Shown piece by piece: positions 1 through 45,425 of a stretch of DNA of 45,425 bases. How positions within the stretch are numbered: the first letter of the stretch is position 1; the number at the start of each line of letters is the position of its first letter. The stretch lies in contig JAUIGE010000047.1 in the NCBI GenBank assembly GCA_030430205.1, forward strand, positions 1 through 45,425, given 5' to 3'. The position numbers and the translations under genes were made by a program. The notes beneath the pieces were generated by a model that saw only the letters and a program-made list of their open reading frames with translations, had not been told where the DNA came from and ran no database searches. Source of the DNA: Bacteroidia bacterium. GTDB taxonomy: Bacteria; Bacteroidota; Bacteroidia; J057.

Positions 1-106
1 CTAAGATATGCCGTCCTTTCAGGACTTCTATTGGAGGCGTTTACCTTCATGGGGCTTCGCCCCATGCTGAATATGGCGTCCCTTCGGGACTTTGGGGGAC
101 TTTCCT
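1..106. repeat. REP-like hairpin cluster
   Basis: Three short palindromes with TTC loops lie within about 100 bases: GTCCTTTCAGGAC near 13-25, GGGGCTTCGCCCC near 51-63 and GTCCCTTCGGGAC near 78-90. The first and third lie in similar contexts (TATGCCGTCC and TATGGCGTCC). No coding frame is supported before position 197. The arrangement resembles a bacterial repetitive extragenic palindrome cluster; copies elsewhere in the genome cannot be checked here. Confidence 0.5.
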
Positions 107-196
107 GAAAAATTGTCCTGTACTGAAGCTATTCCTAAGAAAAATTGAAACACTGAAAATCATAAAAACCCGTGTAAATCTGCGTCCCCTCTTCAA

Positions 197-2512
197 ATGA
201 GCCAAAATAAAACCCACATCTTCGGCATCCGCCACCACGGCCCCGGTTCCGCCCGCAAGCTTCAGCAGGCGCTGAAGAAGCTGGTGCCCGATATCGTCCT
301 GATCGAAGGACCTCCCGACGCCAATGGCATGCTCGATCTCGCCGCACATGCGGAGATGGAGCCTCCGGTGGCGCTCCTGGTCTATAATCCTGCCGCATTG
401 GGGAAAGCGGCTTTTTACCCCTTTGCTGTCTTTTCGCCTGAATGGCAGGCCATACAGTATGGATTGGAGGAGGAGATTCCGGTGCGGTTTATTGATTTGC
501 CTTTTGGAGAACAGAGAGGAGAGAGGAGAGAGCAGAGAGGAGAGAGCAGAGAGCAGAGAGGAGAGAGGAGAGAGCAGAGAGGAGAGAGGAGGGAGGAAGA
601 GGGAACAGAGGAACAAGGAACAGAGGAACAAGGAAGTGAAGATCAGGAAGCAGTAAGCAGTAAGCAGGAACGAAATTCGTCCCCTTTGGCTCGGATTGCT
701 GAGCAGGCGGGCTATGCCGATGGCGAAAAGTGGTGGGATGAGTGGGTGGAGAAGCGGATAGAGGGAGAGGACGTTTTTGCAGCGATCAGCGAATTGATGG
801 GTGGTTTGCGGGAGGGGAAGGCTGATGCCGGGACGGAGCTGCGGGAGGCTTATATGCGTCAGCAGATCAGGAAAGCGATCAAGGAAGGCTATGAAAACAT
901 AGCCGTTGTCTGCGGCGCATTTCATGCGCCGGTGCTGCAGGATTTGCCTCCGGCAAAGGAGGACATTGCCTTGCTCAAAGGCATGAAAAAGACCAAAATG
1001 GAAGCCTGCTGGATCCCCTGGACCTATGAGCGCCTTTCGTACCAAAGCGGCTATGGCGCGGGCGTTCACTCGCCGGCATGGTATGAAATGATGTTTCACC
1101 GACCGAAAGAAGAACTGCTTACCTATTGGTTAAGCGCTGTTTCTCAGGCTTTTAGAAAAGAAGGCCTCGATGCTTCTCCCGCCCATGTGATAGAGGCGGT
1201 GCGTTTGGCCGAGACGCTCGCGGCTTTGCGCGGGCAGGCGATTCCGGGTTTGGATGAAATGAAAGAAGCGGTGGAAACCATTTTTTGCCATGGACAAAAA
1301 GGGCCCATGATGCTGGTGGAAAAATCCCTGGTCATCGGCCAGAAAATGGGCAAGGTGCCCAGGCAGGCACCGCAATTTCCCCTGCAAAAAGACATCCTCG
1401 ATCAGAAGAAAAAATTTCGCCTGAAAGACCATACTACCAAACAAAAACCCCTGGACCTGGATCTTCGGGAGGACCGTCAGCGGGAGAAAAGCCACTTTTT
1501 GCATCGTCTACAGCTCGTCCTTGTTCCCTTTGGCACCCTGCTCGACAACAAAAAAACGAGCAGTACTTTCCATGAATACTGGCAGCTCAACTGGTATCCC
1601 GAGCTGGAGCTGCAAATAATCCATGCCGCCGCATGGGGCAATACGCTTGAAGAGGCTTGCATAAGCCGTATCCGCGCTTTGCTGGATGAAAAAATCAGCT
1701 TGCCTGATCTGCCCGAATGGCTGCAAAACTGCCTCTGGGCAGGATTGAATGCGGTGATTCCGGCGCTGGTTCAGGCGCTTGAAGAGCAGGCCGCCCTCGA
1801 TAGCGACATCGGGCATCTGATGGATGCCCTGCCACCGCTGATCCATATCCTTCGCTATGGCGATGTGCGACAGACTGAGCAAGCGCCCCTGGCGCGGGTG
1901 GTGGATGGCATGTTGCCCCGGATCATCGTGGCCTTGCCCGACAATTGTCGGGCTATAGATGCCGCCTTTGCGGAAAAGCGCGTCAGCCAGCTGCTGGCGA
2001 TCCACCAGGCGGTTCAGTTATTGGAAAGCGATGGCTTTCAGGAAGATTGGCTGAAAGCCCTGGATCGGATTGCCGGAGATGTAGCGGCGCAGGCGCAGCT
2101 GCGGGGGATATGTGGCCGCATTCTTTTTGATCAAAAAGTCTGGTCGCTGGAAATGGCCGAACAGGCCATGTCGCAAGTGCTCTCGCCGGGCGTACAGCCC
2201 CAGGATGCAGCCGCGTGGCTGGACGGCTTTCTCTATGGCAGCGGCCTGCTGCTGGTCCACCATCCCGAACTTTGGAAGGTGCTGGACAAATGGCTGACAG
2301 AATTGGATGAAAGCATTTTTTTGGAAAATGTGCCGCTACTGAGACGAACTTTCAGCAAATTTGCCGCCGCAGAGCGCCGCCAACTCGGCGAACTCGCCCA
2401 GCACGGCAAGCGAAAATCGCAAAGCGAAAAGGCACTCAACGAAGAGCGAAAAGCCATCATCATGCCCATCCTATCCCAAATCCTCAAATCTTCTAATCCT
2501 CAAATCCTCTAA
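197..2512 (+). CDS. DUF5682 family protein
   Basis: The 771-residue product begins with a GIRHHGPGSAR motif followed by IVLIEGPPDAN, and has AVVCGAFHAPVL near residue 235; these are the marks of the DUF5682 family. From family knowledge, such genes usually sit with MoxR-type AAA ATPase, SWIM-domain and von Willebrand A-domain genes in one operon; those would lie left of the window and are not seen. The biochemical activity is unknown. There is no signal peptide, so it is probably cytosolic. Residues about 104-146 are a low-complexity insert of RGERREQ-like heptapeptides encoded by a heptanucleotide repeat, and the last residues run into another short repeat. The start ATG directly precedes the conserved N-terminal motif. 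dapB follows after 8 bases. Family assignment is fairly secure; function is open. Confidence 0.85.
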   Translation: MSQNKTHIFGIRHHGPGSARKLQQALKKLVPDIVLIEGPPDANGMLDLAAHAEMEPPVALLVYNPAALGKAAFYPFAVFSPEWQAIQYGLEEEIPVRFIDLPFGEQRGERREQRGESREQRGERREQRGERREEEGTEEQGTEEQGSEDQEAVSSKQERNSSPLARIAEQAGYADGEKWWDEWVEKRIEGEDVFAAISELMGGLREGKADAGTELREAYMRQQIRKAIKEGYENIAVVCGAFHAPVLQDLPPAKEDIALLKGMKKTKMEACWIPWTYERLSYQSGYGAGVHSPAWYEMMFHRPKEELLTYWLSAVSQAFRKEGLDASPAHVIEAVRLAETLAALRGQAIPGLDEMKEAVETIFCHGQKGPMMLVEKSLVIGQKMGKVPRQAPQFPLQKDILDQKKKFRLKDHTTKQKPLDLDLREDRQREKSHFLHRLQLVLVPFGTLLDNKKTSSTFHEYWQLNWYPELELQIIHAAAWGNTLEEACISRIRALLDEKISLPDLPEWLQNCLWAGLNAVIPALVQALEEQAALDSDIGHLMDALPPLIHILRYGDVRQTEQAPLARVVDGMLPRIIVALPDNCRAIDAAFAEKRVSQLLAIHQAVQLLESDGFQEDWLKALDRIAGDVAAQAQLRGICGRILFDQKVWSLEMAEQAMSQVLSPGVQPQDAAAWLDGFLYGSGLLLVHHPELWKVLDKWLTELDESIFLENVPLLRRTFSKFAAAERRQLGELAQHGKRKSQSEKALNEERKAIIMPILSQILKSSNPQIL
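507..634 (+). repeat. Heptanucleotide tandem repeat inside DUF5682 gene
   Basis: Units of GAGAGGA and GAGAGCA repeat with a 7-base period for about 85 bases and then decay into GAGGAACA/AGGAACA units. Because 7 is not a multiple of 3, three DNA units encode one seven-residue repeat (RGERREQ). The gene stays open across it. Confidence 0.9.
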
Positions 2513-2519
2513 TCCTCTG
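2469..2519. repeat. AATCCTC-type short tandem repeat
   Basis: Degenerate units of AATCCTC/AAATCCTC run through the last codons of the DUF5682 gene up to the base before dapB. The same motif recurs at 25961-26030. Confidence 0.7.
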
Positions 2520-2520
2520 T

Positions 2521-3246
2521 ATGAAAATTGCACTAATAGGCTACGGCCGCATGGGAAAAGCAATAGAGCAGGAAGCCTTGCTTCGTTCGCATGAAATCAG
2601 CTTTAAAATAGATAAAGGCGAGCTGGAATTGATTCAGCAGTTGAATCCTGAAAATACCGATGTCATCATCGAATTCACGCATCCTGATAGCTTTTTTGGC
2701 AACCTGCATGCCTTGCTTCCGCTGAAAATTCCGATAGTCTCCGGCACCACCGGCTGGCACGATCAGTTGGAGGAAGTCCTCACAATCGTTGAAGATCATG
2801 AAGGCAAATTTCTTTACAGTTCCAATTTTTCGATAGGTGTAAATGTGCTGTTTAAGCTCAATGAGCGCCTTGCTGAGCTGATGAATCCCTATCCCGAATA
2901 TGATCCCTTCATCGAAGAGCAGCATCATCGCCACAAAGCCGATGCGCCCAGCGGCACAGCCATCAGCCTGGCGCAGCAGGTGCTGCAGGGCCTCGACCGC
3001 AAAGACAGCATCGCTGACGAATCGCTGCGCCGCCGCGCGCCTCAGCCCAACGAATTGTCCGTGGGCTATGCCCGCGCAGGGGAGATATTTGGCCGCCACA
3101 AAGTGGCCTATACCTCCGAGATCGATACGATCCAGATTATCCATCAGGCACATAACAGGCGCGGATTCGCGCTGGGAGCCGTGGTCGGCGCTGAATGGCT
3201 GGTGAAGCAGGGCGCAGGGGTGTATGATTTTAAGGATTTGTTTTGA
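2521..3246 (+). CDS. dapB: 4-hydroxy-tetrahydrodipicolinate reductase
   Basis: This cytosolic enzyme reduces the DapA product with NAD(P)H in the diaminopimelate/lysine pathway, supplying peptidoglycan and lysine precursors. The 241-residue protein starts with the nucleotide-binding motif GYGRMG (residues 7-12), has SGTTGW near 75, and the substrate-binding stretch EQHHRHKADAPSGTA near 133-147, including the catalytic HH pair and the K of the KxxxGTA-type motif. The C-terminal RRGFALGAVVGAEWL segment is also typical. Length fits the short Bacteroidota form. The ATG is 8 bases after the upstream stop, so it may be co-transcribed with the DUF5682 gene, though no functional link is evident. An inverted repeat lies downstream. 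Confidence 0.96.
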   Translation: MKIALIGYGRMGKAIEQEALLRSHEISFKIDKGELELIQQLNPENTDVIIEFTHPDSFFGNLHALLPLKIPIVSGTTGWHDQLEEVLTIVEDHEGKFLYSSNFSIGVNVLFKLNERLAELMNPYPEYDPFIEEQHHRHKADAPSGTAISLAQQVLQGLDRKDSIADESLRRRAPQPNELSVGYARAGEIFGRHKVAYTSEIDTIQIIHQAHNRRGFALGAVVGAEWLVKQGAGVYDFKDLF

Positions 3247-3303
3247 GGGGCGGGAGTAGACGCGGATGGCGCGGACTTTTATGACAACCATATAGGGCAT
3301 ATA

Positions 3304-3345
3304 AGTTCATATAAGGCCATTTACCTCAGCAAGCTTATATGAACT
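3304..3345. repeat. Perfect 12-bp inverted repeat, 18-base loop
   Basis: AGTTCATATAAG at 3304-3315 is matched by CTTATATGAACT at 3334-3345. It lies between dapB and the next gene. There is no T run after it, so a terminator role is not obvious; it may be a REP-type element or an mRNA-stabilising hairpin. Confidence 0.6.
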
Positions 3346-3396
3346 CAGTCAGTGAAAAAATGAAAATTCATAGAGTTCCAAAATAGTGTATGATCT

Positions 3397-4221
3397 ATGT
3401 CAAAGACTCTGAAAAATCTAAGATTTTACGAGCAGCAGTTCAATACAATAAAAGGGTTAATCCCTTTTGCGAATTCATGTATTTCAGAATCTATTGCACC
3501 CGGTAAGTTGGTAAAAGGATTTTTTCATGAGCATTTGATTTATTGGGATGTTCTTCAATCACCTTCAAAGAAGAAAATTTGGGAAATAGGGATGACTACT
3601 AAAGAAGAGTATTCTTTATTAGAAAGAATGGTCCAAATGATGAATTTATTGGTCAATGTGAAAAAGACATCACAATCGGCGAATGTGAGTCAGAAGTCAA
3701 ATAAAATAACCCTATTCGAACTATTAGTGAGATTGCGAGATCATGTTCTTAAACAAAGTAGCAGGGAAATCATACCTTCATTTACTTTGCCAGAGACTGT
3801 AAAACATTCTAATTCTTTTAAAGAAAAATTCAGCTTGTCGTTTCCTTCAATGACAAAACATGAAAAAAAATTGTTCGAATTATGTGTTCAGGGAATTAAG
3901 GCTACCGAAATCCCCGGGTTTGTTTCAGAAGTGCTAGATAAGCAGATGCATCACCTTTATCACTTGGCGCATTTGGGAGAATCTTATGATAATCAATGGG
4001 CAAATGAAATTAACAAGTATACCGCACTCCAAAAACGTTCATTAACTGCTGGAAAAGAGTATGAAGGCAAGGCATATGAGATAATTTGTAAAATGCTTAC
4101 TGTAAATATGGCGTTGAATCAATCAATCCGAGACCAGGCAAACCCACAGTATGAGAACTTTATCATCAAGATGGAGGAAATGGTCCAGTACTTTAAGAAA
4201 AAGGAAAAAGAAGAAAAATAG
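3397..4221 (+). CDS. Hypothetical protein, mainly helical
   Basis: I do not recognise this 274-residue protein. It has no signal peptide or membrane segment and is lysine-rich, ending in a charged KKKEKEEK tail. The composition suggests mostly alpha helix (stretches such as LLERMVQMMNLLVNV and KKLFELCVQGIKA). A local C, H and W motif set is not evident. The DNA is clearly more AT-rich than dapB, matching the accessory genes that follow, so recent acquisition is possible. It stands alone, with 150 bases before and 124 bases after. Confidence 0.7.
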   Translation: MSKTLKNLRFYEQQFNTIKGLIPFANSCISESIAPGKLVKGFFHEHLIYWDVLQSPSKKKIWEIGMTTKEEYSLLERMVQMMNLLVNVKKTSQSANVSQKSNKITLFELLVRLRDHVLKQSSREIIPSFTLPETVKHSNSFKEKFSLSFPSMTKHEKKLFELCVQGIKATEIPGFVSEVLDKQMHHLYHLAHLGESYDNQWANEINKYTALQKRSLTAGKEYEGKAYEIICKMLTVNMALNQSIRDQANPQYENFIIKMEEMVQYFKKKEKEEK

Positions 4222-4345
4222 CTCCACTGTCAACCTAAATCTGTTTCGATACTTAATACACTGGAATTGAGTTAATTCTGCTATGAGATAAATCAGTAGA
4301 ATTAATTCACCTTTTTTTATAATTTAGTTCGAAACATAAATCTAA

Positions 4346-5863
4346 ATGAAGTATTATATTTTTTTCTTACTCAACATGGGCATGCTGCTCACCATACCTG
4401 CCCAAAACACAGTGACTGTTTTTGGTGAGGTTGAATGTATAATTACCAAGGCCATTTCAGTCGATGGTGTTTCTACCCGGCCTGATGGTTCAAAGGTTAT
4501 TATTACAACAGACTCTATGGGGGTATTTACAGATACCTTCACAACCACCCTCAACCAAGGTTATGTAGTAATTACCTTTCCGCATACCACAACTGACTCT
4601 ACTTCTCATGCTGGTTACTTTGCACCATCGAACAACTATAATACCAGCGGTTTTCCACCGATAGAAATATGTGACCAGGAAAGGTGTTGGGCAGATTTTT
4701 CGTATTCTCCATCGACGAGTAACCCTCTTGAAATGGTTTTCATGGACAATTCATATACAGTCCATCCTGGAGTCCTTGAAGTAGCAAAATGGGATTGGGA
4801 TTTTGGTGATGGAAATACCTATTCCACTACAAGATTTCCTTTCAAAGATCGTAATCATGTCTATTCTCAACCAGGGATATACAAGGTTTGTTTAGCCATG
4901 ACAGAGAATTACGGTTGTAAAGACACGGTCTGCCAAACCATCACTGTGGGTGATGTTGGAGACATTTCGGGTGAAGTATTTCTTGGTAGTGGGAACCCTG
5001 CTGATAGTGCCATGATATACTTGATTAAGTTTAATTCTTCATCAGGCATTCTATCGGCTATTGACTCTACTTTTGCTTATGCATCACCACCAGGAGGTGC
5101 CGTTTATAGTTTCACTGGTGTCCCTGCTGGAAGTTATCGAACCAAGGCAGCTTTGCTTCCAGGTCATTCTCAATATGCCAATTATCTACCTACTTATCAC
5201 GACTCTGTTCTCTTCTGGAGTACGGCTAATGTCATCAATCTTGCCGGAAATGCCACAGCTGATATTTTCATGCAAGCAGGTAATAATCCTGGAGGACCGG
5301 GCTTTATTGGCGGGTTGATCAGCCTGGGAGCCAATAAGCGTGATCCAGGTGATCCACTAGAGAATATCTCAGTTCTATTACTGGATAATAATAACGAGCC
5401 TGTGGCTCATACCCTGAGTGATGTGAATGGAGAGTATGGTTTCAACGATTTGGCTTATGGAACGTATCGAGTCCACGTAGAAGTGCTTAATCGAATAAGT
5501 ACGGATCAGTATATCTCCATTTCGGCTGATACCACCTCTGTAACTGATATTAACTTTGCGGTAAACTCTACTACAATTGATGTTCCTACAACTATTGAGG
5601 GCTTCAGCTTTGGCAAAATGCTTGAGGTCTATCCCAACCCTAACACGGGCTTGCTCCATGTGACCCTTGAACTTAGCCAAAGTTTGGAAATCCAACTGAA
5701 TGTAATTGACCTAATGGGGCGAAACAAGAATTCCCTCAGCAAAAAACTTATTGCTGGCGAACATAATATGAGCCTCGACCTAACTGATTTGCCCGGGGGC
5801 ATCTATATCATTTGCTTTCGATCTGGAGATCAGATAGTAAGTAGGAAGATTATTAAGGAATAA
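4346..5863 (+). CDS. PKD-domain protein with T9SS sorting tail
   Basis: The 505-residue product starts with a signal peptide (cleavage likely after PAQ near residue 20). A PKD domain spans about residues 110-200, with the typical WDWDFGDGNTY and H-Y-PGIYKVCL motifs. Two carboxypeptidase-regulatory-like beta modules follow (about 205-320 and 325-415). The last 80 residues form a type A T9SS sorting domain: LEVYPNPNTG, then a conserved LxGGIYIICF-type motif and a final KIIKE. The protein is expected to cross the outer membrane by the type IX system and be released or anchored to lipopolysaccharide. No catalytic domain is visible, so an adhesive or structural role is likely (inference). Confidence 0.88.
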   Translation: MKYYIFFLLNMGMLLTIPAQNTVTVFGEVECIITKAISVDGVSTRPDGSKVIITTDSMGVFTDTFTTTLNQGYVVITFPHTTTDSTSHAGYFAPSNNYNTSGFPPIEICDQERCWADFSYSPSTSNPLEMVFMDNSYTVHPGVLEVAKWDWDFGDGNTYSTTRFPFKDRNHVYSQPGIYKVCLAMTENYGCKDTVCQTITVGDVGDISGEVFLGSGNPADSAMIYLIKFNSSSGILSAIDSTFAYASPPGGAVYSFTGVPAGSYRTKAALLPGHSQYANYLPTYHDSVLFWSTANVINLAGNATADIFMQAGNNPGGPGFIGGLISLGANKRDPGDPLENISVLLLDNNNEPVAHTLSDVNGEYGFNDLAYGTYRVHVEVLNRISTDQYISISADTTSVTDINFAVNSTTIDVPTTIEGFSFGKMLEVYPNPNTGLLHVTLELSQSLEIQLNVIDLMGRNKNSLSKKLIAGEHNMSLDLTDLPGGIYIICFRSGDQIVSRKIIKE

Positions 5864-6043
5864 GAATTGCACGACAAACAACAAGAATTCATGAGTATCT
5901 TTTGCTACATGTACAGGCTGATGGTGAAGTTTAGACTTCCAGTGTGGTGAAAGAGTAGAGGGGGGCTAGATTAGACAATAAGTGCTGCACGAAAATATGG
6001 CGGATGCACAAATCTTAGACCTCCTCTGAAACCCCAAAAAATA

Positions 6044-7283
6044 ATGAAACCAAGCATCACCCTTTTCATATTCCTCCTTATTGCTTCTTGCCAATCCCAA
6101 AACGGACAAGAAATAGCGGAAAAGAATGAAGAATTAACCTCAAAAATAGATTCGATAATTGAGAATCATGATTTTAATGGGGTTGTACTTTTAACAAAAG
6201 ACTCAACCCTTATTTACAAAAAAGCGCTTGGATATGCTGATATAGAACGGAAAACAGCACTTAAGCCAGGTGACCAATTTGTGGTTGGGTCAATCAGTAA
6301 GCAGATTACGGCTGTTTTAATTTTAAGGGAATATGAAAAAGGAAATATTGCATTGGACGATACGATCAGAAAATATTTGCCGGAAATTAATCAACCCTGG
6401 GCGGATAAAGTGAGCATTCACCATTTACTGACTCATACACATGGGATTGTTGACATGGACAAGCCATTGGAATTTGAGCCAGGCACACAGTTTCACTATT
6501 CGCAATTAGGCTATGAACTATTGGCTCAAGTCCTTGAAAATGTTAGCGGAAAGTCATTTAGGAATAGCGATAAAATAAATCATCAGTTTGTTTCAAGGAG
6601 TTTGTCATTTCGACGAGGCTTTGCGAGGAGAAATCTCCTGACCCCATGTATTAAAAGCTTGATTATCAATAACTCAGGAGATTTCTCCTCGAAGACTCGT
6701 CGAAATGACACCTCCTGGCGAAAAATGAAACTGATAGTTTATTTCGTCACCGTTCCTTAATGAATTATCACCTGAACTGTTTTCCAAATACGGACTACCA
6801 AATACCTGTCATCCTGACAATAAGAATTATAAAAAGCTTGTGAAAGGCTATGAAGAAGCGGAGACCGGAAAATTGGAATTTGCTACAAACAGTTTGGAAA
6901 ATTATGCAGCTGCGGGTTCATTTATTTCAAATGCAGAAGATTTGAGCAAGTGGAACGAACTGCTTTATTCAGGAAAGCTCGTTACAAAACCAACATTGGC
7001 ATTAATGAAAAAGCCTTATGCTACAAGGATTCATCCGATATTTGAACAGATAGAATATGGGTATGGTTTACTTTTCAAAGACGGAGAAAATGATACACAA
7101 ATAGGAGCTTTGGGATACGCAGCTGGTTTTGTATCAGCTTGTTATCATTATCCAAAAACGAATATGAACCTGATTGTACTTGGGAATACGGCAAGGAATT
7201 TACATGATTTTAAAGTAACTTTTCAGGTGCCAACAGAATTGATGGAATTAGTAAAAAACGAAGGCCGACCCGCAAAAGATTGA
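6044..7283 (+). pseudogene. Serine hydrolase (beta-lactamase fold), broken by an inserted element
   Basis: The 5' part encodes a lipoprotein signal (IASC lipobox near residue 16) and a class C beta-lactamase-like domain with SISK as the SxxK motif near residue 85 and YSQ in the place of YxN near 150. After codon 174 (Asn, AAT 6563-6565) a 196-base palindromic element intervenes and brings stops. Deleting 6566-6761 rejoins the frame exactly, giving SGKSFRN followed by ELSPELFSKYG and then the C-terminal half, for a 347-residue protein of normal length. The element ends in a repeated AAT, which looks like a 3-base target duplication. Such enzymes are periplasmic esterases or penicillin-binding-like hydrolases. 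As it stands it should be non-functional. A GTG at 6840 could start the tail alone, but that piece lacks the catalytic serine. Confidence 0.9.
6566..6761. mobile_element. 196-base palindromic MITE-like element, copy 1
   Basis: The element is nearly one large hairpin: GTCATTTCGACGAG...GAGGAGAAATCTCCTGA on the left is mirrored on the right around a short AT-rich centre near 6645-6680. It carries no transposase. A second copy, in opposite orientation, lies at about 32562-32755, with a core that is almost identical. Flanking AAT on both sides (6563-6565 and 6759-6761) suggests a 3-base target duplication, and the interrupted gene confirms the exact borders. Confidence 0.85.
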
Positions 7284-7289
7284 AACGAA

Positions 7290-8039
7290 ATGATGAATAA
7301 ATTAACCAGTTACCTGATCCTTTCCTGCTTTTTTCTTTTTCTAACTACGGGTTGTGGACTTGCCTATAAGGTGCTTCTCGGTGTTGACACCCATCCGGAA
7401 TGGGAAACAGATGGCGAAACTGCCAGACAAGCCAAAAAGTATAAAATCCCTGCCGAATACAATCTCCTGTTAGACACAGTGGGTTACTATCGTGGGCTAA
7501 AGGAAATCTATTCAAGCCTTGCTAAAGGATTAACCATTTCTGAAAGTGACTCGTCTGCTTATTTTATGTTAAAGAAGGTACTCAAAGACGACACCCAGCC
7601 GGTTCAATTCAGGCTGTTTAACAAAGAGGGTTCCGAGATTTTTAAAATCGTAAACTGCTATGTAGATCCTCCCATTCGCATGGATTGGAATGTAGAAGGC
7701 TGCTTTGACAATTTCCCTCCCACCATAGAGGAGGAGAGTTTGAATTTTCATTACTTTGACCTGGATTTTTTACTGACCCATGCCAGTTCTATGAGCCAAA
7801 AAAAGCTGAGCATCAGCGATTTGCCGCAGGCCGATTACTATGGCGTAGTTCTTTGGAATAACTTTTTTCAAAAACCTTCAAGAAACCTGATAAAAACGGC
7901 AAGAAAGAAAATGACAGATTCGAATCAGTCGGTATGCCTGATTTATATCAGTAATCATAATGCCTATTTGTGGCAGGCGATGGATTCAAAACAAAAGGAA
8001 GAAATAAAAAAATGGACCCAAACAGAGAAGAAAGAGTAA
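7290..8039 (+). CDS. Hypothetical lipoprotein
   Basis: The 249-residue protein has a hydrophobic N-terminus ending in the lipobox LTTGC (Cys near residue 22), so it is probably a lipid-anchored periplasmic or outer-membrane protein. No known domain was recognised in the mature part. Two ATG codons in a row offer starts at 7290 or 7293. It follows the broken serine hydrolase by 6 bases and overlaps the next gene by 28 bases, so the three were probably one operon. Confidence 0.75.
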   Translation: MMNKLTSYLILSCFFLFLTTGCGLAYKVLLGVDTHPEWETDGETARQAKKYKIPAEYNLLLDTVGYYRGLKEIYSSLAKGLTISESDSSAYFMLKKVLKDDTQPVQFRLFNKEGSEIFKIVNCYVDPPIRMDWNVEGCFDNFPPTIEEESLNFHYFDLDFLLTHASSMSQKKLSISDLPQADYYGVVLWNNFFQKPSRNLIKTARKKMTDSNQSVCLIYISNHNAYLWQAMDSKQKEEIKKWTQTEKKE

Positions 8040-8242
8040 AATCAGCATCAACTGATCAAGACCGCCAGAACGAAGCAAAAAAAATGAAATCAACTGCTAT
8101 CATGAATGCTTTATTCATTGGAGTCATGATGGGAATTGTAATTTACAGCATTGCGAAAAACAGTTGGGGCTTTTTTACATTAATCCCACTGTATTTTGCA
8201 TACAGATTGATTAATAATTCCAAAAATAATAGAGCCTCGTAA
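8012..8242 (+). CDS. Small two-helix membrane protein
   Basis: Starting at the ATG of MDPNREER (8012), which has AGGAAG about 10 bases upstream, the product has 76 residues: a charged N-terminal third, then a likely membrane segment (MNALFIGVMMGIVIYSIA) and a second hydrophobic stretch (GFFTLIPLYFAYRLI). It overlaps the upstream lipoprotein gene by 28 bases. Translational coupling is plausible. The function is unknown. Confidence 0.65.
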   Translation: MDPNREERVKSASTDQDRQNEAKKMKSTAIMNALFIGVMMGIVIYSIAKNSWGFFTLIPLYFAYRLINNSKNNRAS

Positions 8243-8255
8243 AAGGGATAGAAAT

Positions 8256-8360
8256 CCCTATCGAACCACCACCTTCAGCACAGCTGAAGTCTCCCCATCG
8301 CTCAGGCGAAGGAAGTAAATCCCCTTCGCGAAGTGGCGAAAATCCGGCGCTTTTTCAAAG
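8256..8360 (-). pseudogene. Detached T9SS sorting-domain tail
   Basis: This 105-base segment encodes, on the minus strand, FEKAPDFRHFAKGIYF...VLKVVVR and a stop at 8258. It is a direct repeat of 8785-8889, the end of the subtilisin-like gene, with about nine base differences over the same length. No upstream coding sequence joins it. It is therefore the surviving 3' end of a paralogue or of a duplication. Confidence 0.8.
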
Positions 8361-8440
8361 GGCCGTGGCATACGGGTTAACCTAAGACACAAAAGATCGC
8401 AGCTTTCGTTATAAGAGCAAAAAGCTTATCTTTATCACTT

Positions 8441-8758
8441 ATGGAAGCAGGAAAAGAACAAATATTGAAGGCAATTAGGGAAACCGTTCGCAAGGTAGAC
8501 CCTGAAGCGCAAGTGATTTTATTTGGTTCTCAGGCAAGAGGAGATTCGCATGCCTATTCAGATTGGGATTTGCTTATTTTGACTTCCTACGAGCCTTCCA
8601 TTCCAGATGAACAAAAGTTCAGGCATGCCCTATTTGAGTTGGAACTTGAATATAGCCAGGCTTTTTCCACCTTGGTATACTCTCAAAAAATGTGGGATAA
8701 AAAGTATCGTGTTACTCCATTGTACCACAACATTAGCCGGGAAGGGATTCGGGTATGA
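8441..8758 (+). CDS. MNT-type nucleotidyltransferase (MntA-like antitoxin)
   Basis: The 105-residue protein has the minimal nucleotidyltransferase signature GSQARGDSHAYSDWDLLIL (residues about 28-46), giving the GS...DxD catalytic pattern. In MNT-HEPN toxin-antitoxin modules such a protein blocks its HEPN ribonuclease by adding AMP to a tyrosine of the toxin. Here the normal partner is missing: an ATGA overlap at 8755 starts a HEPN-like MSDYGKEE and then stops. The gene sits between two 105-base direct repeats of a T9SS tail. It may be an orphan or act on a HEPN protein elsewhere. The start ATG fits the family length. Confidence 0.85.
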   Translation: MEAGKEQILKAIRETVRKVDPEAQVILFGSQARGDSHAYSDWDLLILTSYEPSIPDEQKFRHALFELELEYSQAFSTLVYSQKMWDKKYRVTPLYHNISREGIRV

Positions 8759-8781
8759 GCGATTACGGCAAAGAAGAATAA
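8755..8781 (+). pseudogene. HEPN toxin gene reduced to eight codons
   Basis: The ATG overlaps the stop of the MNT gene (ATGA), as in intact MNT-HEPN pairs. It reads MSDYGKEE and hits TAA. The first residues resemble the usual HEPN start (MS-Y-KEE). Directly after, at 8785, begins the direct repeat of the T9SS tail, so the toxin body has been lost. The identification rests on position and a very short match. Confidence 0.5.
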
Positions 8782-8786
8782 TTTCC

Positions 8787-11700
8787 CTAGCGAACTACCA
8801 CCTTCAGCACAGCTGAAGTCTCCCCATCGCTCAGGCGAAGAAAATAAATCCCCCTCGCCAGATGGCGAAAATCCAGCGCTTTTTCAAAGCGCTCTCCCTG
8901 CGGCCAGATCTCCCCGGCATACTGCCGGCGACCCTGCAAATCCAGCAACTCCAGCTGATAGCTGGGAGCAAGTGGCCCCTGCATCCGCAGGCGGAAGTAT
9001 CCGTCATTCGGATTGGGAACCAGCTTTACTAAAGCTCTGAGGTTGAGTAAAGCTGGTTCCGAAATCGCTGTATTACAGCTCCTGATCTGCACCGTCTGCA
9101 CGGTGGAGTCAATCCCAAACTGGCTGACAACCCTCAGCCGGATCTGATAAGTGCCGGTATCGGCAAAGCTGATCACCGGATTCACGCTGCTATCAGCGGT
9201 ATTTTGTATAAACCCCACTCCTGCCGACGGACTAACTGCCCACTGCCAACTATCCGGCGACTTCAGACTCATGTCTTGCAAAAAGACCCACTGGCTATCG
9301 CACAAGACAGTATCCAGTATGAAGTTGGCAGTAGGTGCTACGCCCGCGCAGTTGAGCAGCATGCCCGCCTGCTGGCGCACGGCGATGGCCCTGCGGCCTA
9401 CGAGGCCGCTATCGCCCCTCACCCGCACAGAAAACCAGTTTTCGTTCTGGTAACGGATTTGGGGTTCGAAGAAGGTGTTGGAGGTGGTGCCGACGGAGTC
9501 CATGTATTTTTCGCCCAATACAAAAACGTCATAGGCTTTTGCACCGGGGACGGCGTCCCAGGTCATCGTGACAAAATCCTGGCAGACCCGGGCGAACTGG
9601 ATGTTGCCGGGAGTTTCGGCGATGGTGAAGTTGGCGAGGGATTGGGAGGATTGGGTGCCTCGGGTGATTCGGATGCGGGCCTGGCCGGAGCTTTGGCTGG
9701 GCGTGGTCCACATGTAGAAGCGCTGCGCGCCGCTGACGCCTGTGGCGATGTTGGTCCAGTTGCGACCCTTGTCGAGGGTGTACGCTATGTCGAAGCTGCC
9801 GGTATCGCTGTAGGCATCCCAGCGGAGGATGAGGTCTTCGTTGGGACGGAAGGCTTCTTGGCCGTAGGGGAAGGTGAGTTGGAGGGTGTCTTTTATGAAA
9901 TCATACACTAAAAAGTATTTCTGTGGGCCAAATGGTACTTCCTTTCCTTTTATTTCAATTGTATATTTTCCTGGAGTCGGATTTTCAATTTCAACTTGCT
10001 CCATGTTGTTAAGGGTATCTATTCCTTTTGTTGCTGGGAGCTGGATGGATACGACCGTGGGATTAGAACCCGGGTCTAATTTCCACGGGAAATATTGGGT
10101 GGATGCAGCATCTGAAAGCCGTAAATCCAGGTCGTTCACCAGATTTTTGGCCGAATTGATCATGGCTGGGTAGTCTGTCCAGTACAGCATGATTCGAGCT
10201 GTTGCGATATTTGCTGGAATCCATACTTCCATACTATCCGTTTCATTTTGAGAAATGCTGCCATCCAGAAATTGTTGTTTCTCAACTGCTACTAACATTT
10301 TTCGGCCATTTGCTTTTCCCCAACCATAAGTATAGTCAGGCCCTTTATTCCCTAAATCATCTGCTGTATTTAACAGCATTGCTTTCAATAGCCCACCATC
10401 CGGGCTCTCATTATACATTCTTTTGTAAGCCTCCGTCATTTGAGCCAGCAAACCCGTGATCGCCGGAGCTGACATGGACGTCCCACTTAAAGTGAAATAT
10501 CCCTGAACAACATTTGTTGAAATAACATCTGTGCCCACCGCACATATATCGGGTTTGATCCGGTTGTCTATTGCAGGCCCCCTGCTTGAGGAAGGATTTA
10601 TCTCATCTGTATGAGTTAAATTTCCAACTGTGACCACATTTTTCCCCATTTGATAACCTCCAGCCATACTGCGCCAGCCTATTCCAATACCTCCACAGGG
10701 GGTTACGTTACTTCTTCCAAAATTACCAGCTGAGAATACATGCAAAAGTTTTGGGAAGTCATTTATATCCATATCAACAGCTCGGGAATTCCCTGTATAC
10801 TGAAAATTAAAAATAATACTGGGAGGATCGCAAATAAACCCTAATGAAGTTTGTGTAAGTGTAATGCCTTGATTGACGACCTTTGGAATATCGCGAAAAA
10901 CAATTCCATTGGCAGATTTAGCCCGAAAATTGTATAAATCTCCTCCTGGTGAAAAGCCAGTATAGATTGGATTCAAATTCCCTCCAGCCCCCACAGTTCC
11001 TGCTATATGAGAGGCATGTTTTTGAATTTGCAAAGTATCTTGTGTTGCATTATAAGGCCCCCAAAAAGTTCTCCCTTTAAAATCAATATGATCATAATTC
11101 ATAAAATCATCATCATTGATTGCTATTTTAACGCCATTTCCAGTGTACCCTTTTATCAAGTTATTATCAAGATAATTTGATTTAATGGAGGTTCTACTAA
11201 TGAAATTATGAGGTTCTAATGGGATTTTATGATCAATAAATTTTACAAAAGGAAGAGTAGCAATGTCATAAATTTTATCCTTTGATACTTTTACTTCGCA
11301 AAAATGATATCGATTAGAAAAAAAAGTTATAACACACCCTTTATCAATTAAGATATTGGAGATATCTAAAAAATCGATATCACTATAATATGAAATGAAT
11401 ATCTCTCCCACTTTAGGATTTTCTATATTGTTATCAAGGCCCTTTAATCCTAAAGATAACTTGGTCTTTGGGACCAACTCAAATACCGCTTGAATACCTA
11501 AATGTTCAAGAGTTATTATATCGACATCTTGAGGAAATGATGTTAAATAAAAATTATTACCCACATAATCTAATAAGTGGATATCTGTTTTTTCCATTTT
11601 TTCCCGATCGGAACTTGACGGTAAATGTTTAAAATTTGCCAATAGGTAAATTCGTCCATCAAAAGATTTCACAAACCTTATTGGAGAAAATACTAAAGAA

Positions 11701-11834
11701 GGACGAACATTATTAGAAACTAAATTAGTATCCTTGGATTGGAAATGAAAAAGGCTACTTGATTGCCCTAACATATAATTTGAGAAGCAAAATAAGAAGA
11801 AAAGAGAAAATTGGATTTTCGCGCAAGCTTTCAT
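8787..11834 (-). CDS. Secreted subtilisin-like (S8) protease with T9SS tail
   Basis: The likely start at 11834 gives a signal peptide (MKACAKIQFSLFFLFCF, cleavage near LGQ) and about 1015 residues. The S8 triad is visible: D in IAINDDDF near 239, H in HASHIAGT near 273, S in SGTSMSAP near 451. Beta-rich modules follow: one with PTPGKYTIEIKG near 630, a fibronectin III-like region, and a PKD-like domain with FADTGTYQIRLRVVS. The type A T9SS sorting domain ends it (LVKLVPNPNDGYF to VLKVVVR). It should be a cell-surface or released protease. Base composition changes sharply near 9900, around residue 645: the N-terminal part is very AT-rich and the C-terminal part GC-rich, indicating a mosaic gene. 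An earlier in-frame start codon exists at 11882 but would put residues ahead of the signal peptide. Confidence 0.9.
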   Translation of the reverse strand: MKACAKIQFSLFFLFCFSNYMLGQSSSLFHFQSKDTNLVSNNVRPSLVFSPIRFVKSFDGRIYLLANFKHLPSSSDREKMEKTDIHLLDYVGNNFYLTSFPQDVDIITLEHLGIQAVFELVPKTKLSLGLKGLDNNIENPKVGEIFISYYSDIDFLDISNILIDKGCVITFFSNRYHFCEVKVSKDKIYDIATLPFVKFIDHKIPLEPHNFISRTSIKSNYLDNNLIKGYTGNGVKIAINDDDFMNYDHIDFKGRTFWGPYNATQDTLQIQKHASHIAGTVGAGGNLNPIYTGFSPGGDLYNFRAKSANGIVFRDIPKVVNQGITLTQTSLGFICDPPSIIFNFQYTGNSRAVDMDINDFPKLLHVFSAGNFGRSNVTPCGGIGIGWRSMAGGYQMGKNVVTVGNLTHTDEINPSSSRGPAIDNRIKPDICAVGTDVISTNVVQGYFTLSGTSMSAPAITGLLAQMTEAYKRMYNESPDGGLLKAMLLNTADDLGNKGPDYTYGWGKANGRKMLVAVEKQQFLDGSISQNETDSMEVWIPANIATARIMLYWTDYPAMINSAKNLVNDLDLRLSDAASTQYFPWKLDPGSNPTVVSIQLPATKGIDTLNNMEQVEIENPTPGKYTIEIKGKEVPFGPQKYFLVYDFIKDTLQLTFPYGQEAFRPNEDLILRWDAYSDTGSFDIAYTLDKGRNWTNIATGVSGAQRFYMWTTPSQSSGQARIRITRGTQSSQSLANFTIAETPGNIQFARVCQDFVTMTWDAVPGAKAYDVFVLGEKYMDSVGTTSNTFFEPQIRYQNENWFSVRVRGDSGLVGRRAIAVRQQAGMLLNCAGVAPTANFILDTVLCDSQWVFLQDMSLKSPDSWQWAVSPSAGVGFIQNTADSSVNPVISFADTGTYQIRLRVVSQFGIDSTVQTVQIRSCNTAISEPALLNLRALVKLVPNPNDGYFRLRMQGPLAPSYQLELLDLQGRRQYAGEIWPQGERFEKALDFRHLARGIYFLRLSDGETSAVLKVVVR

Positions 11835-12064
11835 TTTTGTTCTAAGTCGATTTTTTAGACTATTTAAAGCATAAGTATACAATTATAAAGGAACTATGTA
11901 CTAGATTCTTTTCGAATAACTTCCCTTTTTTAGAATAATTGTTGATCCTTTTGGAAGTTTTGCGTCTAATATGATTGAAATTAAATTTTTTTAAATTTAA
12001 AAAGCGTTCTTTTTATAAATACGGTATTTATTCTTATTCATTATTTTTAATTTAATCACTTTTA

Positions 12065-13293
12065 CAGGGTTTTCCTATAAAAAATTAATCCCCCTCAAAT
12101 CCTGAATCATCGCTTGAAAATCGTCTTGGTACTTTTCGAGCCTCTCGATCATATTTGTGGGTTTTAGTTTTTGTAAAATGGTGACAATGAGTGTTCTAAT
12201 GGCGGCCATGCTCTGTGAGATTTCGTTTTTTTTGTTCTGAATTTGTCTTCGCTGAGTGTTACATCGCGGATGTGATTATTTGTCTCGACACTCCAATGTC
12301 CTCTAACAGCTTCAAAAAGTTCCCTTGCCATCCCATGAGGTGCATTTGAAATATATAGGGATGTTTCTGTGGTTTTCTTTTGAGTTTTGTTCATCGTTCT
12401 CTCTCGATGAACTTTGATCAAAGTAGAAAATTGGCAAGGCTCCCAGCGGTCTTCGAAATATTCATGCTTTACACAAAAAGCCTCATATCGTCGTTTTTCA
12501 AGCCTTCCATGCCCTTTTTCTATTGTTTCATGCTTTTCAAGAGGTTTTGTTCGGGTAGTATAATGAGCCATATCAGCTTCCAACTCTTTTTGATTTTTCT
12601 TGACCCCTACTAAAAATATGCCCCCTGATTTGACCAATTCGCCCAGAGTCGCAGGGTTCATATGTAAGGCATCCAAGCTCATTTTTTGACCTAAAAGCCC
12701 CTGCTGGGTCAGGACTTGCCGCAAAATAGGTTTCTCGCTTTGCTTTTTTCCGTTATAGAAATCCTGGGCAACTGTTTGACGAGTCGAATGGCATACCACC
12801 TGGACGATAGCCTCTCCGCGCTTAGAACCCTTTTCTATACTTCCCCGCAACTCCTTCCCATCTCCAGCAAACCAGTTGCGCTCTGAGGGCGAAAGTTCAA
12901 GCCCATAGTGAGAAAATAACAGCTCCTCGAATACACAAACGTTAACTTTGGAAAGAACTACAGGTAGCTGGGAACGAGAGATAACTCGCTCTTGGTCAAC
13001 CTCTAAGGCCAGGCATAATTGCTCATGCGTATTTTTAATGCTGCGGTGAATACTCGACAACACCCCATCCCGGTTTCGCAATAAGGCGATGACTACCCCT
13101 AATAGGATAAGGCTTAAATTGTGCCGTTTCCCCCGATTATCGCGCAAATTAAGGTCGGGGGACATTTGCAGCAGATCGTAAAATGAACTACTTTTAGGTT
13201 CTAGTGAAGTGAGCATCTTTTTGGTCTTTTGGTGGATTTCGCAATCCCAAATTACCAATTTTGCTCACTTTCTTTTTTTATAGGAAAACCCTG
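12065..13293 (-). mobile_element. ISAs1-type insertion sequence
   Basis: The element is 1229 bases long, with perfect 20-base terminal inverted repeats: CAGGGTTTTCCTATAAAAAA at 12065-12084 and its reverse complement at 13274-13293. One transposase gene on the minus strand fills it. No clean target duplication is seen; CTTTT occurs near both ends (12059-12063 and 13294-13298) with one extra base on the left. Its right flank is the tail of a T9SS gene whose front is not found on the left, so insertion was probably accompanied by a deletion or rearrangement. Confidence 0.9.
12075..13258 (-). pseudogene. ISAs1 family transposase with a frameshift
   Basis: The DDE motifs are present: D in FAGDGKELRGS, D in LDALHMNP, and E in GHWSVETNNHIRDVTLSEDKF. 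After FRTKK the frame moves off the conserved tail and runs to a stop at 12164. Rereading one A in the A8 run (T8 at 12226-12233 on the plus strand) restores NEISQSMAAIRTL... to a stop at 12075, just inside the inverted repeat, giving 394 residues. The catalytic region is upstream of the shift. The first codon at 13258 is TTG; an ATG lies at 13216. The shift could be a mutation, a sequencing error in a homopolymer, or programmed slippage; ISAs1 elements normally have one unbroken frame. Confidence 0.85.
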
Positions 13294-13646
13294 CTTTTGG
13301 AAATGAACTAATTACAAATGGCTCAATTTGCACCACGGATTTATTTTATTACGGCGAACCCTCTAATGGGAGGCTAGGGAAACAGAGTGATTTTAACTTT
13401 GAAATCAAGTTTTCTAACCCATTTTCAAATACGCTAAATGTATCTTTAGATGCTTTAGATTATTTTGAAACAGATTTCCTGATTTTATCCACACAGGGAA
13501 AAGCTATTTACTCAGCTCACTTGCAAGTGGAGAGTGGCCAAAACAGCTTTTCATTTGACACAAGTTCCATTCCATCTGGGGCTTACATTGTCAGGTTTCG
13601 GGATCAAAATGGAAAACAGCTAAGTAAGCTTGTTCAAAAAATATAG
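13294..13646 (+). pseudogene. C-terminal remnant of a T9SS-secreted protein
   Basis: The frame is open from the end of the insertion sequence to TAG at 13644-13646. It reads through SNPFSNTLNVSLDAL, ILSTQGKAIYSAHL and IPSGAYIVRFRDQNGKQ to LVQKI, a type A T9SS sorting domain. There is no start codon or signal peptide, and the AT-rich 230 bases left of the element do not encode the missing front. It is the cut-off tail of a lost gene. Confidence 0.85.
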
Positions 13647-13694
13647 ATTTATTTTTTCAATTTGGGGATATTTATTATCCCCTTTTTTATTTAT

Positions 13695-16595
13695 ATGAAA
13701 AAAAAGATACCGCCTAATTCCACCTTTTTGATTCTTTTCCTTTGCTATTTTTCTCTTACGCTTTCTGGTCAGGATCAAATAAACTCTACCAGGCAAGATT
13801 CAGCTTCTTATTATTTTGAAGAGGGTCTAAAGTGGTCTTCTCAACTTCCCGATAGCGCAAAATTGTATTTATTAAAGGCGAGTCGTTATTTTCTGGAAGA
13901 AAAAAATTGGGAGTTTTATTTAAAATCAAGATTGGTTCTAAACAATATTTATTACAACCAGGGTGATCTTTTAATGGTCAAAAAATTAGCAGAAGAAAAT
14001 TTCGCTTTTGCTCAGGAAAAATTGAGTAACAACCATTCTTTACTTTCCATTGCCACCAACAATAAAGCGGTTACATATTCTGAATTTGGAGATTATATTA
14101 GTGCAAGAAGCAGTTACCATGATGCTTATAAAATGTTAAGTGAGCAAGAAAATAGCTCTTGCCATCTTAAAGTTACTTTCCTCTTTGGGCTAGCAGTTAA
14201 TTCTTCAAAAATTGGAGATTTTTTCCAGGCAAAAAAATATTTTAAAAAGGGAATTATGGATCTCATTAATTGTGATCTATACAATGAGGAGGAAGAAAGG
14301 AGAAAAGAGTTTTTGGCTGACTTTCATTTTGAATTGGGGGTTATAAGCAGGAAGTTATATGACTTTAATGAATCGCAGGAATTTCTAATTAAAGCTATCG
14401 ATTATTTTAACTCTGTTAAAAAAAGCAGTTCGATTAAAAGAAAACTGATTAGTTGCCATTATGAGTTTGTCCATTCATTGATTTTGGATGGGAAAATGTT
14501 GGAAGCCGATAGATACCTGGAAGATCTTAAAATTGATTTAGAAGGTGATTTGTATATCAACCGACCTCAAGTATTTTATCAACTAAAAGCAAAAATTGAA
14601 TCTTTAAATAAGAATTACACAGAGGCAATTTACTTTTATGAACTCGCCCACAATAAAAGAGAAGAGTATTTCACCGGTCGAAATAGTCATGTGAAATTGG
14701 CTGAGTCATTAACCGAAATCGGTGAAGAAAATTTGAAGTGCAAAAAATTTACTTCATCCATTGGCTATTACCAGGAAGCATGTTCTAAAATTTTCCAAAA
14801 ACACAACACCTCCACCCCCTACCCCCTCCTCGCCGTCCCCATCCTCGACGGCAAAGCCCAGGCCCACTTGGGCCGCTACCAAAAAACACACAACCAAGCT
14901 GACCTCGACACTGCCTACTGGTGTTATCTCACCGCCGATTCCCTGGTGGACGCGGCCCGCGACCGCCTCCAAAATGAAGGCTCCAAGCTCTTCTTCTCCC
15001 AAAAATCGAGGCCGATTTACGAACGCGCCATCCGCTTCTGCATCATGATGCATAAAGAGACCGGCGAGCAGACATACCTCGAAAAAGCCTTCTACTTCAG
15101 CGAGCGCAACAAAGCAACTCTGCTTTTCCAATCCCTGCAGGACGCAGGGGCCAAACTGGCCGCGGGCCTGCCTGACAGCCTGCTCACCAAAGAGCGCGAC
15201 CTCAAAGTCGACATCGCCTTCTACCAAAACAAAATATTCGAGGCGGAGCAGCAGCCTTCCGCCAGCGACAGCCTGCGGCTGATCGAGTGGAGACAGATTC
15301 TCTTTGACAGAGAAGAGGCATATCGCAGCCTGACGAAATCGTTGGAAAAGCAGTATGCGGATTACTACCAATTGAAGTATGATCACCGGATCATGGGCGT
15401 GGCGGATGTGCAGGCCCGGCTGGGAAAAGGGCAGCTTTTCCTGGAGTTTTTTGAGGGCGATAGCTCGATCTACCTTTTTGCCATCGGCAAAAAAGACATA
15501 CAGCTGCACGAACTCCGGCGCAACAGCGCCTTTGACCAGCAGCTCACCCAGCTGCTACGCAGCCTCCAACAGCCCCAAAAGGGGCTGAAAGGATTGCAGG
15601 CCTTTGCGCAGCCTGCGCATGCCCTCTACCAGCAATTGCTGGTGCCGGTGCTGGCGGGCCGGGATGCCCGGCATCTGATCATCGTGCCCGATGGGCAGTT
15701 GAGTTATTTGCCTTTTGAATTGCTGCTGCGCGCGGCGGCGGAGCTTTCCGATCTGGATGATCGGCAGGCCGAACGGCAGTTCCGGCATTTGCCCTACCTC
15801 TTTCGGGATACCGAAATGCGCTACGCCTGGTCGGCGACTTTGCTGCTGGCCAATCCTTACCGGCCGAAGGCCCGGCTGAACCAGGTGGCGGCTTTTGCGC
15901 CAGCTTATGAAGGCCAATGGTTTTTGGCGCATAACCAGCCGCAGGCTGAGGCAGTGGCGAGCCTGATGGGCGGCCGTGCATTCACGGGCCCAGAAGCTGA
16001 TAAACTGACTTTTTTGCAGAATGCACCCGATTATCGGGTCCTGCATCTGGCGATGCATGGCGAGCCGGATCTGTATTCGCCCCTGCGGGCGAGGCTGTTG
16101 TTTGCCGGAGAAGATACGGCAGAGGCGGGTTCGCTTTTTGCCTATGAGCTATACAACCTCAAGCTGAATGCGCAGATGGCCGTACTCGCCGCCTGCGAAA
16201 GCGGCTATGGCAAACTGGAACAGAGCGAAGGCATCTACAGCCTGGCGCGCGCATTTCGTTTTGCGGGCTGTCCCAGCGTTGTGAGCAGCCTCTGGAAGGC
16301 CGATGGACAGGCGACGATGGCGCTGATGCAGGCATTTTATGCCGAATTGGAAAAAGGCGCAGCCAAATCTTCAGCGCTGCAAGCCGCGCGGATCGCCTAC
16401 CTGGAGACGGCCTCCAACGCGCAATTGCATCCCTACTATTGGGCCAATTTTGTGGTGATTGGCGATGATGAGGCGATTGCAGATGGCTGGCGTTGGGGCT
16501 GGTGGGTGGCTGTGGGCTTGCTTTTGGTTGGACTGGTTTTGGGATATCGCTTTGTGAAGAGGAGGGAAGAGGGGACGCAGATTTACGCAGATTGA
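13695..16595 (+). CDS. TPR-CHAT protein
   Basis: From the ATG at 13695 the product has 966 residues, starting with a signal peptide or anchor (KKKIPPNSTFLILFLCYFSL). Residues about 30-480 are tetratricopeptide-like helical repeats. The C-terminal third is a CHAT domain, a caspase-like cysteine peptidase fold, with catalytic His in HLAMHG near 788 and Cys in LAACESGYG near 834. A membrane helix (WWVAVGLLLVGLVLGYRF) closes it near 935-955. CHAT proteins act in regulated proteolysis and cell-death responses; the substrate is unknown. The front is very AT-rich and the DNA becomes GC-rich abruptly near 14805 (residue about 370). The last residues (EEGTQIYAD) come from a repeat also found near position 180. 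An upstream TTG at 13662 is a less likely start. Confidence 0.9.
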   Translation: MKKKIPPNSTFLILFLCYFSLTLSGQDQINSTRQDSASYYFEEGLKWSSQLPDSAKLYLLKASRYFLEEKNWEFYLKSRLVLNNIYYNQGDLLMVKKLAEENFAFAQEKLSNNHSLLSIATNNKAVTYSEFGDYISARSSYHDAYKMLSEQENSSCHLKVTFLFGLAVNSSKIGDFFQAKKYFKKGIMDLINCDLYNEEEERRKEFLADFHFELGVISRKLYDFNESQEFLIKAIDYFNSVKKSSSIKRKLISCHYEFVHSLILDGKMLEADRYLEDLKIDLEGDLYINRPQVFYQLKAKIESLNKNYTEAIYFYELAHNKREEYFTGRNSHVKLAESLTEIGEENLKCKKFTSSIGYYQEACSKIFQKHNTSTPYPLLAVPILDGKAQAHLGRYQKTHNQADLDTAYWCYLTADSLVDAARDRLQNEGSKLFFSQKSRPIYERAIRFCIMMHKETGEQTYLEKAFYFSERNKATLLFQSLQDAGAKLAAGLPDSLLTKERDLKVDIAFYQNKIFEAEQQPSASDSLRLIEWRQILFDREEAYRSLTKSLEKQYADYYQLKYDHRIMGVADVQARLGKGQLFLEFFEGDSSIYLFAIGKKDIQLHELRRNSAFDQQLTQLLRSLQQPQKGLKGLQAFAQPAHALYQQLLVPVLAGRDARHLIIVPDGQLSYLPFELLLRAAAELSDLDDRQAERQFRHLPYLFRDTEMRYAWSATLLLANPYRPKARLNQVAAFAPAYEGQWFLAHNQPQAEAVASLMGGRAFTGPEADKLTFLQNAPDYRVLHLAMHGEPDLYSPLRARLLFAGEDTAEAGSLFAYELYNLKLNAQMAVLAACESGYGKLEQSEGIYSLARAFRFAGCPSVVSSLWKADGQATMALMQAFYAELEKGAAKSSALQAARIAYLETASNAQLHPYYWANFVVIGDDEAIADGWRWGWWVAVGLLLVGLVLGYRFVKRREEGTQIYAD
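16563..16592. repeat. Short dispersed repeat at the CHAT gene end
   Basis: GGGACGCAGATTTACGCAG here matches, inverted, GTAAATCTGCGTCCCCTCTTC at 175-195 just before the DUF5682 gene. It supplies the last codons and the stop of the CHAT gene. The motif looks like a mobile or dispersed intergenic repeat. Confidence 0.6.
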
Positions 16596-16708
16596 TATGA
16601 TTTTTTATGTTGGAAGAAATTAAATACCTCATCCTTTTTGGCTGCGAGAATGAGTTGAAACATAATCTAACCATAATAACCAGCGAAAATCAGCGTCAAA
16701 AATCAGCG

Positions 16709-17866
16709 TCAAAATTCAGCCTCCTCCATACCCCAGGCCAGCCGCATCTCCTCCGGCACCTCAAAGCGCTGCCCTTTATAGCGATCAAAAACCCCCACAA
16801 AGCCATACATCATCTTCAAAGAAATCTCCTCAAAAAGTGGCGCCAAAGGCCTGCCCAAATCCTCCACCCGCTCCGCCCAGCGGATGGCCTTGCGAAAGGC
16901 CGCAGGGGTCAGAACCCGCATACAGCCGATGGTATTTTTCACGCCGAGGGTCTCGGCTACCTCCTTTCCCGCCAGGTGACGGATCAGGATATCCGGCATA
17001 TTCCGGCTGAACTTTGGCACATATTTGTGCCCAAACTCAATCAGCGCAGCTGTCAGGCGATAGCCTGCTTCGGATGCCGCCATCTGGCGGTTGAGGATGC
17101 GGAGGAGCAGGATGCGGCCCGTCTGCGCATCTTCCGGGAGCATATCCGGATGTACCCCCAGCAAATGACCGATCAGCCGCCAGTGATGGAAATAGGCTTT
17201 TTCTTCCGCTTCGGAAAGCGGCTTTTTCATCTGCGCCATCGCATCCAGCATGCTGATGCTGAAGGTCATCAGGGTGATGCAGAGGTCTTCCTGGTTGATG
17301 GGTTTACCCCAGGCATCATCCCAGCGATCCGCCGGAATAAAGCTGCGGACCGCAGCATGGATCAGCCGCACCCGCCGGATGGCCCGCAACCCGCGCCCCT
17401 TGGGCGAGATCAGACCGTCCTTGCTCATGACTTCCATGAGGAAAAAGGCCGTTTCGGCGATCCGCCGCGCAAAGCGCTCGTATTCATCGCGATCTTCCAT
17501 CAGTCTGCCCGTCATCAGCAGCACCTGCGCCCCATGGCTGCAACTGTACAAAATCGGCAGCGATTTGAAGTAGAGGAAAAGCATGAAATAGGGCCCATAG
17601 TCCAGAAAAACATTTTCTGCCTGCCGGATCAGCACCGGATCGGCCCAGTCGGGCCACTCAGTGCTGGCCTTCAAAAAGGCCTGAACGGAGGGAGGAAGAT
17701 CTGCCATCGGCAGATCGAGATTGGTGATCAGCCTGTCAAAAGCGGCCCGCGCCGCTTCGGGCCCTTCCCGGGCAATGAGGTCTTCGATCACACGATCAGC
17801 CAAGGGGTCCTGCGATTCGCGCATGAGGTTGAGCAGGGCGTCAGGGTATTGGGTGGTGTGGTGCAT
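16709..17866 (-). CDS. Oxygenase MpaB family / DUF2236 protein
   Basis: The 385-residue protein, counted from the ATG at 17866, matches the DUF2236 (MpaB, latex-clearing-protein-like) family: an N-terminal YPDALLNLMRESQDPLADRVI segment, and helical RRVRLIHAAVRSF and INQEDLCITLMTFS motifs, with His residues that in relatives bind a b-type haem. Family members are proposed to be haem-dependent oxygenases; the substrate here is unknown. No signal peptide is evident. A TTG 93 bases upstream would lengthen it by 31 residues without adding family motifs. It converges with the CHAT gene. Confidence 0.8.
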   Translation of the reverse strand: MHHTTQYPDALLNLMRESQDPLADRVIEDLIAREGPEAARAAFDRLITNLDLPMADLPPSVQAFLKASTEWPDWADPVLIRQAENVFLDYGPYFMLFLYFKSLPILYSCSHGAQVLLMTGRLMEDRDEYERFARRIAETAFFLMEVMSKDGLISPKGRGLRAIRRVRLIHAAVRSFIPADRWDDAWGKPINQEDLCITLMTFSISMLDAMAQMKKPLSEAEEKAYFHHWRLIGHLLGVHPDMLPEDAQTGRILLLRILNRQMAASEAGYRLTAALIEFGHKYVPKFSRNMPDILIRHLAGKEVAETLGVKNTIGCMRVLTPAAFRKAIRWAERVEDLGRPLAPLFEEISLKMMYGFVGVFDRYKGQRFEVPEEMRLAWGMEEAEF

Positions 17867-18156
17867 ATAGGCGGGGAATTTTATTCCCCAATTTCCGCCT
17901 TTCAAATATGAAAGGCAAGAGCCAATGGCCCTCGTACTCAAACTTGAACGCCAACTCAAACTTTCTTTTGCCTTTCTTTAAACCCCGGGCGGAGCGTATC
18001 AGATTAGTGGAGAATGTCGCACCATATATCCTACTCAATGAAAATCCAAAATCAGATATATATATGTAATTCCCCCTCCCCCGGATTCCAATTTGCGGGC
18101 ACTAAACCTGTCTTGAGTGCAGATGAAGGAAGGATAAAAGGGAAAAATACCAAAAA
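17867..18156. other. Intergenic region with repeats
   Basis: No gene is supported. It holds a CTCAAACTTGAACGCCAACTC stretch of the (CAAACT)-rich type also seen near 23010-23045, and the 76-base box at 18085-18160 that follows the FGE gene. Confidence 0.5.
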
Positions 18157-18160
18157 TCAA
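18085..18160 (-). repeat. Conserved 76-base box after FGE gene A
   Basis: This segment directly follows the end of FGE gene A. It matches 18875-18950, which directly follows FGE gene B, with about 10 differences over an equal 76 bases. It is much better conserved between the two than the gene ends before it. Confidence 0.8.
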
Positions 18161-18780
18161 AGGGTCCTGGAGAGGCGGAAGCCCAGATCAATACTGGAAG
18201 CTGTCTGGCGGTAGATATTGTAATACATTACTTCACAGCTTAATGTTTGGCATTCATAACTTCCACCTCGTATGGTATGAAATCCAGTTTCTTCATTGCC
18301 ATCATTTTTCACACCATTTGAAGTATTGTGCCACCTGTTTTGGCACCACTCCCATACATTCCCACTCATATCATATAGGCCTAATGCATTGGGAAATTTC
18401 AACCCTACAGGCTTCGTTTCTCCATAACTGTTACCTCGATACCATCCCACTTCATTCAGGGAGTTACTGCCTGCATAAAAAAAATTGTTTTGGTGGATTC
18501 CACCTCTGGCTGCATATTCCCATTCAACTTCTCCAGGCAAGCGAAATCTTTCCCCTAATTTATCATTGAGTTTATCTAAGAAGACCATTACCTGATCGCA
18601 AGTCACAGATTCTACAGGTCGAGTAGAACCCACGAAATATGATGGATTTTCTCCCATAACTGCCTCCCATAACATTTGAGTTACAGGAAATTGGGCAAGT
18701 TCAAAGTTTGCAACCCTTCCCCCTTTGATGGGTATCATCTTGGGGAGAAGTTCTCGAAGCTTGGTTTTGGATAAGGTCAT
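18157..18780 (-). CDS. FGE-sulfatase (SUMF1-fold) protein, copy A
   Basis: The 207-residue cytosolic protein has the formylglycine-generating-enzyme/C-type-lectin fold signature: ENPSYFVGSTRPVESVT, RFRLPGEVEWEYAARGG, GLYDMSGNVWEWCQNRWH and a final LGFRLSRTL. Compared with copy B it lacks about 20 residues after the first GG (the FLMGSE...EKPV segment). The catalytic cysteines of true formylglycine-generating enzymes are not evident, so a binding role is more likely. The last 34 residues share only 9 positions with copy B at equal length, although the rest is clearly similar. The ATG at 18780 matches the start of copy B (MTL/MTS); an upstream start at 18807 is possible. It lies 166 bases after copy B on the same strand. 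Confidence 0.85.
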   Translation of the reverse strand: MTLSKTKLRELLPKMIPIKGGRVANFELAQFPVTQMLWEAVMGENPSYFVGSTRPVESVTCDQVMVFLDKLNDKLGERFRLPGEVEWEYAARGGIHQNNFFYAGSNSLNEVGWYRGNSYGETKPVGLKFPNALGLYDMSGNVWEWCQNRWHNTSNGVKNDGNEETGFHTIRGGSYECQTLSCEVMYYNIYRQTASSIDLGFRLSRTL

Positions 18781-18874
18781 AAGGTATATGGTTCTTTGCT
18801 TTAGCAAATAGCTACATTTTGCTTTTTATTCAAAGGGGGATTTGATTGTCGGCACTTGGAGTGCCTCCACCTTA

Positions 18875-18950
18875 ATTCCAATCTGCGGGCACTAAACCTG
18901 TCCTGAGCACAGCCGAAGGAAGGATAAAAGGCAAAAAACCTAAAAATCAA
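18875..18950 (-). repeat. Conserved 76-base box after FGE gene B
   Basis: Partner of 18085-18160. It starts within the end of gene B and fills the spacer to gene A. Its position directly after a hypervariable gene end resembles the initiation-of-homing element of diversity-generating retroelements, but no such activity is shown. Confidence 0.8.
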
Positions 18951-19633
18951 GGAGTCCTTGAGAGGCGACAGCCCATATTGAAGTGGGTAAGTGTTGGATG
19001 ATAAAGGCTTCGAAACGAAATTTGACAATATTGACTGTCATCGAACCAAGTGCCGCCGCGTACGACCCGGGCGACGGAGTCTCCCGTTTCCCAGGCTTGA
19101 CTGCTCAGGGGGGCATGTTTATAGTGGTTGTGCCATTTATCCTGACACCACTCCCAAACATTGCCACTCATATCATAGAATCCCAAAGCATTTGGCAGTT
19201 TTAAGCCTAGAGGTTTTGTTTCTCCATGGCTATTACCATGAAACCAACCTACCTCTTCAAGCCTATTGCTGCCGGCATACAAAAAGTCGGAAAGGTGGAC
19301 ACCTCCTCTGGCAGCATATTCCCACTCTGCTTCGCTAGGAAGCCTAAAGCTTTCTCCTAATTCTTTATTTAGTTTGGCTATAAATTGTTGAACCATATCC
19401 CAGGAAACTCGTTCCACAGGACGAAAATGGCCTTTAAATTTAGATGGATTTTCTCCCATTACAGCAATCCATAAGGCTTGATTAACAGGGATTTGTGCTA
19501 ATTCAAAATTATCAATTAGGACTTCACGAACTGGTTTTTCAGAATCGCGCCCCGTTTCACTTCCCATTAAGAATATTCCTCCCTGGACGGAAATCATAGT
19601 AGGTAAAAAATCATTAAAAGAAGAACTGGTCAT
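18947..19633 (-). CDS. FGE-sulfatase (SUMF1-fold) protein, copy B
   Basis: The 228-residue protein is a complete small FGE-fold domain: MISVQGGIFLMGSETG at the front, then ENPSKFKGHFRPVERVSWD, RLPSEAEWEYAARGG, GFYDMSGNVWEWCQDKWH, and the closing RVVRGGTWFDDSQYC...MGCRLSRTP. There is no signal peptide. In diversity-generating retroelements this fold is a common target and its C-terminal part is the variable region; here that same part differs most from copy A. It is divergent from the large ROC-TIR gene, with 121 bases between the two start codons, so the two may share a control region and a function. Confidence 0.88.
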   Translation of the reverse strand: MTSSSFNDFLPTMISVQGGIFLMGSETGRDSEKPVREVLIDNFELAQIPVNQALWIAVMGENPSKFKGHFRPVERVSWDMVQQFIAKLNKELGESFRLPSEAEWEYAARGGVHLSDFLYAGSNRLEEVGWFHGNSHGETKPLGLKLPNALGFYDMSGNVWEWCQDKWHNHYKHAPLSSQAWETGDSVARVVRGGTWFDDSQYCQISFRSLYHPTLTHFNMGCRLSRTP

Positions 19634-19754
19634 AGAAGGAAACGAAGTTTATTGTAAACTGAAAGACCAAATAGCCATTTTTTACCTTCTTTTTCAAGTT
19701 TTCAAAATATCCGCATCTTTCTTAGTTTGCATACAAAAGCAAGCAAAAAATATT

Positions 19755-22700
19755 ATGTCCGACCAGGCGCTACAAAAAAGCTTAGAAAAATGGAGTTCTC
19801 AGCCAGCCACAGCACCTATGCTGGCGGGATTGCCTCATTTCCCTTTTAATCAGCAGCATGTATGGGATGAGGCAGAGAAGTTAATCGCCCTGAACCTGCG
19901 GGGGGTAGGTATATCCGATGCAGATTGGGAGATCCTGTATACTGCTGATTTGTCCCAGCTGCAAGTGTTGATTCTGGGAAATAATAAGCTTAACAAGCTG
20001 ATGCTCCATAGGGATATGCCTGCGCTTCGGTATCTGGATGTTAGTGGGAACGAAGGCCTGAGGGAACTACAGCTTCATGGTGATTTTTCCAGCCTCGAAA
20101 GACTGGATGCACATGCTTGCCGCTTGCACACATTGAACCTACGGGGAAATTTCCCATCGATACATTTTTTGGACCTTCATCAGAATGAGTTGAGTCAGCT
20201 AGACTTGATACCTGCGATGCCTGTGTTGAAGACCCTAGACATCAGCAAAAATAATCTGAACAGGCTGAATTTACCGATAACCCTGCCTCAATTGCAGGGC
20301 TTATACCTCAAAAATAATCCTTTAGGAGAGCTTTACTTTTTGCAAAGCAGCTTCCCTAGTCTGGAGACTTTGGATGTTCGTTCCTGCTCACTACAAAATT
20401 TGCCTCGAATATTATTGAATTGTGGAGCTTTGCTCAATCTTTATATTGCAGATAATCCCTTGCCGAGTGTTCCTCGGGATTCCATCCCCGAAGAAAATCG
20501 CTCATACCAGCAAGCCGAAAATGCTTGGGATAACCTAAAAGGCTACCTGCAAAGCCTGGAGGAAGATCGCCCGGTCAACAATGACGAAGTAAAACTGGTG
20601 CTGCTGGGTAATAGTACCGCAGGCAAATCCTCCCTAATGGAGTACCTGGAACATAAGACTTTTGAACTGGGTAAAAACTCTACTCACGGCATCCAGAATC
20701 AGCTATGGAAAGCTGATGGGCAGGATTTCCAGGTGAATATGTGGGATTTTGGCGGGCAGGAGTATTACCATGCCACCCATCGACTTTTCCTGTCAGACAA
20801 TTCGGTTTCTGTGGTGGTGTTTGAAGAAAAAACGAACAAGCAGAAGGAAGTTTATATGCCGATCTTTCGGGAAGGGGAAGGAGAAGTAATGGAATGGATT
20901 GAGCATTTTCCCTATGCCTATTGGCTGGAAGGCCTTAAACTATATTGTGGGGATGAGGCATTGCCGGGTACTTTTTTGGTACAAAACAAAATGGACGAAT
21001 CCACCGAAGTGCGCATCCCCGATCAGGACAAGGATGCTTATGCGCTGACGGGTGATCGCCTATTTCGCATCAGCTTATTGGCTGCCCATAAAAAGGATCG
21101 CAAATATGTACGCAGTTTCGAAGAGCTGGAAGATAGTCTTGTAGAAGCCCTGAATAAAGCCTGTCACAAATATGATATCAGCGAAAAATGGCTGGAGATC
21201 AAAACTGCTTTGCGCAATTTGAGCAGGGGAGGAACGAAGTTCATAAGTTATGATGCATATGTGGCATTTTGCGAGAAAATCCGCCCTGGTATCAGCATAG
21301 ATGATGCAGGGAAGGAAAATGCGATGCTGAAGTCTTTGACAAATTACCTGCGTGGGATTGGGGTGATTTTATATTATCCTGAGATAAAGACCCTCAAGGA
21401 TATTGTTTTTATTGATGCGGTCTGGGTGGCAAAGATGATTTATCGGGTGCTGGATACCCAGGTGATCAAAGCAGAAGGAGCGTTTCATAAAGAGCGTATA
21501 TGTGACAAAGTGAAGGAGTTGGAAGCTGATGTGTTGATTTCCTTAATGCATAAGTTTGAGTTGATTTTCCCTTCGAAAAAGGTTAAGGATACCTTTGTTG
21601 CCCCTCAATATTTAGGGAAAAAAGAACCCAAGTCGTTTAAAAAGTTTAAAAATATTTGTGGTCATTTTCTCTTTTCCTTGCGCTATCCACAATTTTTGCG
21701 GCCGAGCGTGTTGGCTCGCTTTATATGTCGCTATGGCGAATTGTCTGATGATGAGTTCTGGAAGAAAGGAATCCTGATTGAATATGAAGGGGTATATGTA
21801 TTAGTAAAAGTAGGTGAGAATCAGACGATTCAAGTATTTGCAAATAAACCAGTACCCGAATTGGCTGGTCCCATTTTTCAGACCTTCCAGGAACTCAATA
21901 ACCACAATCCAAACATCTTGCTATCAGTAGATGGCAAGCATGAAGTGACGATGGAGAACTTTATGAAACAGCCGGATGAGAATGCTATGATTGAGGATAT
22001 ACTAGGCAATCAGATTCTCTTTGAACCTTTTATACCTTTGAAAGGTAGGATGATGGAAGGCCAGATGCATACAATGAAATTACCCCCCCCACAAAATATG
22101 AAACTAGCCAAAGAATTGATTCAAAATCTAATCGCAGCAAGCGAACTGGAGGAGGCACTACGTCTGCTCAAACAAGTTTTGGGTAGCAATGAAGCTATCC
22201 TGCTACAGGCCCGTTTAAATGGCCTCAAGAAAGATATAAGAAAAGGAACCTTGTCCAGTGAACAAAAAGATTTGTTAAAGAGCCGCTTGAATGCTGATAT
22301 ACTATCTTTATCGGAGGAAGTAAGTGATAGCCAGCTGATTTCCCATGATGGTCCTAAAAAGCAGGATGAACCGACTTTGAATGAAATCGAAAACCCGCCG
22401 ACAAAGGCGCAAATCTATATTTCCTATGCCTGGGGGGATAAAGGTGAAAAAGGAAAAAGCCGTGAAAAAATTGTCACGGACTTGTATGATTCGCTCAATG
22501 GCGATGGTTTTGATGTTAGGATCGATAAAAAGAACCTGAAATTTGGAGAGTCCCTTAACAATTTCATGACTGCTTTAGGGAAAGGCGATTTGGTCGTAGT
22601 CTGTGTAAGTGATAAGTACCTCCGATCCCCTTTTTGCATGTGGGAATTGTGCGAAGTGTTTAGAACAAGTCAGGGCGAAAAGGAAAAATTTGCTGAGCGG

Positions 22701-23003
22701 ATAATCCCTGTTCGGGTGGAAAATCTTTCTTTGGGTAGTCCACTGACGCTCATGCCCTATTTGAAGCATTGGAGGCAAAAATATGAGGAATGGGAGGAAA
22801 TGTATACCGATTTCCCCCAGGAAATGGGTTCCACACATATGGAAGAATTTCGCAAAAGTCGTACGATTAAGGATTCATTTAGTGAAGTTGTGGGCTTCTT
22901 CAATGATTTATTGGGAAAAAATTCAGAGGAACTTCTACAAGATAATTTTGATGAGCTGAAAGCACTGATTGTGGAGCGCAGTCGGCGTTTGGGGAGGGAT
23001 TGA
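19755..23003 (+). CDS. LRR-ROC-COR-EAD-TIR protein (NLR-like)
   Basis: The 1082-residue protein has leucine-rich repeats (about 45-250; LxxLxLxxN units such as LQVLILGNNKLNKL), then a Roco GTPase: P-loop GNSTAGKSS near 285-293, DFGGQE near 330 and NKMD near 411, followed by a COR region (about 480-760). Residues about 778-855 (LAKELIQNLIAASELEEALRLL...ILLQARLNGLKKDIRKG) fit an effector-associated domain, most like EAD11. The C-terminus is a TIR/SEFIR domain (IYISYAWGDKG near 885) with Glu in MWELCEVF near 965, where TIR NADases have their catalytic residue. The architecture is sensor, switch, adaptor, effector, as in prokaryotic conflict and antiphage systems. NAD cleavage or signalling is inferred. 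No signal peptide; cytosolic. Confidence 0.92.
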   Translation: MSDQALQKSLEKWSSQPATAPMLAGLPHFPFNQQHVWDEAEKLIALNLRGVGISDADWEILYTADLSQLQVLILGNNKLNKLMLHRDMPALRYLDVSGNEGLRELQLHGDFSSLERLDAHACRLHTLNLRGNFPSIHFLDLHQNELSQLDLIPAMPVLKTLDISKNNLNRLNLPITLPQLQGLYLKNNPLGELYFLQSSFPSLETLDVRSCSLQNLPRILLNCGALLNLYIADNPLPSVPRDSIPEENRSYQQAENAWDNLKGYLQSLEEDRPVNNDEVKLVLLGNSTAGKSSLMEYLEHKTFELGKNSTHGIQNQLWKADGQDFQVNMWDFGGQEYYHATHRLFLSDNSVSVVVFEEKTNKQKEVYMPIFREGEGEVMEWIEHFPYAYWLEGLKLYCGDEALPGTFLVQNKMDESTEVRIPDQDKDAYALTGDRLFRISLLAAHKKDRKYVRSFEELEDSLVEALNKACHKYDISEKWLEIKTALRNLSRGGTKFISYDAYVAFCEKIRPGISIDDAGKENAMLKSLTNYLRGIGVILYYPEIKTLKDIVFIDAVWVAKMIYRVLDTQVIKAEGAFHKERICDKVKELEADVLISLMHKFELIFPSKKVKDTFVAPQYLGKKEPKSFKKFKNICGHFLFSLRYPQFLRPSVLARFICRYGELSDDEFWKKGILIEYEGVYVLVKVGENQTIQVFANKPVPELAGPIFQTFQELNNHNPNILLSVDGKHEVTMENFMKQPDENAMIEDILGNQILFEPFIPLKGRMMEGQMHTMKLPPPQNMKLAKELIQNLIAASELEEALRLLKQVLGSNEAILLQARLNGLKKDIRKGTLSSEQKDLLKSRLNADILSLSEEVSDSQLISHDGPKKQDEPTLNEIENPPTKAQIYISYAWGDKGEKGKSREKIVTDLYDSLNGDGFDVRIDKKNLKFGESLNNFMTALGKGDLVVVCVSDKYLRSPFCMWELCEVFRTSQGEKEKFAERIIPVRVENLSLGSPLTLMPYLKHWRQKYEEWEEMYTDFPQEMGSTHMEEFRKSRTIKDSFSEVVGFFNDLLGKNSEELLQDNFDELKALIVERSRRLGRD

Positions 23004-23062
23004 AGGGAAGTTCAAGGAGAGTTTGAGTTTCAGTTTGAGTACAAACTCCAGCCTATAAAAAA

Positions 23063-23097
23063 GGAGACGCGCTTGCCAAGCAGCAAGCGCGATCTCC
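23063..23097 (-). terminator. Intrinsic terminator
   Basis: GCGCTTGC and GCAAGCGC pair around a 6-base loop and the stem extends with GGAGA/TCTCC. On the minus strand it is followed by TTTTTT. It serves the T-rich exported protein gene to the right and may also slow transcripts from the ROC-TIR gene. Confidence 0.75.
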
Positions 23098-23140
23098 TAA
23101 CCAAACCCTCATCCACTAACTAAAGTGTATTGTTAAGAAT

Positions 23141-23223
23141 GTTTCGAGTTCTGAGTTTTGGGTTTTGGGTGGGTTCACGAAACCCGAAACCCGAAACTCG
23201 AAACCCGAAACCCGAAACATTCT
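23141..23223. repeat. CCCGAAA heptamer repeat forming an inverted repeat
   Basis: Five heptamers of CCCGAAA/CTCGAAA type on the right (about 23181-23217) face a run of TTTTGGG-type units on the left (about 23147-23175), bounded by AATGTTTCG and CGAAACATT. The whole can fold on itself. It lies downstream of the exported T-rich protein gene. Confidence 0.75.
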
Positions 23224-23226
23224 TCT

Positions 23227-23802
23227 TTATGGCTTCAATTTCTTCGCACTGTGCTTCACGCTTCTGTTTATAGTTGAAGCGCCTTGCACGGAAGGTTTGC
23301 GGGTAGTTGTTGTTGTAGTGGTGGTAGTCGTATTGCGACGACCGTTGTTATGGCTGTTGGCTGCGTGTGAGTTATGGTTATGGTGGTTGCGTGATTTTTG
23401 AATGACCACGACCCGGTTGGTGCGATAGGGATTGTAGTTTCCATATCTGTATCCATAAGGGCTACCATAATAACCGTAGCCGGGGAGAGGAGCGGTCAGG
23501 CGAGACAGCATATCATACTGCTGGCTGAGTTTTCTGCGCGTAAAGCGCTTTTTCTTTCTCCACATACGCTTTTCACTTTTGGTGAGGGCGCGCTTGTCTT
23601 CCATTCTCAGGGTCTCCAGCTCCATCTCCAGGTTGGCGATGTTTTGGTGGATGACCTGTACGGGGTCCAGGAAAGTTGTTCCTGGGGCATCATTCGTGAA
23701 CTGAAGGGCTGTTCTCTGGGCTGTCGCTGTCGTAAGGCTGCCTATCAGGAACAGGCTGGTAAAGAGTAAGCTGATGTTTTTGACTGTCGTTTTCATATTC
23801 AT
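23227..23802 (-). CDS. Exported protein with polythreonine tract
   Basis: The 191-residue protein starts with a signal peptide (LLFTSLFLIGSLTTATA, cleavage near AQ). The middle is helical and strongly basic (EKRMWRKKKRFTRRK). A GYGYYGSPYGYRYGNY segment follows, then an HN-rich stretch and ten threonines in a row before a basic tail. No known domain was recognised. A second ATG two codons in could be the real start. The lone gene has its own terminator downstream. The disorder suggests a surface- or polymer-binding role, but this is a guess. Confidence 0.7.
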   Translation of the reverse strand: MNMKTTVKNISLLFTSLFLIGSLTTATAQRTALQFTNDAPGTTFLDPVQVIHQNIANLEMELETLRMEDKRALTKSEKRMWRKKKRFTRRKLSQQYDMLSRLTAPLPGYGYYGSPYGYRYGNYNPYRTNRVVVIQKSRNHHNHNSHAANSHNNGRRNTTTTTTTTTTRKPSVQGASTINRSVKHSAKKLKP

Positions 23803-23932
23803 TTGGCGTTTAAGGCGTTTTCACTACCATAAACGGCGCGCTTTGAGTAAGCGTTTGGTCAAAAGAGACAGACGTGTGCTATGGCATAGCGAACGTGGTT
23901 TGGGACAAGATGAGCGTGTAGGGAGGAAACAA

Positions 23933-25936
23933 CTAAAAATGCATTCTTTGAGGCGTAGGTTCTTTTATTAAAGGGGTTTTCGGCACAAAGCTGATGTCTA
24001 GCTGCTCGTAGCTTCCATCCGGAAATATCTTATACATCAGTGATTGATAGGGTTCAAAACGCAGGTGCAGGGGAAAGGAATTTCCCATATAATTGACCTG
24101 GAGTTTTCTCAGGTAGGAGTTGTTGGTGAAGCTTTCGCCTGACACCATGGGGTAGGCGACTTCGGTGGTTTGCGGCTGCGCAAAAAAGCAATAGAGGGTA
24201 TCCTGCACATTTCTACACCAGTATTCGGGCAAATCTATCCCTGAAAATAGGGGAGGGGTGGAAAAAAGCGCATTGAAATCATCTGTAACATTTGCCAGCG
24301 CCCGCAAGTCGCTCAGCAGTTTTCCAAACTCAGCACCCTTCACATGGTTGGGCTGTCTGAGGTTTTTCTTTAAGCAAAGCGGCATGCCCGCTTTCGCCAG
24401 CTTCAGGATCGCCTTCAGCGAACGAATATCCATATATTCGACATCCACATACAAGCCCTTAAAGCGCTGATCCCCAGCTTTCAGCTGCCCATCTTCCCAC
24501 CTCGCCTGTTCCAAAAAGGAGCGATTGATCCAAAGTGGATGATAGCCTTCCGTCTCTGCGGAAGGCCAGATATAGCGCATTTCATATTGCCCCCAGACCC
24601 AGACGCGCTGCCGCTCTTTGGGATAAGGCCCAGCCATGATCTTGTCCTCCAGCGGCACATATACCGCCAGATTGGAATAGGTTTTACCTTTTCGCATATA
24701 GTCGCAGACCTTAGCCATATAGGCATTGAGGCGGGGAAGTTCTTCCGTAAGGCTGCCGTTGGGGCCGACGTAGACCGTCGCGAAAAAGTCAGCGGAATCG
24801 CTGCCGACTTTGTTGTAGGGCATGCCATGGTAAAATACCTGGTTGACGCCCTGCGCAAAAAGCGCATCTGCCAGCAATTTGAGGTCGGCAGTCTGCTCCT
24901 CCCGCAGGTTGGTGCCGGGAAAGCCGTACATGCAGGTGAAACTTTCACTGCTCACCTCGGGCCTGCCCGAGAGGGCCGCCGCCGAACTCACGATGCGTGA
25001 GTAATTGGGATTATTCAGCAGGGCTTCCGTTTCCGGAAGGTCCACATAGCTGTAAGCTTCCATCACATCGGTGGGCGATGCGAGGCACTGCACCCGCGCA
25101 AAAGCGCCCTGAGCCCGTGCATTTGCCGTAAACGGCTTGTAATAGTTCTCGATCAGCTGGTCCGAAAGCAGCATCATATAGTCGTAGCGGACTTCCGGAA
25201 AATTGTCGAGGCTGTCTTCCATAAAGGGAATGATGTCGTAGCCAAAACGCTGTTTAAATTTTTCGGCAAAGCCGTCCGTCCAGATTTTGTTGGTGGCATT
25301 CAGTTTGATTTCCCAGGAATCTGTGAAAAAGGCTGACCTACTTCCCGCCATCGCTGGCTTCAATGCCTGGTTGATGGGAGCGGCAAATTTTTGGAAAATT
25401 TCTTTTTTCAGGTGGTCTATCACCATGGCCGTATCCGGCCACTCCCAGGCAAATGTCAGCAGCTGTTTGAAGCTGCTGTCGCCATAGATTTGGGTGCCTT
25501 CGGCATGGGGTATGTATTTGGCCGCTACGGGCCAGGCAGAACCGAAGGTAAAATCACAACTCAGCCCCAGGCTGTCGGCATATTGTTTGGCGTAGGTGAC
25601 GACCTCCGTCCACTCGCTGCTCAGCCATTTCTGAGCAGTAGTATCCACCGGATAATGGCGGTTGTATAGCCGTTTGTACATGCTTTGGTAGCGATGCAAA
25701 GGATACACCCAGGCGATCTCCACGCCGCCAAAGTTGTTGGCTTTCAGCCAGTTAAGCTGATGTCTGATGTCAGGCTTCGTGATTTCGGTCGCAAACCACC
25801 ACCAGCGCGTTTTCGGAAGGGTATTTTCGTAGTAAAAAACAGACTCCTGCTGACTGGAAACAGGCTTTTCGCAGGCAAACAGAAATAGCGTACTTACCAA
25901 AAGGACAAAATGAAAAATCTTTTTTCCACAACTCAT
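23933..25936 (-). CDS. GH106-like glycoside hydrolase lipoprotein
   Basis: Starting at the ATG at 25936, the 667-residue product has a lipoprotein signal (FVLLVSTLFLFAC, Cys near 22). The mature part begins with TRWWWFATEITKPDIRHQLNWLKANNFGGVEIAW, typical of GH106 alpha-L-rhamnosidase-like proteins; later come FTDSWEIK, EALLNNPNYSRIVSSAA, SSESFTCMYGF and VNQVFYHGMPYN, also family-like. It probably removes rhamnose or a related sugar from plant or algal polysaccharides at the outer membrane. It lacks the C-terminal galactose-binding domains of longer members. No SusC/SusD pair is next to it, so it is not in an evident polysaccharide locus. Confidence 0.78.
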   Translation of the reverse strand: MSCGKKIFHFVLLVSTLFLFACEKPVSSQQESVFYYENTLPKTRWWWFATEITKPDIRHQLNWLKANNFGGVEIAWVYPLHRYQSMYKRLYNRHYPVDTTAQKWLSSEWTEVVTYAKQYADSLGLSCDFTFGSAWPVAAKYIPHAEGTQIYGDSSFKQLLTFAWEWPDTAMVIDHLKKEIFQKFAAPINQALKPAMAGSRSAFFTDSWEIKLNATNKIWTDGFAEKFKQRFGYDIIPFMEDSLDNFPEVRYDYMMLLSDQLIENYYKPFTANARAQGAFARVQCLASPTDVMEAYSYVDLPETEALLNNPNYSRIVSSAAALSGRPEVSSESFTCMYGFPGTNLREEQTADLKLLADALFAQGVNQVFYHGMPYNKVGSDSADFFATVYVGPNGSLTEELPRLNAYMAKVCDYMRKGKTYSNLAVYVPLEDKIMAGPYPKERQRVWVWGQYEMRYIWPSAETEGYHPLWINRSFLEQARWEDGQLKAGDQRFKGLYVDVEYMDIRSLKAILKLAKAGMPLCLKKNLRQPNHVKGAEFGKLLSDLRALANVTDDFNALFSTPPLFSGIDLPEYWCRNVQDTLYCFFAQPQTTEVAYPMVSGESFTNNSYLRKLQVNYMGNSFPLHLRFEPYQSLMYKIFPDGSYEQLDISFVPKTPLIKEPTPQRMHF

Positions 25937-25960
25937 ATCAAAATCAATTAATCGTTTCCC

Positions 25961-26030
25961 CAATCCTCAAATCCTCAAATCCTCTCATCTGCTCATCTGC
26001 AAATCTGCAAATCTCCTCATCCCCTCAACC
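25961..26030. repeat. AATCCTC / ATCTGCAA short tandem repeats
   Basis: Runs of AATCCTCA followed by ATCTGCAA and related 8-base units fill the gap between two minus-strand genes and reach the end of the TPR gene. The first motif recurs at 2469-2519. Confidence 0.7.
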
Positions 26031-27288
26031 TCCCAAACAATCCCTTTCTCTTCCCGTCTTTCTTGATTTTCGCATCAGCCTTTTCCTGCATGTCCTGGAT
26101 GGAATCTTCGAGGGCGGCATTGAGAAAGTCGTCGTCGAGCTCGGCGGCAGTTTTTTTCGCTTGTTGAAAAGCGGCGAGGGATTCCACCCACTTGCGTTGG
26201 TCCTGCAGGACAGCGCCCTGCTGCTGCCATGCTTTGGCCGCTTCAAGCGGCTTTCTGTCTTGCAGGAGCGCAGCTCCCGCAGCAGCATGATGCGCCGCGG
26301 CCGCCTCCAGGTCGCCCAGACGCTCTTGCGCACGCGCAAGAAACTGATGCGATTGCGCCAGGTAAAACAGGTTTTCCGCTGACTCTGCCGCCTCTGCCGA
26401 GGCCTCAAAATAAGAGACAGCCTCGTCCATATTGCCGGATTGAATGTACAATTGACCCAGTAAAAAATAGCCTTTCGCCAGTTCTTCATAGGCTTCTGCA
26501 CTTTCGTATATATCCAGTGCATCATCTATCAGCTCTAACCCGCTTTCGGTTTCCTGCTTGCGGATATAGCACATCCCTTTGACCAATAATGCATGGGCGG
26601 TGGCTTTGGAATCCTCTGCCTCCTCTTTGTAGAGGAGCGCCTCATCCAACAATTCCATGGCCCAGTCGGGCCGTTCGGATTGAAAAATGATTTTGCCAAA
26701 ATCGCCTATAATCTGCGTAAGAGCCTGCTTTTCGCCTGCATCCTGCTGCTGTTGGAAAGCTTTTTTCAATTCAATGACCTGATCAGAAACAGCCTTTTCC
26801 TCATCCCTATGTTCAATGAAATTTTCCCTCAGGGGGACCGCCTCCCAAAAATCCGAAGCTTGCTCCTGAAGCCTTTTGCTGAGGTATTCATCCGCATAAA
26901 TCAGGCTCACAAATGGAAATTCGCTGGTGAGTGCTGCGGTTGCCTCATTCATTTTTTCAACAAAAGCGCTTTCCCCTGTCCATAATTCGTGGTACAAACT
27001 CACTTCCAGGTTAATGACATGGATGATCCATTTCACTTCAGGGCTTTCGAGTATTTCGGGCGGCATTTTTTCCCGGAGTACCTCTTCCAGGTCTTTGACC
27101 TGGGTGGGGCCAAGCTCCAGCACGATATGCTGAAAATCAGGGAGTTCCCGCACCAGAGCGTCTACCAAAACATCCCGAAAGGCTTTGTCATCAAATTGGA
27201 TAAGGCCAAAATTGGGACCAGCAGGATTTGCGATTTGTAGCGCTATTTGTTTGACTCTTTCGAGCAGTTCATTACTTTTTTCTTCCAT
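26017..27288 (-). CDS. Tetratricopeptide repeat protein
   Basis: The 423-residue protein has no signal peptide. The N-terminal 170 residues (MEEKSNELLERVKQIA..., with VLELGPTQVKDLEEVLREK) are not recognised. From about 180 to 400 it has tetratricopeptide-type helical repeats, for example AYEELAKGYFLLGQLYIQSG and SHQFLARAQERLGDLEAA. The C-terminus is basic (KKDGKRKGLFGRLRG). The N-terminal region resembles the domain of TPR proteins that accompany ATPase or effector genes in some Bacteroidota, but no such partner is next to it. A scaffold role is likely. Confidence 0.75.
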   Translation of the reverse strand: MEEKSNELLERVKQIALQIANPAGPNFGLIQFDDKAFRDVLVDALVRELPDFQHIVLELGPTQVKDLEEVLREKMPPEILESPEVKWIIHVINLEVSLYHELWTGESAFVEKMNEATAALTSEFPFVSLIYADEYLSKRLQEQASDFWEAVPLRENFIEHRDEEKAVSDQVIELKKAFQQQQDAGEKQALTQIIGDFGKIIFQSERPDWAMELLDEALLYKEEAEDSKATAHALLVKGMCYIRKQETESGLELIDDALDIYESAEAYEELAKGYFLLGQLYIQSGNMDEAVSYFEASAEAAESAENLFYLAQSHQFLARAQERLGDLEAAAAHHAAAGAALLQDRKPLEAAKAWQQQGAVLQDQRKWVESLAAFQQAKKTAAELDDDFLNAALEDSIQDMQEKADAKIKKDGKRKGLFGRLRG

Positions 27289-27307
27289 AGGGGCAGAAAT
27301 TACACAA

Positions 27308-28288
27308 TTATTTCATTTTACTTAACAACCATATCAAGGCATATAGTGCCAGCAATTGCAGCGGAACAGCTTTCAGATAGGGCCAAAGGTAAATTTTGCT
27401 TTTCATCCGGAGCATCAGAAAATGGGATTCATCCCACCATGTCGGATCGCTATTGGAAATGCCTATCCACCAGGAAGGCAGGAAAAGGATCGTGGCGATC
27501 ATGAGGTAGGAGAAAAGTTTTCGGCGGGCAGAAAACTGGAAAAACTGATGCGAACGCATGAATATGCTGCCCAGCAGCAGGCTGCCAATGGTCGTCGCCA
27601 TGGCTACGCCATTGTAAATCCAGTTGAAATTCATCTCCGGATGGCGGAGATAAGAGAATAGAAACTCCCAGATTTGTTCATCGTAAAACACAGCTAAACG
27701 GCTCATTATCACGGCTGTTACCAGCATGACGGCTGCATAGAGCAGGGTGTCTGACATGATGGGGTGGCGTAATACCCACTGAAGCCTACGCTTCAGTTTG
27801 TAGCCGCGTTTTTCGTCGGCCTCGTATTTGGGGATCTGGGCGAGCTTGTTGCGCTCGCGCTCGTGGATGGTGTCGTGCCATACCTGAAAGATGGCGTCCC
27901 GGTCGCCCGAAGTGGCCCACACATATTCGGCATTGGAAACCGCCGCGTAGGAAAAACCCTGGTTGATCGCATCTTCAAAAATGCTGTTGCTCACCTTCCG
28001 CTTTTTGCATTCGATGATGATAAAAGGATCTTTCAGATCGTCATCCTTATAGACGATGATGTCGCCCTCGCGGGTAGAAGAGCCAATTTGGATTTTTTCG
28101 CATACCTTGATTTTGTGCGCAGGATAACCATAATCGTAGATCAGGGATAAAAAAGTGTCCAGTTGTACCTTTTCTTCGGGATTTCCAAGGTACCTTTCTT
28201 TGAGGTTGGGTAGGTAAACTACTTTTTCCTCTTTTTCATCCAGACTGATGTAGCGATCTTTGATGGCTTTCTTGAGGTATTGGCTCAT
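27308..28288 (-). CDS. HsdR-N nuclease-fold protein with four membrane helices
   Basis: From the ATG at 28288 the product has 326 residues. The N-terminal 170 residues are a type I restriction HsdR N-terminal (PD-(D/E)xK) domain, with D in REGDIIVY near 74 and ExK in IIIECKKRK near 92, and a following QGFSYAAVSNAEYVWATSG segment. It lacks the helicase motor of real HsdR. Four hydrophobic segments follow (about 176-200, 223-245, 260-280 and 300-322), such as LLYAAVMLVTAVIMSRLAVF and LLALYALIWLLSKM. The nuclease-like domain should face the cytoplasm. This fusion suggests a membrane-tethered nuclease, possibly in defence; no hsdM or hsdS is nearby. An in-frame start at 28393 would overlap the next gene's region and adds nothing recognisable. 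Confidence 0.85.
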   Translation of the reverse strand: MSQYLKKAIKDRYISLDEKEEKVVYLPNLKERYLGNPEEKVQLDTFLSLIYDYGYPAHKIKVCEKIQIGSSTREGDIIVYKDDDLKDPFIIIECKKRKVSNSIFEDAINQGFSYAAVSNAEYVWATSGDRDAIFQVWHDTIHERERNKLAQIPKYEADEKRGYKLKRRLQWVLRHPIMSDTLLYAAVMLVTAVIMSRLAVFYDEQIWEFLFSYLRHPEMNFNWIYNGVAMATTIGSLLLGSIFMRSHQFFQFSARRKLFSYLMIATILFLPSWWIGISNSDPTWWDESHFLMLRMKSKIYLWPYLKAVPLQLLALYALIWLLSKMK

Positions 28289-28396
28289 ATAAAGGAGAGT
28301 TTTTGAGAAGGGACAAAGATTGTGAGGAAAAAAGGAAAATAAAAGGAATGGATTTTGATTAGAAGAATTGTAGGCCAACTCCGAACTAAACATTTT

Positions 28397-29032
28397 ATGA
28401 ATAATCCTGCTTGCTATATTTTTTTATTGATTCTCCTGGGAATCAATGCGCCTGGATTAAATGCTCAAACAGAGCGTATTCCGGGTTTGATAGGATTCAA
28501 AGCAGAAAAGATTGGAGATGACGCGCATATAGAGTGGACGATGGAGGAAAAATTTCTCATGTGTGATTTTGTGGTGGAGCGCTCGCTGGACAATGCAGAT
28601 TTTTCTGCCGTAGGCCTGGTTTCTGCCGGAGGCAATATGAAAAGCCATGACACCTATGGTTTTGTCGATGAAAATGTCGTCATGTACAATGCCCAGACGA
28701 TCTTTTATCGAATCGTGCAGATCGGTTTTCGGGGCGAAAACTACCACAGCCAAAGCGTTGGGATTTCCCAACTGGAAAGCAAGGGCATCATCGTGGATTA
28801 TTTTCCGAACCCGGAAAAGCAAGGGGTCACCAATATCGCCTACCTCGCCAAAGGCGAGGGAGAACTGCTGATGCAAATCACCAATAGCAGTGGGCAGGTC
28901 GTTTTTTACGACGAACTCCAGAAAGGCCCTGGCTTTCAGGTGACAGAGGTAAAAGGCCTGATAGCGGGAACCTATTTCATCAAAATGTTTGACGATGTCT
29001 ATGCCGTTTCTGAAGAAATGACAGTGAAATAA
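28397..29032 (+). CDS. Secreted protein with T9SS sorting tail
   Basis: The 211-residue product from the ATG at 28397 has a signal peptide (CYIFLLILLGINAPGLNA, cleavage near AQ). The middle part with IEWTMEEKFLMCDFVVERSLDNADF and FYRIVQIGF is typical of the beta domain just before T9SS tails. The tail itself has VDYFPNPEKQG and LIAGTYFIKMFDD, ending MTVK. No catalytic domain fits; it may be an adhesin fragment-like surface protein. It is divergent from the HsdR-N gene and followed by the DUF3078 gene after 91 bases. Confidence 0.8.
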   Translation: MNNPACYIFLLILLGINAPGLNAQTERIPGLIGFKAEKIGDDAHIEWTMEEKFLMCDFVVERSLDNADFSAVGLVSAGGNMKSHDTYGFVDENVVMYNAQTIFYRIVQIGFRGENYHSQSVGISQLESKGIIVDYFPNPEKQGVTNIAYLAKGEGELLMQITNSSGQVVFYDELQKGPGFQVTEVKGLIAGTYFIKMFDDVYAVSEEMTVK

Positions 29033-29123
29033 TATTGAGCCCGGAAACAAAAACCAAAGTGACTTTTTGTGCTATATTCGTCCGAATATTTGTCTTTATA
29101 CAACCATTTCAAAAGATTTTAGC

Positions 29124-30032
29124 ATGAAAAAAGTTTTCCTGATTGCTCTCGCAATTCTATTTTCCCTTTCTGTTTCTGTAGCGCAGGACGCTGATACCAG
29201 CTACTGGAAGACAGGCGGCGTGTTTAACGCAAATTTTTCGAATACCGGCTTTAGCGACTATTGGCAAGGTGGTGGAATCAATTCTGTGACCGTCATAGGT
29301 TTGCTCAATGTCAATGCGAACTACAAAAAAGACAAAGCCAGCTGGGAAAATACCCTCGATCTGGCTTTTGGTAATTCCCGCCAGGGCGATAAGCCGTTTC
29401 TCAAAGCCGATGACCGCATTGACCTCAACTCCAAGTTTGGGTATGGTCTGTCCGAAAAGCTGAGTATGAGTAGTTTACTCAACTTCCGTACGCAATTTGC
29501 GCCCGGCCTGGAGTTCACAAACAATGACTTCGATAACGGAAAGTTGATTTCCAAGATTTTTTCGCCAGCCTATATCAACCTGGGAGTGGGATTGGATTAC
29601 AAACCCAGCAAAAATTTCAGCCTTTACTACGCACCTGTCAATGGAAAGGTAACCATCGTGGCGCTGGATAGCCTTCGTCCGCGCTATGTGCCGGAGGAGT
29701 TTTTTGACAAAGCGGCCCGCTTCGAACTGGGTTCTTTCCTCAAAATCCAGTACCGCCAGAAAATCATGGAAAACGTGACTTTTCAGACAAAGGCAGACCT
29801 CTTTACCAACTACCTGCAAAACTTTGGCAATGTGGACATCAACTGGGAGAACCTGCTCAATTTGCAGGTGAATAAGTTTCTCGTTGTCACCTTCTTTACC
29901 CACATGATCTATGATGATGACATCAAATTTGACATCCAGGACGTTGATGGAAATATCATCGGTAAAGGCCCCCGTATGCAGTTCAAACGGACCCTCGGCG
30001 TTGGGTTTACCTATGCGTTTGGGGATAAGTAA
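29124..30032 (+). CDS. DUF3078 outer-membrane protein
   Basis: The ATG at 29124 gives a clear signal peptide (KKVFLIALAILFSLSVSVA, cleavage near AQ). The mature part, with SYWKTGGVFNANFSNTGFSDYWQGGG and alternating beta strands ending in FKRTLGVGFTYAFGDK, matches the DUF3078 family of Bacteroidota, thought to be beta barrels in the outer membrane. Length 302 residues. The exact job is unknown. The aromatic last strand is typical for barrel assembly. A bidirectional terminator follows. Confidence 0.88.
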   Translation: MKKVFLIALAILFSLSVSVAQDADTSYWKTGGVFNANFSNTGFSDYWQGGGINSVTVIGLLNVNANYKKDKASWENTLDLAFGNSRQGDKPFLKADDRIDLNSKFGYGLSEKLSMSSLLNFRTQFAPGLEFTNNDFDNGKLISKIFSPAYINLGVGLDYKPSKNFSLYYAPVNGKVTIVALDSLRPRYVPEEFFDKAARFELGSFLKIQYRQKIMENVTFQTKADLFTNYLQNFGNVDINWENLLNLQVNKFLVVTFFTHMIYDDDIKFDIQDVDGNIIGKGPRMQFKRTLGVGFTYAFGDK

Positions 30033-30050
30033 TATCTCCTATTAAATAAA

Positions 30051-30096
30051 AAAGACCTGCCCGATGGTGAATATCGAGCAGGTCTTTCCTTTTTTA
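30051..30096. terminator. Bidirectional intrinsic terminator
   Basis: AAAGACCTGC (30051-30060) pairs with GCAGGTCTTT (30078-30087), with CGAT/ATCG extending the inner stem. TTTTTT follows on the plus strand and an A run lies before it, giving a T run on the minus strand. It serves both the DUF3078 gene and the Thg1 gene. Confidence 0.88.
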
Positions 30097-30101
30097 TCAA
30101 C

Positions 30102-30860
30102 TCATTCCGTCAATATCTTTTCAACAAAAAGGCTATATGCCTCCTTCATCGGGAGCTCAAAGTCTGTATGGATTTTTTTGCGAAAAACGGTGTTTATTTC
30201 CCCAGTTAGCGGATTTTGCCCTTCTTTTTCATAATTCACCCAATACATCCCGATACCTCGTTTTTGCCAGTTAGGCAATTCATTGAAGTTGATGCCGTGT
30301 TGAAACAGCCATTCATTTTTGGCAGAGGTAGACATTCCCGAAAGTTGGCTGGTAGCCTCTTTTCCGCTTGCACCATCCTTGCGCATTTTCCAATAGCAGT
30401 GAGCATTGAGCGCATTTCTGTGTGCATCTTCATTTCGCCAGCGAAAATAATCTACCACATCCTGCTGCCTTGGCAACTGGGAAATACGGCAATCAAATGC
30501 CGCCATATCGCCTAAAAGCAGCGAAAATTTCGCGCTGGCTTCTCCCGCCAAAACGGAGGTGTATTTCCGCGTTTTTCTACCAAAAGCCTGTTCATCCTGC
30601 GCAAAGAGCAAAGAGATTTCATCACTTTCCGTGTAGCCGTACAGCACATGGAAACCACAGTTCATCAGATGCCGGGTAGTTTCTATCATATAATCACGGA
30701 AGCGTTTATCAAAGGGGGCTTCAAAAGTATGTGCTCTTTTGGTAAGGGCCGTAAATCCTCGCCCATCTATACGTGCCACCATGTAGATATGGGGAAGAAC
30801 GCAGTGGTCATGAGCGGTTTCAAATAGCCGCATTTTTTGGTCTAATTCATCAAATTTCAT
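30102..30860 (-). CDS. Thg1-like 3'-5' RNA polymerase
   Basis: The 252-residue protein has the Thg1 signature RIDGRGFTALTKR near residues 28-40 and the metal-binding GYTESDEISLLF near 78-89. Thg1 family proteins add nucleotides in the 3'-to-5' direction; bacterial forms repair the 5' ends of truncated tRNAs rather than adding the G-1 of tRNA-His. The gene overlaps by 11 bases the polynucleotide kinase-like gene before it, so they form an operon for RNA end repair (inference from context; such pairs are known in described RNA-repair systems). The kinase is damaged, so whether repair still works here is unclear. Length is normal. Confidence 0.92.
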   Translation of the reverse strand: MKFDELDQKMRLFETAHDHCVLPHIYMVARIDGRGFTALTKRAHTFEAPFDKRFRDYMIETTRHLMNCGFHVLYGYTESDEISLLFAQDEQAFGRKTRKYTSVLAGEASAKFSLLLGDMAAFDCRISQLPRQQDVVDYFRWRNEDAHRNALNAHCYWKMRKDGASGKEATSQLSGMSTSAKNEWLFQHGINFNELPNWQKRGIGMYWVNYEKEGQNPLTGEINTVFRKKIHTDFELPMKEAYSLFVEKILTE

Positions 30861-31183
30861 CTTTCCATGGGGTAATTTCGAAATCTTCGTCTACGATTTT
30901 TACATAATATAGGGCATCAAAACCTTCTGAGAAAGTTGGTAATTCCAGCTTTTTGTAGGTGGCAGCGAGGCCGGCATCAGGTATTCTGGCTTTTCCCAAA
31001 CGTTTTTGATTCCTTGCCAAAGCCTCCTGAAAAAGGGATTGGAAATAATATCCAACAATTTCGTAGCGAGCTTTCTGAAACTTTTCTATATATTTTTTCC
31101 TGTCTGATTGGCTTGGATTGGTATTGTCAATAACAACGCGTTGTTGCAGTGGCCTGCATGCCGATGAAGATGATTCCTTGCAT
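30850..31183 (-). pseudogene. Polynucleotide kinase-like gene with internal deletion
   Basis: The front reads MQGIIFIGMQAT, which in this P-loop kinase family (AAA_33, T4 Pnk-like) is followed by GKS. Here it breaks off, and in another frame the DNA continues RVVIDNTNPSQSDRKKYIEKF and the rest of a normal C-terminal half to a stop at 30850. The junction near 31146-31155 lacks about 50 codons, including the Walker A Gly-Lys-Ser/Thr, and shifts the frame. It would have phosphorylated RNA 5' ends. It overlaps the Thg1 start by 11 bases. A start at 31197 gives an open frame of 115 residues without the nucleotide-binding site. Confidence 0.82.
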
Positions 31184-31273
31184 AGATTCTTTCTCATACT
31201 TTTCTTACTTTCGCCTCAATATTGCAGGCTTATCGCCTAAATTCTTTACGATTTGTTACTATTCAAAATTTAA

Positions 31274-32561
<1,288 letters not shown>

Positions 32562-32563
<2 letters not shown>

Positions 32564-32755
32564 GGAACGGTGACGAAATAAACTTTCAGTTTCATTTTTC
32601 GCCAGGAGGTGTCATTTCGACGAGTCTTCGAGGAGAAATCTCCTGAGTCATTGATAATCAAGCTTTTAATGAATGAGTTCAGGAGATTTCTCCTCGCAAA
32701 GCCTCGTCGAAATGACATCTCCTGATAAAATGAAACTGTAAGTTTATTCTTTTAC
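32562..32755. mobile_element. Palindromic MITE-like element, copy 2
   Basis: This is the reverse-oriented relative of 6566-6761. It has the same GTCATTTCGACGAG and AGGAGAAATCTCCTGA arms on both sides and the outer AAGGAACGGTGACGAAATAA end. It fills the whole gap between eno and the converging lipoprotein gene and seems to supply both stop codons or their edges. As a long hairpin it may end transcription from both sides. The right border is approximate. Confidence 0.82.
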
Positions 32756-33891
32756 AGGTTCCAGTCGACTTTCACCTCCACCAACCGGCCTTCGGCTATC
32801 TCAAAAGTCAGCTTGCGCTGGCTGTCATTTCCGCTTTCGGGATTAGCGGAGAAAGGGTAGCGCGCGGTCATTTCAAACAATTGCTTCACGATAGGGGAAG
32901 CAAAATAGGTGGCATGCCTTTTCTGGTCCATTTGGACCAGATTTATCTTGCCGGCCTGACCCTGACAGTCCACTGTCAGGTATATTTCAATCCGTCCGGA
33001 TTGGGAGTTGGGAAAATCCCGGAAATTTTTGTGGAAAAATTTCCGCAAGCTATCCGGATTCTCTAGCCGGACATATCCATCCTCATAGGCTCCCTTCTCA
33101 TCCTTGCAAGGGGAAAAAATAACAGCGCTTTCACTCGCTGGAGCAGGATGATTGAGGCTGTCAGGAAGGGCAAGGTAAAAAAGGTGGTGCAGGGCTTCGT
33201 CTTTGGGGTATTTTTTTTCATTATGATAATAACTCAACAAGGCCAGCTGGTTGTCATTGAGTTGCAGGATTTGGCGTGGCGCCAATCTTTTGCTGCAGGC
33301 TGCGCCATTGCTGAAAAGGATGAATTGCGATGCCGTCGTTTCTACCAATTCGTAGCAAAAGCTTTCCATTTCTTCGTGCTCCAGGCTGTCCTGATTGCAG
33401 AAATATCTGCGATGGATGAGTAAAGAATCATTTCTATACGTATGGATGTCTTGCCTGCAAAAGCCATATTTGGGTATTTCATGGATATTGGTCCAGCGTA
33501 GGCTGCTTAACTTTTGCTGGCTTTCCTGAAGGGAATACAATTGGCTGTTTTTTTCCGCCCTGCGAAAGACACGGTAATCCGACAGCTTTTTTCCGCTTCG
33601 CTTCATGTTTAATTTTCCTCCCTGACGGAAGTAGGCGTGCCAGCTGCTATCTTCCATTTGCAGCAGATTGCCTGTGAGTTTCCACTTTCCCTTTTCTTCT
33701 TTTCCCTCAAAAACGACCCGATAGCTGCTGTCTGGTAGAAATTGAAAAATGGCAGGAAAAGGTACTTTTTCGCTGTTCCCCTGGTAGGAACCCACCCACA
33801 CACCCACAAGGTGTTGTTCGACAGCGGTTTCCTGACAAGCAAAAAGGAGGGTGAGCAAGCTCAATAGAAAGATAAAAATTCGGCTTTTCAT
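32752..33891 (-). CDS. Hypothetical lipoprotein
   Basis: The 379-residue protein has a lipoprotein signal (IFIFLLSLLTLLFAC, Cys near 19). The next 85 residues (LVGVWVGSYQGNSEKVPFPAIFQFLPDSSYRVVFEG...GKWKLTGNLL) look like a small lipocalin-like barrel. The remainder is unrecognised, with an IEIYLTVDCQGQAGKINLV segment near 305 that resembles TonB-type or energy-transducing C-terminal repeats. It is likely periplasmic or outer-membrane bound. Its stop lies at the edge of the MITE copy. It is divergent from the PadR gene. Confidence 0.75.
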   Translation of the reverse strand: MKSRIFIFLLSLLTLLFACQETAVEQHLVGVWVGSYQGNSEKVPFPAIFQFLPDSSYRVVFEGKEEKGKWKLTGNLLQMEDSSWHAYFRQGGKLNMKRSGKKLSDYRVFRRAEKNSQLYSLQESQQKLSSLRWTNIHEIPKYGFCRQDIHTYRNDSLLIHRRYFCNQDSLEHEEMESFCYELVETTASQFILFSNGAACSKRLAPRQILQLNDNQLALLSYYHNEKKYPKDEALHHLFYLALPDSLNHPAPASESAVIFSPCKDEKGAYEDGYVRLENPDSLRKFFHKNFRDFPNSQSGRIEIYLTVDCQGQAGKINLVQMDQKRHATYFASPIVKQLFEMTARYPFSANPESGNDSQRKLTFEIAEGRLVEVKVDWNL

Positions 33892-33921
33892 GGAACCTTA
33901 AAGTTCTCTCTTTTTTTCTAT

Positions 33922-33957
33922 TTGTAAATACATAACTTTCTTATGTATATTTGTTCT
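33922..33957 (+). promoter_or_regulatory. Promoter and PadR-type operator
   Basis: A perfect dyad TACATAA-N5-TTATGTA lies at 33929-33947. It overlaps a TATATTTG at 33946-33953, which fits the Bacteroidota -7 element TAnnTTTG, with TTG 21 bases upstream. The PadR start ATG is only 4 bases later, so the mRNA would be nearly leaderless. The position suggests self-repression by PadR. Confidence 0.6.
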
Positions 33958-34308
33958 ATGTATTCAAAAGAACTGCTAAAAGGAACGCTTCAGACGATTA
34001 TTCTGCAATTGCTTTCAGAGCATGGCAAGATGTATGGCTATGAAATCACCCAAAAGGTGAAGAGCCTGTCCGATGGAGAGCTATTGCTCACGGAGGGCGC
34101 ACTGTATCCCAGCCTCCATAAAATGGAGGCCAAGGGGCTGTTGACAACAGAAAAGGTGGCTCTGGGCAAGCGGGTGAGAAAGTATTATCACCTGACTCCG
34201 GCCGGTGAAGCGGCCGCAGTGCAAAAGGTGTCTGAATTCTCAGCTTTTGTAGAGAGTATGCGAAAGATCCTTTCACTGGACGAAAACCCAGGCCTGGAGC
34301 CGTGCTGA
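33958..34308 (+). CDS. PadR family transcriptional regulator
   Basis: The 116-residue protein from the ATG at 33958 is a classic PadR winged helix: YSKELLKGTLQTIILQLLSEHGKMYGYEITQKV, then LTEGALYPSLHKMEAKGLLTTE and RKYYHLTPAGEAA. It forms dimers that bind short dyads; one lies just upstream. In Bacteroidota these small PadR proteins usually control the next gene in the operon, here the M23 peptidase 30 bases downstream. The signal it senses is unknown. An ATG 15 bases earlier is within the promoter-like sequence and less likely. Confidence 0.93.
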   Translation: MYSKELLKGTLQTIILQLLSEHGKMYGYEITQKVKSLSDGELLLTEGALYPSLHKMEAKGLLTTEKVALGKRVRKYYHLTPAGEAAAVQKVSEFSAFVESMRKILSLDENPGLEPC

Positions 34309-34338
34309 TTTTCCTGAAATTTTAACCAACTGAATGAG

Positions 34339-35100
34339 ATGCTAACCAACGAACATATAGACTATATAAGCTGGGATCTTAAGACCAGAGGCCTGAGTGA
34401 GCTGAATCTTCAGGAAGAATTATTGGACCATATCTGCTGTGCAGTGGAAGAGAAAATGGCTGTGGGCAGCCTTTTCGTAACGGCATACAAAGAAGCTATC
34501 GAAGCTTTTGGCCCCAATGGCCTGGTGACGCTTCAATCTGATACACAAAAATCCATTCATCAAAAACCTTTACACATGTTAAAAGCAACTTTACTGACGA
34601 GTCTGTTGATCATCGGCTTTGTGGCTACTTTTGCCTTGCTGAATCAACCCGTCACTTTGCCCACCCAAAGTGGCCTTTGGGCTTCTCCCATGAACGGGAA
34701 GCACGAAGTGACCAGCGGATTTGGGATGCGCTACCACCCTGTCTTGAAGCAAAAGAGGATGCATAATGGCATTGATTTCAGGGCACCTATCGGCACAGAA
34801 ATTTATGCAGCCCGTGACGGCATGGTTCAGGCCGCTGGCGTGGCTCCCAAAGGCAAAGAAGCCTATGGCATTACGATAGCCATCAGGCATGATTCCAGTT
34901 TTCAAACCTTTTATGCACATCTGTCAGAGGTAAAAGTGGAAGTCGGCCAGCAGGTTAAAGCCGGTGAATTAATCGGCCTTTCAGGCAATAGTGGTGCATC
35001 CATTGGACCACATTTGCATTTTGAACTGGAAAAAGAAGGCTTTCACATCAATCCAGATACATATCCTGCTTTGGTAGGCAGGCAAGTCGAGGAGCATTAA
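34339..35100 (+). CDS. M23 family metallopeptidase with N-terminal anchor
   Basis: The 253-residue protein has a cytoplasmic helical domain of about 75 residues (HIDYISWDLKTRGLSELNLQEELLDHICC...), one membrane helix near 80-100 (TLLTSLLIIGFVATFALL), and an M23 (LytM) peptidase domain with zinc ligands in MHNGIDF near 142 and HLHFE near 228, plus YAHL. It should cut peptidoglycan cross-links or activate amidases from the inner membrane. It is the second gene of a PadR operon, and the N-terminal domain resembles those of other PadR-linked membrane proteins in the phylum (inference). Metal site complete, so probably active. Confidence 0.9.
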   Translation: MLTNEHIDYISWDLKTRGLSELNLQEELLDHICCAVEEKMAVGSLFVTAYKEAIEAFGPNGLVTLQSDTQKSIHQKPLHMLKATLLTSLLIIGFVATFALLNQPVTLPTQSGLWASPMNGKHEVTSGFGMRYHPVLKQKRMHNGIDFRAPIGTEIYAARDGMVQAAGVAPKGKEAYGITIAIRHDSSFQTFYAHLSEVKVEVGQQVKAGELIGLSGNSGASIGPHLHFELEKEGFHINPDTYPALVGRQVEEH

Positions 35101-35106
35101 TAAAAA

Positions 35107-35138
35107 AACCGCAACTTCAGGGTTACTGAATTGCGGTT
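35107..35138 (-). terminator. Intrinsic terminator
   Basis: AACCGCAA (35107-35114) pairs with TTGCGGTT (35131-35138), with TTCAG/CTGAA inside. On the minus strand the stem is followed by a T7 run. It serves the OmpA gene ending at 35216 and possibly the M23 gene from the other side. Confidence 0.85.
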
Positions 35139-35215
35139 CCTCGCATTTTACGTAGCTGTTAGAGGTTCAGGCTGTTTCGCATCATCCTTGTGACCAGCTA
35201 CAGTCACAAAATATC

Positions 35216-36466
35216 TTAGAGGTTGTGTTGTTGTTGTTGGCCGCTTTTTGCCAGTTGAAATTCAACTCTTCGGTTTTGACTTCTGCCATCTTCTGTGGTA
35301 TTCTCAGCGAGAGGCTTTTGCTCACCAAAACCATCAGATTCAATTCTTGCCAATCGGATGCCTTTTTCATTCACCAGGTAATATTTTACCTGAAAGGCTC
35401 TTTTGATAGAGAGGACAAGGTTGCCCTTTTCGTCTCCTATGTTATCTGTATGGCCTGTAATGCTCAGGCTGGCTTCAGGGTATTTCTCCATGATTTCAGC
35501 AATGCGATCTAAAACCGGATAGCTTTCAGCTTTGAGTTCGTTGCTATTCGTTTCGAAATAGATCTTTTGCATAGCAAAATTCAGGTATTCAGCATCTTCT
35601 TTATCAATCTCAATCTGATCATCCGCTCTGTTGACAGAAGGCACAGGCTCGCTTACAGCCAGGCTGGCAGGGTCTACACCGAAGGCATCTTCTGATTTGA
35701 TGGGACCATCTTTGGGGTCTGAGATTGTGGGTGGACATCCACCAAACTGTATGAGTCCCATTTGATCCGGACAGCTATCTTCCACATCAGGAATACCGTC
35801 ACGGTCTGTGTCTATTCCCCGATCTGGTCGGGTTATGACAGTTTTTGTAGCAATCATGGGAGAAGTTTCTGCTTCTTCCAACATTTCAACAGGCGCATCC
35901 TGCCCTTTTTTCTGCGTTGGCACAGTGAAAACGATGCCGACTGCATGGGTGATATGTTGGTATTTCCGTCCCAAAGATTGCTTGTACATGCTTTCCAGGT
36001 TGAGGCTTAAGCTTTGGCTAAGTCTCATCCGCATGCCCAGGGCAGCCGGAAAGTATATAGCAGTCTTATTTTTGAGGCTGTTGATGCCTATCCCTGTGGA
36101 TAGATAAGGCGCTAAAAAGGCGTCTTCTGACATGACACGGCCATTATTCATCTTAAATTGGACCAGACTATTGGCATCAATCATGGATGGTCGATCAAAT
36201 TCGCTATTGCTTTCAGGTGATACTACCTGAGGGACAAAAGCTGTATTGATGGACAAATTTAACGAAGGTGTCAGATACACATGAGTGCCTAAACCAAATC
36301 CTTTGCTAAATTCCTGGTACTTCAAATAATCGTTAGTAAGTGGGCCATTATAATCCAGAAATAATCCAGACATACTAGCCATTACCCGCTTTTCTGAAGT
36401 TTGTCCTGTGACACAAAGTGAAATTACAAGTGAGCAAGTGAGGAGAACGAATTGGCGCACTCTCAC
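35216..36466 (-). CDS. OmpA family protein 1
   Basis: The 416-residue protein starts at a GTG that gives a good signal peptide (RQFVLLTCSLVISLCVTGQ). The N-terminal 180 residues are beta strands of a small barrel (MSGLFLDYNGPLTND, MRMRLSQSLSLNLE). One TSP3-type calcium motif (DTDRDGIPDVEDSCPDQ) follows. The C-terminal OmpA domain from about 290 has KIYFETNSNELK, SITGHTDNIGDEKGN and GRSQNRRVEFQL, the peptidoglycan-binding residues. It links outer membrane and wall. The gene is the last of three related OmpA genes on this strand, 52 bases after OmpA 2. Confidence 0.9.
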   Translation of the reverse strand: MRVRQFVLLTCSLVISLCVTGQTSEKRVMASMSGLFLDYNGPLTNDYLKYQEFSKGFGLGTHVYLTPSLNLSINTAFVPQVVSPESNSEFDRPSMIDANSLVQFKMNNGRVMSEDAFLAPYLSTGIGINSLKNKTAIYFPAALGMRMRLSQSLSLNLESMYKQSLGRKYQHITHAVGIVFTVPTQKKGQDAPVEMLEEAETSPMIATKTVITRPDRGIDTDRDGIPDVEDSCPDQMGLIQFGGCPPTISDPKDGPIKSEDAFGVDPASLAVSEPVPSVNRADDQIEIDKEDAEYLNFAMQKIYFETNSNELKAESYPVLDRIAEIMEKYPEASLSITGHTDNIGDEKGNLVLSIKRAFQVKYYLVNEKGIRLARIESDGFGEQKPLAENTTEDGRSQNRRVEFQLAKSGQQQQHNL

Positions 36467-36518
36467 GATTATTCTTAAGTTTGGGTAATTGAGTGGAAAA
36501 AAACTCCTAAACGAAGGT

Positions 36519-37955
36519 TTATTGAACCAGCTCGAAGTCTACTCTTCTGTTGAGGCTTCTACCGGTTTCTGTTGTGTTGTTTGCAATAGGAGATTCCTCT
36601 CCAAATCCGCTAGAAACAATTCTCGTTTGGCTTATCCCTTGCTCGTATACAAGGTAATATTTTACATGATAAGCTCGCATTATGGAAAGAACCTTATTAT
36701 GCCGATCGGTCCCGGAAGCATCTGCATGACCTTTAACAATCAATTTGGCTTCACTGTTGTTATGCAACATGTATGCCATTTCATCTAAAATGGCTTTGGT
36801 TTCAGGCTCAAGTTCATCACTATTAACAGGAAAATGAATACTTCTTATTGCTAATACGTTGTCACTCAGTGTTTTAGGCTCGGTGTATTTTTCTGTTGGA
36901 GAATTGATTTTTTCTTCCGCAATATTCCGTGAGTCAAAAGCTCCCTGTGACTGAGGAGAATTTTCACTGCCCTGAGGGGCATCTCTCAGCTCATCCAGGA
37001 AGGAGGTTCTGCCGGAATTTGTTTTCTGTTGTGGGATATTGCTATATGCCAAAGCAGGTTGTTTATTAAGGGAAAGATTTTCCTTTTTAACAGGTTCTGG
37101 CTTAGCTATTTCTTCAGGAAGGCTTGCATCATAAGCCTTGGCAGGAGGCAGGATGACTTCATCTGAGAGAGCTGAAGCAAATGCTTCAGAGCCGAGCTCA
37201 TCCTTAGGGAGATGCTCCAGGCGAGTCATGGCAAGGGCCATTCTGTCCGGGCAGCCTTCCAGTGCCAGTTTGCCAGCCTGATCCGGACATGCGTCACGCT
37301 TGTCTATGATGCCGTCCTCATCCCTGTCGGCAGGAGCGATTGTAATCAGCAATTCATCCCCCAGGCTATCTGGAGCCTGAGTAGGATTGTTTTTCTCTGT
37401 TCCGATATTGTATACAAAGGCGATCGCGTGTGAAAGATTTTGATAATCTTTGTTTATCGAGCGCTTGAGGATCATTTGCGTTTTGAGGCTGACTTTGGAA
37501 GAAAGCCGGAATTGAATACCGCCTCCCATGGGAACATATAAGTCGGGGTGCTCCCTGACATAACTCCCTCCAAAACCCAGTACAAAATAGGGCGCGATGA
37601 AGGCTTGTTCCTTCATCAGGGCTCCATTGTTAAATTTGAAATGGAGCAGATAGTTCATGTCTATCAGATTGGGGCGCTCCTCGGTCCAGTCGAAGCCTGG
37701 AAAGCGCACACCCTGGCCCAGGGTCACATTGGTGCTTAAGGCAAAAGCGCCGCTAAGGTAGCGGGAAACGCCCAGGCTGAGGCCCAGGTCAAAGTTGTCC
37801 GTTTGGAAGAATTGGCCATCAATAGGCCCTTGATAATCAAGAAAATCTACGCCTGTGCTGACGGCCCATTTTTTATCAAATGATTGTGCTGTGGTGATAG
37901 CGGGAAGAAGGGTGGCCATGAAAGCGAGCAGAATGGTAAGATTAAAGCTACGCAT
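36519..37955 (-). CDS. OmpA family protein 2
   Basis: From the ATG at 37955 the product has 478 residues with a signal peptide (NLTILLAFMATLLPAITTA). The N-terminal barrel part contains VDFLDYQGPIDGQFFQ, similar to OmpA 1, and a single TSP3 motif (DRDEDGIIDKRDACPDQ). A long linker with lysine, proline and serine (about 240-370) precedes the OmpA domain: IHFPVNSDELEPE, IVKGHADASGTD, GRSLNRRVDFEL. Function as for OmpA 1, wall attachment. A GTG 48 bases upstream is a less likely start. The longer linker distinguishes it from its neighbours. Confidence 0.9.
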   Translation of the reverse strand: MRSFNLTILLAFMATLLPAITTAQSFDKKWAVSTGVDFLDYQGPIDGQFFQTDNFDLGLSLGVSRYLSGAFALSTNVTLGQGVRFPGFDWTEERPNLIDMNYLLHFKFNNGALMKEQAFIAPYFVLGFGGSYVREHPDLYVPMGGGIQFRLSSKVSLKTQMILKRSINKDYQNLSHAIAFVYNIGTEKNNPTQAPDSLGDELLITIAPADRDEDGIIDKRDACPDQAGKLALEGCPDRMALAMTRLEHLPKDELGSEAFASALSDEVILPPAKAYDASLPEEIAKPEPVKKENLSLNKQPALAYSNIPQQKTNSGRTSFLDELRDAPQGSENSPQSQGAFDSRNIAEEKINSPTEKYTEPKTLSDNVLAIRSIHFPVNSDELEPETKAILDEMAYMLHNNSEAKLIVKGHADASGTDRHNKVLSIMRAYHVKYYLVYEQGISQTRIVSSGFGEESPIANNTTETGRSLNRRVDFELVQ

Positions 37956-38150
37956 AGAATAATGAAATAAAGAGTTAAACAGGAATAAAACATCTGGAAT
38001 CACGACATAGTCGTCTTCAGATGGCCACTGACCAGAATTAACAAGAGCATTTTATGTTAATACAACCCTTCTCAGTGACCTAACTAACCTACGAAAGAGA
38101 AAATATTCGATCTACCTAAACTAATTCTACAATTTCCTAAGCTTAAATAC

Positions 38151-38178
38151 AAAAAGCGAGCCAAAAATTGACTCGCTT
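38151..38178 (-). terminator. Intrinsic terminator
   Basis: AAGCGAG (38154-38160) pairs with CTCGCTT (38172-38178). On the minus strand the stem is followed by TTTTTGTATTT. It lies just after the stop of OmpA 3, so OmpA 3 seems transcribed apart from OmpA 2 and 1. Confidence 0.7.
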
Positions 38179-38207
38179 CCTGATAATACATGCGTAAGAT
38201 TTTTCAG

Positions 38208-39590
38208 TTATTGTACGAAAAGCTCAAACTCCACCCTTCTGTTTTCTGCTTTCCCCGCAGCTGTGTCATTGGAGTTTTTGGGCTTGCTTTCCCCATATCC
38301 GGCACTCTCCATGCGGTTGAGGTCTACTCCTTTGCTCTGTAAATAGCTTTTACAAGCCGCAGCCCTTTCTTCAGAAAGCTTCTGATTTTTGGAAGCGTCA
38401 CCCACATTGTCGGTGTGACCTGAGATGCGCATACTGTATTCAGGATATTCCTCCATTACGCTGACGATTTCATCCAAAATAGTTTTAGATGACTCCAGCA
38501 ATTCAGCACTTCCCGTTTTAAATTTTACCGATTTGGTAATTCTTTCTAATTGTGCTTTTATTTCTTCCTTGATCTCAGGACATCCTTGCATATCAGCTAC
38601 GCCAATCACATCGGGACAACGGTCGTCCTTATCCCGGATGCCATCGCCATCTGTATCTACACAGCCGTTGAATTCTTTCAAGCCAGCTATATCCGGACAG
38701 TCATCCTCTTTGTCTATGATGCCATCACCATCTGTATCCGGGCAACCCTTGAAGGTCGCAAGTCCGGCCACATTGGGACATTCGTCATATTCATCGGCTA
38801 TGCCGTCTCCATCAGAATCCTTTATCTCTTCAGGGCAGCCTTTCAGGCTGATAAGGCCTGCTACTTCAGGGCAGTTGTCGTCTTTGTCGGCTACACCATC
38901 CTGATCCGTATCCGGGCACCCATTAAAGGTCGCAAGACCTGATTCATTGGGGCAATCATCATCTTTATCCACGATACCGTCTCCATCCGTGTCTATCGGC
39001 TTTTCGATGATTATGGGTTTAGGCTCATCATCTATCTTGCCTCCGCCAAATCCCAGGTTCACTCCCCCGCCTATGGTCACATAGTTGCCCAAATCACCCA
39101 ATCCCAGGTGATAATTGGCAAAAGCATCCAGGGAAACAGCGGATATAGACTGTATTTTAAACCCTACACCTGCGGGTACAAATGGATGAATACCCACTTC
39201 ACTGCCTGCAAAGGCTGCCCCAAAACCTGCCTGAATATAAGGCACAATCATGGCTCTTGGCTCATACCAGTCGCCATTGATCAGTTTGAGTTTGAGCAGT
39301 GCCTCTATGTCTTTGAGGTTGTTAACCGGCTGGCCATCAGGCGTCTTCCAGGGGGCAAAACTTGCCTGTAGACCCGCATCAAAGGCGGGATTGAGGTAGC
39401 GATTTAGTTGAACCGTATAAGCCGAGAGCATATCTGCATAGGAGGCAGGAGCCTTAAACTCCGGCAATCCCGTGAAATCACGGCCTGCAAATCCAAAACC
39501 CAGGCTCCATCTGTCGCCCATATTTTGAGCTTCAACTGTCACTGTAGATGCCAGCATGCAGCTGATGATGAACAAGAATAATTTTTTCAT
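38208..39590 (-). CDS. OmpA family protein 3 with TSP3 repeats
   Basis: The 460-residue protein has a signal peptide (KKLFLFIISCMLASTVTVEA), an N-terminal barrel domain (about 25-185), then five TSP3 repeats of the form DTDGDGIxDKDDDCP, ending in xxGCP (about 198-340), and an OmpA domain (VKFKTGSAELLESS, RISGHTDNVGDASKN, ENRRVEFELFV). The aspartate-rich repeats bind calcium and form a stiff stalk between barrel and wall-binding domain. It is the family's usual Bacteroidota form; the other two OmpA genes downstream look like reduced paralogues. Confidence 0.94.
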   Translation of the reverse strand: MKKLFLFIISCMLASTVTVEAQNMGDRWSLGFGFAGRDFTGLPEFKAPASYADMLSAYTVQLNRYLNPAFDAGLQASFAPWKTPDGQPVNNLKDIEALLKLKLINGDWYEPRAMIVPYIQAGFGAAFAGSEVGIHPFVPAGVGFKIQSISAVSLDAFANYHLGLGDLGNYVTIGGGVNLGFGGGKIDDEPKPIIIEKPIDTDGDGIVDKDDDCPNESGLATFNGCPDTDQDGVADKDDNCPEVAGLISLKGCPEEIKDSDGDGIADEYDECPNVAGLATFKGCPDTDGDGIIDKEDDCPDIAGLKEFNGCVDTDGDGIRDKDDRCPDVIGVADMQGCPEIKEEIKAQLERITKSVKFKTGSAELLESSKTILDEIVSVMEEYPEYSMRISGHTDNVGDASKNQKLSEERAAACKSYLQSKGVDLNRMESAGYGESKPKNSNDTAAGKAENRRVEFELFVQ

Positions 39591-39663
39591 ACTAATGTGT
39601 TTGTAGTTGGTCTATAAAGCTTAGACGATGGAATAAATTAGCTGTCACATGTATTCGTTCAAA

Positions 39664-40095
39664 TTATTGCTTTACCAATACACTGTATTCTTTTATCCCA
39701 TCCGTTTCACTTTGAAGTGTAAGGGTATCTGCCACCCATGAGCTGATGGTATATTTTGTATCGAAAAATTCCAAGGCGTCTCCATTGTGCATATACGTAC
39801 TCCGATCGGATTCAATCCCGGTATTATCATCATGATCCCTGGCTACAAATCCGTCCGCTGAAAAAGTGAAAAATATATCACCCAGGGGAATGGCACCCAT
39901 GTCTGGAATCCTTTTTTCAACCAATTCCCATCTCGCAATCAAAGGCGAAGGGGCCAAAGTCTCATCCTGCGTCGGGGCAGTAGCGGTGCTATCTCCCTGG
40001 AGGGAGTCATTTTCGTCCTGATTTTCAGAAGAATCATCGCCACAAGCGGCAAGCATCAGGATCAGGATTAAAGGGAAGAGTAGTACTTTTTTCAT
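39664..40095 (-). CDS. Hypothetical lipoprotein, lipocalin-like
   Basis: The 143-residue protein from the ATG at 40095 has a lipoprotein signal (VLLFPLILILMLAAC, Cys near 17) followed by an acidic linker (GDDSSENQDENDSLQGD). The remaining 90 residues (LIARWELVEKRIPDMGAIPLG, FFTFSADGF, LTLQSETDG) look like a small lipocalin-like or META-type beta domain: WELVEK, then strand pairs. It probably sits on the outer membrane; the ligand is unknown. Confidence 0.75.
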   Translation of the reverse strand: MKKVLLFPLILILMLAACGDDSSENQDENDSLQGDSTATAPTQDETLAPSPLIARWELVEKRIPDMGAIPLGDIFFTFSADGFVARDHDDNTGIESDRSTYMHNGDALEFFDTKYTISSWVADTLTLQSETDGIKEYSVLVKQ

Positions 40096-40173
40096 AGAGG
40101 TATTATTCAAAATAGCCGGATTTGTGAAATTTTTAGCTTTGCCTTCAAATTAATGAATTTAGGGGAATTCACT

Positions 40174-40181
40174 TAACTTTG
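40174..40181 (+). promoter_or_regulatory. Possible -7 element TAACTTTG
   Basis: TAACTTTG fits the Bacteroidota -7 consensus TAnnTTTG and ends 5 bases before the SDR start codon, suggesting a leaderless or nearly leaderless transcript. No convincing -33 TTG stands at the right distance, so this is tentative. Confidence 0.35.
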
Positions 40182-40186
40182 GCTAT

Positions 40187-40921
40187 ATGAAAACAAAAAT
40201 TGCATTAGTTACAGGCGGAGCCAGAGGGCTGGGCTTTGAATTTTGCCGGCAGTTGGCCGGGAAAGACTGCACCGTCATCCTGACGGCTCGCAATGAAGAG
40301 CGTGGCCAGCAGGCGGTATCCCAATTGAAAGAGCTGGGCTTTGATGTCCATTTTCGCATATTGGATGTAGAAAATGAAGAACAGATAGCTGCATTGGCAA
40401 CAGATTTAGCATCTTCTTTTGACAGCATTGATCTCCTGATCAATAATGCAGGAGTCAATTCCAAGAGCAGCGGGAGGGAAGAAGATTTTCTCAAAAACTT
40501 CAAACTCTCTGAGCTTTCCCCTGAGCATATACTGCACATGATGCACATCAATGCGGTAGCGCCTATAATCATGACCAAGCATTTTGTTCCGCATTTGAAA
40601 AAAAGCAGAAACCCCAAAGTGGTGAATATCTCCAGTTGGCTTGGCTCCGTTTCCGCCAAAACCAATGGCGGTAACTACAGCTACTGCGGCAGCAAAGCTG
40701 CCTTGAATATGCTCACAAGAGCTCTGGCATTTGACCTGGTGCGTGAGGGCATCACGACCATAGCCGTCAATCCCGGCTGGGTGCAAACCAGCATGGGCGG
40801 GACACGGGCAAAACTAACGCCAGCCGAGTCTGTCGCAGGCTTGCTCCAGGTCATAGAAAAGATGAATATCAAAGACTCAGGAAAATTTTTTCAATGGGAT
40901 GGGACAGAACATCCCTGGTAG
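40187..40921 (+). CDS. Short-chain dehydrogenase/reductase
   Basis: The 244-residue cytosolic enzyme has a classical SDR layout: TGGARGLGF cofactor motif near 9-17, NNAG near 87, catalytic Ser in NISSWLGS near 146, and YCGSK (YxxxK) near 165-169, then NPGWVQTSMGG. The dinucleotide is probably NADP(H), given the Arg in the first motif. The substrate cannot be told; the closest general type is carbonyl reductase-like SDRs. The thioredoxin-like gene follows after 75 bases on the same strand. Confidence 0.92.
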   Translation: MKTKIALVTGGARGLGFEFCRQLAGKDCTVILTARNEERGQQAVSQLKELGFDVHFRILDVENEEQIAALATDLASSFDSIDLLINNAGVNSKSSGREEDFLKNFKLSELSPEHILHMMHINAVAPIIMTKHFVPHLKKSRNPKVVNISSWLGSVSAKTNGGNYSYCGSKAALNMLTRALAFDLVREGITTIAVNPGWVQTSMGGTRAKLTPAESVAGLLQVIEKMNIKDSGKFFQWDGTEHPW

Positions 40922-40996
40922 AAATTCGGACAACTTCTACAACTCTCCAACGTATGCAAGTTTGAACATATATGTTTAAACATGTAAATATTCATT

Positions 40997-41599
40997 ATGA
41001 TTACCCAACAACTCATCGAACAAGCTTATAGCTATGAATCTTACCTTCAATTGGTCGAAAATGTATTCGCAGAAGGAAAGACTACAGGGCCCAACCAAAG
41101 CGAGGAACTGACTCACTACACAGGTCTGAATATCAGGCGAATGAATCGCCTGAACAAGACCACCCAAATTGAAGATGCACTCAAAAAAGTGATTCAGAAC
41201 ATAGACCGCGACCAGCTTTGGCTGGTAATTAGCGAAGGCTGGTGCGGCGATGCCGCTCAAAGCCTTCCCGTCATCCATAAAATGGCAGAGCTCAATGATC
41301 ACATTCAGCTAAAGATCATTCTCAGGGATGAAAACCTGGAGGTTATGGATGCTTACCTGACCAATGGAAGTCGCTCCATTCCTAAATTAATCATCCTTGA
41401 TGCTGAAAATTTAGAGGAGATCGCTGTATGGGGTTCGCGACCTCTTGCTGCGCAGCAGTTGGCGGCGGATTTGAAAAGGCAAGGCATGGCTTATGAGGAG
41501 GTAAATGCGGCCATTCAGCTTTGGTATGCAAAAGACAAAACAAAGAGCATACAGGCAGAGTTTGTATCTTTGCTGACAGCGGAATTAATAAATAGTTAA
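40997..41599 (+). CDS. Thioredoxin-like protein with a single active-site Cys
   Basis: The 200-residue protein belongs to the Thioredoxin_9 type. The active-site loop is EGWCGDA near residues 79-85, with one Cys rather than CxxC, and the cis-Pro motif RSIPKLIIL near 126-134 is present. There is no signal peptide. With one Cys it cannot form the usual disulfide within the motif, so it may be a monothiol reductase or a binding protein. It is 8 bases before the ferritin gene, hinting at a joint role in oxidative stress and iron handling (inference). Confidence 0.88.
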   Translation: MITQQLIEQAYSYESYLQLVENVFAEGKTTGPNQSEELTHYTGLNIRRMNRLNKTTQIEDALKKVIQNIDRDQLWLVISEGWCGDAAQSLPVIHKMAELNDHIQLKIILRDENLEVMDAYLTNGSRSIPKLIILDAENLEEIAVWGSRPLAAQQLAADLKRQGMAYEEVNAAIQLWYAKDKTKSIQAEFVSLLTAELINS

Positions 41600-41607
41600 T
41601 CGATCAT

Positions 41608-42111
41608 ATGATATCTGAAAAAATTTCAAACTTAATCAACGAACAGTTTCACAAAGAGCTTTATTCTGCCAATTTATATTTGGCGATGTGTTCTTATTTC
41701 CTGGATCAGGATTTGGATGGATTTGCCCATTTCTTCCGCCTACAGGCGGATGAGGAGATGCTGCACGCCATGAAGCAGTTTGACTACCTCCATGAGGTAG
41801 ATGGCAAGATCAGCATGGGCGCGATAGAAGCGCCTGAGAATAACTTTTCCGGCATTTTGCCAGCTTTCGAAGAGGCACTTGCCCATGAGCGCATCGTGAC
41901 CCGTTCCATCAACAATATCATGAAGGAAGCCTTGCTGGAAGGCGATTTTGCTACCCAGGCTTTTTTCCAATGGTTTGTACAGGAGCAAGTGGAAGAAGAA
42001 TCCAGTATGCGCAGCATCATCGCGAAGCTGAAGCTTGCCGGAGATAACAAAAGCTCCATTTACCTGCTCAATGAAGAGCTGGGCAAGCGTCAACCTGCGC
42101 CAGAGGCTTAG
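41608..42111 (+). CDS. ftnA: Bacterial non-haem ferritin
   Basis: The 167-residue protein is a four-helix-bundle ferritin. Ferroxidase-centre residues are visible: E in NEQFHKELYSANLYLA (near 17), and E and H in RLQADEEMLHAMKQF (near 50 and 53), then ALAHERIVTRSINNI and VQEQVEEESSMRSII with further Glu ligands. Twenty-four subunits form a shell that oxidises and stores iron. It is 8 bases downstream of the thioredoxin-like gene and probably in one operon with it. The gene name follows the family, since the exact orthology cannot be tested. Confidence 0.95.
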   Translation: MISEKISNLINEQFHKELYSANLYLAMCSYFLDQDLDGFAHFFRLQADEEMLHAMKQFDYLHEVDGKISMGAIEAPENNFSGILPAFEEALAHERIVTRSINNIMKEALLEGDFATQAFFQWFVQEQVEEESSMRSIIAKLKLAGDNKSSIYLLNEELGKRQPAPEA

Positions 42112-42117
42112 TCAGAT

Positions 42118-42242
42118 AGTCAGAAAGTAAGGAGTGGGCAGTTGGCAGTACTTTTAAACTCTGCCCACTGCCCACTTCATACTAAATACTGCCGACTGCC
42201 CACTAAATACTGCCGACTGCATACTAAATACTGCCCACTTTC
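42118..42242. repeat. ACTGCC-type short tandem repeats
   Basis: A 23- to 24-base unit containing TACTAAATACTGCC(G/C)ACT repeats about three times at 42178-42240. To its left, GTGGGCAGTTGGCAGT faces CTGCCCACTGCCCAC as an inverted repeat. It fills the gap between the converging ferritin and DUF1573 genes. Confidence 0.75.
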
Positions 42243-43055
42243 CTAGTTCCCGTCATTGGTTGCAGGGGCAGCAGGTGCTGCGATGACTGTACCTTTGAAT
42301 CGGAGAACATGGTGAATAGGCTCACCATTGTGAGTTACGGTGACAGATTTCATCTGAGGGCCCATTTTTCCACGAGAATTAAAAGATACTTTGATCATAC
42401 CTTCTTCTCCAGGAGCAATAGGTTCGCTGGACCACTCTGGAGTAGTACAGCCACAAGAAGCCTTCACACGGGTCAGCAGCAACTCTGTAGTACCTGTATT
42501 TTTGAATTTAAAAACGTGGGTAGCGACATCATTTTGCTTGATTTCTCCAAAATCATGGATTTCTTCATACCACTGAACGGTGGTTTTAGGCATAGACTCT
42601 GCCTTTTGAATATAGGCAGGCTGGGTAGGTTGAGCCGGCTGTGCAGGAGCTGGCTGCACCATGGTATTGGGAGCAGGCTTGAGCTGGACAGGCTTAGGCG
42701 TATTGGTCGCTTTTTGAGGGGCAGCAGGAGCGGGTGCAGGCTGAGTCATGGCGATAGCGCCACCACCCTCAGCAATACTTTTACCATAAGTAACCACTTC
42801 AGCCTGATCTGCAGGACTCAGCAAACTAAAGTGTTTTTTTAGCGTTTTTGCATCGGTTATTGCCACGCCTTCCTCTTTATTTTGGAGCTTGCTGTTGGCA
42901 AAATTGATCAGAGAACTTTCCAGATCATCAGGCAAAGTTTTGAGAACTTTCTTAATTTCTTTTTTTCGTTCGTTCGTTTGAGCAGTCGCTGGCACAGCCA
43001 CCAGGAAACAAAGTCCCAGGATAAGTGCGCTGGCGAAAAAAGTGGAAATTTTCAT
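42243..43055 (-). CDS. DUF1573 exported protein
   Basis: The 270-residue product has a signal peptide (FASALILGLCFLVAVPATA, cleavage near AQ). A helical N-terminal segment and a Pro-Ala-Gln-rich linker (about 105-150) lead to a DUF1573 domain: YEEIHDFGEIKQNDVATHVFKFKNTGTTELLLTRVKASCGCTTPEW, with the conserved CGCT, then GMIKVSFNSRGKMG. The fold is an immunoglobulin-like (ASH/MSP) beta sandwich, common in exported Bacteroidota proteins with unknown partners. A promoter is visible upstream inside the start of the divergent copA gene. Confidence 0.88.
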   Translation of the reverse strand: MKISTFFASALILGLCFLVAVPATAQTNERKKEIKKVLKTLPDDLESSLINFANSKLQNKEEGVAITDAKTLKKHFSLLSPADQAEVVTYGKSIAEGGGAIAMTQPAPAPAAPQKATNTPKPVQLKPAPNTMVQPAPAQPAQPTQPAYIQKAESMPKTTVQWYEEIHDFGEIKQNDVATHVFKFKNTGTTELLLTRVKASCGCTTPEWSSEPIAPGEEGMIKVSFNSRGKMGPQMKSVTVTHNGEPIHHVLRFKGTVIAAPAAPATNDGN

Positions 43056-43096
43056 ATTAAATTTGATTTGAGTTTTTAACGAAGTTGTTAGTTATA

Positions 43097-43127
43097 CAAA
43101 TGTAGTGTTATGCAAGTAGAACTCCAA
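43097..43127 (-). promoter_or_regulatory. Promoter of the DUF1573 gene
   Basis: On the minus strand TACATTTG (43104-43097) fits the -7 consensus TAnnTTTG, with TTG (43127-43125) 20 bases upstream as -33 element. The predicted leader is about 35 bases. The -33 part lies within the first codons of the divergent P-type ATPase gene. Confidence 0.5.
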
Positions 43128-45209
43128 GTAAAAGGTATGACCTGCTCCAACTGTGCCCTCACAGTGGAGAGATACCTGAAAAAAGAGGGCATGCAGGATA
43201 TCATGGTAGATTTTAGCACCGATGAGGTGATTTTTGATACAGTTGAAGAAGAGAAACTTCCGGGGCTTATCAAAGGGATCAATCGCCTGGGCTACCAGGC
43301 GGTAGCAAAGCCAGATAAGACTCAGGCCTCAAAAGGCCTCAGCTGGGTGGAAAAATACTTTTTCTTTAGCTTGCCATTTACAGCCATTTTGCTGTTGCAC
43401 ATGTTTATTCCCTGGCATCTGTTGCACAATCCCTGGCTACAACTCGCCCTGGCTACGCCCGTTTTTGCTGTTGGCTTATGGCACTTTGGCAGAAGCGCCT
43501 TTCATTCCCTCAAAGGAGGCATCCCCAATATGGATGTGCTCATTATATTGGGAGCCGCCGCCGCTTTTGGCTACAGCCTGTTTGGCACCTTGACGCAGGC
43601 AGGGCCGGATTTTCTTTTCTACGAAACCGCCGCGAGTATCATTAGCCTGGTTTTATTGGGAAATGTCATTGAGCATCGGGCGGTAGCCAAAACCACCTCT
43701 GCTGTCAAATCCCTCATGCAATTGCAGGAAGGCAAGGCCCTCAAAATCATAGAAACAGCTGATGGAGAAGTGATAGAAAGGGTAAAAGTGGCGGACATCC
43801 AAACCGCTGACCTGCTTCAGGTCAATCAGGGCGACAAAATTCCAGTGGATGGTACTGTCATCTGGGGAGAGGGGAGTGCCAATGAATCGATGTTGACCGG
43901 CGAAAGCGATGCGGTATTTAAGCAGAAAGGCGATGCAGTGATCGGAGGTACCCTCCTCCAAAGCGGAAATATCCGCTTTCAGGCCACTGCCGTCGGCAGG
44001 CAAACCGTGCTCGCCCAGATCATAGATCTGGTAAAACGCGCTCAGGCAGAAAAGCCTGAGATCCAAAAACTTGCAGACCGCATCAGCGCGGTCTTTGTGC
44101 CCGTGGTCATCGGCATTTCCTTGCTTACCTTTCTGCTATCCTATTTCGCCTTTGGCCTCAGCATGCAGGCCGCCATCATCCACGCTGTGGCTGTATTGGT
44201 GATCTCCTGCCCATGTGCCATGGGCCTTGCCACGCCTACGGCTGTGGTCGTAGGCATAGGACGCGCTTCCAAAAAAGGAATTTTGATCAAAGGCGGAAAA
44301 ACCCTCGAAGCCTTTTCTCAACTCAAATACATCGTCTTTGACAAGACCGGTACCCTCACCACAGGTGACTTCCAACTGGAAAACCTCAATTGTGATCCCC
44401 CCGATCGCAAAGCGATCGAAGCCGTTATCCTGGGCCTCGAGGCCCGTTCTTCCCATCCGATTGCCCAGTCGCTTCAAAAAGCTTTTCCATCGGGAAAAGA
44501 AATTTCCTGGAAAGAGGTCCGGGAGGTAGAAGGCTATGGCATGGAAGGCTGGGATGAGGATGGAAATCATTTCCGCCTGGGCTCCTATCGCTGGGCGAAG
44601 GAAATCACCGATGACGAAAGCCATCATTTGTATTTGCTGAAAAACAACTCTCTGTGGGCTAGCATTGACTTGCGGGATGAAATCCGCGAAGGGGCGCAGG
44701 AAGCCCTCGCCGCACTGAAAGGCCGTGGCCTTATCCCTGTCATGCTCAGCGGCGACCGCCGCGCCAAGTGCGAGCTGATCGCCACCCAACTCGGCATAAC
44801 AAATATCTATGCCGAGCAATTGCCAGCTCAAAAGCTGGAAGTGATCGCCCAACTCAACCGCGAAGGCGGTGCCGCCATGGTCGGAGATGGCATCAATGAT
44901 GCACCAGCCCTCGCCCAGGCGCGGGTGGGGATCTCCCTGAGCCAGGCCACCCAGGCGGCCATTCAGTCGGCCGACATCGTCCTGCTCAATGGCAGGTTAA
45001 GCGCGCTCAAAGACCTGCTTGCCATCGGCAAGCATACGGTGCTGACCATCCGCCAGAACCTGTTCTGGGCTTTTGCATACAATATCGTAGCCATTCCTAT
45101 GGCTGCTTTCGGCTTCCTTTCGCCCATTTTGGGGGCAGCAGCCATGGCATTCTCCGATGTTGTCGTCATTGGTAACTCGCTTCGCCTGAGGGGGAAGAGG
45201 ATTGGATGA
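43110..45209 (+). CDS. copA: Copper-type heavy-metal P1B-ATPase
   Basis: The 699-residue inner-membrane pump starts with one HMA domain (GMTCSNC near 8-14). Membrane helices begin near 80 (YFFFSLPFTAILLLHMFI). The actuator has TGES near 263, the ion-path helix SCPCAMGLATPT near 365, the phosphorylation site DKTGTLT near 410, the HP motif SSHPIAQSL near 445, and GDGINDAPAL near 591. CPC and the CxxC domain indicate Cu(I) or Ag(I) export rather than zinc or cadmium. No copper chaperone or CueR-type regulator is next to it. It is divergent from the DUF1573 gene, with 54 bases between starts. Confidence 0.94.
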   Translation: MQVELQVKGMTCSNCALTVERYLKKEGMQDIMVDFSTDEVIFDTVEEEKLPGLIKGINRLGYQAVAKPDKTQASKGLSWVEKYFFFSLPFTAILLLHMFIPWHLLHNPWLQLALATPVFAVGLWHFGRSAFHSLKGGIPNMDVLIILGAAAAFGYSLFGTLTQAGPDFLFYETAASIISLVLLGNVIEHRAVAKTTSAVKSLMQLQEGKALKIIETADGEVIERVKVADIQTADLLQVNQGDKIPVDGTVIWGEGSANESMLTGESDAVFKQKGDAVIGGTLLQSGNIRFQATAVGRQTVLAQIIDLVKRAQAEKPEIQKLADRISAVFVPVVIGISLLTFLLSYFAFGLSMQAAIIHAVAVLVISCPCAMGLATPTAVVVGIGRASKKGILIKGGKTLEAFSQLKYIVFDKTGTLTTGDFQLENLNCDPPDRKAIEAVILGLEARSSHPIAQSLQKAFPSGKEISWKEVREVEGYGMEGWDEDGNHFRLGSYRWAKEITDDESHHLYLLKNNSLWASIDLRDEIREGAQEALAALKGRGLIPVMLSGDRRAKCELIATQLGITNIYAEQLPAQKLEVIAQLNREGGAAMVGDGINDAPALAQARVGISLSQATQAAIQSADIVLLNGRLSALKDLLAIGKHTVLTIRQNLFWAFAYNIVAIPMAAFGFLSPILGAAAMAFSDVVVIGNSLRLRGKRIG

Positions 45210-45301
45210 TGGAGAGTGGAGAGTGGAGAGTGGGGAGTGGAGAGTGGAGAGTGGGGAGTGGGGAGTGGATAATGGACAATGGACAATGGACAATGGATAA
45301 T
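45207..45301. repeat. Heptanucleotide tandem repeat
   Basis: About 13 consecutive 7-base units: GGAGAGT and GGGGAGT, then GGACAAT and GGATAAT. It starts at the stop of the P-type ATPase gene. The unit class is the same length as in the repeat inside the DUF5682 gene. Confidence 0.9.
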
Positions 45302-45351
45302 TAGTCGTGTTCATTCAAAAGTCGTATTATTAATCAAAACTGTAATTGTCG

Positions 45352-45425
45352 ATGAAAATCTCCCAGAAAAAGCCTTTAAGCAGTGGAGGCCACAATATCG
45401 GAGTCAAAGAATTGCTGGATTTGAT
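45352..45425 (+). CDS. Start of an unidentified gene, cut by window end
   Basis: An ATG at 45352 opens a frame to the window edge, reading MKISQKKPLSSGGHNIGVKELLDL. Too little is present to name a family. The charged, signal-free start suggests a cytosolic protein. Confidence 0.45.
   Translation, partial: MKISQKKPLSSGGHNIGVKELLDL

Follow-up and report, generated by a model that had tools for sequence, protein, structure and literature searches.

A tandem pair of FGE-fold genes in a Bacteroidia genome, probable orphaned targets of a diversity-generating retroelement

Two tandem FGE-fold genes in a 45,425-nucleotide stretch of a Bacteroidia genome (the window) are probably duplicate CLec/FGE sensors that were once targets of a diversity-generating retroelement (DGR) and were orphaned by loss of their template, the core remaining under constraint while the variable stretches drift. 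The assembly, as searched, contains a template-matched DGR at another place and no template that fits the pair. That a DGR once mutated these genes is what we infer; the status of former target is a matter of history and is not directly observable. DGRs are the best-known device of bacterial receptor diversity, and little is known of the fate of targets without a template or of their signalling partners; with a template-less pair and template-matched DGR loci in one genome, retirement can be compared with activity in a single organism. In this large-genomed bacterium the pair seem to be relics, frozen or in decay, next to a signalling gene of immune-like type.

The gene pair, its fold and its clade

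The two genes, their variable stretches and the boxes behind them are laid out as follows:

18157..18780, minus strand: FGE/CLec-fold gene 1 (P0001, 207 aa), with a PF03781 match
18184..18261, minus strand: gene 1 variable stretch, 26 codons between RGG and GFR
18157..18183, minus strand: gene 1 end, GFRLSRTL-stop, which fits the pattern GGNTTYCGCCTNKCCAGGACYCYTTRR
18085..18156, minus strand: box 1; over its first ~35 bases after the stop it is similar to the T-rich tail that follows some DGR-type FGE genes in other genomes
18947..19633, minus strand: FGE/CLec-fold gene 2 (P0002, 228 aa), with a PF03781 match, an AlphaFold model of pLDDT 93 and TvpA as best PDB match
18974..19051, minus strand: gene 2 variable stretch
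18947..18973, minus strand: gene 2 end, GCRLSRTP-stop, with 2 mismatches to GGNTTYCGCCTNKCCAGGACYCYTTRR
18875..18946, minus strand: box 2
18897..18919, minus strand: CCTTCGGCTGTGCTCAGGACAGG within box 2, not specific to the FGE pair; a related motif is dispersed in a same-genus genome

Both proteins match PF03781 (FGE-sulfatase) at E 1.2e-31 for P0001 and 3.9e-46 for P0002, and BLASTP aligns them with 113/227 identities and 23 gap positions, gene 1 being without about 19 residues of the N-terminal part present in gene 2. Identity is 0.72 over the 121 columns of the core and 0.12 over the 26 columns from RGG to GFR (3/26). The original prediction had described a conserved core, an ungapped but hypervariable end and a conserved box behind each gene, and this pattern is real: only 9 of the last 34 residues are identical, without gaps, before the box begins. 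The box is indeed conserved, at 62/72 bases (86%) or 63/76 (83%), the latter slightly below the 87% first given; random 76-mers of the window have on average 19 and at most 38 bases in common. When gene 1 is compared with gene 2 in 50-base DNA windows, identity falls to 0.36-0.44 in the variable stretch, against 0.54-0.80 for the ungapped core, and reaches 0.82-0.88 across the gene end and box, above the coding core. An MPAB/rubber-oxygenase catalytic domain protein (PF09995; 16709-17959, minus strand) adjoins the pair on the contig and has no evident link to it.

The nearest solved structure to the gene 2 model is TvpA of Treponema denticola (PDB 2y3c; sequence E 1.8e-24, fold TM 0.88), which outranks PvdO and the FGE enzymes as a structural match and shares the FGE-type CLec fold; it is the best match by sequence and structure alike. 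The variability of the window pair sits in the C-terminal part of this CLec-type fold, and the variable stretch of TvpA also lies at the C-terminus. TvpA is a recognised DGR target; it differs in this from the window genes, for which no template was found.

To place the pair, 36 FGE proteins were aligned, 11 from the same genome (window pair included) and 25 from ten relatives; the alignment left out, from 37 matches of one set, 7 without a locus and 10 with one, and 1 of 6 from a second set. Core and C-terminal identities were compared over the resulting 630 pairs, and the figures for ordinary FGE and window-clade pairs come from the best 45 of the 630 by core identity. Among these, the four ordinary FGE pairs keep their C-terminus (core/C-terminus 0.75/0.72, 0.67/0.69, 0.66/0.69 and 0.65/0.79), and the C-terminal dip is therefore not a general property of FGE proteins; pairs of the window clade drop (0.90/0.15 and 0.76/0.27). 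The corresponding values are 0.85/0.46 for the two DGR targets on contig C60 of the same genome, 0.78/0.58 for the two targets of relative G001 and 0.72/0.12 for the window pair. In the tree the window genes are sisters (support 0.987) within a clade that holds DGR targets of their own genome and of G001, with ordinary FGE proteins outside it and deeper nodes around the pair supported at 0.52 and 0.73. The top-scoring match of the pair among 12 relatives is a DGR target of a same-genus genome, 52% identical.

Reverse transcriptase and templates elsewhere in the genome

The original prediction had called for a search for a reverse transcriptase (RT) with a matching template repeat, and had named their absence from the genome, together with differences not biased to template adenines, as what would speak against it. 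RT and templates both exist in the assembly (80 contigs, rated 100% complete). A PF00078 search gave three places, one with a DGR-type RT and two that are retron-like:

C60:187750-188754: DGR RT, 335 aa, PF00078

This RT is preceded by a 148-aa HRDC-domain accessory gene and flanked by two FGE genes, the targets C60a and C60b; it is followed by template TR1, which holds runs of asparagine codons. Over 120 bases, C60a differs from TR1 at 19/31 adenines and 0/89 other bases, and C60b at 21/31 and 0/89. A second template, TR2, lies behind an FGE gene on contig C51, with differences at 20/32 adenines and 1/88 other bases; no RT match was found within the 15 kb examined around this cassette, which is perhaps served in trans by the C60 RT. 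In this cassette the FGE target, TR2 and an LRR-Roc-COR-EAD11-TIR gene stand in a row (L041:6414-7544 and 2997-6344, minus strand). A third template-like repeat, TR3, lies on C60 at ~20.6 kb beside a bAvd gene (PF22296, E 1.2e-18):

L042:5548-5829 (minus strand), 5757-6083 (plus strand) and 6017-7258 (minus strand): template-like repeat TR3 with the bAvd gene and an nSTAND3 protein

With no RT match within the 12 kb examined, this place looks like a decayed second DGR. RT matches occur in 4/100 genomes at E 1e-20 and in 8/247 at E 1e-30, the own genome being counted in each.

None of the three template-like repeats fits the window pair. The comparison with TR1 gives differences at 16/31 adenines and 47/89 other bases for gene 1 and at 20/31 and 38/89 for gene 2; against TR2 the counts are 20/32 and 53/88 for gene 1 and 20/32 and 41/88 for gene 2, and against TR3, 17/33 and 48/87 for gene 1 and 23/33 and 37/87 for gene 2. 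A slight adenine excess is present for gene 2 (p 0.04 with TR1 and 0.013 with TR3, uncorrected) and absent for gene 1; three foreign templates gave no significant adenine excess for either gene. Between the two window variable stretches, codon positions 1 and 2 differ at 16/25 columns with a template adenine and 16/35 others (p 0.20), and all substitution types occur. The adenine-specific differences that would have been decisive are thus not seen as a clear bias, and the pair, although it belongs to the DGR-diversified FGE/CLec clade, is not supported as a current target; we rejected this for the C60 DGR and for TR2 and TR3 alike.

TR1-TR3 were recovered both by a profile of TR/VR stretches, read down to E 10, and by searching the DNA with a foreign template, in the latter case at 73-75% identity; neither yielded a credible fourth template. 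Weak matches on C74 and C68 were discarded as further templates, the first looking like chance and the second being a broken FGE copy. That copy, at ~192.2 kb on C68 (L020, L060), is frame-broken, ends in YGFRLSRT and is likely a pseudogene of the same clade as the pair. DNA searches with the window stretches returned each other, a 54-base match of 78% behind the genome's own C14 gene, and short pieces only; neither these nor the profile searches found a donor for either variable stretch in the genome. Further copies of the box, for which the original prediction had suggested a search, are represented, apart from the other copy of the pair, by the C14 match and otherwise by short pieces; its second half holds a dispersed motif, and we dropped the idea that the box is a high-copy repeat. 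The C14 gene (L043:3157-5901, plus strand) encodes a caspase-domain protein with a C-terminal FGE domain and the same gene-end cassette as the pair; it has a partial adenine excess, at 19/33 against 23/87 other bases with TR3 and 19/31 against 22/77 with the template of L148, a locus of another genome.

Codon signature, gene end and the history of the pair

Adenine mutagenesis of AAY codons keeps the third base C or T. We used the nine columns that are AAY in at least 4 of 6 templates, and at these columns all 18 codons of the window pair have C or T in third position, and K, Q, E, M and W are absent; the other variable columns of the pair give 16/34 and 9/34, respectively, and the upstream core 186/359 C/T endings. 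Five template-matched targets have C/T endings in 45/45 codons at the nine columns, 18 clade members of relatives in 150/162, three other template-less genes of the own genome in 21/27, and eight ordinary FGE genes in 51/72, with 5/72 encoding K, Q, E, M or W. The excess of the window over ordinary FGE has p 0.0098 in a post hoc test of a feature first spotted by eye, and since ordinary FGE genes share part of it (51/72), the chemistry of the columns contributes to it.

The gene ends point in the same direction. A search of the GTDB collection with GGNTTYCGCCTNKCCAGGACYCYTTRR, a pattern written from gene 1 and the C14 gene, returned 10 stretches in 8 genomes, 10/10 of them at the ends of FGE frames, in records titled Saprospiraceae, Bacteroidetes/Bacteroidia, Thiohalocapsa, Nitrospirae, Planctomycetota and Asaia; a shorter pattern gave none on the viral contigs searched. 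Within the DNA examined, a template lies near 3/10 of these stretches (L148, L149 and L152), and there the template has GCCAGCAC where the target has GCCAGGAC; over 108 bases, target and template differ at 18/31 adenines against 1/77 other bases (L148), 11/21 against 1/87 (L149) and 11/31 against 9/77 (L152). The window gene ends match the target side of these template-bearing loci in sequence and are candidates for an IMH; differences between target and template in IMH and IMH* are described in the available part of PMC4372165. At L148 there are also an RT and a bAvd gene, the latter sharing 44% identity with the bAvd gene next to TR3; the DNA examined at L149 and L152 contains no match to the own RT, HRDC accessory or bAvd.

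Behind the stop, both window genes have tails similar to those of G009, G003 and the Planctomycetota record (0/500 shuffles reach the score) and, at p 0.006-0.008, to that of the Nitrospirae record; among the remaining 11/15 tails, some give p 0.002-0.05 with one window gene (L150 with both) and the rest are not significant. These values come from 30 comparisons of T-rich sequence with 500 shuffles each, many of them not significant. The first half of the box and the gene end accordingly resemble, at the level of sequence, a target-side cassette of DGR-type FGE genes from several phyla. The second half contains CCTTCGGCTGTGCTCAGGACAGG, and a related motif occurs at several places in a same-genus genome and also in others; relative G001 has a longer repeat containing CTCCCTTCGGCGTTGCTCAGGACAGGCTCGACTCGTCGAAATGACC (L103, L106, L108 and L109), to which the window box has a related short motif. 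In relative G009, a variable-stretch scaffold, a gene end of 33 bases and the greater part of the tail are common to two FGE genes whose cores differ; these genes (L143:5657-6454 and L146:6638-5967), one with an in-frame stop, look as if a cassette had moved between them.

According to the part of PMC3240598 at hand, BPP-1 requires an IMH and a hairpin. No hairpin was found downstream of the window variable stretches (folding z 1.25 and 0.31). Lower values were obtained for C60a (-1.80), C60b (-3.35), C14 (-1.83), L148 (-3.58), L152 (-3.32), L154 (-2.09) and G009-C134 (-5.01), and three template-matched targets have no clear hairpin in the stretches folded (C51 -0.23, G001 -0.48, G009-C61 +2.25). 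The hairpin did not cleanly separate active from retired targets, and the argument drawn from it is weak.

The foremost alternative is that the pair are ordinary paralogues of the FGE clade, never touched by a DGR, with a loop evolving fast under diversifying selection or relaxed constraint and a box inherited through the tandem duplication. The genes are tandem sisters without a clear adenine bias towards any template, they differ by substitutions of every type, and members of the clade with a variable C-terminus occur in genomes without an RT match at E 1e-20 (e.g. G003 and G006), all as this account expects. We nevertheless consider it unlikely: the ordinary FGE pairs examined show no dip, the C/T endings at the template-asparagine columns are complete, and conservation is higher in the noncoding box than in the coding core, with the gene end and tail recurring on DGR-type genes elsewhere.

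It is less probable still that the genes are active targets whose template lies in a gap between the 80 contigs or outside the assembly. The frames are intact, the gene end is conserved and the genome has an RT, which apparently serves an unlinked cassette (TR2, on another contig); but the assembly is rated complete, three template-like repeats were found easily, even by a foreign query, and no fourth, divergence has also reached the scaffold codons of the variable stretches, and gene 1 is without an N-terminal segment. Recombination between tandem or dispersed copies, with box and core as homology arms and no reverse transcription, would accommodate the G009 cassette and the neighbouring FGE matches in G001, G003, G006 and G009, but with no donor for either window stretch found in the genome we regard it as highly improbable.

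If the pair are former targets, as we favour, a cognate template and RT would formerly have been present, and adenine-directed mutagenic retrohoming would have rewritten the AAY codons of the C-terminal stretch, with cDNA primed at the conserved gene end (the putative IMH), in front of the box. Loss of RT or template would then have frozen the variable stretches: with the template gone they would be fixed, and ordinary mutation would have made them drift since. Tandem duplication and further drift may have come after or alongside the freezing. The ancestor was perhaps rewritten by a bAvd-class DGR such as that of L148, of which TR3 and the C60 bAvd gene may be remnants; the link to TR3 is a guess, and neither window stretch fits TR3. 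Orphaned DGR parts are already known, since PMC10907252 (Dore et al. 2024) describes, in the portion available, DGR loci with RT or template replaced by MITE-like arrays.

Roc-COR neighbours

The gene divergent from gene 2 encodes a candidate signalling partner:

19755..23003, plus strand: 1082-aa LRR-Roc-COR-EAD11-TIR protein (ROCO, NLR-like), by domain matches

Roc (E 4.3e-18) is followed by COR-A (E 9.7e-21), which identifies a ROCO protein, with LRR, EAD11 and TIR in addition. Such proteins accompany the templates as well. Behind TR1 on C60 lies the gene of an LRR-Roc-COR-CHAT protein. The protein encoded behind TR2 on C51 has the LRR-Roc-COR-EAD11-TIR make-up and shares 30% identity with that of the window. 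At the RT loci of G001 and G009, too, a Roc-COR match comes immediately after the template, in the same orientation. A Roc-COR gene thus follows the template at 3/4 of the DGR loci found in this bacterial family, and follows TR2 as well. The fourth family locus, G012:C214, consists of a template and the end of a more distant RT, truncated at the start of the contig and 35% identical over 86 aa, with no Roc-COR match in the 6.4-kb contig. Outside the family Roc-COR was found at 0/7 RT loci (six from the class search and L148; 8 to 19.5 kb each), one of which, in G175, has an HRDC accessory and an FGE gene. At G009:C167 a Roc-COR match is preceded by two FGE genes in tandem, of which one has its matched frame interrupted by a stop, and no template was found within the 12 kb examined.

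The order target-RT-template-Roc-COR at 3/4 family DGR loci offers a concrete partner hypothesis, with a TIR- or CHAT-carrying ROCO protein. We infer that the TIR-ROCO protein is the partner of the FGE pair and that the pair senses invaders; the core would then be kept under constraint probably as the ligand-binding partner of this LRR-Roc-COR-EAD11-TIR neighbour. Intact frames and a conserved core suggest that gene 2 at least is still in use, the simplest role being that of a sensor working with the TIR-ROCO protein. A bolder reading, which we put forward only tentatively, is that CLec/FGE sensor, DGR template and LRR-Roc-COR effector (TIR or CHAT) form an adaptive receptor module of the family, its template-less tandem copies being kept frozen variants, a heritable repertoire rather than decay.

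Related settings have been described. In the accessible portion of PMC10907252, CLec targets are treated as putative antigen sensors, and the cellular 'clade 5' DGRs of multicellular bacteria have CLec targets with STAND, TIR or CHAT domains or neighbours and with conflict-system neighbours; the systems named there are NACHT/STAND and MoxR, and 'ROCO' is absent from the text, whereas the neighbours in the window genome are Roc-COR genes. The VMAP/FtsH ternary conflict systems (eLife 2020, PMC7159879), in the sections available, include DGR-diversified FGS/CLec proteins in an immune-like setting, and their relation to TvpA is noted; there the FGS domain is mostly fused to the vWA protein of a MoxR system, whereas the window encodes it as a separate protein, next to an LRR-Roc-COR-TIR gene. 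Since the same sections report that the vWA component carries GTPase-COR domains in some cyanobacterial and verrucomicrobial systems, and conflict systems of this class are often DGR-linked, the link between DGR and Roc-COR is not wholly new. FGS domains are also linked to counter-invader systems in the available text of PMC8195603. Our literature search returned no paper joining DGR and Saprospiraceae.

PADLOC gave no match for the FGE pair at E 0.001; its best match for the ROCO neighbour was bSEFIR (1.6e-09). On contig C13 it assigned a 498-aa RT (L001:1174-2670, minus strand) to RT_XIII at E 8.2e-188, making this a candidate for retron-type defence. On contig C31 a Cas1 gene is followed by a 162-aa frame resembling the last part of a retron-type RT (L003:388-1938), whose first residues look reminiscent of Cas2.
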